Shown piece by piece: positions 1-53,771 of a stretch of DNA of 53,771 nt. The notes below the pieces were generated by a model that saw nothing but the letters and a program-made list of their open reading frames with translations, did no database searches and was not told where the DNA came from. The DNA comes from Campylobacterota bacterium (GTDB taxonomy: Bacteria; Campylobacterota; Campylobacteria; Campylobacterales; Sulfurovaceae). Made by a program: the position numbers and the translations under genes. The stretch's first letter is position 1, and each line of letters starts with the position of its first letter. The DNA lies in contig QKDN01000029.1 of the NCBI GenBank assembly GCA_003252535.1, forward strand, positions 1-53,771. Direction: 5' to 3'.

Positions 1-89
1 GTAGCTGTCAGATCCTCTGAAAAATACTTGATTATCTCTCTAAATTTTGGCTCTGAAATGTGGGCAACTTTTACATACTTGTTTTTCAT
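1..89 (-). CDS. IS1595-family (ISXO2-like) transposase, N-terminal 29 residues
   Basis: This partial gene starts at the ATG complementary to 87-89 and runs off the window. The visible N-terminus begins MKNKYVKVAHISEPKFREII and continues with KYFSEDLTA, which resembles the helix-turn-helix region opening IS1595-family transposases. Family members are usually somewhat over 200 residues, with a DDE-type catalytic domain that is not visible here. A weak purine-rich site (AGGAG) lies further upstream than usual. The matching C-terminus of a second copy lies at 53640-53771. Confidence 0.75.
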   Translation of the reverse strand, partial: MKNKYVKVAHISEPKFREIIKYFSEDLTA

Positions 90-142
90 CGGTATTATCG
101 TACTCCTATGGCACTTTAATACCTCTAAACTAGTCTAGCCCC
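1..142 (-). mobile_element. IS1595-family insertion sequence, partial (one end)
   Basis: The terminal repeat reads inward on the minus strand from 142 as GGGGCTAGACTAGTTTAGAGG. The same end, with one mismatch, is found at 53631 in the opposite orientation. The start of an ISXO2-like transposase lies just inside it. The element continues beyond the left edge of the window. The eight bases outside it (143-150, ttattaat) would be one copy of the target duplication. The family call rests on the transposase N-terminus here and the C-terminus at the other window end. Confidence 0.8.
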
Positions 143-264
143 TTATTAATTTGTTCAGCTATTTTCTGCAATTGCAATGCAGTAGGAGACCAATCTGTGA
201 TTGATAATAGTTTTTCTAGTTCGCTTTTAAATAAAAGTAAATTGTAGCTTTTTGTTATACCCAT
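130..264 (-). pseudogene. Small unknown protein, 3' end cut by IS1595
   Basis: This 44-codon ORF has a strong ribosome binding site (GAGGAA, six bases before the ATG complementary to 262-264). It starts 9 bp after the neighbouring 85-aa gene, so the two form an operon. The IS boundary is at 142, so the last few residues (GLD) and the stop come from the IS terminal repeat; the original gene was longer. The predicted residues (MGITKSYNLLLFKSELEKLL then SITDWSPTALQLQ) match no family I recognise. The region is much more AT-rich than the core genes, suggesting acquired DNA. Confidence 0.55.
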
Positions 265-273
265 AATTGTTCC

Positions 274-531
274 TCATTCTTTTTCTACGGCTAATTTTAA
301 TAATGTTATTAAGTCTGAATTATCAATACCTTTATAAAAATATTTTCCGGTTTTAGGACAATGTTTTTTTACGATGTCTGCTAAATCTACTATAGTAGGT
401 TCAATCCCATTTTCAATTAAAGTATTCACATCTTCTTTAATGCATACTAATTGTTTTTGATTGGGTTCAAGAGGATGTGTACCAAATTTCATTTTAATTG
501 AATGTACAAGTTGATCATCGATCTCATTCAT
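274..531 (-). CDS. Hypothetical protein, 85 aa
   Basis: I do not recognise this protein. It is acidic to neutral, has no membrane segment or signal peptide, and contains two cysteines (CIKED and KKHCPKTGKYFY). It lies directly upstream of the IS-truncated small gene with a 9-bp gap, so the two probably shared a transcript. A weak AGGA lies about nine bases before the ATG. The AT-rich composition contrasts with the genes from 685 onward. A toxin-antitoxin or phage-derived pair is possible, but nothing in the residues proves it. Confidence 0.5.
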   Translation of the reverse strand: MNEIDDQLVHSIKMKFGTHPLEPNQKQLVCIKEDVNTLIENGIEPTIVDLADIVKKHCPKTGKYFYKGIDNSDLITLLKLAVEKE

Positions 532-618
532 TTACAGAATCCTATTATTATTTTCAGAATTTACAGATAATACCATAATTTTTTCTATTTCCAGAATAGT
601 GTAATAGAGTACAACTTC

Positions 619-624
619 TATAAT
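619..624 (+). promoter_or_regulatory. Candidate -10 box upstream of the aldo/keto reductase
   Basis: A perfect TATAAT lies 60 bp before the reductase start in an AT-rich divergent intergenic region. No convincing -35 is visible, which is usual for Campylobacterota sigma-70 promoters. Confidence 0.4.
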
Positions 625-684
625 GTAAAAACCCAATGATCAAAAAATTTAAAACAGTGTATAATCACCCAAAAAGAGTCCGCC

Positions 685-1524
685 ATGCATTATCATATTT
701 ACAATCAAAACATCAGAATCCCCGCTATGATCTACGGTACGGCGTGGAAGAAGGATCGCACTGCCGATCTGGTCGAGGAAGCGGTACTCAGCGGCTTCCG
801 TGGGATCGATACGGCGTGTCAGCCGCGTCACTATCAGGAATATCTCGTAGGTGAGGGAATAGCGCGAGCCTGTGAGAAGGGGATAGCGCGGGAGGAGCTC
901 TATCTCCAGACCAAGTTCACACCCATCGACGGGCAGGATCGCTCCAATATGCCCTACCTCGAGAGCGACCCGCTGGAGGTGCAGATAGCCAAATCCTTCG
1001 AGACTTCCAAACGCAACCTCCGTACAGACTTTATAGACTCCTATATCCTCCACTCCCCTATCTTCCCAGCCTCGGCGCTACTCAAGGGATGGGAGACGAT
1101 GAGCGGCTTTTACCACGACAAGGAAGTGGGCCAGCTCGGGATCAGCAACTGCTACGATCTCGATGTGCTCAAGTATCTCTACGAGAGGGTGGAGGTGAAA
1201 CCATCCGTCGTCCAGAACAGGTTTTATGCCCAGAGCGGATACGACAGGGAGCTGCGGGAGTGGTGCCGTGAGCGCGGGATCGTCTACCAGAGCTTCTGGT
1301 CGCTGACTGCCAATATCCACATCCTCGAAAAACCGATCTTCCTCTCGCTCTCGAGAAAATACGGCAGAAGCATCCCCGTGATCTTCTACCGATTCCTCAG
1401 CCACCTCGGTATCATCCCGCTCAACGGCACTACGACGGTAGAGCATATGAGAGAGGATGTGAAGTTCGACAGTTTCGAGCTGAACGAGGATGAGGTAGCG
1501 GTGATCGAGGGGATGCTCAGGTAG
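685..1524 (+). CDS. Aldo/keto reductase family protein
   Basis: This predicted NAD(P)H-dependent oxidoreductase has the AKR TIM-barrel fold and acts on carbonyl substrates in the cytoplasm. The 279-residue length is normal for the family. The catalytic tetrad is visible: Asp42 (RGIDTA), Tyr50 (RHYQ), Lys77 (LQTKF) and His123 (ILHSP). The barrel strand LGISNCYD and the nicotinamide-stacking region VVQNRFYAQ are also recognisable. The start is the ATG at 685; an earlier ATG at 636 is in another frame. The ribosome binding site is weak. Its 3' end overlaps the convergent methyltransferase gene by 8 bp. The substrate cannot be told from sequence, and a 2,5-diketogluconate-reductase-like label would be a guess. 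Confidence 0.85.
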   Translation: MHYHIYNQNIRIPAMIYGTAWKKDRTADLVEEAVLSGFRGIDTACQPRHYQEYLVGEGIARACEKGIAREELYLQTKFTPIDGQDRSNMPYLESDPLEVQIAKSFETSKRNLRTDFIDSYILHSPIFPASALLKGWETMSGFYHDKEVGQLGISNCYDLDVLKYLYERVEVKPSVVQNRFYAQSGYDRELREWCRERGIVYQSFWSLTANIHILEKPIFLSLSRKYGRSIPVIFYRFLSHLGIIPLNGTTTVEHMREDVKFDSFELNEDEVAVIEGMLR

Positions 1525-1834
1525 TGAAGTCGTAGAGTACTTTCGGAAGGTCGGCTACCTTTCTATTCTTGACGATGATCCCTTCCTCTTCGAGGAGCTG
1601 CTGCTTGATGACGCTCCCCTCTGCGGCTTCGTCGGTGGTGTAGTGGCCTAGCGAGCCGTCGCTTTTGATGACCCGGTGGCAGGGGACGACGATGGGGTTG
1701 GGATTGGTCGCCATCGCCCTGCCGACCGCCCGGTAGGCTTTGGTGCCCAGCGCTTCGGCTATGAGCTTGTAGGTCGTGACCCTGCCGCGGGGGATCTGCC
1801 TGAGGAGTGCGTAGCATCTTTCATTGAAGTTCAT
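1517..1834 (-). CDS. ogt: Methylated-DNA--protein-cysteine methyltransferase (single-domain)
   Basis: This suicide DNA-repair protein moves the alkyl group from O6-alkylguanine to its own cysteine. The acceptor motif PCHRV places the cysteine at residue 52, so it is an active methyltransferase and not an alkyltransferase-like protein, where Trp replaces Cys. The DNA-binding helix-turn-helix with its arginine finger (AYRAVGRAMATNP) precedes it. At 105 residues only the catalytic C-terminal domain is present, with no Ada-type N-terminal domain. The start overlaps the end of mutY by 14 bp, so it is the last gene of the minus-strand operon. Pairing with mutY suggests a small base-repair module. 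Confidence 0.9.
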   Translation of the reverse strand: MNFNERCYALLRQIPRGRVTTYKLIAEALGTKAYRAVGRAMATNPNPIVVPCHRVIKSDGSLGHYTTDEAAEGSVIKQQLLEEEGIIVKNRKVADLPKVLYDFTT

Positions 1835-2783
1835 GGTTCCCCTTCGGAGTGTAGATGAGCCTAAGAGCCTTTTTGGTCAGGGTTGAGAGGGGGTAGTCGT
1901 CCATCTCCCTGCCGTCTGCCCAGATCACTTCATCATCCCCGCTGAGCGTATCGATCTCGTAGAGGTTCACTGTCAGGTGGTATTTGGTATAGGAGTGCCT
2001 GAACGATGCGATCGGTTCGCGGTCGGTCTGCTCGAGCGGCGGGAGGGTCAGCATCCCCTTGTACATCGATCCGGTCGTCCTGACGAGGGCGATCCTCCCT
2101 TTGGACATCATCACGCCGTAGTAGAGCTCTCTCGATTCGTATCCGCTTTTTTTGTTTTCGGTATAGGTTTCCGGGGCGTCGATCCCCATGCAGCTCTGGC
2201 TGAGGGGGCAGAGGGAGCATAGCGGGTTTTTGGGGAGGCAGACCATCGAGCCGATATCCATCAGTGCGAGGTTGTGGTCGCGCGGGCGGGAGGTGTTGAG
2301 GAGCTTGTCGGCATGTTCGAGCAGCGCTTTGGGTGTGCTCTCGGGGAGGGCGAAGTAGCGTTTGAGCACCCTGGCGATATTGGTATCGATCACACTGATG
2401 GGCTGGTTGTGGCCGAAAGCGCAGATCGCCCGGGCAGTGTAGTCGCCGATACCGGGGAGTCCGAGCAGCTCTTTATACCCGGTGGGGAGTCCATCCCCGG
2501 CGAGTCTGGCACATGCGTGGAGATTGCGGGCACGGTTGTAGTAGCCCAGGCCGCTCCACCTGGAGAGCACCTCCTCCTCGGTGGCTTGGGCCAGAGCCCC
2601 GATCGTGGGAAAGTGTTCCAAAAAAAGGGGATAGAAATGCTCTCTGACCCTGCTGACCTGTGTCTGCTGGAGCATGATCTCGCTGAGATAGATATGGTAG
2701 ATATCATCGGTATTGCGCCACGGCAGGTCGTGGCGGCCGTGGCGGTCGTACCACCCGAGTATCGCCTGCCATGTTGTTTGCAT
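1821..2783 (-). CDS. mutY: A/G-specific adenine DNA glycosylase
   Basis: It removes adenine mispaired with 8-oxoguanine in base-excision repair. Catalytic Glu35 lies in SEIMLQQTQV, the helix-hairpin-helix is LPGIGDYTARAI (108-119), and the catalytic Asp is residue 133 in VIDTNIARVL. The iron-sulfur ligands follow the family spacing C-x6-C-x2-C-x5-C at 182, 189, 192 and 198. The C-terminal Nudix-like domain that reads 8-oxoG follows, but the 320-residue protein is shorter than E. coli MutY. It starts 3 bp after ppk2 ends and overlaps the methyltransferase gene downstream. Confidence 0.95.
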   Translation of the reverse strand: MQTTWQAILGWYDRHGRHDLPWRNTDDIYHIYLSEIMLQQTQVSRVREHFYPLFLEHFPTIGALAQATEEEVLSRWSGLGYYNRARNLHACARLAGDGLPTGYKELLGLPGIGDYTARAICAFGHNQPISVIDTNIARVLKRYFALPESTPKALLEHADKLLNTSRPRDHNLALMDIGSMVCLPKNPLCSLCPLSQSCMGIDAPETYTENKKSGYESRELYYGVMMSKGRIALVRTTGSMYKGMLTLPPLEQTDREPIASFRHSYTKYHLTVNLYEIDTLSGDDEVIWADGREMDDYPLSTLTKKALRLIYTPKGNHELQ

Positions 2784-2786
2784 CGA

Positions 2787-3749
2787 TTATTCGGAGAGTT
2801 TGAATTCGTTGTCGACGACGCTGTTGTCGAACTGTTCGATCTTCGCTTCGGCACTCATGACGATGCTTTTGTCTATCTTTAACTTTTTCTTTTTTTCCTT
2901 GTCAGGATAGTCGATATAGCTGAGTATCGACTTGATGCAGTTGATACGGGCTTTTTTCTTGTTGTCTGAGTCGATGACCGTCCAGGGTGCGTGTTCGGTA
3001 TGGGAAGCGAGGAACATCGAGTACTCTGCAACGGTATACTTGTCCCACAGTATCTGCGAATACTTGTCTATGGGAGAGAGCTTGTACTGTTTGAGCGGGT
3101 TGGTGGCACGTTCTTTGAAACGCTTGGCTTCTTCTTCCTTGGAGACGGAGAAGTAGAACTTGATGAGGATGATCCCGGAGTTGACCAGCATCTGCTCGAA
3201 ATGGGGTACTTCGTGGAGAAAGTCCCTGTGTTCTTCATTGGTACAGAAACCGAGCACTGGCTCGACCATCGCCCTGTTGTACCAGCTGCGGTCGAAGAGG
3301 ACCATCTCACCTGCACTTGGGAGATGCTCGACATAGCGCTGGAAGTACCACTGGGTCTTCTCCACGTCAGAGGGTTTGTTGAGGGCTACGACCCTGGCAC
3401 TTCTGGGGTTGAGGTGTTCGGTGACCCGTTTGATCGTCCCACCTTTCCCGGCTGCGTCGCGCCCTTCGAAGATGATGAGCATCTTGAGACCCTGATCCTT
3501 GACGTAGTTCTGGAGCTTGAGGAGCTCTATCTGGAGCTTTTTGAGCTCCTTTTCATAGTCGAGCACCTCCTGTTTGATCCAGACGGGGACACGCTTCTTC
3601 CCTTTTCTTTCGCCGCGCTTTTCCTCTTTGGCCTTTTTCTCATCGAACTCTTTTCTTCCCTCTTCTCTCCGCTCGTCGTGTATCTGCTCTTCTATCTTCG
3701 TACGATCGTCGACGGTCTCATCGTCAAGCATCTTCTCTTTTTTCCCCAT
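2787..3749 (-). CDS. ppk2: Polyphosphate kinase 2
   Basis: This PPK2-family enzyme uses polyphosphate to phosphorylate nucleoside mono- or diphosphates, or runs the reverse reaction. Residues 1-55 are highly charged (rich in K, E, R, D) and probably disordered. The kinase core follows, with Walker A EGRDAAGKGGT (95-105) and the lid/Walker B segment LFDRSWYNR (151-159). A ribosome binding site (AAGGAG) lies before the ATG complementary to 3747-3749. The C-terminus ends with a further charged tail. It lies between the envC-like gene (28 bp upstream) and mutY (3 bp downstream). The class (ADP- or AMP-phosphorylating) cannot be settled by eye, though a single kinase domain suggests class I or III. 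Confidence 0.9.
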   Translation of the reverse strand: MGKKEKMLDDETVDDRTKIEEQIHDERREEGRKEFDEKKAKEEKRGERKGKKRVPVWIKQEVLDYEKELKKLQIELLKLQNYVKDQGLKMLIIFEGRDAAGKGGTIKRVTEHLNPRSARVVALNKPSDVEKTQWYFQRYVEHLPSAGEMVLFDRSWYNRAMVEPVLGFCTNEEHRDFLHEVPHFEQMLVNSGIILIKFYFSVSKEEEAKRFKERATNPLKQYKLSPIDKYSQILWDKYTVAEYSMFLASHTEHAPWTVIDSDNKKKARINCIKSILSYIDYPDKEKKKKLKIDKSIVMSAEAKIEQFDNSVVDNEFKLSE

Positions 3750-3777
3750 CTGCGACTCCTTGCTGTATATGGATTTA

Positions 3778-5088
3778 TTATATACTAATTAACTTGAGAG
3801 GATTGATGTGTTTGGAGTTTTTGGTCGCTTCAAAGATCAGCTTGCTCGTTACTTTCCCTATCACGCTGTTCTTGCGTACCTTTGTCCCCTTGGTGATCCC
3901 CGGAGCAATCTTCGAGAGACCGGCATAGATAGTATGGATGTTGTCATTGTGGGCGATCACGACGACTTTGCCCAGCATACTGCTGTCGCTGGTATAGACT
4001 ACCTTCCCGTTGAGGACGGTGACCACCTTGTCATTGTTCGAAGGGGCTTTGAGGGTGATCGATTCGTTGAATATCTTGATCTTGTAGATCGGGTCGATAT
4101 AGGTACCGAATCCTTTGACCAGCTTCGCACCTGCGATAGGGGAGATCGTTTTGCCTCCGGAGTAGTCTGAAACGGCGTTCTTCGTATACGAGGATTCGAT
4201 ATTGGTCTTGGTGTTGTCCGGCATCGGTTTGGTATTGTAGACGATCTTCTCCCCTTTTTGGATCGCTTCGTCACGTTCGGTATTCAGCTTTCGTCTCTCT
4301 ATCTGTTTGCGTTTCTCTTCGGCAAGGAGCGCCTCCTTCTGTCTCTGGATACGCTTCCTCTCATCATCTACCTCCTGGGCACGGATGATATTGAGCCTGG
4401 CGAGGGTCGAGCGCATCTCATTCTGTTCATCGAGGATATCCTGGAGCTTGTTGCGGTAGATATCTTCATCTTTTTCGAGTTTTGTAAGGAGCTGGTCTTT
4501 TGTCTTGCGTTCGTTGAGATAATTGTTTCTCTGTGTCGCAAGCTTGTCGATGGACTTTTTGAGCCTTCTTCTCTCTTTGACGATCTTTTTCTTCTCTGTT
4601 CTGAAGTTGTCGAGTTTGTTCTTGAGCGCCGTGAGCTCCCTGGTGTTCTGGTCTTTGTAGAGTCTGTAGACTTCCTGCTTGATGATCGTCGAGGGGCTTG
4701 GCTCATGGGTCTGGTTCATTGCGTGCATGACCGAGAACTGCTGGGCGAGGAGATTGATGAACTGTTTGTTGTTCTCTCTGATCTCTTTGTTGAGTATGGA
4801 GAGCTGTTTGTCGTATCCGAGAAGCGTTTTGAGGTATTCCTGGTAGGTCGCTTCGTTCTTTCTGAACTCTTCGCCGAGCACGTTGAGCTTTTCATTGATC
4901 TTGAGGTTGGCTTTCTTGGCTTCGGCGATATCATCGGCCACGCGCATCAGGTGGCGGTTGAGCTCTTTTTGCTTTTTGTTCTGCTGTGCCAGCTTGTTCT
5001 TAGATGTCTCTATCTTCTGTACAGTCGAAGCAGCACTGAGACTGCCTGCGAGCATGAGAAGGAGCAGAGCGTATCTGAAGAGACTCAT
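3778..5088 (-). CDS. EnvC-like murein hydrolase activator with degenerate LytM domain
   Basis: A periplasmic protein, 436 aa. A signal peptide (about residues 1-20, LLLLMLAGSLSAAS) leads into a long coiled coil (about 20-290, with KLN/KEL/ERRRLKK repeats) and a C-terminal LytM (peptidase M23) domain. In FtsEX systems such proteins open the active site of cell-wall amidases at division. The usual zinc-binding HLHFE of active M23 enzymes is replaced by KLIFEA, so the domain should be catalytically inactive, as in E. coli EnvC. Its start overlaps the end of ftsX by 4 bp (ATGA), which supports the functional link with FtsEX. The exact amidase partner is not in this window. Confidence 0.82.
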   Translation of the reverse strand: MSLFRYALLLLMLAGSLSAASTVQKIETSKNKLAQQNKKQKELNRHLMRVADDIAEAKKANLKINEKLNVLGEEFRKNEATYQEYLKTLLGYDKQLSILNKEIRENNKQFINLLAQQFSVMHAMNQTHEPSPSTIIKQEVYRLYKDQNTRELTALKNKLDNFRTEKKKIVKERRRLKKSIDKLATQRNNYLNERKTKDQLLTKLEKDEDIYRNKLQDILDEQNEMRSTLARLNIIRAQEVDDERKRIQRQKEALLAEEKRKQIERRKLNTERDEAIQKGEKIVYNTKPMPDNTKTNIESSYTKNAVSDYSGGKTISPIAGAKLVKGFGTYIDPIYKIKIFNESITLKAPSNNDKVVTVLNGKVVYTSDSSMLGKVVVIAHNDNIHTIYAGLSKIAPGITKGTKVRKNSVIGKVTSKLIFEATKNSKHINPLKLISI

Positions 5089-5900
5089 TGGCTGCTCTCC
5101 CTGGTGCTGAAGACGACGATATAGACAGAAACAATGACGATCATCAGTGATGTCATAAGAAGGATGAAAAAGTCGAAAGGTCTGAAGAGAAGGTCCTGCA
5201 TCTGCTTGAGGATCTCAAGGTGGCTCTCTTCGGCCCATTTGTGCTTGAGCATCACGAAGATGGTCGTCGTGAGGATCGTAGAGATCACGGCATCGATCGT
5301 CGCGACCTTGAAGAGGACACCGCTGCGGAGCATAAGGGGAGCACCGAATATCTCCATTACCTGCATCCTCTCCCTGTGGGCATAGTTCCACACTTCCATC
5401 TGCTTGACGACGAGGAAGAGGCTCACGAGCGACATGAAGATCACGAACGCCTTGAGGGCGAACTTGATAAAGCTGAAAAGGGTATAGCTCGCGCTGTAGC
5501 TGTTGCCGAAGGTCTCCACCTTTTTGATACGCTCATCAGTTTCGAGGGAGGTCTTGATACTGTCGAGCACTGATGTATGGAGATAGGTATCGAACTTGAT
5601 ATTATAGAAATAGGGGAGTGCCTGGAGTATCTTTTCGCTGCTGCTTTTGCTGATCCCCTGTGAAATCTCCTGTGCGAGTTCATCCTTGGTGACAGGAGTG
5701 CTTTTGCTGATGTGAGGGTTGAGCTTCTGGAACTCGGCGAGGTTCAGCTCCTTGTCGGCGACGATGAACATCGAGTACCCTTCTCTGAGCCCCTCTTCGT
5801 AGCTGCTCGTGGTGCGGTCGAAGACGAGGAAGAACTCGATCCCGAGGAGGATCGCCATCATGGGGAAGATAAAGGTGAGGTGGTCTTTAATGAACTTCAT
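5085..5900 (-). CDS. ftsX: Cell division protein FtsX
   Basis: This is the membrane subunit of the FtsEX complex, which signals across the inner membrane to control peptidoglycan hydrolysis. The 271-residue protein has four hydrophobic segments: one near the N-terminus (LTFIFPMMAILLGIEFFLVF), one around 155-175, and two near the C-terminus ending in MTSLMIVIVSVYIVVF. A periplasmic loop of about 110 residues lies between the first and second. The start overlaps ftsE by 14 bp and the end overlaps the envC-like gene by 4 bp, so translation of all three is coupled. Confidence 0.9.
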   Translation of the reverse strand: MKFIKDHLTFIFPMMAILLGIEFFLVFDRTTSSYEEGLREGYSMFIVADKELNLAEFQKLNPHISKSTPVTKDELAQEISQGISKSSSEKILQALPYFYNIKFDTYLHTSVLDSIKTSLETDERIKKVETFGNSYSASYTLFSFIKFALKAFVIFMSLVSLFLVVKQMEVWNYAHRERMQVMEIFGAPLMLRSGVLFKVATIDAVISTILTTTIFVMLKHKWAEESHLEILKQMQDLLFRPFDFFILLMTSLMIVIVSVYIVVFSTRESSQ

Positions 5901-6561
5901 AGACGCCCTTGTTCTCGATGATAAAGTGTCTGTAAGGTATGCTGAATACCGACGGGATGCGGTGTGTCACGACGAGCACGGTGGTCTTGAGCTGGCCGCA
6001 GGCGTTTTCCATGAGGTCCCAGATGACGTTCGACGAGTACTCATCGAGGTTCCCCGTAGGTTCGTCTGCCAGCATCAGGAAAGGGTTCTTGCTCATCGCC
6101 CTTGCCACGCCCACACGCTGCTGTTCACCACCGCTCAGCTCGAGGGGGTAGGCGCCGTATTTGTCAGAGAGCTTGACGTGCTTGAGGAGTCTTTTGGCCT
6201 GGGTTTCCTGGACATCCATCGAGTAGCCGGCGATGATGAGGGGGAGGACGACGTTCTTGGCGACCGTCCATTCGTTGATGAGCTTGTAGTCCTGGAAGAC
6301 GATCCCGAGATGGGTGCGGAGCTCCTGGAGCTTGTTACTGTTGATCGTGCGCATATCGAGGCCGCCCACGACCAGCTTGCCCGCTGTCGGTTTGATCTGG
6401 CCGTAGAGAGATTTGAGGAGTGTGGATTTGCCGCTGCCGCTGGGGCCCGTGATGAACACGAACTCCCCCTGCTTGACGGAGAAGGCAGCATCTTTGATGA
6501 TCTCCGTATCGCCGTACGAGAGGGTCAGGTGCGAAGCGTTGATGACGATATTGTTAGCCAT
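5887..6561 (-). CDS. ftsE: Cell division ATP-binding protein FtsE
   Basis: The ABC-type ATPase of FtsEX. All nucleotide-binding motifs are intact: Walker [10 protein letters not shown] (39-47), Q-loop Gln90, signature LSGGEQQRV (142-150), Walker B FLMLADEP (161-168) and the switch His in VVTHR. Its 224 residues fit the family. It overlaps ftsX by 14 bp and trmB by 8 bp. It is the only intact ABC ATPase in the window, which matters for the degenerate one in the mla operon. Confidence 0.95.
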
Positions 6562-7735
6562 TGAGATACTCCATTATCTTGAGGTGTGCCTGATAGTTGA
6601 CCCTTGTCTTGACCGGAGCCGAGACCAGGTATCTGCATGAACTCTCCTCTACGAGGATATATTTGTGTTCAGGCCTGTCAAAACTGCCGAACGCGCACTT
6701 GATAAGATAGGCTCTTTTGTCGATCTCGTAGAGTCTTTCGAAATGAACAAAATAATCTTCGCTTATGATCGTTTCGGTCGGTAATTTTGCTCCAATATCA
6801 TTATTATATCCAATATTATTAAATATAAAGTCAATATCGAGTCTTTTTTCATCGGAATTCTCCTGAGACAGGAGATGGACTTCGTAGATATCTTTCTCCT
6901 GCTTTCTCCATCTCGCCTCATATTTGCTGACGACTTCCAGGTCTTTGTTCTTCTCAACGGTGGTACTTGCTTTCGGCAGTCCCATGAAGGTCTCCATCGA
7001 GTACCAGAAATACTTGTCGCTGTCGGTGCGGAGCTCGAGGTTGCCACCCTCTCTGAGGGCACGCAGCGCCTCCTCGGTGAAAGCAGGGGAGATGACGCGG
7101 CGGTGGGGTTTCTTGTCCCACGGGACAGGGAAGTGGACGAATATCTGCGTGCAGGAGTTCGACGGCATCATCTCGAGCAGCAGTCTCGCGTCGTAGTTGA
7201 CCACCCAGATATTCCTGAGACACTGGCGCGCGATCTGCCCCAGCACCTGCTGTGCCGAAGGGGTGTGGATCTCTATACCTATATAGAGGGTGTCGGGGTT
7301 GGATTTCGCCTGGTAGAGGAGGTGTCTGCCGCTCCCGAAGCCAACCTCCACAGAGACCCTGTCGAAGCCGAAATCATCGAATGTGATATCCTCGAAATCC
7401 CTGATCTTCCTGAGGTATTCCGATGTAGGGGCCATTTTGGCATTGTTCGAATGGATATTGGAGTGGATGACGGCGAAGCCGCAGTCCTTCGCTACCGTGT
7501 CGATCGCCTCCTTGACCAGAGAGACCCGCAGCGGTCTGGTGACTTTGTCGTATTTGAGCATATGGGTGTTTGGCTCTTCTTTGAGGACGAGGAGGAACTC
7601 TTCATCCTTGTATTCGACACCGAGGAGGTATTCGTTGCGGTTGCGCGAGTCGGCGATGAAGGTGACGATCGGGCTCTGGGCCGGGATTTTTGCGATAGCT
7701 TCTCTGGTGAGTTTTTCGATTTTGATATGTGGCAT
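6554..7735 (-). CDS. trmB: tRNA (guanine-N7-)-methyltransferase, long Campylobacterota type
   Basis: It makes 7-methylguanosine at position 46 of tRNA. The SAM-binding motif is VSVEVGFGSGRHLL, followed by YIGIEIHTPSAQQVL and the catalytic strand FVHFPVPWDKKPHRR. At 393 residues it is much longer than E. coli TrmB (about 240). The extra N-terminal (about 1-130) and C-terminal (about 290-393) extensions are, as I recall, usual for this phylum. A GAGAG site precedes the ATG at 7735. It follows the pseudouridine synthase gene by 9 bp and overlaps ftsE by 8 bp. Confidence 0.92.
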   Translation of the reverse strand: MPHIKIEKLTREAIAKIPAQSPIVTFIADSRNRNEYLLGVEYKDEEFLLVLKEEPNTHMLKYDKVTRPLRVSLVKEAIDTVAKDCGFAVIHSNIHSNNAKMAPTSEYLRKIRDFEDITFDDFGFDRVSVEVGFGSGRHLLYQAKSNPDTLYIGIEIHTPSAQQVLGQIARQCLRNIWVVNYDARLLLEMMPSNSCTQIFVHFPVPWDKKPHRRVISPAFTEEALRALREGGNLELRTDSDKYFWYSMETFMGLPKASTTVEKNKDLEVVSKYEARWRKQEKDIYEVHLLSQENSDEKRLDIDFIFNNIGYNNDIGAKLPTETIISEDYFVHFERLYEIDKRAYLIKCAFGSFDRPEHKYILVEESSCRYLVSAPVKTRVNYQAHLKIMEYLNG

Positions 7736-7744
7736 GGTGACTCT

Positions 7745-8698
7745 CTAGTTTTGGGATTTGAAATAGCCGGGTATGTTGTCCGGTTTGAGCATACGGTCGA
7801 TCTCGCTCTTGTCAAAGTATTTCTCCAGCAGGAGGTTCATATCGTCGTAGAGCGGTGCGACGAACTCCATCTTTCTGCCTGTACGCGGGTGGGTAAGGTA
7901 GAGGAGGTAGGCGTGGAGGCTGACCCGCTCTACATCCCTGTGTTTGCCCCGGTAGCCGTAGAGGGCATCTCCGAGGATATGGCGTCCGATGGAGTTCAGG
8001 TGAACCCTGATCTGGTGCGTCCTGCCGGTATAGAGTTTGGCGGCGATGAGGGCGACATGCTCCTCCCCTTCCCGCAGCGAAGCGAACGATGTCCGTGCCT
8101 CCTTGCCGTCAGGGATCACATCCATCCTGAGACGGTTGCTCCTGCTCCTGCCTATGGGCTTGTCTATGGTGACATCCTCTTTGAGCGGATGGTCGATCAG
8201 GGCGAGGTAGTAGCGCCCCATGCTCTTGTCCTGGAGCTGTTCGGAGAGCTTCCGGTGGGCTTCGTTGTTCTTGGCGATCACAAGGGCCCCGGTGGTCTCC
8301 TTGTCGATGCGGTGGACGATCCCGTGACGCTCTTCACCCGAGATGGTCGAGAGGGATATCCCTTTTGTGATCAGCCAGTCGACCAGTGTAGCCTCTTTGA
8401 CGCTCGGGGCAGGGTGGACGACCAGCATGGGGGGCTTGTTGACCACGAGGATATCCTCATCCTCATAAAGCACTTCGATATCGAAGTCGACATCGTGCGC
8501 CTCTTTTTTCTCAGCCTCTTTGAAGGTGTATTCGATACGGTCGCCTGTGGCGATCTTGTGGCTCGGTTTGGTCACGGGGATGCCGTTGACGCTGACGAGA
8601 GACTCCCTGATCAGTTTCTCTATCTGGTTGCGGCTGATACCGAGCGCTTCGGCGAGCGCTTTGTCGAGCCTTTGTGCGGTTGTACATTCTAAAGTCAT
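7745..8698 (-). CDS. RluA/RluD-family pseudouridine synthase
   Basis: It isomerises uridines in rRNA or tRNA. The 317-residue protein opens with an S4 RNA-binding domain (about 8-70, RLDKALAEALGISRNQIEKL), then a catalytic domain with the active-site Asp in HRIDKETTGALVIAKN and the late motif GRTHQIRVHL. The length and S4 domain fit RluD (23S rRNA) best, but RluC-like paralogs look similar. It is the first gene of the long minus-strand operon 8698-1517, and the 96-bp region upstream is shared with a divergent gene. Confidence 0.9.
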   Translation of the reverse strand: MTLECTTAQRLDKALAEALGISRNQIEKLIRESLVSVNGIPVTKPSHKIATGDRIEYTFKEAEKKEAHDVDFDIEVLYEDEDILVVNKPPMLVVHPAPSVKEATLVDWLITKGISLSTISGEERHGIVHRIDKETTGALVIAKNNEAHRKLSEQLQDKSMGRYYLALIDHPLKEDVTIDKPIGRSRSNRLRMDVIPDGKEARTSFASLREGEEHVALIAAKLYTGRTHQIRVHLNSIGRHILGDALYGYRGKHRDVERVSLHAYLLYLTHPRTGRKMEFVAPLYDDMNLLLEKYFDKSEIDRMLKPDNIPGYFKSQN

Positions 8699-8794
8699 AT
8701 TTCTTTTACTATAATTCTTTTTGCGAATTATAACAGATTTATTTCACTCTAAGAGGTCGCCGGGTAAAATCGGGGTTTTTAGCAGGAGCGGTTC

Positions 8795-10418
<1,624 letters not shown>

Positions 10419-11180
10419 TTGAAAGACTCGCCCGAATATCTCCGGAAAAAAGCCTTCTTTGACAAAGTGCTGACCATATACGGTCGCAATGCCGTGATGG
10501 AGGCGCTCGAAGACGACTCCCTGACCATACACAAACTCCATCTCTCCAGTTCGAACCGTGACAACGACCAGCTGAACTCAATGAAGCGGCTTGCCGAGGC
10601 GAGAGGTGCAGTGGTGGAGTTTCACGACAAGGCGGCCCTTTCGCGTATCTCGAAAAACGCCAGGCAGGACCAGGGGGTAGCGCTCGATATCGTCATGGAG
10701 CAGTCCCTCGGTCTCGAGGAGTTCCTCTCTGGCCGCAGGGACTACAGGGTGCTTGCGCTCGACGGTGTGACCAATCCCCAGAACCTGGGGATGATCATCC
10801 GTTCGGCCGCCGCCGGGAACATCGATGCGATCGTATTCCCACTCAAAGGTGCCGCGCAGCTCTCGCCGCTGGTGATCAAAGCAAGCGCGGGGACACTTTT
10901 CAGGATACCTCTGATCAGGACGAAGAGCCTCGGGAAATCCCTGGAGGATTTCAAAAAGGATGGCGCGACGGTGTACACCCTCTCTTCCCATGCGAAGAGT
11001 TCCTACCAGGAGCAGCAGTATGCCCGACGGTGTGTCTTTGTCCTGGGCAACGAGAGCGAAGGGGTAAGTGCCGAGATCGAAAAGCTCAGCGATGAGAGCA
11101 TCTCCATACCGATGAACCGGGGGGTAGAGTCGCTCAATGTAGCCGTGACAGCCGCCCTTCTGGCCTTCATGGAGAGATAG
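10419..11180 (+). CDS. SPOUT-superfamily RNA 2'-O-methyltransferase (TrmH/RlmB-like), copy 1
   Basis: It is predicted to methylate a ribose 2'-OH in rRNA or tRNA. The three SPOUT motifs that make the trefoil knot are NPQNLGMIIRSAA, VFVLGNESEGVS and IPMNRGVESLNVAVTAALL. An N-terminal substrate-binding domain (about 17-95, IYGRNAVMEALE) is present. The TTG at 10419 directly after the fabI stop gives 253 residues. A GTG at 10467 (just before LTIYGRNAV) would match typical RlmB starts better, so the start is uncertain. A second, different SPOUT gene follows 35 bp later. Confidence 0.85.
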   Translation: MKDSPEYLRKKAFFDKVLTIYGRNAVMEALEDDSLTIHKLHLSSSNRDNDQLNSMKRLAEARGAVVEFHDKAALSRISKNARQDQGVALDIVMEQSLGLEEFLSGRRDYRVLALDGVTNPQNLGMIIRSAAAGNIDAIVFPLKGAAQLSPLVIKASAGTLFRIPLIRTKSLGKSLEDFKKDGATVYTLSSHAKSSYQEQQYARRCVFVLGNESEGVSAEIEKLSDESISIPMNRGVESLNVAVTAALLAFMER

Positions 11181-11215
11181 TAAAATTACAGCAAAAAAAA
11201 GGTAAAATCACGTTC

Positions 11216-11902
11216 ATGATTATTTACGGAAAGCAGGTCTGCCTCTATGCTCTGAAGAGTCACGAACCTCATATCAAAACGGTCTATCTGGCGAAAAAAG
11301 GGCTCTTGCCGCAACCCCTCTTTGACAGATACAGACCGAAGATCAAATTTCTCGAAGAGAAATGGGCCCAGTCGATGAGTAAGGGCGGCAATCATCAGGG
11401 GATACTCATCGAGATGGATGAATATGCCGAAGCCGACTTTACGAGCGCCAAAGAGGGCAGTTTTGTCATCATCCTCGATGCCCTTACCGATACGGGCAAT
11501 ATCGGCGCTATCGTCAGGAGCGCTTATGCGCTCGGTGCCGATGCGGTGATCGCGACAGGTGTCAGGCAGCTCAACTATGCGGCGATCGCACGCACCAGCA
11601 GCGGGGCGCTGCTCGATATGCCATTCATCATCCGCCAGAATATTGCCGATGTCCTCAACGAACTCCACCAGGTAGGGTTCGAGAGCTACGGAGCGAATAT
11701 GGGCGGAGAGCCGCTTGAGGGAGTCACTTTCGCCCCAAGACGCGCCCTGGTACTCGGCAGCGAAGGGGAGGGGCTTTCGAAGAAAGCAAAAGCAAAAATC
11801 ATGCACAGCGTCTCTATCGGGATGAAAAGAGATTTCGATTCACTCAACGTGAGCGCGGCAGCAGCAATAATTATACATAGGATGGGTTATGCAATTAGAT
11901 GA
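11216..11902 (+). CDS. rlmB: SPOUT-superfamily rRNA 2'-O-methyltransferase (RlmB-like), copy 2
   Basis: This 228-residue relative of RlmB, which makes Gm2251 in 23S rRNA, has SPOUT motifs DTGNIGAIVRSAYALGAD, LVLGSEGEGLS and IGMKRDFDSLNVSAAAAI. It has a short N-terminal domain starting MIIYGKQVCLYAL. It overlaps the next gene by 14 bp, and the order rlmB-membrane protein-aminotransferase-hom matches, as I recall, Campylobacter jejuni Cj0153c-Cj0149c. That synteny favours this copy as the true RlmB orthologue over copy 1. Confidence 0.82.
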   Translation: MIIYGKQVCLYALKSHEPHIKTVYLAKKGLLPQPLFDRYRPKIKFLEEKWAQSMSKGGNHQGILIEMDEYAEADFTSAKEGSFVIILDALTDTGNIGAIVRSAYALGADAVIATGVRQLNYAAIARTSSGALLDMPFIIRQNIADVLNELHQVGFESYGANMGGEPLEGVTFAPRRALVLGSEGEGLSKKAKAKIMHSVSIGMKRDFDSLNVSAAAAIIIHRMGYAIR

Positions 11903-12809
11903 TTTGACCGAAGAGAGAAGTATAGCGAGTATACAGAACAGAACGAATCTGGCAAAAGATGTCATAGAGAATATCTTTGCGAAGAACTTCAAGGCTCTTA
12001 ACCGCACTCAGGCGCTCGGCGCCATTTCGATCATCGAGAGGGAGTTCAAGCTCGATCTCTCACCTCTGAAAGAGGAGTGCAAACACTACTATTCGCTCCA
12101 CCCGATGGATGAGAGGAGCGTCGTGATACCGGTCCCTTCGGTAGAGTCGGACCCTGTCTGGCCGAAGTTTTTGATGGTGGTCATCATCGGTGTGCTGGGA
12201 TACGGCGGATGGTATTTCTTCACAGAGTATTACCAGAAGCAGATTCATCCGATCACCGTCGAGGGAAACGTGAGCGATAGTACGACTGAAGAAAACGCAT
12301 CTGATGAGACCAATACGGCAACTCCGGTCACTGCCGAGGAGGAAAAGCCCAGGATCACGATTGAGGAAGAGGCAAAAAAGCTCGATATCACTACCGGGGA
12401 GAAAGTGGAAGTTCCTTCCAACCTCCTCCTGAACGATACGGCAGCCGAAGCCAATACATCTGATGTCAACGAGGAGAAGAACGTAACAGAGGAAGCGAAC
12501 AACAGTACAAACGAAGAGGCAGCAGTTCCACCGGAAAGAACCGTCATCTCCCTGGTACCGAACAACAGAATGTGGTTCAGGATCACCGATCTCAACAGCA
12601 AAAAAAGCTACGAGTTCAGACGCGATGAACAGTATGATTTCAATATGACACAGAGCGACTGGCTCGTCGGTGTCCAGAACGAGACGTTCAACTTCGTGGA
12701 CAAAGGCGAGAGCAAAGAGTACGGCGGCAGAGGCAAATACTTTTACAGACTTGATCAAAGCGGTATAACCGAGATCGACGAAGAGAAATACAGATCACTT
12801 TACAGATAA
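11889..12809 (+). CDS. Bitopic membrane protein with acidic periplasmic linker (RodZ-like layout)
   Basis: The 306-residue protein has a cytoplasmic N-terminal helical part (about 1-88, with NLAKDVIENIFAKNF and TQALGAISIIEREF). One membrane segment follows at about 92-113 (FLMVVIIGVLGYGGWYFF), then a long linker rich in Glu, Asn and Thr (about 120-215), and a C-terminal beta-type domain (about 220-306, WFRITDLNSKKSYEF). This cytoplasmic-TM-linker-beta layout recalls RodZ, but I see no clear Cro-like HTH, so the identity is open. It overlaps rlmB by 14 bp. Position matches the unnamed membrane protein beside hom in Campylobacter. Confidence 0.7.
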   Translation: MQLDDLTEERSIASIQNRTNLAKDVIENIFAKNFKALNRTQALGAISIIEREFKLDLSPLKEECKHYYSLHPMDERSVVIPVPSVESDPVWPKFLMVVIIGVLGYGGWYFFTEYYQKQIHPITVEGNVSDSTTEENASDETNTATPVTAEEEKPRITIEEEAKKLDITTGEKVEVPSNLLLNDTAAEANTSDVNEEKNVTEEANNSTNEEAAVPPERTVISLVPNNRMWFRITDLNSKKSYEFRRDEQYDFNMTQSDWLVGVQNETFNFVDKGESKEYGGRGKYFYRLDQSGITEIDEEKYRSLYR

Positions 12810-12846
12810 ATCATCCATCCATAAGAAACAGAAGGAAAAAAACAAG

Positions 12847-14091
12847 ATGTTTGAAGAGATTCAGTTCGAAAAAATCAACAGGCTGCCCAAATATATCTTC
12901 GCACAGATCAACGAGCTCAAGATGGCTGCGAGAAGACAGGGCGAAGATATCATAGATTTCTCGATGGGTAACCCGGATGGCCCTACGCCGCAGGCGATCG
13001 TGGACAAGCTCTGCGAAACCGCCAACCGTAACAAGACACACGGCTACAGTGCGAGTAAGGGTATCTACAAGCTCAGACTGGCGATGGCGAAATGGTACAA
13101 GAGAAAGTACAACGCTGACCTCGATCCAGATACCGAAGTGGTCGCTACGATGGGGAGCAAGGAGGGGTATGTCCACCTGATCCAGGCGATCTCCAATCCA
13201 GGCGATGTCGCTATCGTCCCCGATCCGACCTATCCAATCCACTCGCAGGCGTTCATCCTCGCCGGAGCGAATGTCGAGAAGATGGAGCTGATCTACGATC
13301 AGGAGACTTTCGAGGTGGATGAGGACAGATTTTTCGCCGACCTTACCCATGCCCTCGACAATTCGCTCCCCAGAGCGAAGTTCGTCGTGGTGAATTTCCC
13401 GCACAACCCGACGACGGCTACCGTCACGCCGGAGTTTTACGAGAGACTTGTCGCACTGGCTATGGAGAAGAGATTCTATGTCATTTCCGATATCGCCTAT
13501 GCCGACATCACTTTCGACGGGTACAAGACGCCGTCAATCATGAGCGTACCGGGAGCCAAAGAGGTAGCGGTCGAGTCGTACACTCTCTCCAAGAGCTACA
13601 ATATGGCAGGCTGGAGAGTCGGCTTCATCGTCGGCAACAAGAAGCTCATCGGCGCGTTGCAGAGCATCAAGTCGTGGCTTGACTACGGTATGTTCACGCC
13701 GATCCAGGTTGCTGCGACCGTAGCGCTCGACGAGTACGGCAATATCCCCGAAGAGGTGATCATCCCTGTCTATGAGAAGAGGAGAAATGTCCTCGTCGAA
13801 GCGTTCAACAACGCAGGCTGGCCGGTCGCCAAGCCGCAGTCGAGTATGTTCGTCTGGGCAAAGATCCCCGAAGTGGCGAGAGATATGGGTTCGCTAGAGT
13901 TCTCCAAGCAGCTGCTTGTTAAAGCAGGTGTAGCGGTGAGCCCGGGTATCGGTTTCGGTATCTATGGCGACCAGTATGTCCGTATCGCCCTCATCGAGAA
14001 CGAAAAGCGTATCCGTCAGGCAGCGAAGAATATCAAGAAGTTCCTCACCGATCTCAAAAAAGAAAAAGAGCAAGAGCAGAACAATGGTTAA
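12847..14091 (+). CDS. Pyridoxal-phosphate aminotransferase, class I (AlaA/LL-DAP-aminotransferase-like)
   Basis: The 414-residue fold-type I aminotransferase has family motifs in order: substrate loop FSMGNPDGPTPQ (38-49), HGYSASKGI, PDPTYPIH, NFPHNPTT (N177), Asp205 and Tyr208 in SDIAYAD, and the PLP Schiff-base lysine K239 in YTLSKSYNMAGWRVGF. It probably makes alanine or aspartate-family amino acids in the cytoplasm, but substrate cannot be fixed by sequence. Its last 8 bp overlap hom, so it may feed or share regulation with the aspartate pathway. An AGAAGGA-type site precedes the ATG. Confidence 0.88.
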   Translation: MFEEIQFEKINRLPKYIFAQINELKMAARRQGEDIIDFSMGNPDGPTPQAIVDKLCETANRNKTHGYSASKGIYKLRLAMAKWYKRKYNADLDPDTEVVATMGSKEGYVHLIQAISNPGDVAIVPDPTYPIHSQAFILAGANVEKMELIYDQETFEVDEDRFFADLTHALDNSLPRAKFVVVNFPHNPTTATVTPEFYERLVALAMEKRFYVISDIAYADITFDGYKTPSIMSVPGAKEVAVESYTLSKSYNMAGWRVGFIVGNKKLIGALQSIKSWLDYGMFTPIQVAATVALDEYGNIPEEVIIPVYEKRRNVLVEAFNNAGWPVAKPQSSMFVWAKIPEVARDMGSLEFSKQLLVKAGVAVSPGIGFGIYGDQYVRIALIENEKRIRQAAKNIKKFLTDLKKEKEQEQNNG

Positions 14092-15349
14092 GATCGGAAT
14101 CCTCGGTGTCGGTACGGTAGGGGCGAGCGTCGCCAATATCCTTGAGCAGAACGCCGATATCATCGAAGCGAGATCGGGCAAGAAGATCGTAGCAGTACAC
14201 GGCGTGGTCAAGAACCTCTCCAAAGACAGGGGGGTCAATATCACCCTGAGCGACAACCCCTACGATGTGGTCGACAACCCGGAGATCGATATCGTCGTCG
14301 AGCTGATGGGCGGCGTCGAAGAGCCGTATGAGCTCGTCAAGAGAGCGCTTGCCAACGGCAAAGCGGTCGTCACCGCCAACAAAGCGCTCCTCGCCTACCA
14401 CCGCTACGAGCTCCAGGAGCTCGCAGGCGACCTGCCGCTGATGTACGAGGCGAGCACTGCCGGTGGTATCCCCATCATCGGCGCACTGCGCAACGGTCTC
14501 ACTGCCAACCACATCGAGTCTATCCAGGGGATCATGAACGGCACCTGCAACTACATGCTCACCAAGATGATCAAAGAGGGTGTCAGATACGACGATGTCC
14601 TCGCAGAAGCGCAGGAGCTCGGTTATGCCGAGGCCGATCCCACCTTCGATGTCGGCGGTTTCGATGCGGCGCACAAGCTCCTCATCCTCTCTTCTATCGC
14701 CTACGGTATCGATGCAAAGCCCGAAGATATCCTCATCGAAGGTATCCAGAACATCACCCAGACCGATGTCGACTTCGCCAAGGAGTTCGGCTACGAGATC
14801 AAGCTGCTCGGTATCGCCAAAAAGGTCGGTTCGGGCGTGGAGCTGAGAGTCCACGCCACGATGATCCCGAGCGAGAGCATGATCGCCAAGGTCGACGGCG
14901 TGATGAACGCGGTCACCGTCCGCGGCGACCGTGTCGGCGAGACGATGTACTATGGCCCCGGCGCTGGCGGTAATGCTACGGCTTCGGCAGTGATCGCCGA
15001 TATCGTCGATATCGTCCGCGGCAACAGCAACCCGATGCTCGGCTACAAGAAGAGTCTCGAATCAGGTCTCAAGCTCCTCTCCCGCGACGAGATCCGTTCC
15101 CACTATTACCTCCGCATGAGTGTTGATGACAAGAAGGGTGTCCTCGCAGAGATCACCCAGCTCCTCAGCCGCCACGACATTTCCATCGAAGCGATGATGC
15201 AAAAGCCAGACCACGACAAGGACGAATGCGTCGAGCTCCTCTTCATCATCCACGAGTGCAGCGAGAAGATGATCCAGGATGCGATCGTCGCCCTCGAAGC
15301 CCTCGATGTCATCCACGGCAAGATCGGTATGATCAGGATAGAGCAGTAG
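14084..15349 (+). CDS. hom: Homoserine dehydrogenase
   Basis: It reduces aspartate semialdehyde to homoserine, the branch point to threonine and methionine. The start is the ATG at 14084 (MVKIGILGVGTVGASVANIL), whose glycine-rich NAD(P) motif fits the family. The frame extends upstream but only inside the aminotransferase gene. Further motifs are VTANKALLAYH and the catalytic-domain segment GIMNGTCNYMLTKM. A C-terminal ACT domain (about 345-421, MSVDDKKGVLAEITQLL) suggests feedback by an amino acid. The 421-residue length is typical. MetX and MetY, which use its product, are encoded 6 kb downstream. Confidence 0.95.
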   Translation: MVKIGILGVGTVGASVANILEQNADIIEARSGKKIVAVHGVVKNLSKDRGVNITLSDNPYDVVDNPEIDIVVELMGGVEEPYELVKRALANGKAVVTANKALLAYHRYELQELAGDLPLMYEASTAGGIPIIGALRNGLTANHIESIQGIMNGTCNYMLTKMIKEGVRYDDVLAEAQELGYAEADPTFDVGGFDAAHKLLILSSIAYGIDAKPEDILIEGIQNITQTDVDFAKEFGYEIKLLGIAKKVGSGVELRVHATMIPSESMIAKVDGVMNAVTVRGDRVGETMYYGPGAGGNATASAVIADIVDIVRGNSNPMLGYKKSLESGLKLLSRDEIRSHYYLRMSVDDKKGVLAEITQLLSRHDISIEAMMQKPDHDKDECVELLFIIHECSEKMIQDAIVALEALDVIHGKIGMIRIEQ

Positions 15350-15401
15350 GCTCTGTCTACATACACTGACAAAGACGGAAGGTTACAATGTTTCTTTGTG
15401 T

Positions 15402-15485
15402 GTAGGTTCGATTTTATCGAACATCTATTCCTCATACAGATACACTTCGATCTCTGTAATATTCGTTCGATGAAATCGAACCTAC
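15402..15485. repeat. Nested inverted repeat (REP/MITE-like element)
   Basis: The left arm GTAGGTTCGATTTTATCGAA (15402-15421) and the right arm at 15465-15485 are inverted copies with one mismatch. Each arm also folds on itself (GTTCGAT...ATCGAAC), so the element can form two small hairpins or one large cruciform. The inner spacer has a further short stem (ACAGA...TCTGT). There is no terminator-like U tract. This is the main content of the 296-bp gap after hom, together with the promoter of the next gene. A dispersed REP or small MITE is the best reading. Confidence 0.6.
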
Positions 15486-15603
15486 GGATTACAGATTTTG
15501 GGATATTTCATTGGCATTGTGCCAAATTCGATTCTTTAATATACTTTAAAACTCTACAAAAACCTCCATATCGAAAAACAAATTTCCTATTTTGACATCC
15601 ATA

Positions 15604-15612
15604 TGATATAAT
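15604..15612 (+). promoter_or_regulatory. Candidate extended -10 promoter for the DUF697 gene
   Basis: TGaTATAAT matches the extended -10 consensus exactly and lies 34 bp before the ATG. A TTGACA lies too close (9 bp) to serve as its -35. GGAGGA precedes the start codon. Confidence 0.55.
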
Positions 15613-15645
15613 CAATCGATTCACAAAATATATTCGGAGGATCAT

Positions 15646-16254
15646 ATGCAAAACAGAGATGAAAAAGAAACAGTACAGGAAGATGTTTTGAGATCAGCAG
15701 ACGAGATCATTGGGCAGCATGTCACTTTTGGTATGATCGCCGGTGCGATCCCGGTGCCGATCGTCGATATAGCATCGGTGACGGCGATCCAGCTCGATAT
15801 GATCCATCAGCTTTCAAAACTATACGATATCGATTACGATGACGAGCGGGGGAAATCTCTCGTCGGAGCGCTGATCGCGTCGGGTATCGGGGTAAGTATC
15901 GGACGCGCTGGAGCGAGCATGGTCAAAGCCCTGCCGGGAGTGGGTACGATATTGGGGATAGGTTCGCAGGTGATCTTCTCGGGTGCAAGCACCTATGCGA
16001 TAGGCAATGTCTTCAAGCAACATTTTGAAAGCGGTGGGAACCTTTTCGATCTCGATACTGTAAAGTCTGCCGATGCTTTCAAATCCTTTTTCGATCTGGG
16101 AAAAGAGTATGCGAAGAAGAAGGAAAAAATTCAATCAAAAGAAGAGATATTCGAGACCCTTGAGACCATGAAGGACCTGCATGAGAAAGGTGTGATCACC
16201 CAGGAGGAGTTCGAGAAGACCAAAGCGGAGCTGTTGAAGAAGATCGTCGAATGA
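15646..16254 (+). CDS. DUF697 domain protein with C-terminal SHOCT motif
   Basis: The 202-residue protein has a DUF697-type helical membrane-associated core (about 15-125) with hydrophobic helices (FGMIAGAIPVPIVDIAS and LVGALIASGIGVSIG). A linker and a C-terminal SHOCT domain follow (about 167-200: MKDLHEKGVITQEEFEKTK). DUF697 proteins are often fused to GTPases or found alone in the inner membrane; SHOCT is a short oligomerisation-type domain. The function is unknown. It has its own promoter and a strong ribosome binding site, and converges on the ferritin-like gene across a hairpin. Confidence 0.8.
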   Translation: MQNRDEKETVQEDVLRSADEIIGQHVTFGMIAGAIPVPIVDIASVTAIQLDMIHQLSKLYDIDYDDERGKSLVGALIASGIGVSIGRAGASMVKALPGVGTILGIGSQVIFSGASTYAIGNVFKQHFESGGNLFDLDTVKSADAFKSFFDLGKEYAKKKEKIQSKEEIFETLETMKDLHEKGVITQEEFEKTKAELLKKIVE

Positions 16255-16278
16255 TAAATTGAAGAGATTATAAGCAAA

Positions 16279-16297
16279 TTGCGGGACAAACCCGCAA
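16279..16297. terminator. Hairpin between convergent genes
   Basis: The stem TTGCGGG/CCCGCAA (16279-16285 with 16291-16297) has a 5-base loop. It lies between the stop codons of the DUF697 gene and the ferritin-like gene, so it could terminate both. Only the minus direction has some T-rich sequence after it. Confidence 0.6.
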
Positions 16298-16308
16298 AGA
16301 AGAGCGAA

Positions 16309-16824
16309 CTACTGCATACTCGCCTTGATCTGCTGGATGAACTCGGTGATATCGTCGTACATTGCTGTAAGGTCTTCTTCGTGTTCGACTTCGTCGGCGA
16401 GGATCTGGGAGACGAGATCGTAGGTGACGATATCCTTGTCCCTGGTGAGATCGACGATGGAGGAGTAGGTGGCGATGGCGCACTGCTCACCCTTGATCGC
16501 ATCCTGGAGGATGCTCACCACATCGAAGTTCTCCGGTGCATCATAGCCGCAGTTGGTGTGCTCGAACCAGTCTTTTGGGTGGAGCAGCGGCGTACCGCCG
16601 AGCTGGAGTATCCTGTCGGCAACCATCGTCGCGTGTCTGAGCTCATCGGCTGCGTGCTGTGTGAGTTCGGCGATCGCTGCATCCTTCATGATCCCTTTGA
16701 CCACCTTTGACTCGGTGAAGTACTGGTAGTACGCCAGCCATTCATCTGCGTATGCCTTGTTGAGCAGCTTCACAAGCTCCGCTATATCTATACCTTTGAT
16801 GATCGAATTCCCTTTGAAAGCCAT
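16309..16824 (-). CDS. Ferritin-like diiron protein (bacterioferritin/Dps-like)
   Basis: The 171-residue four-helix-bundle protein carries diiron ligands in the expected pattern: Glu in ADEWLAYYQY, ExxH in ADELRHATMV, Glu in KGEQCAIATY, and ExxH in ADEVEHEEDL. This suggests iron storage or protection against peroxide in the cytoplasm. It matches the "bacterioferritin, DPS-like" group rather than classical ferritin. The heme-ligand methionine of true bacterioferritin is not obvious. It is a single-gene unit with an AT-rich upstream region, which might hold Fur or PerR sites that I cannot define. Confidence 0.85.
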   Translation of the reverse strand: MAFKGNSIIKGIDIAELVKLLNKAYADEWLAYYQYFTESKVVKGIMKDAAIAELTQHAADELRHATMVADRILQLGGTPLLHPKDWFEHTNCGYDAPENFDVVSILQDAIKGEQCAIATYSSIVDLTRDKDIVTYDLVSQILADEVEHEEDLTAMYDDITEFIQQIKASMQ

Positions 16825-16944
16825 TGGTAACTCCTAGTTAATAATTTTTATTATCTGATAACTATACTCCTATGTAACTTATTTTCATATTAAAGATATT
16901 TCTTTTTGAATAAAGCAAATTTTGATGAATGTTTATATATTTCA

Positions 16945-16953
16945 TGCTAGAAT
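16945..16953 (+). promoter_or_regulatory. Candidate extended -10 promoter for the gene at 16981
   Basis: TGcTAGAAT matches TGnTAnAAT and is identical to the box before fabI. It lies 27 bp before the ATG, and AAAGGAG follows at 16967-16973. Confidence 0.55.
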
Positions 16954-16980
16954 ATATCATCTACTTAAAGGAGTGATACT

Positions 16981-17625
16981 ATGAAAAAATTACTTTTGGC
17001 TATGGTTCTGGTATTTGCGACGAATGCATTTGCACTCAGCAAGATGAGTTCTATCCCTTCAGAAGAGAAAGAACTGCTCGACAAGATATTCAACAATCTC
17101 AACTTCAACGATGTCTCCGATGAGTCAAGAAACCTGATCTATGATCAGCTCAAGCCCTTTTTGAGAAACGGCTGGTACTCGCACTGGCTTTCCAACACTT
17201 CAGGCGCAGACTCCAAACTTGACAAAGCGGACACTGCATTTGCCGATATTATGATCTATAACAACGAGAGAGTGACCAATATCACCCTTATCTACTTCAG
17301 AAAGTTCAACCAGATGTATATCAATACGAAAGAGTACATCGAAACAACCTCAAGCGCTGCTATGGACAACTTCAGAAAGAAGCAAAAAGACAGTCAGTAC
17401 AAGAATCTCAACGAGACCGACTACTATGCAGTATTTAACAAAAACGGCTATATGGGATATGAGACCGTGCATATCAAAGAGCCGAACGCTATGATGGTCT
17501 ACGAAACAGCAAACTACCTCAACGTCTTTGCTGCTGAAACAGGCGAGAACAACGGACCGCAGGAAGATGAACCGGCAGACGACGGCAAAGACGGACTCGG
17601 TAACGCAAAGCTCCCAGGCGAATAA
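16981..17625 (+). CDS. Exported protein of unknown function, 214 aa
   Basis: I do not recognise the family. A clear signal peptide (MKKLLLAMVLVFATNAFA) indicates export to the periplasm. The mature part is mostly alpha/beta with many Asn and Tyr residues. It ends in an acidic low-complexity tail (about 190-214, rich in E, D, G, N). It has its own promoter and strong ribosome binding site and is followed by a GC-rich hairpin, so it looks monocistronic and probably well expressed. Confidence 0.75.
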   Translation: MKKLLLAMVLVFATNAFALSKMSSIPSEEKELLDKIFNNLNFNDVSDESRNLIYDQLKPFLRNGWYSHWLSNTSGADSKLDKADTAFADIMIYNNERVTNITLIYFRKFNQMYINTKEYIETTSSAAMDNFRKKQKDSQYKNLNETDYYAVFNKNGYMGYETVHIKEPNAMMVYETANYLNVFAAETGENNGPQEDEPADDGKDGLGNAKLPGE

Positions 17626-17634
17626 CACCGCCAT

Positions 17635-17660
17635 CCGGCCAGAACCTTTTGGCCGGTTCT
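17635..17660 (+). terminator. GC-rich hairpin with two alternative pairings
   Basis: CCGGCC (17635-17640) pairs with GGCCGG (17651-17656). Alternatively AGAACC (17641-17646) pairs with GGTTCT (17655-17660). The two stems exclude each other. It lies 9 bp after the exported-protein stop. No strong U tract follows, so it is either a weak terminator or an mRNA end-protecting structure. Confidence 0.5.
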
Positions 17661-17714
17661 GTCAAATCAGCCTAATTCCCCTCCCCAATAATTCGATACA
17701 AACCTACTTTTGGA

Positions 17715-17720
17715 TATAAT
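17715..17720 (+). promoter_or_regulatory. Candidate -10 box for gatA-guaB
   Basis: A perfect TATAAT with a TG two bases further upstream lies 41 bp before the gatA GTG. A good ribosome binding site (GAGGAAAAG) follows. Confidence 0.5.
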
Positions 17721-17761
17721 CACGGCATTTAACTCAAAATTGCGTAACGAGGAAAAGATAA

Positions 17762-19108
17762 GTGATTACATTGAAAGAAGCATTGACAAAAAGCAAAGAA
17801 GAGTTAGCAGAGATCAAAACAGAGATCGAGAAACTTGCCAGAGAGAGCGAACTCAATGCCTACATCGGGTTCGAGTCTTCGGGTGAGGGTGTACCGATCC
17901 TCATCAAGGACAACATTCAGGTGACTGACTGGCCTGTCACAAGCGGTTCGAAGATCCTCCAGGGGTATATCGCACCGTACGATGCGACCGCGATCACCAA
18001 TCTCAAGAAAAACGGCATGATGGCCTTCGGGCGTGCCAACATGGACGAGTTCGCGATGGGATCGACCACTGAGAGCTCCTACTACGGCATCACGAAGAAC
18101 CCGCATGACCTGAACAGGGTACCGGGAGGCTCATCGGGCGGATCGGCAGCGGCAGTAGCGGGCGGTATCGCCATCGCAGCGCTCGGTTCCGATACGGGCG
18201 GTTCAATCCGCCAGCCAGCGGCATACTGCGGGTGTGTGGGGTTCAAGCCGACCTACGGGATGGTGAGCCGTTACGGTCTTGCAGCCTATGCTTCATCGCT
18301 CGACCAGATAGGACCTATTACGCAAAATGTCGAAGACGCGGCGATCCTCTACGATGCCATCAGCGGTCACGACCCCAAAGACTCTACGAGCGCGGAGCAT
18401 GAGAGAGTCAGTATCGCGGCGAACCTCGACGGGAACAGGAAGCTCAGGATCGCCGTGATCGACAACTATATCGAAGCAGCAAGCGAAGCGATCCAGAAGG
18501 CTTACGCAGAGACGGTCAAGGCGCTCGAGAGCGCGGGACACACCATTGTCCATAAGAACATGCAGAACACCAAGTACGATATCGCCACCTACTACATCGT
18601 AGCGACCGCCGAGGCGGCAACGAACCTCGCGAGATTCGACGGTGTGCGCTACGGACGAAGGGCAGAGGGGTCGAACCTCTCCGAGCTCTACTATAACACC
18701 AGGAGCGAAGGTTTCGGCGAAGAGGTCAAGAGAAGGATATTGCTCGGCAACTTCGTCCTCTCGTCGGGATACTACGATGCCTATTATCTCAAAGCGCAGA
18801 AGGTGAGACACCTGATCCGTGACGAGTTCGGCGCGATCTTCGACGATGTCGACCTGATCCTCTCGCCAGTCGCACCGAGCGTCGCACCGATCATCGGTAG
18901 TATCCACGACCCGCTCGATATGTACAAGAGCGATATGTACACCATCGCTATCAACCTCGCGGGACTCCCGGCTCTGAGCCTCCCGGTAGGGAAGGATGAG
19001 GAGACGGGGATGCCGATAGGTCTGCAGCTCATAGGCAGGGCATTCGACGAGCAGAAAGTATTCGACGGCGCGTACAGCCTCGAACAGACGATCAATTACA
19101 AAAACTAA
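17762..19108 (+). CDS. gatA: Aspartyl/glutamyl-tRNA amidotransferase subunit A
   Basis: It hydrolyses glutamine to supply ammonia for converting Glu-tRNA(Gln), or Asp-tRNA(Asn), to the amidated form. The amidase-signature triad is present: Lys49 (LIKDN), cis-Ser124 (PGGSSGGS) and nucleophile Ser148 (SDTGGSIR). It is 448 residues long and starts at GTG, with GAGGAAAAG just upstream. gatB and gatC are not in the window. guaB follows 12 bp later, the same pair as in Campylobacter. Confidence 0.95.
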
Positions 19109-20569
<1,461 letters not shown>

Positions 20570-20667
20570 TATTCGCGGATAATTTCGCATGGTGTGATAA
20601 TGTTTGGTATGAATGTGATACTATACGAGCTTAAAATAATTTAGCCTTATATGAGGAGAGTAGAAAA

Positions 20668-21930
20668 ATGAATGATCAAACATTAGCTATCCATGCCGGA
20701 TATGAAAAAGACGCACAGGGGACTATGGCAGTACCCATCTATATGAGTACTGCCTATGAGTTCCGTGACGCAGAGCACGCTGCCAATCTCTTCGCACTCA
20801 AGGAGCTGGGGAATATCTACACCAGACTCATGAATCCTACGACCGATGTCTTCGAGAAGCGCTTCGCCGCTCTCGAGGGGGGAGTCGCTGCGATCGGTAC
20901 CGCGAGCGGTATGGCTGCGATCTTCAATGCCATCGCCAATGTCGCAGAGGCAGGGGACAATATCATCGTAGCCAAGCAGGTCTACGGCGGTACGACGACA
21001 CTCACGGCTCATACGATCAAAAGATTCGGTATCGAGGCTCGTTTCTTCGATGTCAACGAACCCTCACAGATCGAAGCGCTCGTCGATGACCGCACCAAGC
21101 TCGTCCTCTTCGAGAGCATCACCAACCCGAGCGTCGATGTGGCGGATTTCGAAGCGATCGTAGCCATCGCCGACAAACACGGCATCATCACCTGTGTCGA
21201 CAACACCGTCGCCACGCCGATCTTCTGCAAGCCTATCTCGTACGGCGTCGACATCGTCGTCCACTCGGCGAGCAAATACACTACGGGTCAGGGGCTTGCC
21301 CTCGGCGGTATCATCGTCGAGAGGGAGAATCTCGTAGAGAAGATCAAGGGGAACGCGCGCTACTACCACTTCAACGAGCCGGATATCAGCTACCACGGCC
21401 TGGTCTACAGCGACCTGCCGCTCCCGCCGTTCGTCCTCAGGGTGAGGCTGGCGCTCCTGCGCGACCTCGGCGCTGCACCGAGCCCGTTCAACTCGTGGCT
21501 TTATATCCAGGGGCTAGAGACCCTGCCGCTCCGTATGAAGCAGCATGCAAGCTCGGCTCTGGCGATAGCGAAGTTCCTCGAGTCGCACCCGAAGGTCAAG
21601 AGGGTCAACTACCCCGGGCTCGAGAGCCACAGGGGATACCCGCTCGTGCAGAAGTACCTACCCAAAGGGCAGAGCGGACTTCTGAGCTTCGAGGTGGAGG
21701 ATGCCGCACTGGCGCAGAAGATCGCAGACAGAACCGAGATATTCAAGATCGTGGTCAATATCGGCGACAGCAAATCGATCATCACCCACCCGGCGAGCAC
21801 GACCCACCAGCAGCTCAGCGCTGAAGAGCTCGTAGCCGCAGGCGTACCGGGAGGTCTCATCAGGCTCAGCGTGGGGCTTGAGGACACTGATGATCTCATC
21901 GCAGACCTGGCACAAGCACTGGAAGCCTAA
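20668..21930 (+). CDS. metY: O-acetylhomoserine sulfhydrylase
   Basis: This PLP enzyme makes homocysteine directly from O-acetylhomoserine and sulfide, a natural choice in a sulfur-metabolising bacterium. It has the Cys/Met-metabolism family motifs: TRLMNPTTD, GTASGMAAIFN, CVDNTVATP and the PLP lysine K203 in HSASKYTTGQG. Length (420) fits MetY better than the shorter cystathionine synthases. GAGGAGAG precedes the ATG. The 98-bp region upstream contains AT-rich sequence that could hold its promoter (for example around TGATACTAT at 20616). metX, which makes its substrate, follows 18 bp later. Confidence 0.92.
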   Translation: MNDQTLAIHAGYEKDAQGTMAVPIYMSTAYEFRDAEHAANLFALKELGNIYTRLMNPTTDVFEKRFAALEGGVAAIGTASGMAAIFNAIANVAEAGDNIIVAKQVYGGTTTLTAHTIKRFGIEARFFDVNEPSQIEALVDDRTKLVLFESITNPSVDVADFEAIVAIADKHGIITCVDNTVATPIFCKPISYGVDIVVHSASKYTTGQGLALGGIIVERENLVEKIKGNARYYHFNEPDISYHGLVYSDLPLPPFVLRVRLALLRDLGAAPSPFNSWLYIQGLETLPLRMKQHASSALAIAKFLESHPKVKRVNYPGLESHRGYPLVQKYLPKGQSGLLSFEVEDAALAQKIADRTEIFKIVVNIGDSKSIITHPASTTHQQLSAEELVAAGVPGGLIRLSVGLEDTDDLIADLAQALEA

Positions 21931-21948
21931 GGACAGATAAGAGAGTAT

Positions 21949-23049
21949 ATGGAAATCAACACCTACACAAAACGCTTCAGCAGCCCGCTCTATCTCGAGA
22001 GCGGGAGGATACTCGAACCCTACGAGATAGCCTACGAGACCTACGGTACACCCAATGCGGACAAGAGCAATGTCATCCTCATATGCCATGCCCTCAGCGG
22101 GTCGCACCATGTAGCAGGCACCTACGAAGGGGAACGCAAACCGGGATGGTGGGACGGTCTCATCGGTGATGGCAAGGCGATCGATACGACGAAGTTCTAC
22201 GTCATCTCTACCAATGTGATTGGGAGCTGCTTCGGCTCGACAGGACCCATGAGTCCCAACTATCCGAGCGAAGCACCCTACAGGCTCAAATTCCCGGTAG
22301 TCACGATCAAGGATATGGTGAGGGCGCAGATGCAGCTCCTCTCGCACCTCGGGATATATCATCTCAAGGCGATCGTAGGCGGTTCGATGGGGGGAATGCA
22401 GGCGTTACAGTTCGCCGTCGATTACCCGAATCTCGCCGACCATGTCATCTCGCTGGCGTCCACTTACGCTACGAGACCCTGGACGATAGCGTTCAACAAG
22501 GTGGCGATGGAGGCTATCCGCCGCGATCCGCGCTTCATGGACGGCAACTACGAGAAGGATGCGTTCAAAGAAGAGGGGCTCGACGGTCTGGCGATCGGTC
22601 GTATAGCCGGGCATATCTCCTATCTCAGCCCGGAATCCATGGATGCGAAGTTCGGGCGCAATTATGTAAGCAACGACGGCCTTTTCGAGCTTTTCGGACG
22701 CTACGAAGTAGAGCGATATATGGAGTACAATACTTCCAATTTCAGCAAGTATTTCGATCCGCTCAGTTACCTCTATATCATCAAGGCGATCAATACCTTC
22801 AACCTTTCAAGAGGGTACGATTCGCTCTATGAAGCGATACTGCGGATCAAGGCGAATGTCCATCTGATAAGTTTCAGCAGCGATTATCTCTTCTTCCCGG
22901 GTGAAATGGAGCATATCGCCAGAATGATGGAGAGGAATGGGCAGCGATACACATACACCGAGATCGACAGCAACTATGGCCATGATGCTTTCCTTGTGGA
23001 GCTGGAGAAGTTCGATTTCCTTATCAAAAAGAACCTGGAGGAGGATTGA
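21949..23049 (+). CDS. metX: Homoserine O-acetyltransferase
   Basis: This alpha/beta-hydrolase-fold enzyme acetylates homoserine using acetyl-CoA. The nucleophile elbow GGSMGGMQ gives Ser146. The oxyanion region LICHALSGSHHV, the catalytic Asp in FSSDYLFFPGE and the catalytic His in YGHDAFLVE complete the triad. The MetX signature NVIGSCFGSTGP is present. Length 366. It forms a pathway unit with metY just upstream, and its TGA overlaps the ATG of xseB by one base. The acyl group (acetyl or succinyl) cannot be proven from the fold alone. Confidence 0.93.
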   Translation: MEINTYTKRFSSPLYLESGRILEPYEIAYETYGTPNADKSNVILICHALSGSHHVAGTYEGERKPGWWDGLIGDGKAIDTTKFYVISTNVIGSCFGSTGPMSPNYPSEAPYRLKFPVVTIKDMVRAQMQLLSHLGIYHLKAIVGGSMGGMQALQFAVDYPNLADHVISLASTYATRPWTIAFNKVAMEAIRRDPRFMDGNYEKDAFKEEGLDGLAIGRIAGHISYLSPESMDAKFGRNYVSNDGLFELFGRYEVERYMEYNTSNFSKYFDPLSYLYIIKAINTFNLSRGYDSLYEAILRIKANVHLISFSSDYLFFPGEMEHIARMMERNGQRYTYTEIDSNYGHDAFLVELEKFDFLIKKNLEED

Positions 23050-23252
23050 TGGAGACAAAGAGTTTCGAGCAGATGATGACACACTCCAAAGAGATACTGG
23101 AGAAGCTGATGGACCAGGAGATCACCCTGGAGGAGAGCGTAAAGCTCTACGAAGAGGGACTCGGTACCATCAAAAACGCCCAGAGCCTCATCGAAGAGGC
23201 GAAGGCCAAGATCAGCGTCATCGAGAAGAACATGCTTGGTGCAGAGAGATGA
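23049..23252 (+). CDS. xseB: Exodeoxyribonuclease VII small subunit
   Basis: This small helical subunit of exonuclease VII, which degrades single-stranded DNA, is 67 aa long. The family pattern SFEQMMTHSKEILEKLMDQE followed by ITLEESVKLYEEG is visible. The ATG at 23049 overlaps the metX stop (TGATG); a TTG three bases earlier is also in frame. The stop overlaps the next ATG (ATGA). xseA is not in the window. Confidence 0.88.
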   Translation: METKSFEQMMTHSKEILEKLMDQEITLEESVKLYEEGLGTIKNAQSLIEEAKAKISVIEKNMLGAER

Positions 23253-24049
23253 GAACGCTCACCGTCGGCGCGCTGCAGCTTCCGACACTCGGAATGAACG
23301 CCACAAGGCTGGAATTCTATCTCAAAAATGCCCACGAACGCGGGGCGAAAGTTCTCCTGCTGGGGGAGTATGTCCTCAATCACTTTTTCAAAGAACTCAC
23401 CTCCATGCCGCGAAGTATGGTCCGGGAACAGAGCAAAAAACATCTTGAACTTCTCAAATCTCTTGCTGGCAGATACGGTATGGTCTTTATCGCTCCCATT
23501 ATCCTCATCAAAAAAGAAGGTTTTCACAAGACCATCGCCAAAGTGACCGATAAAAGCATCACCTATTATGAACAGCAGATACTCATACCCTACGAGCACT
23601 GGAACGAAAAAGCTTTTTTCCAAAATCCGGTCAAACCGCTCAAAGCACCGATGACATTCACTGTGGATGGTTTCCGGATCATGGTGATGGCAGGATTCGA
23701 GATGCACTTTGATCCGATATGGATGGAAGTGGCCGCAAAGAAGATCGATCTGCTGCTGATCCCTACGGCATCGACCTTCGGTTCACACAACCGCTGGAGG
23801 GAGATCATCCGCACCAAGGCATTCCTCCACGGATGCTATATCCTCCGTGCCAACCGCCTGGGTGAATACCGCGACGAACATGTCAAGTGGAAGTTCTACG
23901 GCGATACGATGCTGGTCAACCCGGAGGGTGAGGTAGAGATGGTGCTCGAGGACAAAGAGTCGATGCTGATAGAGACTATCGAGAAGTCTGCCATCACCGA
24001 GCACAGGAAGAACTGGAGGTTCTACAAAGAGCTGGAGGGGCGTATCTAG
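23249..24049 (+). CDS. Nitrilase-superfamily protein lacking catalytic Lys and Cys
   Basis: The 266-residue protein has the carbon-nitrogen hydrolase fold: N-terminal strand TVGALQLPT, Glu40 in LLLGEY, and C-terminal motif WKFYGDTMLVNPEGEV. Of the Glu-Lys-Cys triad only the Glu is where expected. At the usual lysine site the sequence reads YYEQQILIP (109-110 Gln-Gln). At the usual cysteine site (ICYD-like) it reads MAGFEMHFDP, with Gly149 in place of Cys. It is therefore probably not an amidase and may be a binding or scaffold protein. It overlaps xseB by 4 bp. As I recall, C. jejuni has a C-N hydrolase gene (Cj1056c) in the same guaB-xseB neighbourhood. The genes it converges with start 3 bp after its stop. 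Confidence 0.8.
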   Translation: MRTLTVGALQLPTLGMNATRLEFYLKNAHERGAKVLLLGEYVLNHFFKELTSMPRSMVREQSKKHLELLKSLAGRYGMVFIAPIILIKKEGFHKTIAKVTDKSITYYEQQILIPYEHWNEKAFFQNPVKPLKAPMTFTVDGFRIMVMAGFEMHFDPIWMEVAAKKIDLLLIPTASTFGSHNRWREIIRTKAFLHGCYILRANRLGEYRDEHVKWKFYGDTMLVNPEGEVEMVLEDKESMLIETIEKSAITEHRKNWRFYKELEGRI

Positions 24050-24051
24050 CC

Positions 24052-24435
24052 TCAGGGCTTTTTCGTCATGATCCCGCTCTCGCTCCCGTCGGCATAGATG
24101 AGCTTCACAGATATGGACTCCGCCGTCCCCGGAGGCATGGTGATATAGGGATCGGCCTTGGTCATCGACATAGGGTTGGCCGGATCGCAGGGCTGGAGAG
24201 TATAGACCTCGTCGAGAAGGTCGGAGTTGATACTGTAGCGCACCTCTTTGATACCGCAGGTGTACATCTCGAGGTGGGTGAAATATATCCACTGCTTGCC
24301 GTCGTAGTCACGGAACGAGACCCAGTTGTCCCTGGTCATCTCCAGGATCGGTTTCATCTGCTCCGGCGTCATCGCTGCACTCTGGCTCCAAATCCCGCTG
24401 AATATTGCCACTATCAAAAGAAATCTTCTTATCAT
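24052..24435 (-). CDS. Exported protein of unknown function, 127 aa
   Basis: The signal peptide (MIRRFLLIVAIFSGIWSQSAA) points to the periplasm. The mature part has two cysteines (MYTCGIKEV and LQPCDPANP) that could form a disulfide. It ends 3 bp from the convergent nitrilase-like gene. A GGAG-rich site (AGGAGGAGA) precedes its ATG. No family is recognised. Confidence 0.75.
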   Translation of the reverse strand: MIRRFLLIVAIFSGIWSQSAAMTPEQMKPILEMTRDNWVSFRDYDGKQWIYFTHLEMYTCGIKEVRYSINSDLLDEVYTLQPCDPANPMSMTKADPYITMPPGTAESISVKLIYADGSESGIMTKKP

Positions 24436-24546
24436 TTTCTCCTCCTTTTTTGTGTTGGTTTAGAGTAGCACGGATTGGGTTAAGGGGATATAAAAGCTTC
24501 TGAAAACATAGTGACAATATATTTTGCATTTTGATATTTTTGTGCT

Positions 24547-24620
24547 AGCGGGTAGGCATCCCGCTCCCGCCGAAGCCTGCGGGGCGGCTATCCGCTCCTG
24601 ATCCCTCCTGCACCGGGAGG
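24547..24620. repeat. GC-rich block of three hairpins in a gene-free stretch
   Basis: This block sits in the 327-bp gap 24436-24762, whose flanks are AT-rich. The stems are AGCGGG/CCCGCT (24547-24552 with 24560-24565), CCGCC/GGCGG (24567-24571 with 24583-24587) and CCTCC/GGAGG (24604-24608 with 24616-24620). It resembles a dispersed palindromic repeat more than a riboswitch. An ORF can be read across it on the minus strand (24545-24727), but its residues look like translated repeat. The rest of the gap contains nothing I can name apart from the upstream sequence of the next gene. Confidence 0.45.
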
Positions 24621-24762
24621 AGAACCCCGATCAATAGTGTGCAAGCATCGGAAAAACGGGGGCTTTCTGCTACGAATCGTGACAGAAAAGTGGTTGCTTT
24701 GTTACCGATTTCCAAATAGAATTTCACACCAAAATCCCACTCCGTACAAGGGCTGATCGTCT

Positions 24763-25299
24763 ATGAAAAAATTACTCTTTATACTGATAACTATCACGGG
24801 TCTACTTTATGCCGACAGCGCCCCTGAAGGCGATTATCATGGTTATTACAGAAAAGTGTTTATTACCAATCCCAACGCCTATCCCGATACCGTACTTTTG
24901 GGATGCATATTTGATCTTAGCAATTCTTCAATGAACTATAATGCTTATAGTGTTTATAAAATAGTTTCAGGTGAGCCATTGGAGCAAGGGTATACATTCA
25001 ATATATTCCGTTTGCTTGCGATCGATAAAAGCCTGCTGACAGAATTTGGGGATATCAATGCAACGGATTATTTGAATACAGAAGAGAGTGAGCTGGGGAA
25101 AAAACTGTTCGATCTGTCGGACTCCAAAGATGCACCTAAAATTTTCGAAGGTCATCTCTATATCGAAGACGACTATCCGATCACAGAGGACTCCTATTAT
25201 TACGAGATCAGCAGCGTCAACGACGACAACCTGACGCTCAGGCTCACCAGACGGGTCATCACCTTCGATGACAATACCACCAAAACAATCGACTACTAA
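24763..25299 (+). CDS. Exported protein of unknown function, 178 aa
   Basis: The signal peptide (MKKLLFILITITGLLYADS) has a cleavage site after LYA or close by. The mature part is rich in Asp, Tyr and Asn (for example HLYIEDDYPITEDSYYYEI) and is probably beta-rich. No family is recognised. The following lipoprotein gene starts 10 bp later, so they may be co-transcribed. No obvious Shine-Dalgarno site is visible apart from AAGGG further upstream. Confidence 0.7.
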   Translation: MKKLLFILITITGLLYADSAPEGDYHGYYRKVFITNPNAYPDTVLLGCIFDLSNSSMNYNAYSVYKIVSGEPLEQGYTFNIFRLLAIDKSLLTEFGDINATDYLNTEESELGKKLFDLSDSKDAPKIFEGHLYIEDDYPITEDSYYYEISSVNDDNLTLRLTRRVITFDDNTTKTIDY

Positions 25300-25309
25300 A
25301 GGAAATACT

Positions 25310-25507
25310 ATGAAAAAGCTCACTATCCTGTCTATCTTCGCTGCGGGGGCATTGATGCTCGCCGGGTGCGGCAGTTCCGAATCCTCCGATGCCAATCTCA
25401 CATCCGATACCAATGACACCGCGCACAACTACCCGAGTATCGAATCCATGGAGATACCCACGCAGCTGACCGTGCCGATGGTCAAGCGGGAAGACCTGGA
25501 GGGATAG
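25310..25507 (+). CDS. Small lipoprotein, 65 aa
   Basis: The N-terminus MKKLTILSIFAAGALMLAGC ends in a lipobox (LAGC), so Cys20 should be lipidated. The mature part is short, polar and Ser/Asp/Thr-rich (GSSESSDANLTSDTNDT) and ends KREDLEG. The start at 25310 is chosen because AAAGGA lies seven bases upstream and the signal peptide begins there; the frame is open to 25268. Its stop abuts the GTG of the next gene. Confidence 0.75.
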   Translation: MKKLTILSIFAAGALMLAGCGSSESSDANLTSDTNDTAHNYPSIESMEIPTQLTVPMVKREDLEG

Positions 25508-25870
25508 GTGTCCGGGTTTGGGTATGAACTTCATTTTCTCCGGGCACTGCTCTTCACTATCGGTGTAGAGACTGTCGTCCTCTTCGTGATGCTCCGTACG
25601 CTCTACCGCAGTGGGCATACCCGTGCCGAGATACTCTTCGCCGGGTTTCTCTGCTCGTTCGCTACGCTCCCCTATGTATGGTTCCTCTTTCCTATCCTCG
25701 CCAAGATCGGATCACACTCCCTCTATATCTGGAGTGCGGAGATATCGGTGACGCTGATAGAGTCGGCGATCCTCTACAAACTGCTGCGGCTGGGGTACAA
25801 AGAGGCGCTCATCCTCTCGGTCTGTGCCAATATCGCTTCCTACGGGCTTGGAATATTATTGCATGTATGA
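25508..25870 (+). CDS. Small integral membrane protein, 120 aa
   Basis: It starts at GTG directly after the preceding lipoprotein stop, with GGAGG (tggagggatag) as ribosome binding site. Four hydrophobic segments are visible (about 8-28, 40-62, 72-92 and 98-119), with both termini short. No enzymatic motif is seen. The layout suggests an inner-membrane protein in an operon with the two exported proteins upstream; the function is unknown. Confidence 0.7.
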   Translation: MSGFGYELHFLRALLFTIGVETVVLFVMLRTLYRSGHTRAEILFAGFLCSFATLPYVWFLFPILAKIGSHSLYIWSAEISVTLIESAILYKLLRLGYKEALILSVCANIASYGLGILLHV

Positions 25871-25898
25871 ACATTGGCAATGACATTCTAAAGTTCGG

Positions 25899-26195
25899 CT
25901 ACCGCTCTCTCACATATTTTCCGAAGACCCATCCCGAGCCGCCGCGGCCATATCGGACATTGAGCCAGCCGCCACGCCAGTCGCAGATACGGACGATGTC
26001 GCCGTTATAAAGGCTGTCGATCTGTCTGTAGCGTGTGCCCGGGCCTGTACGGACGGCGAGGAAGTTGTCGCCGTAGTAGTCTAGGCCCCTGACGACACCC
26101 GTAGCATCGCATCTGCCCCTGTCGTCGTAATAGTCCGTACCCATTGCCGAGGCACTCTCCAGAAGCAGGAAGAAGACCAGAAGTAGCTTTTTCAT
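25899..26195 (-). CDS. Exported SH3-domain (SH3b) protein, 98 aa
   Basis: A signal peptide (MKKLLLVFFLLLESASA) is followed by one bacterial SH3 domain (about 38-95) with the typical LAVRTGPGTRYRQIDSL, GDIVRICDWRGGWLNVRY and GSGWVFGKYV pattern. Such domains often bind cell-wall peptides. Two cysteines (RGRCDATG and VRICDW) may form a disulfide. It is a single gene with AAGGAG before the ATG. There is no enzyme domain, so it is probably a binding module. Confidence 0.82.
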   Translation of the reverse strand: MKKLLLVFFLLLESASAMGTDYYDDRGRCDATGVVRGLDYYGDNFLAVRTGPGTRYRQIDSLYNGDIVRICDWRGGWLNVRYGRGGSGWVFGKYVRER

Positions 26196-26316
26196 ACATG
26201 TTCTCCTTGAAATGAACTATCCCAATTATAATTCAAACCCCTTTAAGTCAAAGTAAAAACCCCCTTCTGTATAATCATTTACTATAGAGAAATTATGCAG
26301 GCAGAAGAGGGAAGGT

Positions 26317-26994
26317 ATGGAACGGGAGAGCTATTTCAAACGGCAGATCGAGCTGTGGGGCAGTGAGACACAGGAGAGCCTCGCGGGAAAGAGGATCGCC
26401 ATCATCGGCAGCGGCGGCCTGGGATGCTCGCTGGCACTGGCGCTGGGGACGAGCGGGATAGGGGTGATCGATATGGTAGATTTCGATACAGTATCCTTTC
26501 ACAATATCCACAGGCAGGTGGCGTTCACGTTGGCGGACGAAGGGCGGAACAAGGCGCGTGTGGCGGCAGAGTTCATCTCCAAAAAGAACCCTTTTGTGGA
26601 GATGGGCGCATACGAGATGGACTTCGAGAGCTTCAGCAGTCTTGCGCACAGTTATGACCTGATCCTCGACGCTACCGACAATCTCCCGGTGAGGGAGAAG
26701 ATCGACCGCTATGCCAAAAGTATCGCTACTCCATGGATATATGCGAGCGTCGAGGAGTTCAACGGGCAGGTGTGTTTCTTCGACGAGGCGAGCTTCGGGG
26801 TATTCGCCATCAGCGATCACAAACCTGCCGGGATCGCCGCCCCGATCGTGATGCATATCGCCTCGCTCCAGGCCAACCTGGCGCTGCGGTATCTCGCAGG
26901 TCTGAGCGTCGCGAAGGACAAGCTCTACTATCTCTATTTCGATCAGGGGGGCGAACTGGTGACGCAGAAGTTCGCAATGCCCAAATCAAAATAA
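26317..26994 (+). CDS. ThiF/MoeB/HesA-family adenylyltransferase-like protein
   Basis: The 225-residue E1-like Rossmann protein has the ATP-binding motif GSGGLGC (31-37), the aspartate in VDFDTVSFHNIHRQ, the arginine in NIHRQ, and DATDN. Members activate the C-terminus of ubiquitin-like sulfur carriers (ThiS, MoaD). The CxxC zinc pairs of MoeB and ThiF are absent and no conserved catalytic Cys is evident. There is also no ThiS/MoaD gene nearby, so the partner is unknown. It may act in sulfur transfer or in tRNA modification (TcdA-like). An AGGGAAGG site precedes the ATG. Confidence 0.8.
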   Translation: MERESYFKRQIELWGSETQESLAGKRIAIIGSGGLGCSLALALGTSGIGVIDMVDFDTVSFHNIHRQVAFTLADEGRNKARVAAEFISKKNPFVEMGAYEMDFESFSSLAHSYDLILDATDNLPVREKIDRYAKSIATPWIYASVEEFNGQVCFFDEASFGVFAISDHKPAGIAAPIVMHIASLQANLALRYLAGLSVAKDKLYYLYFDQGGELVTQKFAMPKSK

Positions 26995-27033
26995 AATTGT
27001 GTTAAAATTCCCAAAACTTGAAAGGTGCAGGAT

Positions 27034-27387
27034 ATGAAGAAAAGTATGATAACACTGGCAATGCTATCGGCACTCTTTTTGAGTGGTTGTACTCAGGAGA
27101 CCCAGAACTCTTTTAGCCGCTCATTGCAGAACTGGACGGGTACGGACGGCGTGCTTGACGTCTATGCGGGAGAGAAACTCGTCAAAAGGTTCATCAAGGT
27201 CGATAAGGTCTCTACGGCATACGGCACCAATGATGACAGCCCGAGACCCTACAGATACGGCTACGGGGTCGATGACACGAATTTCAATCTCATTGCGGAC
27301 AAGGGTGAATCGAAGGTCTATTTTGAGTTTTCCGACTACTCTACAAGTTATATCTTTTATCAAAACAAGCAAAAGGAAAACAAATGA
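27034..27387 (+). CDS. Lipoprotein of unknown function, 117 aa
   Basis: The signal sequence MKKSMITLAMLSALFLSGC ends in a lipobox (LSGC). The mature domain is small and probably beta-rich (KVYFEFSDYSTSYIFY). The ATG at 27034 is chosen over an in-frame GTG at 27025 because it starts the signal peptide and has GAAAGG eight bases upstream. Its stop overlaps ridA by 4 bp (ATGA). No family is recognised. Confidence 0.7.
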   Translation: MKKSMITLAMLSALFLSGCTQETQNSFSRSLQNWTGTDGVLDVYAGEKLVKRFIKVDKVSTAYGTNDDSPRPYRYGYGVDDTNFNLIADKGESKVYFEFSDYSTSYIFYQNKQKENK

Positions 27388-27773
27388 AAACTATCCACTC
27401 CACAGAATTGGCTCCGGCGATCGGACCATACTCACATGCTATGGAGGTGAACGGGTTCATCTATACATCGGGACAGATCGGTACGAATGAAAAAGGTGAA
27501 CTCGTATCTGACGATATCGGCAACCAGACACACCAGGTGATGAAGAACCTCTTCTATGTCCTCGAAGCGGCTCATGCTCATTTCAACGATGTTGTCAAGA
27601 CGACGATCTTCCTGACCGATATGGATGACTTTGCGAAGGTGAACGCCATCTATATGCACTACTTCGGTATGCACAGACCGGCACGCTCGACAGTAGAGGT
27701 GAAGGCACTCCCCAAAGGGGCGCTTATCGAGATCGAGTGCATCGCTGTTGCAGGTGCGAACTATAACTACTAA
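27384..27773 (+). CDS. ridA: RidA family enamine/imine deaminase
   Basis: It hydrolyses reactive 2-aminoacrylate-type enamines that damage PLP enzymes. It has the family length (129 aa) and motifs: APAIGPYSHAM, FIYTSGQIG, the conserved Arg101 in RPARSTVEV and Glu118 in IEIECIAV. It acts as a cytoplasmic trimer. It is translationally coupled to the lipoprotein upstream (ATGA), which looks accidental in function. Confidence 0.92.
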   Translation: MKTIHSTELAPAIGPYSHAMEVNGFIYTSGQIGTNEKGELVSDDIGNQTHQVMKNLFYVLEAAHAHFNDVVKTTIFLTDMDDFAKVNAIYMHYFGMHRPARSTVEVKALPKGALIEIECIAVAGANYNY

Positions 27774-27799
27774 GAATAACTCAGAGAAAAGGGGAGCAG

Positions 27800-28264
27800 G
27801 TGAAGAACGGTTTGAAAAGGGCTTTTTTCTCGCTTCTCGTGACACTCGCATCTCTCGAAGGGGCTGAAGGCTTCAGCGAATACTGCAACAGCCGTTTCGG
27901 TTTCTGTGTCGACTATCCCCGCGAACTTGGAATGGAACCACCCCCGGTCAATAACGACGGAAGGGTGTTCTACAATAACGAAGGGTTCTCCCTGCGTGTT
28001 TATGGGCAGTACAATGCGCTGGATGAGAGGCTTGAAGAGCACTTGCAGAGTCTCAAAGGGGAACTAGACAGTGTAACGTACGAGAGGCTAAAGGGCGACT
28101 GGTTCGTACTCTCGGGGTACAAAGGGAAAGATATCCACTATATCAAAGTGATTTACCGTGACGGGACATTTTATACGCTGTGGATCCGTTACCCCTCAGG
28201 CGACAACATCTACTACGCCAAAGATATCGCGAGAATATCGAAATCCTTCCACCCTCTCCGTTGA
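27800..28264 (+). CDS. Exported protein of unknown function, 154 aa
   Basis: It starts at GTG with GGGAG (gaaaaggggagcagGTG) upstream. The N-terminus (RAFFSLLVTLASLEGAEG) is a signal peptide. The mature part begins EYCNSRFGFCVDYPRELG, a pattern seen in small periplasmic proteins that resemble the PsbP-like fold, but I cannot confirm that. Two close cysteines may pair. It converges on a lipoprotein gene across a hairpin. Confidence 0.65.
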   Translation: MKNGLKRAFFSLLVTLASLEGAEGFSEYCNSRFGFCVDYPRELGMEPPPVNNDGRVFYNNEGFSLRVYGQYNALDERLEEHLQSLKGELDSVTYERLKGDWFVLSGYKGKDIHYIKVIYRDGTFYTLWIRYPSGDNIYYAKDIARISKSFHPLR

Positions 28265-28268
28265 GTGT

Positions 28269-28284
28269 GGGAGGTTCTCCTCCC
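28269..28284. terminator. Hairpin between convergent genes
   Basis: GGGAGG (28269-28274) pairs with CCTCCC (28279-28284) around the loop TTCT. It lies within 25 bp between two stop codons and could serve both directions. Confidence 0.55.
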
Positions 28285-28289
28285 CGGTA

Positions 28290-28709
28290 TCACTTTTTGC
28301 CGTATTTATACCCTTCGGTCATCGAACGTTTAGTGATCAGATAATATTCGTTGGCTATTTTGACCTTGTATTTCGCTCCTGCGATCTCTTCTACATGAAT
28401 CGGCTGGCCGCTTCTTTCGGTAAATCCACCCTCTCCGTCAAAGGTAAAGACACGGTAGCGGACGAGGTCCTGGTTTGCCACGTCAGTGACCCATACTTCT
28501 GCTCTGTCGCCAGCGAAATAAACAGCGCGGTATCCGCATACGTCATCATAAGTGGGTTCATCGACCGAGCAGCGCATGGTGCCCGATGACTGGTAGTCGG
28601 TCGGTCCTTTATCGCTCGTTGACATTGTCACCTTTTCTTTCTCACCGCCGCAACCGCTGATGATGACCGAAGCTGCAATAAGACTAAAAGCCGTGATTTT
28701 TTTCAACAT
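28290..28709 (-). CDS. Lipoprotein of unknown function, 139 aa
   Basis: The signal sequence MLKKITAFSLIAASVIISGC contains a lipobox (ISGC, Cys20). The mature part has two cysteines (MRCSVDEP and DVCGYRAVYF) and a beta-rich C-terminus. An AGGAGT site precedes the ATG. No family is recognised. It is divergent from the mla operon. Confidence 0.7.
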   Translation of the reverse strand: MLKKITAFSLIAASVIISGCGGEKEKVTMSTSDKGPTDYQSSGTMRCSVDEPTYDDVCGYRAVYFAGDRAEVWVTDVANQDLVRYRVFTFDGEGGFTERSGQPIHVEEIAGAKYKVKIANEYYLITKRSMTEGYKYGKK

Positions 28710-28806
28710 TATTACTCCTTTTCCTTGATGGTCATAATTATACCAAATATTATTTTATTCTGATTTACTCCGCTCTGTTCTCATCGAAAAGTGAGATAAA
28801 AGAGGT

Positions 28807-28812
28807 TAAAAT
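28807..28812 (+). promoter_or_regulatory. Candidate -10 box for the mla operon
   Basis: TAAAAT lies 33 bp before the mlaE ATG in an AT-rich divergent region. No -35 is recognisable. Confidence 0.35.
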
Positions 28813-28844
28813 TTTGTATCGCCCTCTACTGAAGAACGGGTGTC

Positions 28845-29648
28845 ATGATGAAGGGGTACAGGGTGCTTGGATGGGTCGATACGCTTGGTGACCGGACGAT
28901 ACGGTGGAGTGCAGGAGTGCGTGATGGTATGCGCTTTACCCTCGTGTGTTTCGCACATCTCATCCGTCCGTCGAGCTACAACCCGGCGATGCGTACCATC
29001 ATCATCAAGCAGATATATTTTACCGCAGTCGAGATCATTCCGCTATTCCTTATGATGGCCGTGATCTTCGGATCGGTCATCATCGGCGCGGTCATAGCGC
29101 TGGCTGCTTCTTATGATCTTGAGGAGCATATCGGTTCGATCATCATCACCTTTGCCATCGATGAGTTCGCACCGTTTTTTACCGCGCTGCTGATCGCACT
29201 CCGTTCGGGTGCGGCGATCAATACGGAGATAGCGGTCATGAAGGTCAACAGGGAGCTCAGGACGCTCGATGCATACGGTATCGATATCATCGACTATCTT
29301 TTCCTCCCCCGCATCATCGGGGGGATGATCTCGATCACGCTCCTTTCAATTGTTTTTGCTATTATTATGATATGCAGCGGATACATTTTCACCTTTTTCT
29401 ATATGGATATGTATCTCTTTACCTACAAGCGACTTCTGGTAGATGCCGTTGGGATGGCGGACCTGGCGATACTGTTCGGGAAGAGCCTGCTTTTCGGTTT
29501 TGTGACGATCACGATCCCCATCTACAGCGGGCTGAAGACGATGGAAGGCTACAGTGCCATCCCTATTTCTGTCCTTCAGGGGATGGTGAAGCTTTTTATA
29601 GCGCTATTTTTTATCGAGGTGTCATCATTGCAGCTTCAGTTACTATAA
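28845..29648 (+). CDS. mlaE: MlaE-family ABC transporter permease
   Basis: Membrane subunit of an MCE-type system that moves phospholipids between the two membranes. The 267-residue protein has about five to six hydrophobic segments. The family motif region FAIDEFAPFFTALLIALRSGAAINTEIAVMKVN contains the EQ-loop-like coupling helix sequence. It starts ATGATG at 28845. The gene order mlaE-(ATPase)-mlaD-lipoprotein matches, as I recall, Campylobacter iamB-iamA-mlaD-Cj1649. The end overlaps the following ATPase-like ORF. Confidence 0.88.
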   Translation: MMKGYRVLGWVDTLGDRTIRWSAGVRDGMRFTLVCFAHLIRPSSYNPAMRTIIIKQIYFTAVEIIPLFLMMAVIFGSVIIGAVIALAASYDLEEHIGSIIITFAIDEFAPFFTALLIALRSGAAINTEIAVMKVNRELRTLDAYGIDIIDYLFLPRIIGGMISITLLSIVFAIIMICSGYIFTFFYMDMYLFTYKRLLVDAVGMADLAILFGKSLLFGFVTITIPIYSGLKTMEGYSAIPISVLQGMVKLFIALFFIEVSSLQLQLL

Positions 29649-30100
29649 GGATATTCGGCGACTACGACGAGCTTGTTGCTTTCGCGGAGGCAGGCGGTGA
29701 TGCTGCGATAGTGAGCAGCGATACGCCGCTCATCTCCAATCTCGATATCTGCGAGAACATCTCGCTTATCCGCGAGGTGCACCACAGGCTCCCCATCATG
29801 GCAGCCAGAGTACAGGCGGCAGAGCAGCTTGAGAGGATAGGGCTGATACGGATCTGTGAGAAAAGGCCCACGGAGTGTACGCCGTTCGAGATATTCTATG
29901 CAATGGTGATACGGGCTATGATGAGCGATTTTTCCAGGATATATATACTCACCCCCTACAGCTTCATCAGGAGACTTAAAGAGTTCTCGGAGGTGATCGG
30001 GACGATCGGACGGCTGGAGTACACGCAGGAGATATTCGTGCTCGATACGAACAAGAACCTGTATCACTATGAGGAGTGCCAATGCAATATCATTCGATGA
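29627..30100 (+). CDS. Degenerate ABC ATPase-like subunit of the Mla system, no Walker A
   Basis: At the place where the ATPase gene should be, a frame of about 157 codons resembles only the second half of MlaF. A Q-loop-like region (IVSSDTPLISNLDICENISL) is followed by RVQAAEQLERIGL, and then by ECTPFEIFYAMVIRAMM, where the LSGG signature should stand, and RIYILTPYSF, where Walker B should be. There is no Walker A and no catalytic Glu. No ATG, GTG or TTG start is available near the 5' end. The best start is ATT at 29627, five bases after GAGGTG, overlapping the end of mlaE. It overlaps mlaD, so the frame is kept open by selection and not obviously decayed. Confidence 0.7.
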   Translation: MAASVTIRIFGDYDELVAFAEAGGDAAIVSSDTPLISNLDICENISLIREVHHRLPIMAARVQAAEQLERIGLIRICEKRPTECTPFEIFYAMVIRAMMSDFSRIYILTPYSFIRRLKEFSEVIGTIGRLEYTQEIFVLDTNKNLYHYEECQCNIIR

Positions 30101-31017
30101 AAAGAGCCGTCGGTCTGGCGATGGTCGCACTGGTGCTGCTCGTACTCTTCTCTCTTGTGTTCATTATCAGCGAGAAACGCTATTTCGAACCGAGGGTGAG
30201 CTACTACTTCATCGTCGATGATGCAAGCGAGCTGAGCGTAGGAACACCGCTGAACTATTCGGGACTGGCCGTAGGGATGATAGACACGATAGAACTTACC
30301 GATACCGGCAGGGCAAGGATGAGCTTTTCCCTCACAGAGGCCAACCGGAAATGGATCACCGAAGAGACCGTCCTGACGGTCAAAAGACCCCTTATCGGTT
30401 CGACCTATATCGAGATCAGCCCCATCGGCAAAGCAGCGCTCCTCTCTCCCGAAAGACCGATCGAGGTGAAGATGAGTGACGATATCAACGATATCATCGA
30501 GCGTCTGGAGCCGGTGGTCAAGAAAGCGACGACCGTGCTCGATAACTTCGAGACGATCACCAATTACCTCGTCAGCGAGGATTCGGAGCTTGTGAGCGGG
30601 CTTAAGAACTTCAACGCGATCACCGGGAAGCTGGCTCAAAGCGACTCTTTCCTCACATCCCTCACTGGTGATGCGAACGCTACGAAGAACTTCATCAATG
30701 CGATCAACCGCCTCTCCGTTATCCTTGACAATATCGAGAAAATATCACGGGACCTGAGCCAAATGAGCGGGACTTTCGAGCAGAAGATCATCGACCCAGG
30801 CTCACAGACGATCAGGGATATCGATGCCATTATGAAAGATATACGCTCCAAACTGACTATCCTCCACGGTCTTGTCGAGGAGATCGGAGGATCGAAACGG
30901 GAATTCAGACTGATCAAACGGGAGATATCGGTAGGGATACAGAAAACGAACAAGATCATCAACAAGATTGACAGAACCCTCGGGACGACGCCCAAGAGCA
31001 AAGTGGAGCTGCCATGA
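30082..31017 (+). CDS. mlaD: MCE/MlaD domain protein
   Basis: The periplasmic lipid-binding subunit anchored in the inner membrane. A membrane segment (about residues 9-29, VGLAMVALVLLVLFSLVFII) is followed by one MCE domain (about 38-118, with VGTPLNYSGLAVGMI and PLIGSTYIEI) and a long helical C-terminus (about 130-311) that should form the tube. The ATG at 30082 has GAGGAG five bases upstream. A GTG at 30076 and an ATG at 30097 overlapping the upstream stop are alternatives. Its stop overlaps the lipoprotein gene. Confidence 0.9.
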   Translation: MQYHSMKRAVGLAMVALVLLVLFSLVFIISEKRYFEPRVSYYFIVDDASELSVGTPLNYSGLAVGMIDTIELTDTGRARMSFSLTEANRKWITEETVLTVKRPLIGSTYIEISPIGKAALLSPERPIEVKMSDDINDIIERLEPVVKKATTVLDNFETITNYLVSEDSELVSGLKNFNAITGKLAQSDSFLTSLTGDANATKNFINAINRLSVILDNIEKISRDLSQMSGTFEQKIIDPGSQTIRDIDAIMKDIRSKLTILHGLVEEIGGSKREFRLIKREISVGIQKTNKIINKIDRTLGTTPKSKVELP

Positions 31018-31670
31018 TGGATACGAAATATCTTCTTTGTGTACTGGCAGCTGCTCTGATGATCGGGGGGTGTGCCTCCAAAACTCCTCCGAACCAGTGG
31101 CAGATCGAGAGTGCGGAGTCATTTGATTCCTATACCCAAAGTTATCTCAAAGGCGAAGAAGTCATGGCCCAAAGCGAACTCTCGGGAGCGATAGAAGAGG
31201 CGAAAAGGAGTGCCGATATCGAACAGCTCGAACGGATCTACCTGGGGGCATGCGCTCTGGAGCATTCGGTAGGGGAGGGGAGATACTGCACCGAATACCG
31301 CAGGCTCTCCGCTATCCGTACCTACAGAGCGCTCGAAGCCTATGCATCGCTTCTCGAAGGAGCTCTGGGAACTGCTGACATAGAGCATCTTCCTCCCCAG
31401 TATCAGACCTTTGCACAATACAGGCTGCGCGGAGATGTATCGGGTGCGTTCAACGAGCTCATTTCGATGAAGAGGGTGACTTCGCAGCTGATCGCAGCCT
31501 CGCTGATCAAAGATCGTCTCAACGATACCCAGAGGGACTATATCCTCGGTCTTGCATCAAAATACGGTTACAAAAAAAGTGTTCTGTTCTGGCTGCGTGA
31601 GACTGTAAGAAAAGGGGATGGCGAAAGGAAAGCCGGTGCGCTGGCAAGGATCAAAGTGATAGGGAGTTAG
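31014..31670 (+). CDS. Mla-operon lipoprotein
   Basis: The lipobox MIGGC ends the signal sequence (LLCVLAAALMIGGC). The 218-residue protein is mostly helical, with weak TPR/solenoid character (IEEAKRSADIEQLERIYLGAC and QLIAASLIKDRLN). Its start (ATGATG at 31014) overlaps mlaD. Lipoproteins are found at the same place in the Campylobacter operon, so it may be an auxiliary component on the outer membrane, comparable in role to MlaA or MlaC, but that is inference. A hairpin terminator follows. Confidence 0.75.
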   Translation: MMDTKYLLCVLAAALMIGGCASKTPPNQWQIESAESFDSYTQSYLKGEEVMAQSELSGAIEEAKRSADIEQLERIYLGACALEHSVGEGRYCTEYRRLSAIRTYRALEAYASLLEGALGTADIEHLPPQYQTFAQYRLRGDVSGAFNELISMKRVTSQLIAASLIKDRLNDTQRDYILGLASKYGYKKSVLFWLRETVRKGDGERKAGALARIKVIGS

Positions 31671-31677
31671 CGGGTGT

Positions 31678-31693
31678 CCCGGCATAGGCCGGG
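31678..31693. terminator. Terminator hairpin after the mla operon
   Basis: CCCGGC (31678-31683) pairs with GCCGGG (31688-31693) around ATAG. It lies between convergent stop codons (mla lipoprotein and cytochrome c). On the plus strand a T run (31705-31711) follows slightly downstream. Confidence 0.65.
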
Positions 31694-31702
31694 AGGGTGT
31701 GA

Positions 31703-32119
31703 CTATTTTTTGGAACCGGGGCCAAATGTAGTATAGATGTATTCTGCCATCTCTTCGTCGGACATCTTTCCTTCTCTTTTTTCGATCGTTTTGAGGTTCT
31801 CTCTCATGACCGAGTGCTGGGTACTGATACCGTCTTCAGTTTTTCTGAGGTTTTGCAGTTTCTCAAGGAGCTCCTCCTGGCTGAGGTGATTGAGCGGAAC
31901 GCCGTTGGTGTTGGTGTTCGGCCCCGAGGCTATCCCGGAACCTGCCATCTCTTCGACCTTCATATTGACCTGTTTTTTTGTAAGTTTAGAAACACCGTTC
32001 GCCTGGTCACCGTGGCAGTTGGCACATCGATGCTGGTAGATATCTGCTACCGGAGTTGCCCATAGTGTCGTAGATGTTGCCATCACCATACATGCCATAA
32101 CTATCTTGTTCTTTTGCAT
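31703..32119 (-). CDS. Monoheme cytochrome c, periplasmic
   Basis: A signal peptide (about 1-22, IVMACMVMATSTTLWA) is followed by a class I cytochrome fold with one heme motif CANCH (residues 33-37). A distal methionine candidate lies in MSDEEMAEYIYTTF at the end. The 138-residue length and the long middle insertion (about 65-110) are typical of Campylobacterota electron carriers. An AGGAG site precedes its ATG. It is a single-gene unit facing the mla operon, and its partner oxidase is not in the window. Confidence 0.88.
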   Translation of the reverse strand: MQKNKIVMACMVMATSTTLWATPVADIYQHRCANCHGDQANGVSKLTKKQVNMKVEEMAGSGIASGPNTNTNGVPLNHLSQEELLEKLQNLRKTEDGISTQHSVMRENLKTIEKREGKMSDEEMAEYIYTTFGPGSKK

Positions 32120-32304
32120 ATTGCGTCTCCTTTTTGAATCCTTAAATGTAAACTTATTATTTAAGGTTTGTAATAAAAATATACAATAGTTAAAATAACA
32201 AATATCTTAATATAGTCATAGATTATAAAAAATCCGAGAAAAAGCAGAATATATTTTGTTGGACAATTATTAAGCACCGATAAGGGAGGGTGAAGTGAAA
32301 TATC

Positions 32305-32313
32305 TGATATGAT
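32305..32313 (+). promoter_or_regulatory. Candidate extended -10 promoter for the PDC-sensor gene
   Basis: TGaTATGAT fits the TGnTAtnAT extended -10 pattern, 31 bp before the ATG. The rest of the 225-bp AT-rich divergent gap 32120-32344 holds no other feature I can name. Confidence 0.5.
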
Positions 32314-32344
32314 TGTAAAGTAACTAAACCATGAGGAAAAGAAA

Positions 32345-33202
32345 ATGCAGGAATTTATAGAAGTATACAATCAGAACAGGGAAGATATAGAGAGCTTCGT
32401 CATCAACACCCTCAAGAACGGCGGCGATATCCTCGGCGACGGTGGCGAAGAGGGCTACGGGCATATCTTCCAGGCATTTCCTTCTGTAGAGCTGATCTAT
32501 ATCACAGACAAAGATTACAACCAGATCACTCCCAATATCTATCGCAACAGGATCGAAAAGCCGGAAATGGGAAAGAGCCGTAGCTATATGAGCGAAAAGA
32601 TGCATCAGAGAGCCGAGAATTTCTATATCAGCAGTCCCTATATCTCTACGGCCACAGGCAAGACATGCATCACGATCATGAAGCAGGAGGGGAACAGCTA
32701 TGTGTTCATAGATTTCCGCCTCTCGACGCTGCTGGGACGGCTGGGACTCGTAGAGCTCCATCCGTCTTTCAACAACCTTACCAAGGTGTTCTACAAATCC
32801 GCGGGCTTCTCACTGATGTTCTTCGCTTTTTTGTCGATCATCTATGCACTCTCATCGTACGGATATCATATTTTCGTAGAGAGCGATTTCACCCTCGACA
32901 GCCTCTTCAAGCCTATCGTAGCCCTGACACTGGGGCTGGCGATATTCGACCTCTCCAAGACGATACTTGAGCGTGAAGTGTTCTTCAAGAACTATTCCAA
33001 GGGGGACGAGGATACAAAGGTGCTCAGCAAGTTTGCCGTGGCCATCGTCATAGCCCTCTCCATCGAAGCGTTGATGGTAGTGTTCAAGATCGCGCTGCAC
33101 GATTATACACAGATGATACACGCGCTCTATCTCATCGCAGGGGTGGGGATCATTATGGTGGCTTTGGCGCTCTTCCACTACTTCACCAAAAAGGTGGGGT
33201 AG
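32345..33202 (+). CDS. PDC-sensor-type protein with four membrane segments
   Basis: Residues 1-130 look like a PDC/Cache ligand-binding domain (VELIYITDKDYNQITPNIY, FYISSPYISTATGKTCIT and SYVFIDFRLSTLL). Four hydrophobic segments follow at about 153-173, 189-204, 230-250 and 259-279, with a short cytoplasmic end. There is no kinase, GGDEF, EAL or methyl-accepting domain. The N-terminus has no membrane anchor before the sensor, which is unusual for a periplasmic Cache domain; the sensor may be cytoplasmic. GAGGAAAAG precedes the ATG. The function is unknown; signal-linked transport or membrane tuning is possible. Confidence 0.72.
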   Translation: MQEFIEVYNQNREDIESFVINTLKNGGDILGDGGEEGYGHIFQAFPSVELIYITDKDYNQITPNIYRNRIEKPEMGKSRSYMSEKMHQRAENFYISSPYISTATGKTCITIMKQEGNSYVFIDFRLSTLLGRLGLVELHPSFNNLTKVFYKSAGFSLMFFAFLSIIYALSSYGYHIFVESDFTLDSLFKPIVALTLGLAIFDLSKTILEREVFFKNYSKGDEDTKVLSKFAVAIVIALSIEALMVVFKIALHDYTQMIHALYLIAGVGIIMVALALFHYFTKKVG

Positions 33203-33204
33203 TC

Positions 33205-33921
33205 CTACTTCATCTTTGTATCGAGCATCGAGAGTTCATCGTTTGCCACATCGTAGATGTAGAACTCCTTCTCCCCTTTGACCTGCCGTGTGATGAGCAG
33301 TCGGTCGTCGCCGATCTGTTCATAGCTTAGGATATCTTTGAACAGCAGTGAGAGATGCGTACCGTCATACTCCGAAATGAACAGGTCTTCCCGGTCCTTT
33401 CTGTCAAGGACACCGTCTTTGTTGGTATCCTTGGCGATGACGGCATAGATGTTCTTCCCGAGTTTTTTGTCACGGTAGAGCCTGTTCTTATTCTCACCCT
33501 CCTCATAATATGCAACGGAACGGATATAGACATCCTGAGGAAAGAGCCTGATGGCCCTGGTGTTCTTTTTGGCGAACAGCAGGTTGACAAGGAGGGATTC
33601 GTTGGTTATATACTTTGCAGAGGCGTTTGTATAGCCCATAGCGTCTTCAGATCTTCTGTGAATAATTCTGGAAGACTTGAGTTCGAAAACATATGTGTCC
33701 TTGATATTCCTTCCAAACTCTTTGGTGTATGTGATCGCAGGGATATCACGGGTCGTATTGGAATCGTTGAGATCGATGACCTTGAGCTGCGGTTCATGAT
33801 CCCTTGCCGGGAACAGTCCGGGAAGTACTTCTGAAAGCATTATCACCAGTACGGCAACAGCCAATATAAAAAATAAAATCGGATTGAGCCTGGTGATGAT
33901 GTCGTAGAGTTTTGTTTTCAT
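33205..33921 (-). CDS. Membrane-anchored protein of unknown function, 238 aa
   Basis: One membrane segment (about 13-36, PILFFILAVAVLVIMLSEVLPGLF) anchors a beta-rich periplasmic domain. Segments such as YAVIAKDTNKDGVLDRKDRED and LFISEYDGTHLSLLF look like beta-propeller or EF-hand-like repeats (DTNKDGVLD). No enzyme motif is seen. It converges on the PDC protein with a 2-bp gap. No family is recognised; a link to exported lipoproteins nearby is possible but unproven. Confidence 0.68.
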   Translation of the reverse strand: MKTKLYDIITRLNPILFFILAVAVLVIMLSEVLPGLFPARDHEPQLKVIDLNDSNTTRDIPAITYTKEFGRNIKDTYVFELKSSRIIHRRSEDAMGYTNASAKYITNESLLVNLLFAKKNTRAIRLFPQDVYIRSVAYYEEGENKNRLYRDKKLGKNIYAVIAKDTNKDGVLDRKDREDLFISEYDGTHLSLLFKDILSYEQIGDDRLLITRQVKGEKEFYIYDVANDELSMLDTKMK

Positions 33922-33997
33922 AGAGATGTCCTTGCCATAGATTACTCAGTATATGATATCGAAATTTTTTGCAGAATCAACTATTTGGGTATGGTTG

Positions 33998-34006
33998 TGT
34001 TATAAT
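33998..34006 (+). promoter_or_regulatory. Candidate extended -10 promoter for the DUF2164 gene
   Basis: TGtTATAAT is an exact extended -10 match, 39 bp before the ATG, with AGAGGAAG as ribosome binding site. Confidence 0.55.
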
Positions 34007-34044
34007 CGGCAGTTTGGGTCAACAATAGTGACAGAGGAAGATGT

Positions 34045-34287
34045 ATGCAAAAGATCGAGTGGAAAAAAGAAGATCGTGAAGTGATCGTAGATAAGATCAA
34101 AAGGTATTTTGAAAAAGAGCTTGACTGTGAGATCGGCAGTTTTGATGCTGCATTCCTGCTTGATTTTTTTGCGGATGAGATCGGAGGGTATTTTTATAAT
34201 CAGGGTCTCAACGATGCCAGAGATGCCGTAGCCGAACATAATGCAGCACTGATCGACAGCCTCTACAGTATGGAGGAGATACTTTGA
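34045..34287 (+). CDS. DUF2164 domain protein, 80 aa
   Basis: This small conserved bacterial protein of unknown function has the family pattern ITxxxK..YF-x-EL..EIG-FDAxFLLDFF-x-EIGxYFYNQGL. It is cytoplasmic, acidic and helical, with no membrane segment. It has its own promoter and lies upstream of rplU-rpmA, which have a separate -10 box. Confidence 0.8.
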   Translation: MQKIEWKKEDREVIVDKIKRYFEKELDCEIGSFDAAFLLDFFADEIGGYFYNQGLNDARDAVAEHNAALIDSLYSMEEIL

Positions 34288-34392
34288 TCCCTTCTGGACA
34301 AAGTATCATCTGAAAGGCTTCAAAACAGCTCAGTGTCCGAAGAGAGAGCTTGTTCTGATTTGTGTTTAAATAGAAATTAAATATAGTTTGGG

Positions 34393-34398
34393 TATAAT
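34393..34398 (+). promoter_or_regulatory. Candidate -10 box for rplU-rpmA
   Basis: TATAAT preceded by TTTGGG lies 46 bp before the L21 start, in the 156-bp gap after the DUF2164 gene. Confidence 0.55.
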
Positions 34399-34443
34399 CA
34401 CAAACTTTTTTAAGACAACACTATATCGATATAAAGGGTTTGC

Positions 34444-34749
34444 ATGTACGCAATCATTAAAGCAAGCGGTCAGCAGTTCAAAGTTCAAGAGGGTGATATC
34501 ATCTGTTTTGACAAAATGGGACTCGAGCCAAAAGCAGAAGTTGAGTTCAAAGAGGTTCTCGCACTTGATAACGGTGAGCTAAAGATCGGCGCTCCGTTCG
34601 TAGAAGGTGCAGTAGTCAAAGGTGAAGTTATCAACGAAGGTAGAGATAAGAAAGTTATCATCTACAAGAAGAGAAGAAGAAAAGACTCTAAGCTCAAAAG
34701 AGGCTTCAGAAGAGACTTCACAAGAGTAAGAATTACTAAAATAGCATAA
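34444..34749 (+). CDS. rplU: 50S ribosomal protein L21
   Basis: The protein begins [18 protein letters not shown], the L21 signature, and ends in a basic tail ([23 protein letters not shown]). Length 101 is typical. It is a large-subunit protein and forms a conserved pair with rpmA 12 bp downstream. Confidence 0.97.
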
Positions 34750-34761
34750 GGAGAAGAGGTC

Positions 34762-35016
34762 ATGGCACACAAGAAAGGTCAAGGTTCTACCCAGAACAAC
34801 CGTGATTCAGCAGGTCGTCGTTTAGGTGTTAAGAAATTTGGCGGTGAGAGCGTTATCCCTGGTAACATCATCATCAGACAAAGAGGTACAAAAGTACACC
34901 CGGGTACAGGTGTAGGTATTGGTAAAGACCACACTATCTACGCACTTATCGAGGGTACTGTAAAATTCGAGAACAGAACTGCTTCTCAAAAGAAAGTATC
35001 TGTAATCCCTGCATAA
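34762..35016 (+). CDS. rpmA: 50S ribosomal protein L27
   Basis: The N-terminus [20 protein letters not shown] is that of L27, whose start contacts tRNA in the peptidyl-transferase centre. There is no cleavable N-terminal extension of the kind seen in Firmicutes. The length is 84. GGAGAAGAGG precedes the ATG, and a terminator hairpin follows the stop. Confidence 0.97.
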
Positions 35017-35027
35017 CTCTTCACCTG

Positions 35028-35051
35028 CGTGAGAGGAATCATCCTCTCACG
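35028..35051 (+). terminator. Terminator after rpmA
   Basis: CGTGAGAGGA pairs with TCCTCTCACG (10 bp) around a 4-base loop. The sequence downstream is only weakly T-rich. It ends the rplU-rpmA unit, so the next gene is separately expressed. Confidence 0.75.
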
Positions 35052-35182
35052 TGGATTTATAACTCCACAACAATTATTTTCAGCATCATTTCCACTTCAG
35101 GGGAAAGCGTCCTTTTTCGATACTCCGATCGAATCTCTCAAAAGATCAACAAGCCTAATTAATAGACCTTTTATAGCCTATC

Positions 35183-35191
35183 TGTTATGAT
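35183..35191 (+). promoter_or_regulatory. Candidate extended -10 promoter for the glutamate dehydrogenase gene
   Basis: TGtTATGAT lies 28 bp before the ATG, downstream of the rpmA terminator. The 202-bp gap contains no ORF or other motif I can name. Confidence 0.55.
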
Positions 35192-35218
35192 AGAAAAAAC
35201 TCAATTACGGGGTAGTCA

Positions 35219-38200
35219 ATGGCAACACAATCAAACGGGCTTAATGCGCTCTGTGCACAGCTTCTGAGCAGGGAAGATATCGATATCTCCAGGGAACTGA
35301 TCGAACAAGTGAAGAAGGAGAAGGTATTCGTCAAGATCGAATCGCTCAAAGAGAAGGTTTCGATCCGTATCTTTGCAATGCAGAAGTTCAAGCTTTCAGA
35401 AATCACCCCTATACTCCACAATTTCGGTTTTGTCATCGTTGATGAGGTGAGTTACCATTTTGAAGAGGAGGATGGAGCGGTCTATGTCAACCGGTTCAAC
35501 CTCGATATGGAGAACCTTTCGCAGATAGCAGTCTCAAAAGAGAATATCGAAACGATCCTCGCACAGGCGCTGCGTGGGGAAACATTCAGCGGCTGCAAAC
35601 TGTTTTCACTGGTACTTGGGCAGAATATCGCTCTCAAAGAGGTGATGCTCCTGCGGGCGATCATCGAGTATGTCAACCAGGCCGTCATCGAACTCAACTT
35701 CGAGCTCATTCTCCATACGCTGGCAAAATACGATCATATTGCCAAGCTTTTTGTAGATTACTTCAAGGCCAGGTTCTCACCCAAAATGGCGAAAAGAGAG
35801 AACGAGATCAAGAAGCTTGAGGCTCTGGTGGAAGAGAGCATCAAAGAAGTGCCCACTATCATCGATGATAAGATACTCAAGCTTGTCTATGTGATCCTCC
35901 GTTCGACAGTACGCACCAACTATTTCATGCACAAGGAGAGCATTACGCTCAAGATCATGACCTCCAGGTTCGCCACGCATCTCAAAGGGACGCAGCCGTA
36001 TGTCGAGACCTTCGTCTACCATCCGGAGTTCAGCGGTGTGCATTTGCGTATGAGCCTTATCAGCCGTGGTGGTCTGCGGTGGAGCGAGCGGCATGAGGAC
36101 TTCAGGATGGAGATCAAGTCCCTGATGGCCACACAGGAGGGGAAAAACTCGATCATCATACCGTCCGGTGCCAAAGGGGGCTTTATCATCAAAAAGCCGC
36201 AGCAGGAGATCACAAAGGAGTATTTCACCAGGATATACAGCATGTTCATCGACAATTTGCTGGATATGGTGGACAACAGGGTCGAGGGGAAAAGTGTCTG
36301 TATGAACAATACGGTCACCTATGACGGCGAGGACAGTTATTTCGTCGTGGCAGCAGACAAAGGGACTGCTGCGATGAGCGACGTGGCCAATGCCATAGCG
36401 GTCAAAAGAGGATTTTGGCTCGGGGATGCTTTCGCAAGCGGCGGGAGTAACGGCTACAATCACAAGGAGCTCGGTATCACTGCCAAAGGTTCACTGGTGG
36501 CAACCAAGAGATTCTTCATCGAAAAAGGTATCGATTTCCATAAGGAATCCATCACTGTGGTAGGGATCGGCTCGATGAACGGCGATGTATTCGGCAACGG
36601 GATGATAGAATCGGACAAGTTCAGGCTCCTCGCAGCGATCTCCCACAAAGAGATATTCGTCGACCCGAATCCCGATCCCCAGACCTCCTACGAGGAGCGC
36701 AAACGGCTTTTCCATTCTTCCAATGGAGGCTGGGAGAGCTATAACAGGGAGCTGATCTCAAAAGGAGGGGGTGTTTACCTGCGCAGTCAGAAGAGCATCG
36801 AACTCAGTGATGAGATCAAAAAGATGATCGGTACGACCAGGAAGAGCCTCAGCGGTGAGGAGCTTGCGAAGAAGCTTCTGAGCATGAAGGTCGACCTTCT
36901 GTTCAACGGCGGGGTCGGTACCTACGTCAAGAGCTCCGATGAGAGCAACCTTGATCTCGGGGACAAGCAGAACGAGGCGGTCAGACTCGACGGCAGTGAA
37001 CTCAAAGCGGCAATAGTATGCGAAGGGGGGAATCTCGGTTTCACACAGAAGGCGAGGATAGAGTACGCGCTTGCCGGAGGCAAGATCAACCTTGATGCCA
37101 TCGACAATGCTGCGGGGGTCAACACCTCCGATCACGAGGTCAACCTCAAGATACTCCTGCAATATATCTATGACAAAGGGTTGATCGATGAAGGGGAGAA
37201 GGGCGAGATACTCAAATCCCTCACAGACCAGGTGGTCAATATGATCCTGTGGGATAACTATTTCCAGGCTCTCAGGATATCGCAGGATGAGATACTGAGC
37301 AGGATTTATCCGGGTGATTTTATCGACACGATCGGTGTTCTCGAGAGGGAGGTAGCATCGTTCAAAAGAAGGGATTTCTTCATCCCCAAGAACGAGAACA
37401 TCGAAGAGATCATCTCCAACGAGGGGACAATGGTGCGCCCGGTACTCGCGGTGCTCCTCTCCTATGCCAAAATATTTGTCAAGCAGATACTGCTCGAATC
37501 GAAGCTCATAGACGAACCTTTTGCGCGTGATTACCTCTTCAAGTACTTCCCCAAGACCTTTGTCGTCGCCTATCGTCATGAGATATCGGACCATCCTCTC
37601 GCCCGCGAGATCATAGCGACCAAACTTGCCAATATGCTGATCAACGACCAGGGTGTGATATTTGTCTGCAACTACGACAAACTCGGCAAAGAGGAGTTTG
37701 TCAACAAGATCAAGTCGTTCCTGCTGATCAACAAGCTTTTCCATGCCAACGATATACGTTTCGAGACCTACCGGCATGATTTCGTCCTCAATGTCGATAC
37801 GCAGTACAAACTACTCCGGGAGCTGGAACATACGATGTATATCGCCAACCACACGATGACGAACTACCTCAAAAATCAGCTCATCAACGCTGAGCACATT
37901 CTCGACTACCAGGAGAAACTCTTCGAGTTACTGGAGAAGATCAACAAGAATGAAGTGAAGGAGATCCTCCCCGAAAACCATTTCTACAATCTCTTCTTTT
38001 CTGTGATCGACTACCTCAGGTTCGCTTCGATGGTGATCATGATCAAGGAGAACACGCACAAGAGTTTCGAAGATGTTTCGACGATCTTCTACCGTGCGGT
38101 CAACGAGTTCCAGATACTCACTATCATCGAAGCACTCGATGAGATCGCACTGGTGGGGCCGAGCGAGGTGAAACTGCGGGAGCAGGCGCTTGATTTCATC

Positions 38201-38410
38201 GAGTTCACACTCGTGCAATATACGAAGAATGTGCTAAGCTTCCAGCGGACAGGGGAGGCGCCGGGCGATGCCTTCGACAGCTACCTGATCAACCATAAAG
38301 AAAAAACAGACGCGATATTTGTCCAGATCGATCACTTCCTTTCACAGGAGACCAAGGATATCAAAGAGATCATGGTCCTGGTCAATCAGTTCATGAGAAC
38401 CGTCGTATAG
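35219..38410 (+). CDS. gdhB: NAD-dependent glutamate dehydrogenase, large (Bac_GDH) type
   Basis: It oxidatively deaminates glutamate to 2-oxoglutarate and ammonium with NAD. The 1063-residue protein belongs to the large GDH class rather than the 450-residue class. The catalytic region (about 275-460) shows HLRMSLISRGGLRWSERHED, then IIPSGAKGGFIIKKP and the Asp/Gly segment GVGTYVKSSDE. The NAD domain follows (VGIGSMNGDVFGNGMIES). It is shorter than the 1600-residue proteobacterial GDH because the N-terminal ACT-like part is reduced. It lies between rpmA and fmt, where I would expect obg and proB. It has its own promoter candidate. The gene symbol is provisional. Confidence 0.9.
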   Translation: MATQSNGLNALCAQLLSREDIDISRELIEQVKKEKVFVKIESLKEKVSIRIFAMQKFKLSEITPILHNFGFVIVDEVSYHFEEEDGAVYVNRFNLDMENLSQIAVSKENIETILAQALRGETFSGCKLFSLVLGQNIALKEVMLLRAIIEYVNQAVIELNFELILHTLAKYDHIAKLFVDYFKARFSPKMAKRENEIKKLEALVEESIKEVPTIIDDKILKLVYVILRSTVRTNYFMHKESITLKIMTSRFATHLKGTQPYVETFVYHPEFSGVHLRMSLISRGGLRWSERHEDFRMEIKSLMATQEGKNSIIIPSGAKGGFIIKKPQQEITKEYFTRIYSMFIDNLLDMVDNRVEGKSVCMNNTVTYDGEDSYFVVAADKGTAAMSDVANAIAVKRGFWLGDAFASGGSNGYNHKELGITAKGSLVATKRFFIEKGIDFHKESITVVGIGSMNGDVFGNGMIESDKFRLLAAISHKEIFVDPNPDPQTSYEERKRLFHSSNGGWESYNRELISKGGGVYLRSQKSIELSDEIKKMIGTTRKSLSGEELAKKLLSMKVDLLFNGGVGTYVKSSDESNLDLGDKQNEAVRLDGSELKAAIVCEGGNLGFTQKARIEYALAGGKINLDAIDNAAGVNTSDHEVNLKILLQYIYDKGLIDEGEKGEILKSLTDQVVNMILWDNYFQALRISQDEILSRIYPGDFIDTIGVLEREVASFKRRDFFIPKNENIEEIISNEGTMVRPVLAVLLSYAKIFVKQILLESKLIDEPFARDYLFKYFPKTFVVAYRHEISDHPLAREIIATKLANMLINDQGVIFVCNYDKLGKEEFVNKIKSFLLINKLFHANDIRFETYRHDFVLNVDTQYKLLRELEHTMYIANHTMTNYLKNQLINAEHILDYQEKLFELLEKINKNEVKEILPENHFYNLFFSVIDYLRFASMVIMIKENTHKSFEDVSTIFYRAVNEFQILTIIEALDEIALVGPSEVKLREQALDFIEFTLVQYTKNVLSFQRTGEAPGDAFDSYLINHKEKTDAIFVQIDHFLSQETKDIKEIMVLVNQFMRTVV

Positions 38411-38420
38411 AGGAGAGAAA

Positions 38421-39338
38421 TTGAAAAAAAGATCGGTTGTATATATGGGGACCCCGGAATATGCCAGGGTGATCCTCGAAGCGCTTATCAAGGCAGAGGA
38501 TTTTGAAGTACCGTTGGTCATCACCCAGCCGGATCGTCCCGTTGGTCGCAAACAGACCTTGACACCGCCACCTGTCAAGGAGCTGGCACTTGAACACGGT
38601 ATCCAAGTGCTCCAGCCGGGCAGACTCAGTGAAGAGGGGATAACGGAGACTCTCGAAGAGCTCAGACCGGACTTTATCGTCGTAGCGGCATTCGGGCAGT
38701 TGCTGCCCAAAAGGATACTCGAAATCGCCCCGTGCATCAATCTCCACGCTTCGCTCCTGCCCCGGTACCGCGGTGCCAGTCCTGTACAACAGTCTCTGCT
38801 TAACGGTGATGAGATCACAGGGGTGACCTCGATGCTGATGGATGTAGGGCTCGATACCGGCGATATGCTTGAAAAGAAGGTATTTGCCATTCCTCGGGAA
38901 ATGAGACTCTACGCATTGATGGAGCAGCTGACGCACGACGCAGCGGAGCTGACCCTCTCGACACTACGCCAATACGATACGATCACACCGGAGCCGCAGG
39001 ATGAGAGCAGGGCGACACTGTGCAAGAAGATCAAAAAGACCGACGGTGAGGTCGATCTGGGCGATGCGAAGAGCGTCTACAACCAATACAGGGCTTTCGA
39101 AGGATGGCCGATGATCTTTACCCGAGATGGGATCAAACTGGAAGATGTCACCCTCATCGAGGAGAGTGACGCGCACAGAGCCGGAGAGATACTCGGTTTT
39201 GACGGTGAGGCAGTGCTTGTGGGGTGCGAACAGGGGAGTCTCCGTATAGGGACCCTTCAGCCACCGTCGAAAAAGGCTATGAGCGCAAAAGCATACTGTG
39301 TCGGAAGGGGGTTGAAGCTTGGAGATCTACTCGTTTGA
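38421..39338 (+). CDS. fmt: Methionyl-tRNA formyltransferase
   Basis: It formylates initiator Met-tRNA using 10-formyl-tetrahydrofolate. Catalytic residues Asn107 and His109 (INLHASLLPRYRGASP) and Asp145 (GLDTGD) are present, and the C-terminal OB-like tRNA-binding domain (about 205-305) is complete. The start is TTG at 38421, with GAGGAGAG upstream. It ends 20 bp inside birA. The length of 305 is usual. Confidence 0.95.
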   Translation: MKKRSVVYMGTPEYARVILEALIKAEDFEVPLVITQPDRPVGRKQTLTPPPVKELALEHGIQVLQPGRLSEEGITETLEELRPDFIVVAAFGQLLPKRILEIAPCINLHASLLPRYRGASPVQQSLLNGDEITGVTSMLMDVGLDTGDMLEKKVFAIPREMRLYALMEQLTHDAAELTLSTLRQYDTITPEPQDESRATLCKKIKKTDGEVDLGDAKSVYNQYRAFEGWPMIFTRDGIKLEDVTLIEESDAHRAGEILGFDGEAVLVGCEQGSLRIGTLQPPSKKAMSAKAYCVGRGLKLGDLLV

Positions 39339-39954
39339 TACGCTCGGATCGACCCAGAGGTATCTGACCGGAGCATTGGAAGAGGGGAGCATTACAGCCC
39401 CCGCAGCAGTGATCTCTTCAAACCAGAATGACGGAATAGGGAGCAGGGATAACGGCTGGAGCGGCGGTGAGGGCAACTTCTTCGCCTCTGTCGCTATGCC
39501 GTTGCCAATGCTGCCAAAGGACCTCCCGCTGGCTTCGAGCTCTATCTACTTTGCCTATATCATGAAGCAGCTCCTTGTCGATCTGGGGTGTGATGTCTGG
39601 CTCAAATGGCCCAATGATATCTACAGCGGGGGAGATAAAATAGGGGGTGTCATCACACAAAAAATCGGTGCCGATATCGTCTGTGGCATAGGGATAAATC
39701 TGAAAAATTCACAAAATGGCTACAGGGCTCTAAATTGCGACATCGGAGCAAAAAAACTCCTGGAAAGATACCTTGAACGGCTTGCGTTAATGCCTGTATG
39801 GTTGTCTGTTTTTAAGGAGTATCGGGTAGAATTTGAATCAAGTAAGGGTTATTCGACACATATAAACAATAACAAAATCAGCCTCCAAAACGCATCATTG
39901 TGCGAGGACGGTTCACTAATAATTGATGGAAAGAGAGTATATAGTTTACGATGA
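39319..39954 (+). CDS. birA: Biotin--[acetyl-CoA-carboxylase] ligase, no DNA-binding domain
   Basis: It attaches biotin to the carrier domain of acetyl-CoA carboxylase. The 211-residue protein has the ligase motifs: STQRYL, the biotinyl-AMP loop GIGSRDNGWSGGEGN (the usual GRGRxGR-like loop), and LKWPNDIYSGGDKIGG. The N-terminal helix-turn-helix of the E. coli repressor is absent, so it should not regulate transcription. The TTG start overlaps fmt by 20 bp, and its end overlaps parA by 4 bp. Confidence 0.9.
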   Translation: MEIYSFDTLGSTQRYLTGALEEGSITAPAAVISSNQNDGIGSRDNGWSGGEGNFFASVAMPLPMLPKDLPLASSSIYFAYIMKQLLVDLGCDVWLKWPNDIYSGGDKIGGVITQKIGADIVCGIGINLKNSQNGYRALNCDIGAKKLLERYLERLALMPVWLSVFKEYRVEFESSKGYSTHINNNKISLQNASLCEDGSLIIDGKRVYSLR

Positions 39955-40736
39955 GTGAAATTATTAGCATAGCCAATCAAAAGGGCGGCGTAGGGAAAAC
40001 GACAACTGCGGTAAACCTGGCGGCATCACTGGCCGGAAGCGGTAAAAAAGTGCTTTTGATGGATATCGATCCGCAGTCAAACGCAACAACGAGCCTCGGG
40101 TTCACCAGAAGCGATTATGAGTTCAATATCTACCATGTTCTCCTGGGGATCAAGAAATTTTCGGAAGTGATCCTCAAGACCGACGTAAAGAACCTCTCAC
40201 TGGTCCCGTCGAACATCGGTCTTGTCGGAATAGAGAAAGAGTTCTATGATCCGAAGACAAAGAACAGGGAACTTATCCTCAGAAGCAAGATACAGGAGAT
40301 GAGGGACAAGTATGACTACATCATCATCGATTCGCCTCCGGCGCTCGGCCCTATCACGATCAATGCATTAAGCGCATCCGATTCGGTCATCATCCCCATC
40401 CAGTGTGAGTTCTTCGCATTGGAGGGGCTTGCTCAGCTGCTCAATACCGTGAGCCTGCTCAAGAAGACGATCAACCCGAAGCTGGAGATCAAAGGTTTCC
40501 TGCCGACGATGTACTCAAGGCAGAACAATCTCTCCAAGCAGGTGCTTGACGATCTCTCGCATCACTTCAAGGACAAGCTTTTCCACCTGAAGAAGAACAA
40601 AGGGTGCATCGTCATACCAAGAAACGTCAAGATCGCCGAATCCCCGAGCTTCGGTCAGCCGGTCACAGAATATGCAAGCGGTTCAAAAGGGAGCGTAGCA
40701 TATAACGAACTCGCATCGATCATTATCAAAGGGTAA
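39951..40736 (+). CDS. parA: Chromosome-partitioning ATPase ParA (Soj)
   Basis: The deviant Walker A motif KGGVGKTTTAVNLAA (11-25) is followed by MDIDPQSNATTSLGF and the Walker B-like YIIIDSPPALG. It is 261 residues long, the usual size for chromosomal ParA without an N-terminal HTH. It binds DNA non-specifically and segregates ParB-parS complexes. The start ATGAGTG overlaps the birA stop. parB follows directly. Confidence 0.95.
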   Translation: MSEIISIANQKGGVGKTTTAVNLAASLAGSGKKVLLMDIDPQSNATTSLGFTRSDYEFNIYHVLLGIKKFSEVILKTDVKNLSLVPSNIGLVGIEKEFYDPKTKNRELILRSKIQEMRDKYDYIIIDSPPALGPITINALSASDSVIIPIQCEFFALEGLAQLLNTVSLLKKTINPKLEIKGFLPTMYSRQNNLSKQVLDDLSHHFKDKLFHLKKNKGCIVIPRNVKIAESPSFGQPVTEYASGSKGSVAYNELASIIIKG

Positions 40737-40739
40737 TTG

Positions 40740-41621
40740 ATGGCATTGGGCAAGGGACTGGGTGCGATACTTGACGAAGTGGGAAGAGCCTATGAGATGG
40801 AGATGATCGACGGCGACAGCCTTACTCCAAGCGGAAGCAGGGCTCATATTGAGATAATAGATGTCGAGAGTATAGCTCCAAACCCCTATCAGCCGAGAAA
40901 ACATTTCGACGAGAATGCTCTCAGGGAACTGAGCGAATCGATACAGAATCATGGATTGCTCCAGCCGATTGTAGTGATGGAGAAGGATGACGGCTATCTC
41001 CTCATAGCAGGTGAACGCCGGCTCAGAGCGCACAAGCTTGCCGGTATACCTGCTATCAAGGCGATCGTTGCCGATGTAGACATCGATACGATACGACTGA
41101 GAGAGCTCGCACTTATCGAGAATATACAGAGAGAAAATCTCAATGCGATAGAACTGGCCAACTCATATTCCGAGCTGATCGAGGTCCACAATATCACTCA
41201 TGAAGAGCTCTCTGTCATCGTACACAAAAGCCGCTCTCAGATCACCAATACGATGCGTCTCCTCTCGCTTGACCAATATGCCCAAAACAAGCTAGTTGAA
41301 GGCGAAATATCCCAGGGACATGCCAAGATACTCGTCGGCGTGACACCAAAAGAACAGAAACTCATTGTTGATACGATCATCGGACAGAAACTCAGTGTAA
41401 GAGAAGCCGAGCAACTCGTCAAAAAGATCAAGACAACGAACGAGGAGAAAAGTTCTCCCGCCTATATCCAGCGTGAAGATTACGGATGGGTCGACGAACT
41501 TGCAAAAGAACTCGAATCGATCCTCCCTTTTCAATACAAGTTCAAAAAGAACAAGCTTGAGATCACCTTCCAAAATAAAGATGAGCTTATGCAATTTATA
41601 CAAATTGCTAAAGAAGAATAA
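40740..41621 (+). CDS. parB: Chromosome-partitioning protein ParB
   Basis: The CTP-binding ParB/Srx motifs IAPNPYQPRKHFDE and LIAGERRLRAHKLAGI, then LRELALIENIQRENLNAIE, are followed by the HTH KSRSQITNTMRLL and a C-terminal dimer region. The 293-residue ORF starts at ATG 40740, overlapping the parA stop (TTGATGG); a TTG at 40737 is also in frame. No parS site was spotted by eye in the window. Confidence 0.95.
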   Translation: MALGKGLGAILDEVGRAYEMEMIDGDSLTPSGSRAHIEIIDVESIAPNPYQPRKHFDENALRELSESIQNHGLLQPIVVMEKDDGYLLIAGERRLRAHKLAGIPAIKAIVADVDIDTIRLRELALIENIQRENLNAIELANSYSELIEVHNITHEELSVIVHKSRSQITNTMRLLSLDQYAQNKLVEGEISQGHAKILVGVTPKEQKLIVDTIIGQKLSVREAEQLVKKIKTTNEEKSSPAYIQREDYGWVDELAKELESILPFQYKFKKNKLEITFQNKDELMQFIQIAKEE

Positions 41622-41648
41622 TTTTTAATCCACCTCTTACCTCTTAAG

Positions 41649-41657
41649 TGCTAAAAT
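41649..41657 (+). promoter_or_regulatory. Candidate extended -10 promoter for the ATP synthase operon
   Basis: TGcTAAAAT matches TGnTAnAAT and lies 26 bp before atpF', with AGAGGAG as ribosome binding site. Confidence 0.6.
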
Positions 41658-41682
41658 ACAGCAAATTTTTAGAGGAGTTTGA

Positions 41683-42105
41683 ATGCTAGACATAAGTCCA
41701 TGGTTAATGTTGTTTGTCTTGGCTCTTTTTTTGATTCTTCTAGTCATTTTAAATCAGCTTCTGTACAGACCACTGTTGAAGTTTATGGACGATAGGGAAA
41801 GCTCTATCGCCAAAGATTTAGAAGCGGCTAAAAGCTTGTCAAATAATAGCGATGCACTACACAATGAAGCTGACGAGATTCTTTCCAAGGCAAAAGCGGA
41901 AGCTTCGGCGATCAGAGAGAAAGCAGTCAGCGAAGCGAAAGCTGCTGCAGAGAGCAAGGTTGCCGATAAGCAAAACGAGCTGAGCAAAGAGTACGATGCT
42001 TTCTTGGAGCAACTAAGCAGCGAGAAGGAGACACTCAGAAATACGCTCCTTTCACAAATGCCTCTTATCAAAGAGAGCCTCAAAGCTAAATTTGGTAAGT
42101 TGTAA
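41683..42105 (+). CDS. atpF': ATP synthase subunit b' (second b subunit)
   Basis: One membrane segment at the N-terminus (LMLFVLALFLILLVILNQLLY) is followed by a long helix rich in Ala, Glu and Lys (about 40-140). It is part of the peripheral stalk. Two different b subunits (b and b') side by side are typical of Campylobacterota and photosynthetic bacteria. Length 140; the gene for subunit c is not in this cluster. Confidence 0.92.
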   Translation: MLDISPWLMLFVLALFLILLVILNQLLYRPLLKFMDDRESSIAKDLEAAKSLSNNSDALHNEADEILSKAKAEASAIREKAVSEAKAAAESKVADKQNELSKEYDAFLEQLSSEKETLRNTLLSQMPLIKESLKAKFGKL

Positions 42106-42114
42106 GGAGAAGGA

Positions 42115-42660
42115 ATGAAGAGTAGATATGTAGCAATCGCAATCATACTTGCCGTACCTGCTTTGCTTGTAGCGAGCGGAGGCGGGAACGAGCAGTATGA
42201 AGCATTAACCGGCAGGTCAAATGACTATTTTCAAAGAATATTCAACTTTGTGATCTTTGCAGGTATCCTTTACTATCTTTTGGCGAACCCTATCAAGGAG
42301 TTCTTCAAAGGGAGACAGGAAGGTATATCCAACCAGCTCAAAGAGATCGAAGCAAAGCTTCAGGCATCAAGAGATATGCAGAAAGAGGCAGAAGTAAGAG
42401 TCGAGGAATCGAAAGTTAAAGCTGTCGAGATCGTCGACACTGCACACAAAGAGGCTGAGATCCTTGCAGCCAAGATCGCTGAAAAGAACAGCAGCGAGAT
42501 CGTGATTCTTGAGAAAACGTTCCAGGAAAAGATCACTCTCGAAGAGAGAAAGGTCGTACGTGAAACGGTAGATGCAATCCTTGGTGAGAATATTTCCAGC
42601 GATGACATCCATCTCGACGAGAAGAAAGTAATCAATCTAATCGATAAGAAGGTGGCATAA
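42115..42660 (+). CDS. atpF: ATP synthase subunit b
   Basis: A short hydrophobic N-terminus (IILAVPALLVASGGG) could act as a signal-like segment, followed by a membrane span (IFNFVIFAGILYYLLANP) and a long amphipathic helix. The 181-residue protein is longer than b'. The first bases overlap nothing; its stop overlaps atpH by one base. Peripheral-stalk role with b' and delta. Confidence 0.93.
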   Translation: MKSRYVAIAIILAVPALLVASGGGNEQYEALTGRSNDYFQRIFNFVIFAGILYYLLANPIKEFFKGRQEGISNQLKEIEAKLQASRDMQKEAEVRVEESKVKAVEIVDTAHKEAEILAAKIAEKNSSEIVILEKTFQEKITLEERKVVRETVDAILGENISSDDIHLDEKKVINLIDKKVA

Positions 42661-43193
42661 TGGAAGAGCTTATAGCAAAAAGATATGTCAAAGCACTTCT
42701 CAGTGTTATCGGTACAGAAGAGAAAGCGAAGACAGCTGAGCTTCTCGAAGGTATTGCAGCTGCGATGGGCGAAGCAAAGGTCAAGCAGATCATTGATTCT
42801 CCAATCGTATCAGGCAATGACAAAGTCGAGCTTCTGATCGCATCACTTGGACAGGATGCAGACAACAAACTTGTCAATTTCATCAAAGTGATCGGTGAGA
42901 AGAAAAGACTCGATCTGATCCCTGCCATCTCTAAGGTAATGAACGCTCTGATCCAAAAAGAGTCGAATATGTATGAGGGCGTGATCAAGAGCAGAACACA
43001 GCTCGATGAGGCATCTATCGAAAACCTTGAAGCTACTATGAACAGATACACAGGTTCACAGATCAAGCTGAAGCAGGTAGAGAGTGACCTTGACGGACTG
43101 AGAGTTTCGGTTGATGATTTGGGTATTGAGGTGAACTTCTCAAAAGAGAGAGTTAAAGATCAGTTGATCGATTTTATTAAAAAATCACTGTAA
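42660..43193 (+). CDS. atpH: ATP synthase subunit delta
   Basis: This peripheral-stalk protein joins b/b' to the alpha3beta3 head. Residues 1-105 form a helical domain (LIAKRYVKALLSVIGTEEKA), and the C-terminal part ends in IEVNFSKERVKDQLIDFI. Length 177. The start at 42660 overlaps the atpF stop by one base, so their translation is coupled. Confidence 0.92.
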   Translation: MEELIAKRYVKALLSVIGTEEKAKTAELLEGIAAAMGEAKVKQIIDSPIVSGNDKVELLIASLGQDADNKLVNFIKVIGEKKRLDLIPAISKVMNALIQKESNMYEGVIKSRTQLDEASIENLEATMNRYTGSQIKLKQVESDLDGLRVSVDDLGIEVNFSKERVKDQLIDFIKKSL

Positions 43194-43220
43194 TAGAGTA
43201 ATCTAAAGAAAGGAGTAGTA

Positions 43221-44735
43221 GTGGCTGTTAAGTTGCATGCAGATGAGATCAGTTCAATCATCAAAGAGAGAATCGAGAACTTTGAGATTGATGTTGATAT
43301 CAACGAGATAGGTAAGGTTGTAGGTGTTGCGGATGGTGTTGCCTCTGTATACGGTCTCAATAATGTTATGGCCGGTGAGGTTGTAGAGTTCGAGAGCGGT
43401 AAAAGAGGTCTTGTACTCAACCTTGAAGAGTCAAGCGTAGGTGTCGTTATCCTTGGTGACATGGAAGGCATCAGAGAAGGTATGAGCGTGAAGAGAACTG
43501 CTGACGTTCTCAAAGTACCGGTAGGTGACGCTCTTCTTGGAAGAGTTGTCAACCCACTCGGTGAAGCTCTTGACGGCAAAGGTGCTATCGAAGCATCTGA
43601 GACAAGATTCGTAGAAGAAAAAGCTCCTGGTATCATGGCAAGAAAATCTGTTCATGAGCCGCTTCAGACAGGTATCAAGGCTATCGATGCACTCGTACCG
43701 GTCGGTAGAGGACAAAGAGAGCTTATCATCGGTGACAGACAGACAGGTAAAACGACGCTCGCTATCGATACTATCATCAACCAAAAAGGTCAGGATGTTA
43801 TCTGTATCTATGTAGCAGTCGGACAAAAGAAATCAACTGTTGCTTCTATCGTCAAAAAACTTGAAGAGCATGGTGCGATGGAGTACACTATCGTAGTCAA
43901 CGCTTCTGCATCAGATTCTGCTGCTACTCAGTTCCTTGCTCCATATGCAGGTGTAACAATGGCTGAGTACTTCAGAGACAACGGCAGACATGCGGTAATC
44001 TTCTATGATGACCTTTCAAAGCATGCAGTTGCATACAGAGAGATGTCACTTATCCTCAGACGTCCTCCGGGCCGTGAAGCATATCCAGGTGACGTATTCT
44101 ACCTGCACTCAAGACTTCTCGAGAGAGCTGCAAAGCTTAACGATGAGCTAGGTGCCGGTTCGATCACTGCGTTCCCGATCATCGAGACTCAGGCCGGTGA
44201 CGTTTCTGCGTACATCCCGACGAACGTTATTTCGATCACAGACGGACAGATCTTCCTTGAGACCGACCTCTTCAACTCAGGTGTAAGACCTGCGATCAAC
44301 GTTGGTCTTTCTGTATCACGTGTCGGTGGAGCTGCACAGATCAAAGCTACAAAACAGGTATCAGGTACACTCAGACTTGACCTTGCATCGTTCAGAGAGC
44401 TTCAGGCGTTCGCACAGTTCGCATCTGACCTTGACGAACACAGCAGAAACCAGCTCGAGAGAGGTATGAGAATGGTAGAGGTTCTTAAGCAGCCACCATA
44501 CCAGCCGGTACCTATCGAGAAGCAGGTTGTTATGATCTTCGCAGGTGCCAACGGTTTCCTTGATGATCTGGCAGTATCTTCTGTAACGAAGTTCGAAGCC
44601 GAGCTTTATCCGTTCATGGAAGCTAAATACTCTAATATCTTTGACTCAATCAGAGAGAGTAAAAAGATCGATGATGAGACAGATGCTAATCTAAGAAAAG
44701 CACTTGGTGATTTCAAAACCTCTTTCGCAGGTTAA
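43221..44735 (+). CDS. atpA: ATP synthase subunit alpha
   Basis: Non-catalytic nucleotide-binding subunit of F1. Walker A is GDRQTGKTT (171-179), and the arginine finger region is in [17 protein letters not shown]. Length 504. A strong AAAGGAG site precedes the GTG start (GTG GCT GTT AAG). Confidence 0.97.
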
Positions 44736-44746
44736 AAGGCTCTTAA

Positions 44747-47055
<2,309 letters not shown>

Positions 47056-47070
47056 ATCTAAAGGATTTGT

Positions 47071-47451
47071 ATGAAACTCATGAAGCTTGAAATAGTTACT
47101 CCCCAGGGGGTGACTTTTGATTCTGACGTCAAGCAGGTAACATTGCCGGGCGCAGAAGGTGAGTTTGGTGTCTTGGCAGACCACGCTACTCTCGTTTCAT
47201 TGCTTACTACCGGTGTTATCACTATTGAGACAGAAAATAACGGTAAACTCGATGTAGCCATCAACTCTGGCTATGTCAAGGTCAATGAAGGGAAAGTTTC
47301 ATGTCTTGTTGACGGTGCAGTTGCATTGACACCGGGCGATAACGACATCGCGAAGAAGATCGAAGAGGCAAAAGCACTTCTCAAATCTGCAAGTGCCTCT
47401 GATACAGCGATAGCTACGGCTATCAGTAAAGTTGAGCGTATTGGCAAATAA
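47071..47451 (+). CDS. atpC: ATP synthase subunit epsilon
   Basis: A 126-residue rotor subunit. The N-terminal beta domain (LEIVTPQGVTFDSDVKQVTL then PGAEGEFGVLADHATLVSLL) is followed by a short C-terminal helical part. It probably has the usual inhibitory role. The tolQ-like gene starts 9 bp after its stop, so the ATP synthase and Tol genes may share transcription. Confidence 0.95.
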   Translation: MKLMKLEIVTPQGVTFDSDVKQVTLPGAEGEFGVLADHATLVSLLTTGVITIETENNGKLDVAINSGYVKVNEGKVSCLVDGAVALTPGDNDIAKKIEEAKALLKSASASDTAIATAISKVERIGK

Positions 47452-47460
47452 TATACAACA

Positions 47461-48048
47461 TTGAATTTCTTCGGACATCTTTTCAATTATCTTTTCCACG
47501 GCAGTGCAATTACAGTAATTGTACTCCTTGGACTATTTACATATTTCATTTTGACGCTTTGGGTATTTTACTATCGGTACGAGATGCTCAAATCACGCAT
47601 CGAGCTTGAATCCTCATCGCTAAAATTCCTTTATATGGGCAAGATCGACACTGTTTCGAGAGATTCTATCCTACACAATTATCTCAGGCGCTCTGCCAAA
47701 CCGAACAGGGAGATAATGAACGCTGCTATCAGTGATGTGGTCAGAAGCTCGACCAAGGGGCTCACACTCCTCTCAATAGCATCCTCGACATCGCCTTTCA
47801 TCGGTCTTTTCGGTACGGTTATAGGTATACTTGAGACATTCGCAACATTGGGTGGTCAGAAGACAGCATCGCTTGGTGTGGTCGCTCCTGCTATCTCGGA
47901 AGCACTCGTAGCAACAGCGGCAGGTATCTTTGTGGCGATCTTTGCATACAGTTTTCATATCATCCTCAAACGCAAGGCGTATGAACTCGGTTCTATCCTG
48001 CAATCGCAGTCGGATATTATCCTTGCAAAAAACAATGAGGCAAACTAG
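47461..48048 (+). CDS. tolQ: TolQ/ExbB-family proton channel subunit
   Basis: This inner-membrane motor subunit uses the proton gradient to drive TolA. Membrane segments are at about 15-40, 105-130 and 145-170. The family motif FIGLFGTVIGILETFATLGG and VAPAISEALVATAAGI are present. The start is TTG at 47461; no strong ribosome binding site is visible. The gene cluster with tolR, a TonB-like/TolA gene, tolB and pal defines it as TolQ and not ExbB. Confidence 0.9.
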   Translation: MNFFGHLFNYLFHGSAITVIVLLGLFTYFILTLWVFYYRYEMLKSRIELESSSLKFLYMGKIDTVSRDSILHNYLRRSAKPNREIMNAAISDVVRSSTKGLTLLSIASSTSPFIGLFGTVIGILETFATLGGQKTASLGVVAPAISEALVATAAGIFVAIFAYSFHIILKRKAYELGSILQSQSDIILAKNNEAN

Positions 48049-48440
48049 TGTTTGCCTGGGATGATGAACCAGAACTGAACATTACACCACTGGTGGATGT
48101 AATGCTGGTCCTGATGGCAATCCTGATGGTAACTGCGCCTACTATTCATTATGATGAGCAGATCACATTACCTGAAGGTTCAAAAACAAAGCAGACAGAG
48201 TCTACAAAGACATTCACGTTGGAGCTTGATGCAAACAGGGATGTACGATTCAACAACAATTCGATACCTCTTGATGAATTTGAAGAGAGAACTGAAACAC
48301 TGTTGATCGGTGATGAATATTCAAAAGATGAGACTGTATTTATGATGATAGATGAAACATTGCCATACAGTGATGTGATGAAGCTTCTCAGCATTCTTAA
48401 GAAAAACGGATATTTGAAAGTATCGTTCGTAACCCAATAA
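48048..48440 (+). CDS. tolR: TolR/ExbD-family protein
   Basis: The 130-residue protein has a short cytoplasmic part and one membrane segment with the proton-sensitive Asp (LNITPLVDVMLVLMAILMV), then a periplasmic domain. GTG start at 48048 overlaps the tolQ stop by one base; its own stop overlaps the next ATG by one base, so the three genes are tightly coupled. Confidence 0.92.
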   Translation: MFAWDDEPELNITPLVDVMLVLMAILMVTAPTIHYDEQITLPEGSKTKQTESTKTFTLELDANRDVRFNNNSIPLDEFEERTETLLIGDEYSKDETVFMMIDETLPYSDVMKLLSILKKNGYLKVSFVTQ

Positions 48441-49390
48441 TGTTCAATTACTATCAGATCAAAAGTACCATACTTACGGCACTCACTGTGCTGATAATAG
48501 TTTTGTTTTTTGCCTTCTATTTCTATGAAGCCAAAAAAGAAGCCTCTGTACATTTCAGCAAGAATGCCAGTAATACAGTCGAGGTCTCGATAGGCTCAAC
48601 CAGTACAAAGAAAGTATCGGAACCGGCAAAGATAGCAAGAAAAACACCGCCTCCGGAGCAGAAAAAAGAAAAAAAGTCTGTACCGGAAAAAACAAAAGAG
48701 TCTGACGCTCCGTCAGCTTCAAGTGAACGAAGCAGTGAAGAAGAACAAAAAAGAGCCCAGGAAATAAAAAAGAAAGAGATAGAAAAGAAAAAAGAACAAG
48801 CGAAGAGAGAGCAGGAGATAATAAAAAAGAAGAAAGAGCTCGAGATAAAAAAACAGCAAGAGAAAAAGAAGCAGGAACTCGAACAGAAGAAAAAAGCAGA
48901 AGAGAAAAAGAAACAGGACGAACTCAAGAAAAAAGAACTGGAACAAAAAAAGCTTGAAGAGAAGAAAAAAGAGCTTGAAAAAAAGAAGAAAGAACTTGAA
49001 GAAAAGAAAAAATCTAACGAGGAGCCTAAAAAAGAAAAAAGAAATATTATAGAGACTACGGATATGAAACCTGAAGAGAGCAAGAACACTACACCTCAGA
49101 AAAAAGAGGCGGGTGTCGATCAGGGGATTATGAATGCATACCTGGCAAAAGTAGAGGAGACGCTCTATTACTGGCCTGCGATGCACGAGTATATAGGTGA
49201 AAAGGCAACGGTCTGGATGAAGATCAGTAAAGATGGAAGTTTTGAATACAGATTGGTAAAAATGTCCAATAATCAAGAATTCAACGCTGGATTGATACAA
49301 TATCTGGACCAGTTACAAAAAGTCGGGTTTGATACGCACACAAGCGACAAACCGTATGAAATTAATGTAGAATTTGAAGCAGAGGAGTAA
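48440..49390 (+). CDS. tolA: TolA-like protein (TonB C-terminal domain)
   Basis: One N-terminal membrane segment (about 8-30, ILTALTVLIIVLFFAFYF) is followed by a Pro-rich stretch (ARKTPPPEQK). Next comes a very long Lys/Glu-rich helix (about 75-215), with repeats such as KKELEKKKKELEEKKK, and a C-terminal TonB/TolA domain (about 225-316, MNAYLAKVEETLYYWPAM). It bridges the periplasm between TolQR and TolB-Pal. The codon composition of the helix is extremely A-rich. Confidence 0.88.
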   Translation: MFNYYQIKSTILTALTVLIIVLFFAFYFYEAKKEASVHFSKNASNTVEVSIGSTSTKKVSEPAKIARKTPPPEQKKEKKSVPEKTKESDAPSASSERSSEEEQKRAQEIKKKEIEKKKEQAKREQEIIKKKKELEIKKQQEKKKQELEQKKKAEEKKKQDELKKKELEQKKLEEKKKELEKKKKELEEKKKSNEEPKKEKRNIIETTDMKPEESKNTTPQKKEAGVDQGIMNAYLAKVEETLYYWPAMHEYIGEKATVWMKISKDGSFEYRLVKMSNNQEFNAGLIQYLDQLQKVGFDTHTSDKPYEINVEFEAEE

Positions 49391-49394
49391 CTCT

Positions 49395-50648
49395 ATGTCG
49401 CCAATCAAGATCATTTTGGCAGGTCTTTTCTTAACTATCAGTTGGCTCAATGCAGTCGATGCAACACTTACGATCAAAAAGGATGTCGAGCAGAGAGGCA
49501 AGATATCACTGGTCGATGCAACGACAGGTGCAAGCCCGGTCAAAAGCAAGTTCTTCGATGTACTCATCGCAGACCTCAAAATAAGCGGACACTTTATCCC
49601 GGAGGAGAATCATCGTACTGAAGCGGGTATGAGCGACACCATTGATCCTGAGCTCAAGAACCAGGAATATGTGCTCAAATACGCACTCGATATGAGCGGC
49701 GGTATGAACGCAACGGTCAAGCTACTCTCGGCAGGTGACGGAAGAGTGATCCTGAGCAAGGATTACCATATCACGTCTGCCGATAAATATCCGTTCCTTG
49801 CGCACCAGATCGCTGTCGATGTCAACAACAAGATAGGGTATACCGATATCGGCTGGATCAACAGGTATATCCTTTTCACGAGATATACTGGTGCGAAACA
49901 GAGCCAGGTCATACTGGCAGACTATACGATGAGCTACCAGAAAGCGATCATCAAAGGTGGACTGAACCTCTTCGCCAAGTGGGCAGACAAAGACCAGAAG
50001 AGCTTCTACTATACATCGTATTCAGGGACATTGCCGACACTTTACAGACTCAATATCTACAGCGGAAGCAAAAGCACGATCGCTTCTTCACAGGGGATGA
50101 TCGTCTGTTCGGATGTAAGTCCGGCAGGAGACAGGATACTCGTGACTATGGCACCGAACGGGCAGCCCGATATCTATGAGATGAGCGCCGGTGGCGGATC
50201 ACCCAGAAAGATCACGGATTTCTCAGATATCGATGTCAGCGGTAAGTACCTCGATGGAGGAGCAAGTATCGCATTCGTTTCCAACAGAGGCGGCAAACCT
50301 ACGATCTACAGGCAATCAATCGGTGGCGGCAGTGCTTCGGTCATCGCACGTGGCAGCAGCAACGATGTGGATACATACAACAACCAGGTCGTGTACTCAA
50401 GCAGAGAGAGCTCGAGTAGCTACGGGAACAACACGTTCAACCTCTATCTCGGCGGCGGCGATGGCGGTGGAGTGAGACCATTGACATCGAGCGGGACGAA
50501 TCAATTCCCGAGATTTTCAGTTGACGGAAGTATAATTCTCTATATCAAAAACAAAGGCGGCAGCAGCTCGATAGGGTATATCAACCTGCTCAGCAAAGAA
50601 AACCTGCTCTTCCCATTAGGCGGAAAAGTACAATCAATTGACTGGTAA
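49395..50648 (+). CDS. tolB: Tol-Pal system protein TolB
   Basis: This periplasmic beta-propeller protein links TolA and Pal. A signal peptide (about 1-20, ILAGLFLTISWLNAVDA) comes first, then an N-terminal domain and repeats of the WD40-like PD40 type (ANGQPDIYEMSAGGGSPRKI-like segments). The ATG at 49395 is chosen because GAGGAG lies eight bases upstream; the frame is open to 49374 inside tolA. Length 417. Confidence 0.94.
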   Translation: MSPIKIILAGLFLTISWLNAVDATLTIKKDVEQRGKISLVDATTGASPVKSKFFDVLIADLKISGHFIPEENHRTEAGMSDTIDPELKNQEYVLKYALDMSGGMNATVKLLSAGDGRVILSKDYHITSADKYPFLAHQIAVDVNNKIGYTDIGWINRYILFTRYTGAKQSQVILADYTMSYQKAIIKGGLNLFAKWADKDQKSFYYTSYSGTLPTLYRLNIYSGSKSTIASSQGMIVCSDVSPAGDRILVTMAPNGQPDIYEMSAGGGSPRKITDFSDIDVSGKYLDGGASIAFVSNRGGKPTIYRQSIGGGSASVIARGSSNDVDTYNNQVVYSSRESSSSYGNNTFNLYLGGGDGGGVRPLTSSGTNQFPRFSVDGSIILYIKNKGGSSSIGYINLLSKENLLFPLGGKVQSIDW

Positions 50649-50659
50649 AAGGAAGAAAA

Positions 50660-51139
50660 ATGAAAAAACTCTATATATTGCTGGCAATCGGTGCACTCAT
50701 GATGAACGGCTGTGCACAGAAAAAACCAAATGTCACGAACGGTGATGAAACGGTCACGATCGACGAAAACAATGTCAACAGCAATGGTTACAATAGCAGT
50801 TCTGACGGTATGCAGAGCTTCTATTTCGACTTCAACAAGTTTGAAGTGACACCGGATATGCAGCAGAACGTTACTTTCAATGCCGGTGTGATCAACGGCA
50901 AGCTCAGCGGCAACAAGATCAAGATCGAGGGGAACTGCGACGAGTTCGGCAGTGATGAATACAACTATGCTCTTGGTCTCAAACGTGCAAAAGCTGTCAA
51001 GGATTCACTCGCTTCAGAGGGTGTACCGGCATCGAATCTCGTGATCGTCAGCTTCGGTGAGAGCAATCCTCAGTGCCGCGAGATGACAGACAGCTGTTAT
51101 GCAAGGAACAGAAGGGTCGATCTCCACACGGTCAGATAA
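50660..51139 (+). CDS. pal: Peptidoglycan-associated lipoprotein
   Basis: The lipobox MNGC (Cys18) sends it to the outer membrane. The OmpA-like domain (about 50-159) with IKIEGNCDEFGSDEYNYALG, LKRAKAVKDSLASEGV and ARNRRVDLHTV binds peptidoglycan. Length 159. It completes tolQ-R-A-B-pal and follows tolB by 11 bp. The usual CpoB gene after pal is missing here; an L,D-transpeptidase takes its place. Confidence 0.96.
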   Translation: MKKLYILLAIGALMMNGCAQKKPNVTNGDETVTIDENNVNSNGYNSSSDGMQSFYFDFNKFEVTPDMQQNVTFNAGVINGKLSGNKIKIEGNCDEFGSDEYNYALGLKRAKAVKDSLASEGVPASNLVIVSFGESNPQCREMTDSCYARNRRVDLHTVR

Positions 51140-51159
51140 TAAAACAGAAAGGGTAAAAC

Positions 51160-51756
51160 ATGAGATACTTGATCGGTATATTGGTATTGATGAGTACGTT
51201 TCTCTCTGCCTACGAGGCAGAGGTCATACCTGTAGGTAAGAATAAATTTGTACTCAAAAGTGAAAACGGTAGCAAAGATGTCATCGATATGGACGGACAG
51301 GATTTTATCCTGATATCAGTCAGGGAATCCGGGGCAGATGGGAGATTCTATGCAGTCGACAGAGACGGTACGGTCTGGCTCAGCTCAGCTGTCACATCGG
51401 GGATCGACATGCTTACCCCATCAGGGAAATGGGCTGTCGTATTGAAAAAGAGATACCACATGTCTTCGAAATACCCGGACGAAGACGGTATCAACAATAT
51501 GGACTACAGTATCTTCTTTACCAAAGCCGGTCATGCGCTTCACCAGGGGAGTATGACGGGGATGTCGCACGGGTGTATCCACGTACACAAAAAAGTCATT
51601 CCGTCACTTTTCAACTGGGCCCACGAAGGTATGCCTGTGTTTGTCACGCGCCACAGTTTTATGCCGTACGCACAGGATGATCTTATGAAGATATACCACT
51701 ACAAAAGCAGCATCAGAAGAAGCGAGGATGACAGGATGAGAGCCTACAACAGGTAG
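51160..51756 (+). CDS. L,D-transpeptidase (YkuD-family) with signal peptide
   Basis: It crosslinks peptidoglycan or attaches proteins to it through 3-3 links, independent of penicillin-binding proteins. A signal peptide (about 1-17, LIGILVLMSTFLSA) is followed by a catalytic domain with His125/His128 (HALHQG) and the SHGCIHV motif giving catalytic Cys139. Length 198. It follows pal by 20 bp, so it is probably part of the tol-pal operon. A weak stem can be formed after its stop (GTAG/CTAC). Confidence 0.9.
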   Translation: MRYLIGILVLMSTFLSAYEAEVIPVGKNKFVLKSENGSKDVIDMDGQDFILISVRESGADGRFYAVDRDGTVWLSSAVTSGIDMLTPSGKWAVVLKKRYHMSSKYPDEDGINNMDYSIFFTKAGHALHQGSMTGMSHGCIHVHKKVIPSLFNWAHEGMPVFVTRHSFMPYAQDDLMKIYHYKSSIRRSEDDRMRAYNR

Positions 51757-51775
51757 GTTCGCATCTGCGTTCTAC
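51753..51775 (+). terminator. Possible weak hairpin after the L,D-transpeptidase gene
   Basis: GTAG (51753-51756) pairs with CTAC (51772-51775), and CG/CG inside. It begins within the stop codon and shares the word GTAGGTTCG with the repeat at 15402, so it may be a repeat remnant. The rest of the gap to 51838 has nothing I can name. Confidence 0.3.
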
Positions 51776-51838
51776 AATCTCTCCATACCTCCACCAGCGT
51801 CAACCACTTTCAAAACAAATCAACACTTACGGATTGTT

Positions 51839-52354
51839 TCATCTGTCCGGCAAAGCTTTTTTGAGCCATACAAGCAAAGCCCTTCCATCACTGTCAGAAG
51901 GGAGCGATATCATATCGTACCGTGTGACGCTTCTCAGGTATCTGAATTCGATAAGATTGAGAAAATGCATGATATTATCAAGGAGCCTTGATATGTCTGC
52001 TGTTTTCAGGTCACTGAAGGGTGCATTTTTGTCGTTGAAGGATACGGCGTTGGTTACCCTGCCATGTTCATTATTCCTGAGCGTTCTAAGCCCTGTGGCG
52101 CTCTTTTCGATCTCTTTGAGAATTCCTGACAGTTCCTCGTAGAGCTCGGTATCCTTTCCCTTGCGTATCTGATTGAGGAGATAGAAGAGCGTATAGTCAC
52201 GGTTTACACTGCTCATAGAAGGGTCGCAGAGGCGATCAAGTGATAATGAAAAATCATCCAAGATATGCCCCTGCAGTTCTGTAAAGAGTAAAGAGGTCAG
52301 GTGATAACGATAACCTAATATCTCTACTGCTATACTAAAGGGTACTCTAAGCAT
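51839..52354 (-). pseudogene. HEPN/AbiU2-like gene, 5' end replaced by a REP-type repeat
   Basis: The 171-codon ORF resembles the HEPN AbiU2 group: helices with SLSLDRLCDPSMSS, ILKEIEKSATGLRTLRNN and EHGRVTNAVSF, including an R-x-H-type cluster (RTLRNNEH), and the C-terminal SRLLDNIMHFLNLIEF. Such proteins are often RNases in phage defence or toxin systems, but the catalytic residues here are not proven. The first ~20 residues (MLRVPFSIAVEILGYRYHLT) are translated from the inverted RAYT-type repeat 52295-52354, so the original start is lost. It is AT-rich compared with tol-pal next to it. Expression is doubtful. Confidence 0.45.
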
Positions 52355-52447
52355 ATGATCGCTAAAGTATTTGGCATATCACAACCTGCCGTGTATGGCG
52401 TAAGTGAAGAGGAGCAAGAAGTGAGTTATCGTTATCACCTGACCCCT
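52295..52447. mobile_element. Internally deleted RAYT-element derivative (MITE-like)
   Basis: The left end (52295-52341) is nearly identical (2 mismatches in 47) to the sequence just before the RAYT transposase at 53303-53349. It contains the near-palindrome AGGTGATAACGATAACCT. The right end (52425-52447) is an inverted copy of its first ~22 bp (GTTATCGTTATCACCTGACC). Between them, an ORF segment MIAKVFGISQPAVYGVSEEE looks like a helix-turn-helix tail of the kind found at the C-terminus of some RAYTs. So the 153-bp unit is best read as a transposase gene with its middle deleted, bounded by both ends. A 237-bp ORF crossing it (52355-52591) is not considered a real gene. Confidence 0.6.
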
Positions 52448-52521
52448 ATATCTTCTATATCTCTATATCTGCCTATATCCCCTATATCCCTATATCTCCT
52501 ATATCTTGACCCCTATATCTT
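52441..52521. repeat. CTATAT-type tandem tract flanked by direct repeats
   Basis: About eight copies of CTATAT spaced by two to four bases (CTATATCTTCTATATCTC and on) fill 52445-52520. The 15-bp word TGACCCCTATATCTT occurs at both sides (52440 and 52507). This low-complexity tract follows the RAYT derivative directly and probably arose from it by slippage. Confidence 0.6.
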
Positions 52522-52683
52522 AAAGAATGGGATGCGACCAGAGATAAATGTTGGGAGCAACTTGAGCAACAAACTCCTGATTGTGGGATAACTGGTACTT
52601 ATCAAAATGTTGAAGACTGTGCAAGAGGTTTGGTATCAGAAAGATGCAAGGGAAAATCCATTAATTTATTAACAATCATTTAA
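52510..52683 (+). pseudogene. C-terminal ORF remnant, unknown, cut by the repeat tract
   Basis: The frame opens after a TGA at 52507 within the repeat and has no start codon. It encodes about 57 residues with four cysteines (DKCWEQLEQQ, TPDCGITGTYQNVEDCA, SERCKGK) and stops 17 bp before the next gene. It looks like the 3' end of a gene interrupted by the mobile element. The neighbour downstream being a TPR protein suggests, weakly, a toxin-immunity pair. Confidence 0.35.
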
Positions 52684-52699
52684 AATAAAGGCACATACA

Positions 52700-53235
52700 A
52701 TGATACAAAATAATATTTATGGGTATGGTACAAATGATGAAATATATGCTTTGTCAAAAGTGATAAAGCAGTATTCATTTCAGAAAGCATTGATAGCGAT
52801 AAATCAACTCATTGAAAAATATCCAGAAAGCCCAGAATGCTACATGATTAAAGCTGGATTATTAAAGACAGAAGATAATAACTATAAAATGTAATTAAAA
52901 GTTATAGCAATGTGTTGCAATTAGATAAGACAGCAAATGCCATTCCATATCATGCAAGAGGTATTGCATATATTGATGCAAAACTTTTCGACGATGCGAT
53001 AGATGATTTTACGGTAGTGATAAAAAATTATAAACTTAGACATAGGGATTATGTATTGAGTAGTTGTCATGCATTTCGAGTTATTTCGTATTGTGCATTA
53101 GGAGATTGGATTAATGCGTCTAAAAATATAGATTTCGTTGATGATAAATTTGTCACTTATCAATATTCTATTGAGGGTATGATTAGTAAACAACGATTAA
53201 TTGATTGTATTCACAAGAAAACTATATTACAATGA
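52700..53235 (+). pseudogene. TPR-repeat protein with a frameshift
   Basis: Two open frames (52700-52894 and an overlapping one ending 53235) join into one ~178-residue TPR protein if one A is added to the AAAA run near 52886-52889. This restores ...EDNNYKNVIKSYSNVLQL... The TPR units are visible: SFQKALIAINQLIEKYPESP and IPYHARGIAYIDAKLFDDAI. The ATG at 52700 lacks a strong ribosome binding site. It may be a real frameshift, a sequencing homopolymer error, or programmed slippage. AT-rich composition points to acquired DNA; an immunity role is a guess. Confidence 0.6.
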
Positions 53236-53284
53236 TTTATGGGCAACTCGCATGAAAATACGAATATCCAAAGAGTAAAGAGAG

Positions 53285-53349
53285 TAAAGGGGTCAGTAAA
53301 GGGGTCAGGTGATAACGATAACCTAATATCTCTTCCGCTATACTAAAGG
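53285..53349 (+). repeat. RAYT 5' end repeat (REP-type) with 12-bp tandem duplication
   Basis: TAAAGGGGTCAG occurs twice in tandem (53285-53308), then the near-palindrome AGGTGATAACGATAACCT and the same 47-bp block as at 52295-52341. It stands 13 bp before the transposase ATG and should include the element end recognised by the enzyme, and probably the promoter of the gene. Confidence 0.7.
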
Positions 53350-53362
53350 TTTAGGAGTAGGT

Positions 53363-53662
53363 ATGCCAAGAAAACCACGAATTGAATTGCCCGGCTATTA
53401 CCACATCATCAACAGAGGCGTAGAACAAAGAGATATCTTTAAAACCGTAGAGGACTTTGAAGAATTTGAATCCCTGATGTGCTTCTATACAAAGAGTTTT
53501 GGTATCGTGATACACAATTACTGCCTGATGACCAATCACTACCATCTGCTTATAGAAATACGCCATGAAAACCTCTCAAAGTTTATGCGGCAGATCAATA
53601 TGAACTATGCTATCTACTTCAATAAAAAATGGGGCTTGACTAGTTTAGAGGTTCATTCCTGA
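53363..53662 (+). pseudogene. RAYT/IS200-like (Y1) transposase, cut by IS1595
   Basis: The protein begins MPRKPRIELPGYYHIINRGV, the usual REP-associated tyrosine transposase start. The HUH metal-binding motif is NHYHLLIE (58-65). Residues 1-89 are original; the reading frame then enters the IS at 53631 and ends with IS-encoded residues (GLTSLEVHS). The region with the catalytic Tyr, expected further on, is lost. GGAG precedes the ATG. It should be inactive unless a complete copy exists elsewhere, so mobilisation of the repeats here may be past. Confidence 0.85.
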
Positions 53663-53771
53663 AGATTCTGAGTAGCAGTTTATACAAATCTTCACCTCTA
53701 TTATTGAACCTGAACTCGCACTCTTTAAGATGTAAATTGAAGTTCTCTTTATCCATTCCGTGAAATTTCAC
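53631..53771 (-). mobile_element. IS1595-family insertion sequence, partial (other end)
   Basis: The end starts with GGGGCTTGACTAGTTTAGAGG, the same terminal repeat as at 142-121 (one mismatch). The bases just outside (53623-53630, taaaaaat) differ from those outside the left copy (ttattaat), so these are two separate insertions or flanks have rearranged. The transposase reads into it from beyond the window. Confidence 0.8.
53640..53771 (-). CDS. IS1595-family transposase, C-terminal 43 residues
   Basis: The stop codon (complement 53640-53642) lies within the terminal repeat. The visible residues include ECEFRFNNRGEDLYKLLLRI, the typical ending of ISXO2/IS1595 transposases (a conserved E-x-x-x-FRFN). 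The gene runs off the right edge. Confidence 0.8.
   Translation of the reverse strand: MKFHGMDKENFNLHLKECEFRFNNRGEDLYKLLLRIFRNEPLN

Follow-up and report, generated by a model that had tools for sequence, protein, structure and literature searches.

A truncated, AUU-initiated remnant of an ABC ATPase in a second Mla-type operon of Campylobacterota

Analysis of the window (the whole stretch of DNA examined, 53,771 nucleotides) revealed an operon, mlaE2-F*-mlaD2-lipoprotein, that probably encodes a second Mla-type lipid-transport complex, in which the ATPase subunit has decayed to a conserved non-hydrolytic subunit, termed F*; we put the probability of this reading at about 0.6. Comparison with its homologues strongly supports F* as a real subunit that lacks the ATPase motifs and starts at an ATT codon. 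The sequences establish the presence and conservation of this ATPase remnant, its dead motifs and its start signal; its docking, independence from ATP and translational control are proposed on that basis. The role of ATP as a driver of Mla-type lipid transport and the direction of that transport are still debated. The ATP question becomes directly testable in this family, whose members keep the permease and the MCE protein with an ATPase that is dead or missing.

Organization of the mlaE2-F*-mlaD2 operon

The operon comprises four genes on the forward strand, in the order mlaE2, F*, mlaD2 and a lipoprotein gene. The first gene, mlaE2 (28845-29648), encodes a 267-residue permease that belongs to the MlaE family, with a PF02405 score of 149.6 bits (cut-off 22.5), and was compared across 65 distinct MlaE2 loci. 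The window MlaE2 lacks the N-terminal STAS-like domain, which is present in the canonical MlaE of the same genome, and its coupling-helix segment, EIAVMKVNRELRTLDAYGIDIIDYLFLPR, carries the coupling-helix motif. The second gene, F* (29627-30100 including the stop codon, coding to 30097), specifies a 157-residue truncated and catalytically dead ABC nucleotide-binding domain. It begins with an AUU start codon (29627-29629), found as ATT at 56 of 57 homologous start sites, and is preceded by a Shine-Dalgarno sequence, GAGGTG (29616-29621), that lies inside mlaE2 and leaves 7 nt between GAGG and ATT. The two genes overlap by 22 nt (29627-29648); of 38 loci compared, 37 have an mlaE2 stop that begins 19 nt past the A of ATT.

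The third gene, mlaD2 (30082-31017), encodes an MCE-domain protein (PF02470, 38.6 bits) and is kept downstream of F* in relatives. Its likely start is the ATG at 30082 behind GAGGAG (30071-30076), with GTG 30076 and ATG 30097 (as ATGA) as alternatives; the F* stop falls 3' of every candidate. The lipoprotein gene (31014-31670), last in the operon and in the same place in relatives, encodes a protein of ~218 residues from an unnamed family, for which a Pfam search gave no match. As in Mla-type operons, an MCE-domain MlaD is encoded together with an MlaE-family permease; a motif check found no catalytically competent MlaF within mlaE2-F*-mlaD2. The first-pass annotation had called mlaE and mlaD intact, in agreement with the presence of both genes and their PF02405 and PF02470 matches, and had called the ATPase frame open and coupled at both ends, which is borne out by the overlap with mlaE2 and the stop beyond all mlaD2 start candidates. 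It had also described the ATPase gene as half the usual length; the gene is indeed shortened, but "half" is an overstatement, as its 157 residues are ~60% of the 264 of canonical MlaF.

F* retains the ABC fold without the ATPase motifs

F* starts at the strand that precedes the P-loop position, and the P-loop itself (Walker A, GxxGxGK[ST]) is present in none of the 56 F* homologues. The Q-loop glutamine is replaced by serine in 50 of 56 members, and the LSGGQ signature is gone from the family, the aligned columns reading C/L-S/N/T-x-x-E in most members. At Walker B, the aspartate is mostly V/L/I and the glutamate mostly T/R/S/K, whereas the switch histidine is aspartate in 51 of 56 members; the switch position corresponds to F* residue 140 in the window (30044-30046). 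The absence of Walker A, the LSGG signature and the Walker B glutamate, first noticed in the window protein, recurs among the homologues, in most of them for the Walker B residue. With the residues present, F* cannot form a working ATP site, and the aspartate at the switch-histidine position suggests a new structural role. Among the 56 members, P34, L39, N44 and R96 are invariant, and I1, L35, I45, I48, L68, A97, P110 and Y148 are at least 95% conserved. The conserved cluster at residues 34-48 comes after the Q-loop, in the region where nucleotide-binding domains contact coupling helices.

The AlphaFold2 model of F*, built from 26 sequences, has a pLDDT of 88.6 and a pTM of 0.86. Structural similarity search revealed that the model aligns along its entire length with ABC nucleotide-binding domains, with Z-scores of 14.9 for PH0203 and 14.8 for MalK, and resembles MlaF (PDB 6xbd) with a Z-score of 13.7 over MlaF residues 32-217; Foldseek also returned ABC matches. 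A sequence search of the PDB with the F* family profile found MacB (E-value 1.4e-8) and LptB (4.7e-8). Pfam and NCBIfam scans of the window F* protein gave no match. In the comparison with ABC_tran (PF00005) that the first-pass annotation had proposed, the curated cut-off was not reached (best E-value 0.024), with matches in 2 of 26 members and none in the window protein. A search with the F* profile finds ordinary ABC ATPases, which shows the ABC ancestry of F*. Taken together, the sequence matches and the predicted structure indicate that F* shares both ancestry and fold with ABC ATPases.

Compared to MlaF (E. coli, PDB 6xbd and 6xgy; C. jejuni mlaEFD), F* is likewise encoded between the permease and MCE genes, as in Campylobacterota, and retains the fold over MlaF residues 32-217, the ENI helix, the signature-helix Arg-Ala and the Walker B proline. 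It differs in lacking the P-loop, the Q-loop glutamine, LSGGQ, the Walker B Asp/Glu, the switch histidine, the N-terminal strands and the C-terminal extension, in having 157 rather than ~265 residues, and in its AUU start. Degenerate catalytic motifs in one nucleotide-binding domain are also found in the heterodimeric ABC transporters TAP, TM287/288 and MRP1, which have one degenerate site; however, these keep a working second site, whereas no competent site is encoded in the F* operon. A longer form is found in the relative L063, where the gene (912-1559, minus strand) starts with ATT and encodes 216 residues with a longer N-terminus and no P-loop. Its structure model is confident only over the shared core, the extra N-terminus being of low confidence. 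The L063 form resembles a halfway stage between a full-length ATPase and F*.

Distribution and conservation of F*

A protein search of 99 relatives identified six F* homologues of 26-51% identity. Each lies next to an mlaE homologue, and in most cases mlaD and the lipoprotein gene come after it. Searched with a profile, 399 genomes of the order yielded 26 strong members in addition to L063, and below a gap came ordinary ABC ATPases at E-values of 1e-8 to 1e-11. A scan of named genomes added Sulfurovum, Sulfurimonas, Helicobacteraceae and Campylobacteraceae metagenome assemblies as carriers. The final set has 65 distinct MlaE2 loci, 56 of them with F*; in a further one of the 65, L156, F* is cut by a contig end. 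F* is found in five families of the order (f1, f9, f16, f20 and f21 of the search), and all 56 distinct F* loci adjoin the same MlaE paralogue, MlaE2. A scan of contigs with a narrow sequence pattern found F* relatives only in records labelled as Campylobacterota taxa or as unclassified "bacterium". One contig, L086, is titled "Helicobacter cetorum" and apparently comes from a sulfidic-cave metagenome, so that its label looks doubtful. In the MlaE2 tree, the Sulfurovum-like branch of the window nests among Sulfurimonas sequences, a placement that makes horizontal transfer of the mlaE2-F* operon likely.

Between close pairs, F* shows a dN/dS of 0.05-0.25, a mark of purifying selection; the comparison of the same ORF among relatives that had been proposed at the outset was extended to 56 distinct loci. 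A decaying pseudogene or an assembly artefact would be in keeping with the loss of every ATPase motif from F* and with the damage to mlaE2 at a few loci (L090, L092, L148 and L151). Such an origin is nevertheless refuted in practice by the conservation data, its probability being next to nil: the low dN/dS, the invariant residues and the near-constant length recur at 56 loci from independent assemblies. The two outcomes that the first-pass annotation had named as fatal to its reading were both sought. A frameshift joining the F* frame to a complete ATPase was looked for and not found, and none of the MlaE2 loci examined has an intact Walker A adjoining MlaE2. By its pattern of conservation, F* is a protein-coding gene, neither a frameshift nor a pseudogene.

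Co-loss of F* and the MlaE2 coupling helix

In the solved MlaFEDB complexes, MlaE contacts MlaF through its coupling helix (PMC7790496; PMC8241846). That of MlaE2 still resembles the coupling helix of canonical MlaE, and its pattern is kept in all 56 F*-bearing loci. At six loci without F* (L089, L090, L091, L146, L149 and L150), mlaD directly follows mlaE2, and the coupling-helix segment shows erosion or shortening that differs among them. None of the five readable mlaE2 ends at these loci has GAGG at the start signal, which reads GAAGTG, GAAATG, GAATTT (twice) or GAGTTA, and an in-frame TAA breaks the mlaE2 of L090. Two more loci were left out of this count, L151 because a contig end cuts it and L092 because it has decayed. 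In L092 mlaE2 is fused in frame to the lipoprotein end, in L151 it is truncated near the contig end, and in L148 it ends near residue 179, with F* intact.

Five F*-less loci were placed on the MlaE2 tree and form one clade within the F* clade (SH-aLRT 93, long branches), which indicates that F* was lost secondarily, probably once. In the light of this tree, the co-loss of F* and the coupling helix is best described as a single event, after which various lesions arose, and not as many independent events. The retention of the helix with F* and its erosion without F* are read as evidence that F* is what the MlaE2 coupling helix binds. We propose that F* sits where MlaF would, gripping the coupling helices of MlaE2 through a surface composed of the Q-loop and the helical subdomain, the most conserved part of F*, and that it would hold or stabilise the permease without ATP hydrolysis.

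The genome of the window also encodes a complete canonical mlaEFD on contig C13, with the Walker A sequence GESGAGKS; the search for another MlaF that had been suggested thus found one with an intact motif. MlaE2 might accordingly be powered in trans by canonical MlaF, as MceG serves its transporters, with F* acting as an adaptor, as one half of a mixed dimer or as a brake. Canonical MlaE was present in every F*-bearing genome checked (ten), canonical MlaF could in principle dock onto the similar coupling helix of MlaE2, and one ATPase common to Mce1 and Mce4 is known (PMC9947336). We nevertheless consider powering in trans unlikely. The fold and surface of F* would occupy the coupling helix itself, and the helix is eroded where F* is lost, even though canonical MlaF would continue to depend on it. 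Pairing F* with MlaF in a mixed dimer would leave no competent ATP site, because F* has neither a P-loop of its own nor the signature to complete the site of MlaF, and MlaE2 lacks the STAS-like domain of canonical MlaE. The first-pass annotation had offered two roles for the subunit. The adaptor or structural role is favoured, because the coupling helix is kept with F* and eroded without it; the borrowed ATPase is less likely, even though a canonical mlaEFD is present. As with MceG and Mce1/Mce4 of mycobacteria, an MCE-type operon lacks an active ATPase gene of its own while an active homologue is encoded elsewhere in the genome; unlike in those systems, the operon itself carries a dead homologue, whose loss accompanies loss of the coupling helix.

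Returning to F* as a non-hydrolytic subunit, it can make no ATP site of its own and can complete none with MlaF, and the simplest inference is that the complex does not use ATP. ATP independence is thus suggested by the dead F* together with the F*-less relatives. Passage of lipids along MlaE2-MlaD2 would in that case be passive or powered by something other than ATP. In the classical system, MlaD is reported to pass lipid to MlaC spontaneously, with no need for ATP (PMC10212509). The tree suggests a series that runs from a dead ATPase with a longer N-terminus (L063), through the truncated F* of most loci, to the loss of both F* and the coupling helix.

A conserved AUU start signal within the overlap

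AUU is a very rare start codon. The window F* frame contains no ATG, GTG or TTG before codon 28, the first NTG being a GTG, and the earlier choice of the ATT at 29627, with GAGGTG before it at 29616-29621, as the first plausible start therefore stands. GAGG is found at -11 to -8 in all 56 F* loci. The sole start site without ATT is that of L157, which has CTT there and ATG one codon later. Across the family AUU is conserved, the Shine-Dalgarno sequence is well placed and there is no conserved NTG alternative. In the mlaE2 frame, the overlap element reads GAG-GTG-NNA-TCA-TTR. GAG, TCA and TTR are invariant in the first 38 sequences, where codon usage predicts ~0.51, 0.16 and 0.36, respectively, and the five codons of the element are the most synonymously constrained of mlaE2 among 173 testable columns. 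They remain at the top of 144 columns in 14 sequences thinned to <62% identity, and are five of the top six among 198 columns in a 55-sequence set, the intruder being column 257, which also lies in the overlap.

At 13 of the 56 F* loci, an in-frame stop four codons before the start excludes ribosome entry from upstream in the F* frame. Codons 9-39 have a dN/dS of 0.18, without such a signal in the other two frames, which indicates that translation starts close to ATT rather than at a Met further downstream. The L063 locus, which branches close to the root of the MlaE2 tree, has ATT too, so the codon is old in the F* family. The canonical mlaF genes of the order start with ATG, once with TTG, and the apparent start of infC in the window genome is TTG, hence it offers no local AUU precedent.

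As F* lies in the -1 frame of mlaE2 and the two frames overlap, F* might instead be made only as an MlaE2 fusion, via programmed -1 frameshifting near the mlaE2 end; Shine-Dalgarno-like sequences can stimulate frameshifting elsewhere. This origin is highly improbable in view of the upstream in-frame stop in 13 loci. Moreover, no conserved slippery heptamer was seen in the mlaE2/F* overlaps, and the conserved element has the spacing of a Shine-Dalgarno sequence and a start codon, with ATG substituting for ATT in L157.

Independent initiation at ATT could still be free of any regulatory purpose, if AUU were simply the only usable near-cognate start compatible with the Ser-Leu of the overlapping mlaE2; an ancestral ATGA stop-start junction that changed to ATTA perhaps fixed it. 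We rate this explanation a little below an even chance. Any NTG in the F* frame within the overlap turns the mlaE2 codon into TGN (Cys, Trp or stop), and in 54 of 56 loci the base after ATT is A, so that ATG would create TGA and remove the last 7 residues of MlaE2. However, L157 shows that an escape to ATG is feasible if MlaE2 accepts one Trp. In the window and L033 the sequence is ATTG, so that a change to ATG would merely replace Leu by Trp; both nevertheless keep ATT. So do three loci with an altered residue at the overlapping position of MlaE2 (L152, Ser to Leu; L153, Ser to Ile; L156, Leu to Phe).

Regulatory AUU starts are known from infC and pcnB of E. coli (PMC9410913), and non-canonical starts with a strong, extended Shine-Dalgarno sequence from cvfC1 of S. 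aureus (PMC13009471) and sigR of Streptomyces, which has a GTC start with AGGAGGTG (PMC5472188). F* resembles these AUU/GUC-initiated genes in the conservation of its non-canonical start codon, but differs in lying inside an operon and overlapping the upstream gene; the literature on these four starts describes none in a transporter gene. By analogy with infC, pcnB and sigR, it is plausible that the ATT start limits F* expression. Discrimination against AUU by initiation factors, possibly IF3, would probably keep F* synthesis low or regulated, and AUU may also persist since no NTG fits in the overlap without giving MlaE2 a Cys, a Trp or a premature stop. We tentatively propose, at somewhat less than even odds, a lipid permease in a stepwise move to ATP independence, in which the ATPase remnant is held down via AUU and MlaE2-MlaD2 is kept as a conduit. 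Because F* starts at AUU almost without exception, in several bacterial families, gene finders that accept only ATG, GTG and TTG would miss or truncate this transporter subunit.

Two other starts were considered and rejected. A Met at codon 40 is common in Sulfurimonas-type members; however, codons 9-39 are under purifying selection in the F* frame only, and the window protein lacks this Met. The codon before ATT (29624-29626 in the window) is ATC in most of the 56 loci (A in 51, C in 53), but as a start it varies (GTC, CTC, AAT) and lies only 4 nt from GAGG. The conservation of this ATC exceeds what a Shine-Dalgarno sequence and a start codon need.
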